From the NCBI GenBank assembly GCA_003136075.1, contig PNBP01000035.1, forward strand, positions 4,728-18,270: DNA of 13,543 nt, read 5' to 3'. A program made the translations under genes and the position numbers. Below the pieces are notes generated by a model. That model had not been told where the DNA came from. It searched no databases and was given only the letters and a program-made list of their open reading frames with translations. Source of the stretch: Methanoregula sp. (GTDB lineage Archaea > Halobacteriota > Methanomicrobia > Methanomicrobiales > Methanospirillaceae). Positions 1 to 13,543 of this stretch are shown here, piece after piece (position 1 is the first letter of the stretch; each line of letters starts with the position of its first letter).

Positions 1-141
1 ATTCACGCCTATACAAAAAACCGTGCACAGATCACCGAACGGGTCGGCGGTACATTCCCCATCCGCCGCACGTTCTTTTTCCATACAAGGGATGTGCAGG
101 ACATCGAGGTCGAGATCTTACGACTACAACGCCGGCAGTAA
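1..141 (+). CDS. C-terminal 46 residues of an unrecognised protein (5' truncated by window)
   Basis: The first reading frame is open from the window edge and ends at TAA 139-141. It encodes a 46-residue tail that is charged and rich in Arg and Glu, ending in EVEILRLQRRQ. The mix of hydrophobic and charged residues, with a helix-like end, looks like a real protein. I do not recognise the family and no function can be given from so short a piece. A GAGGT motif inside its last codons (106-110) could serve as ribosome binding site for the transporter downstream, so the two genes probably overlap and share a transcript. It could equally be the end of an enzyme or of a regulator. Confidence 0.55.
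   Translation: MHAYTKNRAQITERVGGTFPIRRTFFFHTRDVQDIEVEILRLQRRQ
106..110 (+). promoter_or_regulatory. Candidate ribosome binding site for an upstream MFS start
   Basis: The motif GAGGT matches the archaeal anti-Shine-Dalgarno end of 16S rRNA. It lies 9 nt before an in-frame ACG at 120, which would give the MFS protein a short polar tail followed by a complete first helix. The annotated ATG at 192 has no such motif before it. This is inference; an ACG start would be unusual. Confidence 0.35.
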
Positions 142-191
142 CCCAACCCCGCACAATCCGCCAGACGATCACCGGCCTTGCTGCGGCGCAC

Positions 192-1316
192 ATGATCACC
201 GACATCTACCTGCCGGTCCTGCCGGCAATCCTGCCGGTCCTGATCGCTGCAAACGGCTATTCCTATTTTGCCGCGGCACTGCTTGTCACCGCGTACAACA
301 TCACCTCCTCATTCACCCAGCCGGTCATCGGGTGGCTGTCCGATACCCGGGGTATCACGATCAGCATCAGCATCAGCCTGTTGATCAGCGGGGTCTTTAT
401 CGGGCTCATGGGTCTCGCCCACAACTATTATCTTATCATGGCCTTTGCTGTCCTTGCTGCCCTCGGGCATGCCTTCTTCCACCCGACCGCACTGAGTATC
501 GTCAGCCGGTCCTGCACAAGCGAAAACCGGGGGAAACTCACGTCATATTTTGTCGTGGGGGGCAATATCGGGTATGCAATTGGCCCGGTGCTTGCCGGTG
601 CACTGGTCTTCTGGCTTGGGCTCCGGGGGCTCCTCATCCTTATTATCCCGGCACTGGTCATGATCGTTCTCTTAAAATTCCTGCTGCCCGGGGGAATGAC
701 CGGGGCCTGTGACGCGCCGGTAAAGGTTACAACAGTATCTCCCGTGGCGGCGTCAGGAAAACCCTTTATGATCCTGCTCGTCGCCTCGATTCTCCGGGCA
801 TGGTCGGTGTATGCCGCGATCACGTTCCTGCCGATGTTCCTTGTCTCACAGGGTTACACGCTCTTTATTGCAAGCATGATTGTCACCCTGATGCTGCTTG
901 CCGGTGTCGCCGGGCAGGTAATGGGCGGGAGCATCTCTGACCGTATTGGCAAAAAAGAGTTCATGATCCTTGGGCTGGTCGCCTCGGTACCGACCTTTTA
1001 CCTGTTCTTTGTCAGCTCAGGCATCATCGCGATCCTCTGGCTTATCCTCTTTGGCTTTGCGCTCTGGTCGACGTTTGCGGCTGCCGTCGCCATGTCCCAT
1101 GAGCTGATGCCGGGAAATATCGGGCTTGCGTCGGGGCTCATGCTCGGGCTGGCGATTGGCGTAGGCGGGCTTGGCGTTGCCGTTAACGGTATGATCGCCG
1201 ACCACTACTCGCTTGCTGCAGCGCTGGGTACTATCCCCATCCCGCTCATCCTTGCAATCGTTCTCATGCTGGTGCTCCCGTATCCGTGGAAAGCCTATGC
1301 ACAGCGGCACGGGTGA
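192..1316 (+). CDS. MFS exporter, fosmidomycin-resistance (Fsr)-like
   Basis: This is a polytopic major facilitator family membrane protein, 374 residues from the first ATG, with about 12 hydrophobic segments in two halves joined by a hydrophilic loop near residues 168-190. Family signatures are visible: loop 2-3 motif GWLSDTRG (residues 47-54), the FHP motif after GHAF (96-98), VGGNIGYAIGP (122-132), and the second-half copy GGSISDRIGKK (245-255). FHP and VGGN are typical of Fsr-type exporters, so proton-driven efflux of a small molecule is likely. The substrate cannot be read from sequence. The start is uncertain. In-frame sequence directly upstream encodes TITGLAAAH, which fits the first helix and supplies the conserved His just before MITD. 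However, no ATG, GTG or TTG lies upstream in frame. An ACG at 120, 9 nt after GAGGT, would give 398 residues, close to the usual family length. Confidence 0.9.
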   Translation: MITDIYLPVLPAILPVLIAANGYSYFAAALLVTAYNITSSFTQPVIGWLSDTRGITISISISLLISGVFIGLMGLAHNYYLIMAFAVLAALGHAFFHPTALSIVSRSCTSENRGKLTSYFVVGGNIGYAIGPVLAGALVFWLGLRGLLILIIPALVMIVLLKFLLPGGMTGACDAPVKVTTVSPVAASGKPFMILLVASILRAWSVYAAITFLPMFLVSQGYTLFIASMIVTLMLLAGVAGQVMGGSISDRIGKKEFMILGLVASVPTFYLFFVSSGIIAILWLILFGFALWSTFAAAVAMSHELMPGNIGLASGLMLGLAIGVGGLGVAVNGMIADHYSLAAALGTIPIPLILAIVLMLVLPYPWKAYAQRHG

Positions 1317-1495
1317 GGATTTTTATTCATTCACTCCGCTTTCACAAAGGCCGGGCATATCCAGAGCAGCGAGGATGTACCTATGATGAATTTCCCCGGA
1401 GTGTCTGATTGACCAGGTACCATTCAGAAACTATAAAATTTTTAGTCGCCAGAATGGGATTATACCCGTTTAAAAACCTGCGACCGTCAACAGGC

Positions 1496-1503
1496 TTATA
1501 AAG
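1496..1503 (+). promoter_or_regulatory. Candidate TATA boxes before the small membrane protein
   Basis: TTATAAAG lies 34 nt before the ATG at 1537. Two more AT-rich boxes lie upstream: CTATAAAAT near 1431 and TTTAAAAA near 1469. Because a ribosome binding site at 1524-1529 must be transcribed, the box at 1469 (predicted transcript start near 1498) is the best fit. The exact promoter cannot be decided by eye. Confidence 0.4.
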
Positions 1504-1523
1504 TCGGATTCTCTAACGGAGAT

Positions 1524-1529
1524 AGGTGA
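1524..1529 (+). promoter_or_regulatory. Shine-Dalgarno AGGTGA for the 59-residue ORF
   Basis: AGGTGA is a good match to the 16S anti-Shine-Dalgarno sequence, 7 nt before ATG 1537. A GGAG lies just upstream at 1518-1521. This supports translation of an ORF that would be below common length cut-offs. Confidence 0.7.
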
Positions 1530-1536
1530 AAAAATT

Positions 1537-1716
1537 ATGGATAAGATGGGCATTATCGCATTACTTATCGGGCTTGTGCTGATCGCTATCGGGGCTTATG
1601 CAATCTGGATATTTTTGCCGGATGTTATTACCGCGGTAAAAGGTCTAATCGGGATTGTCGTCCTCGTTGCCGGGCTGATGGCGCTGGTATTCGGGGTCCT
1701 GATCATCAAAGAGTAA
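1537..1716 (+). CDS. Small two-helix membrane protein, 59 residues
   Basis: A complete ORF starts at ATG 1537 and stops at TAA 1714-1716. The product has two strongly hydrophobic segments, about residues 5-27 (GIIALLIGLVLIAIGAYAIW) and 37-56, joined by a short polar loop PDVITAVKG, with a charged start (MDK) and end (KE). It has no signal-peptide cleavage site and no enzymatic motif, so it is expected to sit in the membrane as a hairpin. A good AGGTGA ribosome binding site precedes it and a T10 tract follows the stop by three bases, so it forms its own short transcription unit. Similar tiny membrane proteins with a polar loop containing a W/P-D...KG motif are common in methanogens, but their role is unknown to me. 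The gene is easily missed because it is under 60 residues. Confidence 0.75.
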   Translation: MDKMGIIALLIGLVLIAIGAYAIWIFLPDVITAVKGLIGIVVLVAGLMALVFGVLIIKE

Positions 1717-1719
1717 GAA

Positions 1720-1729
1720 TTTTTTTTTT
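1720..1729 (+). terminator. Oligo-T terminator (T10)
   Basis: Ten consecutive T residues begin three bases after the stop codon of the small membrane protein. Euryarchaeal transcription terminates efficiently at such T-runs without a hairpin. Confidence 0.75.
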
Positions 1730-1978
1730 GTGAGCGCAGCAGATTTTTAAAGAAATGTTCCATTAATGGCGAATTTTTAAAAAGAAGCGGTCGTGGCAAA
1801 ATACCATCGACCGATTATTTTTGAATCTGGTGATTCTTTAATAACGACCACCAAGATAAAATCGGGTGGTTTGACCTGTCCAAAATGTCAAAGAACCAGG
1901 ATTGGTTGATCCGGCAATCAGCAAACGTCATATTCAAAAATAAATTCAGTTCTTCAAGAGAACTTCACAATACATAAT

Positions 1979-2009
1979 GGGTAAAGTGTCAGTATAGCCC
2001 CTAACTTTT
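1979..2009 (+). repeat. Left terminal inverted repeat of the MITE-like element
   Basis: Starts GGGTAAAGT and contains the perfect 15-bp core TAGCCCCTAACTTTT (1995-2009), followed by further T residues. Confidence 0.65.
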
Positions 2010-2233
2010 TTTATTACTACGACGAAATTTCCGAGAAATTTTTGCAACTAAAACCGAATTGAAAAAAGTAACAATGGTTTATCAGTATACATTTTTCGTT
2101 TTATGAAACCATTATGGAGTCTATCGCATCTTGGGGGTCGCCACAGCGGCGGGGGCGGGGGCGGAGGCATTGCCGAAGCCCCCAGGAGCGTGAAAACCTT
2201 TGTCAAAGTGCTATTTTCGGAAGATTTTTGTGT

Positions 2234-2264
2234 AAAAGTTAGGGGCTAAAATAGTACATTACCC
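2234..2264 (-). repeat. Right terminal inverted repeat of the MITE-like element
   Basis: Contains AAAAGTTAGGGGCTA (2234-2248), the exact reverse complement of the left core, and ends in TTACCC, matching the outer GGGTAA of the left repeat. Confidence 0.65.
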
Positions 2265-2488
2265 TAAAACAATAATAGCTTCAAGGGACGTTACTCTCTG
2301 ATACCGATATCAGGGACAACCTGTACACAATTTTTCATACGAATGGCTGGTACAAAATTCTGCTTATAGCAGCACGTTATCACAAACTGTCCGATCTTTT
2401 CTTAGAAAAAATGTTATATTCATGGAATTTTCGACTGATAACACGGAATGGAGATACCTTTTTGATACATTGAATAATTGGACAGGTA

Positions 2489-3607
2489 TCAAGTCGGGAT
2501 CCGTGTTGCCTTGTAGAACCCCCGTGATTCCGCGTCATTCCTGCTGGCAAATTGCATATCTTTCATCCTGAACTGCCAGACAATCCTACCCTGCGGGGTT
2601 ACCTCGATGATCCGGTTTGCCGCAGTAATCAGGGTATTCCCGTTCTGCAACCGGTCGGCATCACGGACAGGTTGGGAGAAGCCCGTATCTTTTGGAATAA
2701 CATAACTCCACACAACTTTACCTGTGGGGTCAATCTCGATAGCTACAGGTGGCCTTCCCGGATTTGCAAAAAGGATATTCCCGTCGGGTTCAACCTCGGG
2801 ATCATGCTGCTGGACCATGATGCCTTCTCCCATGGTCTTTACAACCTTTCCATCCCTGTCGACTTCGACGGTCAGGTTAAAATTCCTCAAACTGATGAGG
2901 GTATCGCCATTTTGCAGGCGACTCGCAGCATTGGTGTGTGTCCATCCCTGATCATTGATAGTGTCATAAGGTGAATGATCAAACTGATCTTTTGCGTACC
3001 AGGACCAGACAACCAATCCCTGTGGGGTGATCTCTCGTACCTCTGCATCCTGTATTGTGTCGAGCCCGTATCCCCCATCCACTATAAGAGTGTCACCATT
3101 CGAGAGTCGCTCAGCATCATGGGAGGCTTTTGGATCGATAAATTTCCACACAATGGCTTTCGAAGTGCGGTTGATCTCATAGATTCCATTACGCGGGAAT
3201 ACCGCAAGGATATCGCCATTTTGTAGAGACACAACAGAAAACCCGGGATTTACATAATCGGTCAGGTCTTCCGGAACATTGTACTGCCACACGATTTCGC
3301 CCACCATGTTCACTTCTATGATTCTTGGGTGGTCCAGATCATGGAGATCCCCCAGTAGTGTTGTGCCAGGAGCAATCATTTCGGGAACCAGGACATCTAC
3401 GACAAGAGCGGGATCTGCAATTCCACGAGGCTGTGCGACAACCTCCGGGGAACGGGTTACTTCAGGTGGGGCGACAGTTGATGATGGCCCTGCCGTGATC
3501 GCTGTCGTTGTGGATGGACCCGTGCTCCCTTGAGGAGATGTGCACCCGGCAGCAAGAATCACAGCAATGCAAAAAATCAAAAGAGAGATAATTATGCTTT
3601 TACGCAT
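2489..3607 (-). CDS. Arylsulfotransferase (ASST)-like beta-propeller lipoprotein
   Basis: The product has 372 residues from ATG 3607. It begins with a lipoprotein signal peptide, MRKS followed by a hydrophobic stretch and the lipobox LAAGC with Cys22, then a Ser/Thr/Pro-rich linker to about residue 65. It should therefore be lipid-anchored on the outer face of the membrane. The rest is a repetitive propeller with units of the type H-D-x-x-R-L-x-N-G-D-T-L (SHDAERLSNGDTL, ASRLQNGDTL, QQHDPEVEPDGNIL, DADRLQNGNTL) alternating with strands such as GKVVWSY and GRIVWQF. This resembles the arylsulfotransferase/PQQ-propeller family, in which histidines in the central channel handle the sulfate group. 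Activity is not certain, since methanogens carry many such paralogues. The frame is open upstream to a TTG at 3709, but only the ATG at 3607 puts the signal peptide at the N-terminus. It is divergent from the next lipoprotein. Confidence 0.8.
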   Translation of the reverse strand: MRKSIIISLLIFCIAVILAAGCTSPQGSTGPSTTTAITAGPSSTVAPPEVTRSPEVVAQPRGIADPALVVDVLVPEMIAPGTTLLGDLHDLDHPRIIEVNMVGEIVWQYNVPEDLTDYVNPGFSVVSLQNGDILAVFPRNGIYEINRTSKAIVWKFIDPKASHDAERLSNGDTLIVDGGYGLDTIQDAEVREITPQGLVVWSWYAKDQFDHSPYDTINDQGWTHTNAASRLQNGDTLISLRNFNLTVEVDRDGKVVKTMGEGIMVQQHDPEVEPDGNILFANPGRPPVAIEIDPTGKVVWSYVIPKDTGFSQPVRDADRLQNGNTLITAANRIIEVTPQGRIVWQFRMKDMQFASRNDAESRGFYKATRIPT

Positions 3608-3725
3608 ATCTCTGTGATTATATTCTGATGTGATAATTATTGCTTTTTGGTTTCCATGATATCCCATGAACCCAGACAAATTTCTTTTAGTGGTTCTGGA
3701 GAAATACAAAAGACAATATTAATGA

Positions 3726-3735
3726 TTTATAAAAA
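3726..3735 (+). promoter_or_regulatory. TATA box for a leaderless lipoprotein transcript
   Basis: TTTATAAAAA is centred about 26 nt before ATG 3756. This places the expected transcript start at or next to the A of the start codon, so the message is probably leaderless. No ribosome binding site is seen before the ATG, in agreement. The box reads as TTTTTATAAA on the other strand, so it could also serve the divergent gene with a long leader. Confidence 0.55.
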
Positions 3736-3755
3736 GTGATTTAAAATTGGTAAAA

Positions 3756-4370
3756 ATGAACATGAAATCCTCGTTGGGTATTTGCTGCATGGTGAGCGTG
3801 TTATTGATGATAGGCATATTCAGTGCTGGATGTACATCACCTCAAAATGGGCAGAGTACTGCACAAAATAATCCTCCGGCTGCCACAACACCTTCTCAAA
3901 CCATGAATCCAGCAATCGCACCGACAACGCCAGCTGCAACACCGGCTTCAACAATTGCTCCAACAACCATCATGTCAACCGCAACAACCCAGACCAGCGA
4001 TATTTTAACGGTGACCCTTAATTCAGCAGTGAAGAAAACTCAGGTCGGGAGTTCCACCAATATGCCCGGTCATATTTTTGTTGTACTGGATATTACTATC
4101 CAAAATAATGATAAAAATAATGCTTTTAAATATACTGACGCATCATTTGCAGTGTTCGATAAATTAAACAAGAACAGACGTATTGCGATAACTTCCAAAA
4201 TTAATGGCGGGCTTGATAATCCTTTGGCATCAGGAACGATCCCGCTAAAATCAAAAACAACCGGTCAAATAGTTTTTGGTGAGGACGACAATTCAAATTC
4301 ATACAAGTTATATGTTTCAGATTCCACAGGAACTGTGCTAACAACCATAGATAATATAAATATTCCATAA
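3756..4370 (+). CDS. Secreted lipoprotein with DUF4352-like domain
   Basis: The product has 204 residues from ATG 3756. It starts with a short basic region and a hydrophobic helix ending in the lipobox FSAGC (Cys26), so it is a membrane-anchored extracellular lipoprotein. A Thr/Pro/Ala-rich linker covers about residues 30-80 and is probably O-glycosylated. The C-terminal ~120 residues form a predicted beta-sandwich with the pattern G(H/x)xFVVLDITIQNND...FKYTDASFAVFD..., as seen in DUF4352-type domains, whose function is unknown and which may bind ligands or other surface proteins. The residues after the lipid cysteine (CTSPQ) are identical to those of the divergent neighbour. The coding region is markedly AT-rich compared with the MFS and HEAT genes. 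A TTG at 3747 and an ATG at 3762 are alternative starts; the TATA spacing favours 3756. Confidence 0.75.
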   Translation: MNMKSSLGICCMVSVLLMIGIFSAGCTSPQNGQSTAQNNPPAATTPSQTMNPAIAPTTPAATPASTIAPTTIMSTATTQTSDILTVTLNSAVKKTQVGSSTNMPGHIFVVLDITIQNNDKNNAFKYTDASFAVFDKLNKNRRIAITSKINGGLDNPLASGTIPLKSKTTGQIVFGEDDNSNSYKLYVSDSTGTVLTTIDNINIP

Positions 4371-4394
4371 AAACCGGAACAATACTGTTTCACA

Positions 4395-4403
4395 TTTTTT
4401 TTT
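4395..4403 (+). terminator. Oligo-T terminator (T9)
   Basis: Nine consecutive T residues lie 24 nt after the stop codon of the DUF4352-like lipoprotein, in AT-rich DNA. This is a typical archaeal hairpin-free termination signal. Confidence 0.65.
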
Positions 4404-4713
4404 GATTATACCATTAGGTCACCGTCTTCATAAAAATGAGATTCCAGAGATGAAACCTATGCGATCAACCGTCATCAAAATGAAAATCCGGATTTAGACC
4501 CGGTATACTATACTATAAAAGGAAAACAGGGATCGTGATAATTTTTTTAATACCTGAGTTTTAGAAAAGATCCCCGGCATATCCTTCTGAATCAGCATTT
4601 CCACCGCCCGAAATACATGAGTGCCGCAAGAACTGCGAGCATAACAACGATCAATACCGGTTTCAACAAGTGTGACTCGATGATTGACGATAATGCCTGG
4701 TAAGGATACCTGT
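4404..4713. other. Intergenic region between convergent genes
   Basis: This region separates the plus-strand lipoprotein from the end of the minus-strand HEAT operon. It is AT-rich at left, with a CTATAAAAG promoter-like box near 4513-4521 that leads to no obvious gene and a T7 run at 4542-4548. Towards the right the minus strand has a short frame (4735-4592) that would encode a hydrophobic segment. I treat that frame as unproven because it overlaps the terminator. Confidence 0.45.
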
Positions 4714-4749
4714 AAAAAAACGACCGTCGCCACACCGGTTCCGGTGTGG
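4714..4749 (-). terminator. Hairpin plus T7 terminator of the HEAT operon
   Basis: Read on the minus strand, a 9-bp perfect stem (CCACACCGG/CCGGTGTGG, 4749-4730, nominal loop of two bases) starts 11 nt after the stop codon at 4761. It is followed by a run of seven T (4720-4714). The arrangement looks like an intrinsic terminator and marks the operon end. Confidence 0.7.
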
Positions 4750-4760
4750 GCGAAGCCGGG

Positions 4761-5717
4761 TTACATATCCGGCATTTTCATGGCAATCAAGGCAGCATGG
4801 ACGGCAATAAGAATATAGAGCGGGAACAGGATGGTATAGGATAAAGACTCGCCGCCGAACCGGAGCAGCCAGAGCGTCACGGTCACATCGAGCTGAAAGA
4901 TGAGGATCCCCCACCATTTGCCCAAATAGTTGTATCCCTGGCCGGGGAGGAGGAAATTCAGGAGTGCCGCGATCTTCGGGTTCTTCCGTATACGGGGTCT
5001 CCGGGAAATGCCACGGGGAAGATACATCAGGGGTATTCCCGCTTTTGCTGATACCAGAACCGATTTCCAGCGGACGGCACTGTTCTCATCCGCGAGAGCG
5101 CCTATCAGGGACGGTGCAACGCACTTATCATGGATCGCCCCGAGGAGATCGATTGCCTTCAAGCGGATATCAAGATCGGCATCTTTTCGTGCGGTTTCAA
5201 GCACATTTATGGCAGATATTCCCATATCCCTGAGTGCTCCCCATTCCTGCATGCCATAAAATAACCGGGCTTTATCAAGGGAAGTCTCCGGTTTCCACCC
5301 AATCTTTGCAAGCGCGAATGCAGCACCGTACCGGACATACTTGTCCTTATCACCGAGAGCTTTTTTCAGGCCCGGAATCGCACGTTCATCGCCGATCTCC
5401 CCCAGGGCAATTGCACACCCCCACCGGACTTCTGCCAGCTGATCGTCCAGGGCCTCAAGAAGCGGGTCAACCGCCAGGGGATCTTTGATGACTGCCAGTG
5501 CTTCAATAATCCCCAGTCGCAGGGCACGGTTTCTTGTTTTCAATTTTTTCAGAACGGTCCCGATCGCGACAGGGCCTAAAGATCCCAGCGATTTTGCTGC
5601 AGCGATCTGGAGCTCAAAATCATCGTTGGTGAGCGCCTGGATCAGGCCGGGGATATCCCCGTTCTTTGTCATGCCTGTAATATCCGGTTTTTGTTTTTTG
5701 TGTCCGAGCAAATCCAT
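4761..5717 (-). CDS. HEAT-repeat protein with C-terminal membrane domain (copy 2)
   Basis: The product has 318 residues. Residues 20-225 are tandem helical repeats of the HEAT/PBS-lyase type, for example LIQALTNDDFELQIAAAKSL and the unit containing VRWGCAIALGEIGDERAIPGL. Such solenoids usually bind other proteins. They are followed by a basic stretch (RRPRIRKNPK, 239-248) and the motif LLNFLLPGQGYNYLGKWWG (252-270). Two hydrophobic segments come next (about 271-287 and 294-312), ending in AVHAALIAMKMPDM. The glycine-rich motif recalls TM2-like membrane hairpins. The solenoid is therefore probably cytoplasmic and tethered to the membrane. The gene is a clear paralogue of the upstream copy, starting 9 nt after its stop, with a GAGGTG ribosome binding site overlapping that stop. 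Function is unknown; a scaffold or assembly role is inference. Confidence 0.85.
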   Translation of the reverse strand: MDLLGHKKQKPDITGMTKNGDIPGLIQALTNDDFELQIAAAKSLGSLGPVAIGTVLKKLKTRNRALRLGIIEALAVIKDPLAVDPLLEALDDQLAEVRWGCAIALGEIGDERAIPGLKKALGDKDKYVRYGAAFALAKIGWKPETSLDKARLFYGMQEWGALRDMGISAINVLETARKDADLDIRLKAIDLLGAIHDKCVAPSLIGALADENSAVRWKSVLVSAKAGIPLMYLPRGISRRPRIRKNPKIAALLNFLLPGQGYNYLGKWWGILIFQLDVTVTLWLLRFGGESLSYTILFPLYILIAVHAALIAMKMPDM

Positions 5718-5722
5718 AACCC

Positions 5723-5728
5723 CACCTC
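5723..5728 (-). promoter_or_regulatory. Ribosome binding site GAGGTG overlapping the upstream stop codon
   Basis: On the minus strand GAGGTG lies 5 nt before ATG 5717 and shares bases with the TGA of the upstream HEAT gene (5729-5727). This suggests translational coupling of the two paralogues. Confidence 0.6.
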
Positions 5729-6734
5729 ATAAATCCGGCATTTTGCGGGCAATATCCCACGCATGAACAGCAAAGATGACCGATACCGGAATCGGTATGG
5801 GGATTCCGGGAACCTGAAGGAAAATCAGGAATATGTACGTCCAGATTATTTTCAACGGGAAGAGGGTGAACATCAGCAGTGTTGTCATGTAAACCTGGAA
5901 AACAAGGAACCCCCACCATTTTCCCAGGTAGTTGTATCCCAGTCCCAGGAACAGGAAATTAAGAAGACCTGCGGCCCAGGGGTTCTTTCTTACCCGGGTC
6001 CGTTTGCTTAAGGCCCAGGGAAGATAGGGTACGGGGACCCGGCATTTTTTTGCGGCGATGAGTGCTTTCCACCGGTTCTTTGCATTGCTATCCCGGAGCA
6101 TACTGCCACAGACGTCCTGGGGTACCGGCACATGCATATGTTCAAGCGTTTCAATCGCCTCGTACCTTACATCAGGATCGGTATCTTTTACTACCCGGGA
6201 CAACGGCCCTATCGCTGCTGTGCCCAGAGGGATAATATCCTTCCATTCATGAAGTGCTATCAGCTGCCAGGTCTTTTCTTCCGGGGTCTCCGGTTGCCAG
6301 CCAAGTTGCCGGAGGGCGACCGCTGACCCGAATCTCACATACTTATCCGGGTTCATGAGTGCGTTTCGGAGTGAGCTTGTCGCAAGAGGATCGCCAATCT
6401 CTCCAAGCGCAAGGGCGCTCGCCCACTGGATTTCAGAGTGTGCGTCGTTCTCCAGCAGGTAGATTAACGGTCGTACTGCCCGTTTGTCTTTGATACCAGC
6501 AAGCGCTTCTATTGCCCCCAGTTTTCCGGGAAGATCATGCTCCAGGAGGGCATGAAGAAGGTGATCTACTGCTTCGGTTCCGAGAGTTCCCAGCGCTTCG
6601 GCCGCTTTCCATTGCACCGTGAAATCCGGGTGCTGCAACAAGCGGGTTAACTGTCCTATATCGTTTCTCTCCCGCAATCGTTCAATATCCGGACGAGTCT
6701 TGTGAAACTGGAGAAGCTCACAAACTGATTCCAT
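5727..6734 (-). CDS. HEAT-repeat protein with C-terminal membrane domain (copy 1)
   Basis: The product has 335 residues from ATG 6734. HEAT-like helical repeats run from about residue 22 to 235, with units such as QWKAAEALGTLGTEAVDHLL, IQWASALALGEIGDPLATSSL and VRFGSAVALRQLG. A basic linker (SKRTRVRKNP) follows, then the shared motif GLLNFLFLGLGYNYLGKWWG (256-275), hydrophobic segments to about residue 325, and the end AVHAWDIARKMPDL, nearly the same as copy 2. The frame is open 27 codons further up to ATG 6815, but I choose 6734. There the N-terminus aligns with copy 2 (HKTRPDI versus HKKQKPDI), and this ATG is 4 nt after the stop of the 83-residue gene, which would otherwise be overlapped. 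A tethered protein-binding solenoid is likely; the partner is unknown. Confidence 0.85.
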   Translation of the reverse strand: MESVCELLQFHKTRPDIERLRERNDIGQLTRLLQHPDFTVQWKAAEALGTLGTEAVDHLLHALLEHDLPGKLGAIEALAGIKDKRAVRPLIYLLENDAHSEIQWASALALGEIGDPLATSSLRNALMNPDKYVRFGSAVALRQLGWQPETPEEKTWQLIALHEWKDIIPLGTAAIGPLSRVVKDTDPDVRYEAIETLEHMHVPVPQDVCGSMLRDSNAKNRWKALIAAKKCRVPVPYLPWALSKRTRVRKNPWAAGLLNFLFLGLGYNYLGKWWGFLVFQVYMTTLLMFTLFPLKIIWTYIFLIFLQVPGIPIPIPVSVIFAVHAWDIARKMPDL

Positions 6735-6738
6735 GGTA

Positions 6739-6990
6739 TCACGACCACCCTGTCTGGTACAAGGATTGCCGGATTTCCTGTACTCCGGAACAGGTACCTG
6801 GTATTCCTGCTTCATCCAGAATATCAGAGACCACGGCTGCGTACTGCAGCCGGATACCTGCAGGAATACCTTTGCTGGTTATTGCATACCGTCGATAATG
6901 GCCGCATTCTGTCAGTTCGCGTCCCATGTTAATGAACCCCCGGAGATTACGACAATATTTTCTGTACCGGTTATTTTCAAATCGTGACAC
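6739..6990 (-). CDS. 83-residue protein of unknown function, first of the HEAT operon
   Basis: A GTG at 6990 is preceded 9 nt upstream by a clear AGGTGA ribosome binding site, and the stop TGA (6741-6739) lies 4 nt before the start of HEAT copy 1. The 83-residue product is hydrophilic and has no signal peptide or membrane segment. Its first third is rich in Arg, Asn and Tyr (RFENNRYRKYCRNLRGF). The middle HYRRYAITSKGIPAGIRLQY has the look of a winged-helix wing followed by a helix, so a small DNA-binding or adaptor protein is possible, but I cannot name a family. Three cysteines are present without a clear metal-binding spacing. The spacing to the HEAT genes indicates co-translation with them, and it may be their cytoplasmic partner. 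Confidence 0.7.
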   Translation of the reverse strand: MSRFENNRYRKYCRNLRGFINMGRELTECGHYRRYAITSKGIPAGIRLQYAAVVSDILDEAGIPGTCSGVQEIRQSLYQTGWS

Positions 6991-6999
6991 GATAATGCT

Positions 7000-7005
7000 T
7001 CACCT
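7000..7005 (-). promoter_or_regulatory. Shine-Dalgarno AGGTGA for the GTG start at 6990
   Basis: On the minus strand AGGTGA stands 9 nt before GTG 6990. It is the main support for choosing that start and for treating the 83-residue frame as a real gene. Confidence 0.7.
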
Positions 7006-7047
7006 GTTTTTCAGATGAACCCGTGAACCCGGTCAGAAACTGGCACA

Positions 7048-10000
7048 TCATTTCCGCCGCCCGTACATGATGAGATCGAATTCTTTCTTTCTGCGATACC
7101 GTGCCCATCCGGCATACCCGATACCGACCATAACGATACAGATCACGGTCAGGACAAGGTTGTGCATCAGGAGCCCGGCGCCCCAGGCACCCAGCCCGAT
7201 CATAATCTCGAGGGCATTTGCCGCCGGGGGTGATTTTGCCACCGGCTGCGGAGTTGCGATCGAAGCCTGAGCCGGGTTAGGGGCCGACGTTTGCTGAGCG
7301 GCACCGGAAGCCGGGTTGGCGGCAGATGGGACGGTTGTGACAGGAGCCGGGTTAGGGGCGGACATCCCCATCGGTTCGCTGAAGAGGGCAAAGTCCGAGA
7401 AATGGGTGGCTTGGGCTGAAACCGACCGGGTACCGGGGTTGGTTGTGGTTGAAAGGGACTCCCATGTTTGGGTCGATGTGCGGTAGTCCCGGATGACCGG
7501 TTCCTTGTTATTTGTCGTGAGGGCATTCCACTGGTTCTGGGTGGGGGTGAAGGTAATGGTGATACCCGGGCTGAACTGAGCGCCATCCGGCCCGCACTGA
7601 TACCCAATACCGCTGAACGTATCGTGCGATCCGGTCTCGGTTGCCGGTACCGAGCTGATGCTCATCGGCTGGATGTGAACATCAGCAAGCGGGTGACCGG
7701 CGCTGTTGGTTGCTTTGATACCCTGCGGAAGGGTCAGCAGCGCTACCTGGTCGTTAGACTGAACATCAATTGCTGCGGTAAGCACGCCGTTGATATCGGT
7801 TTTGAGCGGCGCGGTGTCCGTAAAAACCTGGGGCGGAGTCTGCTGCGCTGGTGTCGTCACGGGAACTGTCACACCGGGCGTTGGGGAATTTATCGCGCCA
7901 CTGCCGCCACCTTGCGACTGCTGGCTGGCGGCGGCCTGTGCAGCGAACCCGATCATCCCGAAGATCGAGAGCCCCGTAGAATTCGCATTGAACCAGTCAA
8001 GGTTTGTACTGGAATCATACCCGACCCACCGGGTGGTCAGAACCTGGGGGGTGTCGCTGTTATCCGGATACCGGATAACCCGAATCGATCCAATACCTCC
8101 ATTCTGGGATACCCATGTGTCGTTGATACTCATGTTGAGTACCACAGCGCTCGGGGCCAGGTTGCTGTTGATATTTTCGGTGTTGGTGAAATTGACGGTA
8201 TAGGCGATGTTCATAGTATTGGTGATACCGGCATTCTGTGCAGCCAGCTGGAAGGCATGAACAGTATTCGTTGTTGCGCCCTGGGTGATCGTGATGTTGA
8301 CCGGGGCGTTCGCCGTATAATTAGTCAAGGCCACGGACAGGGAGGTCGAGACGTCTCCGATCGATGGATCCAATGTCGCGGTGACCGGATTGCTCTGCAT
8401 GACGACCTGGCTGACATTCGCAACGGTGTAATCCCCGGTGGTTGCGTTGATGGTGACGTTTTCAGCAGACACCGTGGTGGTCTGCCAGAACGCGTTGCCC
8501 CCGGTGACGGTGAGGGTTGTATTGGTGGTGTTGGTGATACTGCCACCGGAGGTCCTCAGGGTAGTTATATTGACACTTAAAGTCTGGTTGTTGCCCACGG
8601 TCGAGAAACTGGTCCCGTTCAGAGCGGTGGTTGTAGTGACCGGTGGCGTATACCCGGTGACCTGCACCGTGCTGCTGTTGGTCAGTCCGGCACTGTTCAT
8701 GACGGTGAGCTTGACATTGAACACCTGTGGCCAGACAAACGTATGGACCGGGTTCTGTTCTATCGAGGTATTCCCGTCCCCGAAGTTCCAGTTCCATGAT
8801 AAATTGGTGCCGGTTGAGGTGTCATTGAACTGTACCGCGAACGGGACGGTGCCGGAAGTCACATTGGTCGTGAAGCCGGCGACCGGGGCTGTTCCACCTC
8901 CGCCAAGACTACCTCCTCCGGGACTGACCGTGATGTATCCGGTCTTCCGCGTGCTGGTGTAGCCTCCGGTATTGTATGCCTGCAATGCGACCGTGTAGTT
9001 CCCTGCTGCAGTATATGTATGCGACGGGTTCTGTGCCGATGACCCGGTGGGCTGGAACCGCCACACATCATTTTTATAGCCGCCACTGTCCCACCCACCC
9101 ATCAGTACGATGCTGCCGTCCGGCATCGCCACACTGCTGAGATCGTTTCTTGCCGTCCACCCGGCACTCGCGGTCAGCTGAGTCCATGTTATGCCGTTAT
9201 CGGTAGACCGCCATACGTCATTTTTATAGCCGCTGCTGTCATAACCGCCCATGAGTACGATGCTGCCATCCGGCAGTGCCACACTGCTGTGACCGGTTCT
9301 TGCCGTCCACCCGGCACTTGCGGTCTGCTGAGTCCATGTTATGCCGTTATCAGTAGACCGCCACACGTCATTCCTACGGCCACCGTCATCCAAACCGCCC
9401 ATGAGTACAATGCTCCCATCCGGCAGTGCCACACTGCTGTGAAATTTTCTTCCCGTCCACGCAGCACCCGAAGTCTGCTGCGTCCATGTAGCGCCTTTAT
9501 CCGTTGACCGCCAGGTGTCATTCCAACTGCCCCACCAAGTCTCACCACCTGTGAGGACAATGCTGCCATCCGGCATCGCCACACTGCTGTGATATTCTCT
9601 CCCTACCCACCCGGCACTTGCGGTTTGCTGTGTCCACGTTGCCCCATTATCCGTTGACCGCCAGACGTCATTCTTTCCGCTGCCATCAAAACCACCCATC
9701 AGCACAATGCTGCCATCTGGTAATGCTACACTGGTGTGACCGAATCTTGCCGTCCAACCGGCACTTGCGTTCACCTCAGTCCACGAAACGCCATTGTTCG
9801 TTGAGCGCCACACGTCATTATTCGAAATGCCGGTATTACCGCCCATCAGCAAGATGCTACCGCCCGACATCATCACGCTGCTAAAATCGCTTCGTGCCAA
9901 CCACCCGGCATTCGCAGTCTGCTGCGTCCACGCATCTGTGTAATTCTCATCGCCAAAGAACCAGGCCCAGCCGGTGGGGCTGTGCGATGACATGTCGCTA

Positions 10001-13000
10001 AAGGAGACCGAAAGCGGGGCAGTACCGGAAGTGGGAATGCCATAGAACATTGCGGTGGGTTTGACGGATCCCCCGGAACTGGCAGTGATATAGCCGGTCT
10101 GTCGCGTGCTATTGTATCCGCCAGCGTTGTATGCCTGCAACGCTACTTGATAATTTCCCGGAGCGGTATAGGTATGCGAGGGGTTCTGCACCGATGACCC
10201 GGCGGGTTGGAATCGCCACACATCATACATATAGTGGGAGTCATATCCCCCCATCAGGATGATGCTGCTATCCGGTATCACCATACTGCTGAATCCCTCT
10301 CTTGCCGGCCACCCGGCACTCGCATTTATCTCAGTCCACGTAGCGCCGTCGTCTATGGAACGCCATACGTCATTATCAGAATGCCAACCGCCAACGCCGC
10401 CGGGGGGCCAACCGCCACCGCCCATCAGCACGACGCTGCCATCCGGCATCACCACGCTGCAATGACCTCCTCGTGCCGACCACCCGGCACTCGCATTTAT
10501 CTCAGTCCACGTAGCACCATTATCTGTGGATCGCCATGTATCATTGTATAAACTGTTGAAGCTGTTGATTTCACCGCCCATCAGCACAATGCTGCCATCC
10601 GACATCACCACAGTGGAGTGTTCAGCTCTTGGCGACCATCCGGCACTCGCGGTCTGCTGCGTCCAATGTGTGCCGTCATCTGTGGACCGCCACACGTCGT
10701 TATAATACGTGCCGCCGTTACGACCGCCCATCAGCACGATGCTGCCGTCCGGCATTGCAACGGCGCTTTGATACTCTCTGGTCGACCACCCGGTACTCGC
10801 GTTCATCAGTGTCCAGGTAGCTCCGTAATCCGTGGACCGCCAAACGTCATTCTTGCAGCCGCTGCTATAACCCCCCATGAGGACGATGCTGCCGTCCGGC
10901 AATGCCACGCTACTCTGATAACCTCTTGCAGACCACCCGGCACTCGCGGTCTGCTGCGTCCACGTAGCACCTTCGTTCGTCGACCGCCACACGTCATTGG
11001 TAAAGTTGCCACTGCTACTGTCATAACCGCCCATCAGTACAATGCTGCCATCCGACATCACCACGTTGCTGAAACCCCATACCAAACCCGGGACATTCCC
11101 GCTCACCTCCGTCCAAGGCTGCGTGTAATTCTCGTCACCGAAGAACCATGCCCAGCCGGTGGGAGCGTGGGATGACGAATCAGAAAACGAGACGGTAAGT
11201 GGAGAAGTGCCGGAAGAGGGAGTGCCGGAGAATGAAGCGACCGGGGCTGCGATCCCAGAAGCACTAGCCAGCGGGAGATAGTCGATATTTCCCGTTGTGA
11301 TTGTATAGATGAAATCGCAGATCCTATCATGATTAGTATCAATGCACGTCTGTGAATAACCCGTGCCGGAAGGATTTGCCCAATAGTTCCCGCCAAGGTA
11401 AGGACCGCCGTTAATGTTCGTGCCTGTTGTCTGTGTGGTATTCCACGTATTTCCCAAGATAGTGCCGTCGAAATTTACATTGACCGTGTTGGAGAAGTAA
11501 TTGTCATAAATCGTATTCGAACCCGGTGTTCCTGGACTTGCATCAAATTCTATTCCGGAGATACTGTTGTTACGAATATTATTGTGGTAAATCTGGTTGT
11601 TGGTCGCAGATGACCCTTCTATCTTAATGCCATAATAACTATTTTCAAAAGTATTGTTAGTAACAATATTATTTTGTCCGTCGTAAATCGCAAGTTCCGA
11701 ATTGCCAGAAACAACATTATCCGTGATGGTATTCGAATTACTTCCCGGCCAAATTGCAATCCCTGTACCCGCCGAAACCGTGCAATTGCTTATCGTGTTG
11801 GATGTGGATGATATCAGGAAAATACTATCATAATTATTTCTTCCCGTGATATGTTCTATTTGTCCGTTTGATACCTGGTAGAAATCTATACCTTGCCACG
11901 TACCATTCACGGTCACATTTTTTACGGTAATATCTGAAAGTGGTCCCCCGGTATATGCATAAACTCCATGGATATTAGTTGAAGAAGGCATTACGCCGTC
12001 AATAGTATGACCCATTCCATCGAACGTGACATGTGAGGTGGTGATTGTAATGCCATTCCATGGATCACTAGAGGGTGTATTCGTGATGTCATTCTGGAGT
12101 TCATACGTGCCCGGGGATGAAATTACCGCAGGGCCGGTTATCGGGATGGTAGTAGTACCCGAAGTCACATTGATGTACCCGATCTTCTGCGTGCTGTTGT
12201 ATCCGCCACTGTTGTATGCCTGGAGCGTGACCGTGTAGTTCCTTGCTGATGTGTAGATGTGAGACGGGCTCTGCAGTGACGAGCCGACGGGCTGGAACCG
12301 CCACACATCATTTGTATTGCTGCCGCTACGCTGACCACCCATCAGCACAATGCTGCCATCCGGCATTGCCACGCTGCTGAAACCAGATCGTGCCGACCAT
12401 TCGGCGCCTACGTTCACTTCTATCCACGTCGCGCCGTTATCAATAGATTGCCAGACGTCATTCCTATAGCCACTAGCATCCTCCCCGCCCATCAGCACGA
12501 TGCTGCCGTCAGGCATCGCCACGCTGCTGAGACGGGTTCTTTTCGCCCACCCGGCACTCGTGTTCACTTGAGTCCAGGTAGCGCCGTTATTCGTCGATCG
12601 CCACACATCATTCTTCAATCCGCTACTGGTTGAACCACCCATGAGTATGATGCTGCCGTCAGGCATCGCCACGCTGCTGTGACAGTATCTTGCCGACCAC
12701 CCAGCGCTTGCATTCACTTCCGTCCAATGTGCGCCGTTATCTGTCGATCGCCACACGTCGTTATAATAGGTGCTGCCGGCAGTTCCGCCCATCAGTACGA
12801 TGCTATCATCCGGTAATGCCACGCTGCTGTGACATTCTCTTGCTGACCACCCGGCACTTGCGTTCACCTCAGTCCACGTTGTGCCATTATCCGTTGACCG
12901 CCACACGTCGTTATAATAGGTGCTGCCGGCAAAAGCATAACCGCCCATCAGCACGATACTGCCATCAGATAATGCGACGCTGGTGGGATAGTATCTCGCT

Positions 13001-13543
13001 GACCACCCGGCACTTGCGTTCACTTCTGTCCACGTTGCACCTTGATCTGTCGATCGCCACACGTCATTATAATCAGTGGGAGATGAATGAAGCCCGCCCA
13101 TCAGCACGATACTGCCGTCCGGCATCACAACGTTGGTATGTTCAGCTCTTGTCCCCCACCCGGCACCCGGAGTCTGCTGCGTCCACGCTCCCGTGTAATT
13201 TTCATCGCCAAAGAACCAAGCCCAGCCGGTGGGACTACCTGATGAAGAATCGGTAAACGAGACTGTAAGCGGGGCAGTGCCAGATGTTGAAGTGCTGGAG
13301 AATGAGGCGCTCGGTGCCGTTCCACCTCCCCCGGAACTGACCGTGATGTACCCGGTCTTCAGGGTAATGTTGAACCCGATATTATTGAATGCCTGAAGGG
13401 CTATCTGATAGATCCCTGCTGTGGTGTAGGTATGGGACGGGTTCTGTACCGACGACCCGGCGGGATTGAACCGCCACACATCATTCTTCAATCCGCTACT
13501 GGTTGAACCACCCATGAGTATGATGCTGCCGTCAGGCATCGCC
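7048..13543 (-). CDS. Giant modular surface protein: PKD domains with inserted propellers, beta-helix, C-terminal anchor (5' truncated)
   Basis: The frame is open from the right window edge to TGA 7050-7048, giving at least 2164 residues; the N-terminus lies outside. Order from N to C: end of a propeller (13543-13468) and the second half of its PKD domain (13467-13336); split PKD with propeller B (13320-12160); NosD-like beta-helix (12159-11254); split PKD with propeller C (11247-10075); split PKD with propeller D (10062-8923); uninterrupted PKD with FGDG and NPVHTF (8889-8656); an Asn/Thr-rich beta region resembling the PGF-pre-PGF surface domain, with RVIRYPD and STGLSIFGM (8655-7930); a beta domain ending HFSDFALF (7818-7372); a Pro/Ala/Thr stalk (7371-7213); one membrane helix (7203-7105); and a basic tail RYRRKK. 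Many N-x-S/T sites suggest glycosylation. The protein is expected on the outer face, C-terminally anchored, serving adhesion or cell-envelope functions (inference). Confidence 0.92.
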   Translation of the reverse strand, partial: AMPDGSIILMGGSTSSGLKNDVWRFNPAGSSVQNPSHTYTTAGIYQIALQAFNNIGFNITLKTGYITVSSGGGGTAPSASFSSTSTSGTAPLTVSFTDSSSGSPTGWAWFFGDENYTGAWTQQTPGAGWGTRAEHTNVVMPDGSIVLMGGLHSSPTDYNDVWRSTDQGATWTEVNASAGWSARYYPTSVALSDGSIVLMGGYAFAGSTYYNDVWRSTDNGTTWTEVNASAGWSARECHSSVALPDDSIVLMGGTAGSTYYNDVWRSTDNGAHWTEVNASAGWSARYCHSSVAMPDGSIILMGGSTSSGLKNDVWRSTNNGATWTQVNTSAGWAKRTRLSSVAMPDGSIVLMGGEDASGYRNDVWQSIDNGATWIEVNVGAEWSARSGFSSVAMPDGSIVLMGGQRSGSNTNDVWRFQPVGSSLQSPSHIYTSARNYTVTLQAYNSGGYNSTQKIGYINVTSGTTTIPITGPAVISSPGTYELQNDITNTPSSDPWNGITITTSHVTFDGMGHTIDGVMPSSTNIHGVYAYTGGPLSDITVKNVTVNGTWQGIDFYQVSNGQIEHITGRNNYDSIFLISSTSNTISNCTVSAGTGIAIWPGSNSNTITDNVVSGNSELAIYDGQNNIVTNNTFENSYYGIKIEGSSATNNQIYHNNIRNNSISGIEFDASPGTPGSNTIYDNYFSNTVNVNFDGTILGNTWNTTQTTGTNINGGPYLGGNYWANPSGTGYSQTCIDTNHDRICDFIYTITTGNIDYLPLASASGIAAPVASFSGTPSSGTSPLTVSFSDSSSHAPTGWAWFFGDENYTQPWTEVSGNVPGLVWGFSNVVMSDGSIVLMGGYDSSSGNFTNDVWRSTNEGATWTQQTASAGWSARGYQSSVALPDGSIVLMGGYSSGCKNDVWRSTDYGATWTLMNASTGWSTREYQSAVAMPDGSIVLMGGRNGGTYYNDVWRSTDDGTHWTQQTASAGWSPRAEHSTVVMSDGSIVLMGGEINSFNSLYNDTWRSTDNGATWTEINASAGWSARGGHCSVVMPDGSVVLMGGGGWPPGGVGGWHSDNDVWRSIDDGATWTEINASAGWPAREGFSSMVIPDSSIILMGGYDSHYMYDVWRFQPAGSSVQNPSHTYTAPGNYQVALQAYNAGGYNSTRQTGYITASSGGSVKPTAMFYGIPTSGTAPLSVSFSDMSSHSPTGWAWFFGDENYTDAWTQQTANAGWLARSDFSSVMMSGGSILLMGGNTGISNNDVWRSTNNGVSWTEVNASAGWTARFGHTSVALPDGSIVLMGGFDGSGKNDVWRSTDNGATWTQQTASAGWVGREYHSSVAMPDGSIVLTGGETWWGSWNDTWRSTDKGATWTQQTSGAAWTGRKFHSSVALPDGSIVLMGGLDDGGRRNDVWRSTDNGITWTQQTASAGWTARTGHSSVALPDGSIVLMGGYDSSGYKNDVWRSTDNGITWTQLTASAGWTARNDLSSVAMPDGSIVLMGGWDSGGYKNDVWRFQPTGSSAQNPSHTYTAAGNYTVALQAYNTGGYTSTRKTGYITVSPGGGSLGGGGTAPVAGFTTNVTSGTVPFAVQFNDTSTGTNLSWNWNFGDGNTSIEQNPVHTFVWPQVFNVKLTVMNSAGLTNSSTVQVTGYTPPVTTTTALNGTSFSTVGNNQTLSVNITTLRTSGGSITNTTNTTLTVTGGNAFWQTTTVSAENVTINATTGDYTVANVSQVVMQSNPVTATLDPSIGDVSTSLSVALTNYTANAPVNITITQGATTNTVHAFQLAAQNAGITNTMNIAYTVNFTNTENINSNLAPSAVVLNMSINDTWVSQNGGIGSIRVIRYPDNSDTPQVLTTRWVGYDSSTNLDWFNANSTGLSIFGMIGFAAQAAASQQSQGGGSGAINSPTPGVTVPVTTPAQQTPPQVFTDTAPLKTDINGVLTAAIDVQSNDQVALLTLPQGIKATNSAGHPLADVHIQPMSISSVPATETGSHDTFSGIGYQCGPDGAQFSPGITITFTPTQNQWNALTTNNKEPVIRDYRTSTQTWESLSTTTNPGTRSVSAQATHFSDFALFSEPMGMSAPNPAPVTTVPSAANPASGAAQQTSAPNPAQASIATPQPVAKSPPAANALEIMIGLGAWGAGLLMHNLVLTVICIVMVGIGYAGWARYRRKKEFDLIMYGRRK
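7105..7203 (-). other. C-terminal membrane anchor and stalk end of the giant surface protein
   Basis: A single hydrophobic segment (MIGLGAWGAG to GIGYAGW) is followed by ARYRRKKEFDLIMYGRRK and the stop. The positive tail predicts that the C-terminus is cytoplasmic and the bulk of the protein outside. No PGF motif is seen next to the helix, so cleavage by an archaeosortase is not indicated. Confidence 0.75.
8656..8889 (-). other. Uninterrupted PKD domain of the giant protein
   Basis: PVAGFTTNVTSGTVPFAVQF leads to WNWNFGDG, then only nine residues to NPVHTF, and on to the last strands, about 78 residues in all. It serves as the internal reference showing where the other PKD domains of this protein are interrupted. 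Confidence 0.85.
8923..10062 (-). other. PKD domain split by propeller D
   Basis: The first half (10062-9931) runs from PTAMFYGIPTSGTAPLSVSF to GWAWFFGDENYTDA. The second half (9051-8923) runs from PTGSSAQNPSHTYTAAGNY to GYITVS. Joined together they make an ordinary PKD domain; the propeller occupies the loop between FGD and NPSHTY. Confidence 0.85.
9052..9930 (-). repeat. Propeller D: six tandem ~150-bp Kelch/Asp-box repeats
   Basis: Six units of about 50 residues run from WTQQTANAGW at 9930 to NDVWRFQ at 9052. Consensus pieces are W-S/T-A-R-x-x-H-S-S-V-A-M/L-P-D-G-S-I-V-L-M-G-G and N-D-V-W-R-S-T-D-N-G-A-T-W-T. The GG plus ND...W pattern is Kelch-like and STDNGATW is an Asp-box. The sixth unit ends in NDVWRFQPTGSS instead of the Asp-box. 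One unit has LTGG for LMGG and another starts SGGSILLMGG. Confidence 0.9.
10075..11247 (-). other. PKD domain split by propeller C
   Basis: The first half (11247-11116) starts APVASFSGTPSSGTSPLTVS and ends at WAWFFGDENYTQP. The second half (10206-10075) starts PAGSSVQNPSHTYTAPGNY and ends GYITASS. The insertion point is the same as in the other copies. Confidence 0.85.
10207..11115 (-). repeat. Propeller C: six tandem Kelch/Asp-box repeats
   Basis: Six units run from WTEVSGNVPG at 11115 to DVWRFQ at 10207, the same type as in propeller D. The fifth unit carries a Gly/Pro/Trp-rich loop extension (GGGGWPPGGVGGWHSDN), and the first lacks the usual SAGW-S-A-R element. The last unit again ends in WRFQPAGSS. 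Confidence 0.9.
11254..12159 (-). other. NosD-like right-handed beta-helix module
   Basis: About 300 residues begin with the typical entry GTYELQNDITN...ITITTSHVTFDGMGHTIDG. Several short beta-helix rungs follow (NTISNCTVSAGTGIAIW, NTITDNVVSGN, NIVTNNTFENSYYGIKI, NQIYHNNIRNN), then the characteristic end GGNYW...DTNHDRICDFIYTI...NIDYLPL. The DTNHDRICD segment keeps Asp/Asn positions of a calcium loop but has cysteines flanking it. Such modules are found in surface proteins and carbohydrate-active proteins. GC content is near 40% in sample lines, against about 58% in the propeller arrays. Confidence 0.85.
12160..13320 (-). other. PKD domain split by propeller B
   Basis: The first half (13320-13186) runs from TAPSASFSSTSTSGTAPLTV to WAWFFGDENYTGA. 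The second half (12291-12160) runs from PVGSSLQSPSHIYTSARNY to GYINVTS. It is directly followed by the beta-helix module. Confidence 0.85.
12292..13185 (-). repeat. Propeller B: six tandem Kelch/Asp-box repeats
   Basis: Six units run from WTQQTPGAGWGTRAEH at 13185 to NDVWRFQ at 12292. Units 2 and 3 share STYYNDVWRSTDNG with long identical DNA. Unit 4 (STSSGLKNDVWR) is the one repeated exactly at the window edge. The last unit ends in WRFQPVGSS. Confidence 0.9.
13468..13543 (-). repeat. Partial last blade of a further propeller (A) at the window edge
   Basis: PDGSIILMGGSTSSGLKNDVWRF is a final-blade end followed by NPAGSSVQNPSHTYTTAGIY, the second half of a split PKD domain (13467-13336). At least one more propeller module therefore lies to the right of the window. 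Confidence 0.85.

Follow-up and report, generated by a model that had tools for sequence, protein, structure and literature searches.

PKD domains (Pfam PF18911/PF00801) are usually regarded as simple spacers. Beta-propellers encoded within the sequence of another domain are known from enzymes of the prolyl oligopeptidase/DPP4 type, where the host is an alpha/beta-hydrolase, there are no tandem repeats and the propeller gates the active site. Six-bladed Kelch domains occur in the human proteins LZTR1 (9mez; 19% identical to the unit described below), KLHDC2 and Keap1, none of which is known to have a PKD host. The Asp-box, a motif of the S-x-D-x-G-x-x-W type, lies in the C-D (3-4) turn of propeller blades. 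In the relevant passages of PMC2716378, 'velcro' closure allows at most n-1 Asp-boxes, the bottom face of Asp-box propellers is conserved while the top face is variable and functional, and a putative archaeal Kelch hybrid (A3CWT3) is named among them. The 'type 2' propellers of the same passages show the reverse nesting, with another domain inside the propeller (V. cholerae sialidase), and the term 'PKD' has 0 occurrences in the text of that paper. PorZ of Porphyromonas gingivalis has two propellers, the second of which is closed by a segment from the N-terminus (PMC5121618); we read this as a propeller lying within the sequence of another domain. PorZ differs in that the host is a second propeller rather than a PKD domain, the arrangement is present in a single copy and the propeller is seven-bladed.

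The same domain types have been seen together in archaeal surface proteins. PKD, propeller and beta-helix, the three domain types of the protein described here, are named for archaeal surface-layer proteins in the title of Jing 2002, as given in a reference list. In the PDB entry 1l0q ('Surface layer protein'), the PKD domain comes after a seven-bladed YVTN propeller, in tandem. For the ARMAN archaeon Mia14, secreted surface proteins with a PKD fold and Kelch/YVTN propellers have been proposed to act in cell-cell interaction; these are fusions with a CARDB-like adhesion module, and the passages concerned do not mention insertion of one domain into another (PMC5498576). What sets the present protein apart is the nesting of a propeller in a PKD domain. 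The initial annotation knew of no such topology, and no propeller inserted in a PKD domain appeared among the titles and abstract openings listed from the open-licence PMC literature either.

The stretch of DNA analysed (the window) comprises 13,543 nucleotides of a Methanoregula sp. contig. As read from the window, a giant open reading frame occupies 7048–13542 on the minus strand, with an open N-terminus. In the assembly the protein has 2327 amino acids and reaches the extreme end of contig C97; the source genome is in 197 contigs and 82.9% complete. Pfam assigns Kelch and PKD domains to the protein, together with the right-handed beta-helix NosD; the NCBIfam matches are confined to the generic delta-60 repeat TIGR02608 (89.8 bits against a cut-off of 76.5) and one hit far below cut-off. 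From the N-terminal side, the features are:

13468–13542, minus strand: last propeller blade of unit A, incomplete in the window (ORF/repeat reading)
13336–13467, minus strand: C-terminal PKD half of unit A, GSSVQNPSHTY... (own PKD HMM 37–84; Pfam PKD_4 47–85 at C97:18066–18182)
13201–13320, minus strand: N-terminal PKD half of unit B, ending WAWFFGDE (own PKD HMM, Pfam PKD_4)
12292–13200, minus strand: inserted Kelch/Asp-box propeller of unit B, six repeats (motif reading, Pfam, repeat counts)
12163–12291, minus strand: C-terminal PKD half of unit B, SPSHIY (own PKD HMM, Pfam PKD_4)
11365–11982, minus strand: NosD-type right-handed beta-helix that separates unit B from unit C (Pfam PF05048, E 4e-35, residues 521–726)
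11131–11250, minus strand: N-terminal PKD half of unit C (own PKD HMM, Pfam PKD_4)
10210–11130, minus strand: inserted propeller of unit C, six repeats (motif reading, Pfam, repeat counts)
10078–10209, minus strand: C-terminal PKD half of unit C (own PKD HMM, Pfam PKD_4)
9946–10065, minus strand: N-terminal PKD half of unit D (own PKD HMM, Pfam PKD_4, AF2 model)
9055–9945, minus strand: inserted six-bladed propeller of unit D
8923–9054, minus strand: C-terminal PKD half of unit D (own PKD HMM, AF2 model, Pfam PKD_4)
8650–8892, minus strand: ordinary uninterrupted PKD (own HMM 3–83 of 85, 106 bits; Pfam PKD_4 66 bits)
7099–7191, minus strand: C-terminal hydrophobic segment, probably transmembrane, followed by a basic tail (hydropathy scan)

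The upstream part of unit A continues to the contig end, with an undetermined stretch (X) close to the window edge. Elsewhere in the window, two adjacent genes (4761–5717 and 5727–6815, minus strand) encode HEAT-repeat-like proteins with hydrophobic C-terminal regions; they share a 115-nt stretch at 71% identity and are apparently tandem paralogues. An arylsulfotransferase-like protein (PF05935; 2489–3649, minus strand) and, divergent to it, a DUF4352 protein (3747–4370, plus strand) both have lipoprotein-like N-termini.

The initial annotation had proposed that PKD domains B, C and D are each cut after FGDEN and resume at SPSHIY or NPSHTY. Indeed, FGDENYT is found at window positions 13212, 11142 and 9957 and the resuming motif at 12270, 10185 and 9030, with the NPSHTY of the fourth, incomplete unit at 13443. 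The distance of 290–305 residues that it gave is slightly too short: FGD to P(S)H measures 312, 317 and 307 residues, and 305, 310 and 300 residues are removed to join the halves. Each of these window inserts is, as proposed, a full Kelch/Asp-box repeat set, with six repeats and five Asp-boxes, and the ordinary PKD keeps the short spacing (FGD at 8784, NPVHTF at 8754). The tandem is direct for units C and D, which adjoin, whereas the NosD-type beta-helix parts B from C.

To describe the PKD parts, we built a profile of 85 positions on 27 PKDs that lack an insert, taken from the window and the collected loci, the ordinary PKD at 8650–8892 being one of them. On the giant protein this model gives alternating matches, to positions 3–45 (or 50) and to 32, 37 or 44–84, flanking each insert. 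The flanks are complementary in unit C (3–45, E 2e-13, then 44–84, E 1e-9) and in unit D (3–45, E 8e-13, then 37–84, E 9e-10), and the split is far beyond chance. When the halves of unit D are joined they score as a PKD domain against Pfam PKD_4, with 53.0 bits over positions 11–85 of 85 (cut-off 27); apart, they reach 17.2 bits (4–43) and 29.8 bits (48–85). The joined sequence aligns across the junction to the solved PKDs of collagenase ColH, the surface-layer protein 1l0q and 2kzw. In 1l0q, the match of the joined halves (E 9e-10) is continuous (residues 303–378), whereas in the window protein the PKD is interrupted by the six-bladed Kelch/Asp-box propeller.

The position of the split was also examined in the whole source genome with a Pfam PKD_4 scan that does not start from Kelch sequences. 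Among its 37 matches, 13 are PKD halves: all six N-halves end at position 46 and the seven C-halves start at 46–48. The other 24 are other PKDs, three of them partial with breaks elsewhere (C101:15640, 35–85; C101:14806, 4–55; C52:3185, 4–57), and both partial PKDs on C101 coincide with undetermined stretches (X). Only 1 of the 13 halves passes the curated Pfam cut-off. This low score, together with two homologues (P0027 and P0108) that have an N-half before the propeller and no detectable C-half after it, would suit flanks that are short PKD-like motifs or vestiges, the propeller then being a plain tandem domain with decorated ends. Such a reading is very unlikely, given that the joined halves of all 33 units in the set with inserts of 285–345 residues score as PKD with 79–108 bits in our model (35–62 and 27–46 apart), against 106–140 bits for the ordinary PKDs used to train it, that both halves are conserved across 32 units, and that both are predicted with high confidence in the structural model described below, its first ten residues apart.

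Across 962 ORFs from the window and 39 loci (L022–L060), 38 PKDs are split into a pair of halves, 54 are complete, and a further 18 fragments are unpaired. Propeller repeats are present in every insert, a census biased by the collection of these sequences through their resemblance to the nested unit; the unbiased part of the evidence is the Pfam scan of the source genome. At 7 of the 10 sites with a C-half ahead of a further N-half, only 0–5 residues lie between them, so local pairing of the two is possible and circularly permuted PKDs, arranged as beads on a string with un-nested propellers, had to be considered. The order of the halves speaks against pairing with the next unit. Of the 33 ORFs that bear halves, 16 have a single N-half ahead of the insert and a single C-half behind it; in 21 no PKD element precedes the N-half, so that a prior C-half is lacking as a partner; and complete PKDs are often interposed between units (pattern NCFNC). 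Within these 33 ORFs, two N-halves or two C-halves in succession were never seen, nor an N-half followed by a complete PKD, and unpaired halves are only first or last in their ORF. An isolated single unit is, moreover, modeled with confidence. Circular permutation is disfavored by the half order and the 16 single-unit ORFs, and we regard it as highly improbable.

A PKD domain with a nested propeller is also what structure prediction points to. The AF2 model of a single unit, from an alignment (A1) of 32 of the 33 units without L022 (own genome, fetched by place), has a pTM of 0.92, and the PKD-half blocks have pLDDT values of 94–98 (79 for the first ten residues). In unit D, strands are formed by residues 11–14, 17–19, 22–28 and 36–40 of the N-half and 352–355, 359–369 and 372–385 of the C-half. 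It had been suggested that the two halves would form one sandwich; both do lie in confidently predicted strands, and from these we infer their packing together. The fold of the unit is strongly predicted. The two-unit model (A2), from a 5-row alignment, is poor, with a pLDDT of 61.7 and a pTM of 0.42, and speaks neither for nor against a rod with side branches. A comparison of the unit model with the PDB gave no PKD chain among the 50 matches listed; Kelch chains filled this list, and the PKD part was therefore barely covered.

The insert has the repeat profile, the four-strand blades and the predicted fold of a Kelch propeller. Nearly all units have five Asp-boxes per six repeats (Pfam BNR_6 39.4 bits, cut-off 27). 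Closure would be of the 'velcro' type, the incoming chain forming the outer strand of blade 6 and the outgoing chain leaving from strand C of that blade. The ends of the propeller meet at the would-be sixth Asp-box turn, and the propeller can therefore occupy a loop without breaking the PKD domain. Hybrid nature, velcro closure, n-1 boxes and the two kinds of face, as described in the passages of PMC2716378 cited above, all fit the nested unit. Deviating repeat numbers were found in four loci: 2 (L024), 4 (L045), 5 with an undetermined stretch (L023) and 12 (L046). L024, in the source genome (C120:1281–3485), is a nested unit whose insert has just two repeats, too few to close a propeller, which indicates either repeat collapse in the assembly or a decayed unit. 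In L046 (frame from about 5158), a 602-residue insert in one PKD carries 12 repeats and 11 Asp-boxes, perhaps as two propellers in one loop or as an unusually large ring.

The two faces of the propeller differ. The BC and DA loops vary among the 32 units, with mean entropies of 2.62 and 1.83 bits, in contrast to the conserved AB and CD loops (0.73 and 1.07), and the PKD joins the propeller at the CD position. In two non-overlapping close pairs (80–98.5% identity, among 51 units), dN/dS is 0.99 for the variable face, 0.37 for the conserved face and 0.56 overall. The contrast is suggestive of a recognition face, but relaxed constraint would look alike. The propeller might instead provide bulk, as a spacer or envelope filler rather than a binding head, and the domain set of the Jing 2002 title, shared with surface-layer proteins, is in keeping with this; the difference between the opposite faces and, with the same reservation about relaxed constraint, the dN/dS values weigh against it. 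We consider this a serious but less probable reading.

The initial annotation proposed a search for the unit in other methanogens, and it is found in several families of one methanogen order and in Methanosarcina. A scan of genome contigs gave 36 loci. The archaeal ones (L025–L048) come from Methanoregula, Methanoculleus, Methanogenium, Methanocalculus, Methanosarcina and records of higher-rank methanogen or euryarchaeal assignment; 23 of these 24 have a split pair within one ORF, the exception being L044, with the two halves in separate ORFs. No PKD half was found in the 12 bacterial loci (L049–L060). For the best 120 of the 873 homologues, the insert is flanked by both halves in 98 and by neither in 11, and 11 show a partial or other arrangement. 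At class level, matches to the unit model at E 1e-30, counting those to the propeller alone, were obtained in 77 of 232 genomes, and full-length ones in families f1, f3, f4, f5 and f6; in a sample of the phylum, 1e-40 was reached by 43 of 392, and full-length matches extend to f8. The unit is a widespread surface module of methanogens. The fragmented source genome, the position of the ORF at a contig edge and the two-repeat unit on C120 raise the question of an assembly or repeat-collapse artefact of the metagenome bin. For the architecture this is refuted by the one-contig genomes G109, G085, G088 and G192, the first with eight adjoining units in a 3366-aa frame, the highest run seen. The same architecture recurs in many independent records and the window copies are 65–68% identical to unit D; the chance of such an artefact is negligible.

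In a tree of PKD domains, a single branch (SH-aLRT 99) parts nested from ordinary domains (56 versus 55 rows). The tree holds 111 of 132 rows, from 75 ordinary and 57 nested PKDs found, chosen by random draws plus the window rows. Without the junction columns, 3 changes are needed, against 37 in shuffles. Nested PKDs share residues of the C-half away from the junction (the Q and A of LQAYN in 45 of 56 each and a later Y in 40 of 56), which perhaps contact the propeller; the F and E of WAWFFGDE are likewise typical of the class. Propellers of the same kind are also found without a PKD host, in small proteins (L083, L085 and L086) and in tandem with PKDs (L081, L082 and L084). Five of eight free-standing loci, chosen for matches without PKD ends, match the unit from 47/48 to 342/344; the rest match at 61–353, 49–350 and 35–347. 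In L084 (frame from about 925), the propeller follows PKDs in tandem and precedes a lipase/esterase-like region (HGWTGSPETW...HSMGG). In the propeller tree, which was made from 38 of 143 nested rows (drawn from 51 locus rows) and all 17 free ones, with 10 partial rows omitted, the 38 nested propellers group together with eight close free relatives (97); outside this group are five Kelch-only methanogen rows and four bacterial rows, and 4 changes are needed between nested and free.

The single-branch separation of the PKDs makes one founding insertion likely. The simplest reading, and the most likely, is that an existing propeller was inserted once into a PKD domain, followed by duplication, exchange and some losses; the 3 changes in the PKD tree without junction columns and the 4 in the propeller tree make more than one gain, or losses, possible. 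A complete six-bladed propeller within one PKD loop, with the unit subsequently duplicated, as the initial annotation had it, is supported by the profiles, the structure prediction and the trees together.

A hydrophobic stretch lies upstream in 20 of 22 ORFs whose unit begins at most 220 residues from the start of the open frame, the other two being L043, which lies at a contig edge, and the window ORF, which is truncated. PKD, Kelch, NosD beta-helix and a C-terminal hydrophobic segment together make up the domain set of an S-layer-type protein. The protein would be membrane-anchored and extracellular, with a conserved compound module as its building block, in which a PKD beta-sandwich carries a complete six-bladed Kelch/Asp-box propeller in its FGD-to-NPxHTY loop (PKD_4 position 46|47). 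This module would most likely have arisen by one ancestral insertion in methanogens and then multiplied, up to eight copies in a row being seen. The propellers may stand off a rod of PKD domains, with the conserved face toward the PKD and the variable face outward for binding. By topology, the variable face would point away from the PKD, which suggests outward binding heads on an anchored rod. We hold this overall picture of an anchored protein of PKD-nested propeller modules that derive from one insertion to be highly probable, the rod geometry and the orientation of the faces being its inferred parts. For the putative role in binding or adhesion, whether in cell-cell contact or to surfaces or polymers, the chances are about even. 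Further, and rather unlikely in all its parts, the module could be a branching device in which a PKD rod bears up to eight outward heads, the faces diversify into a repertoire that recognizes partner cells or surfaces, and the residues of the nested PKD class set the branch angle.

The PKD domain here is the host of an entire propeller and not a mere spacer. Because so few of the PKD halves in the source genome pass the Pfam cut-off, such proteins are read as 'kelch repeat' or 'PKD' proteins, and annotation conceals the nested unit, a natural design for side-branching rods. With it, methanogen surface biology can be put to the test with a single domain of about 390 residues that lends itself to expression.
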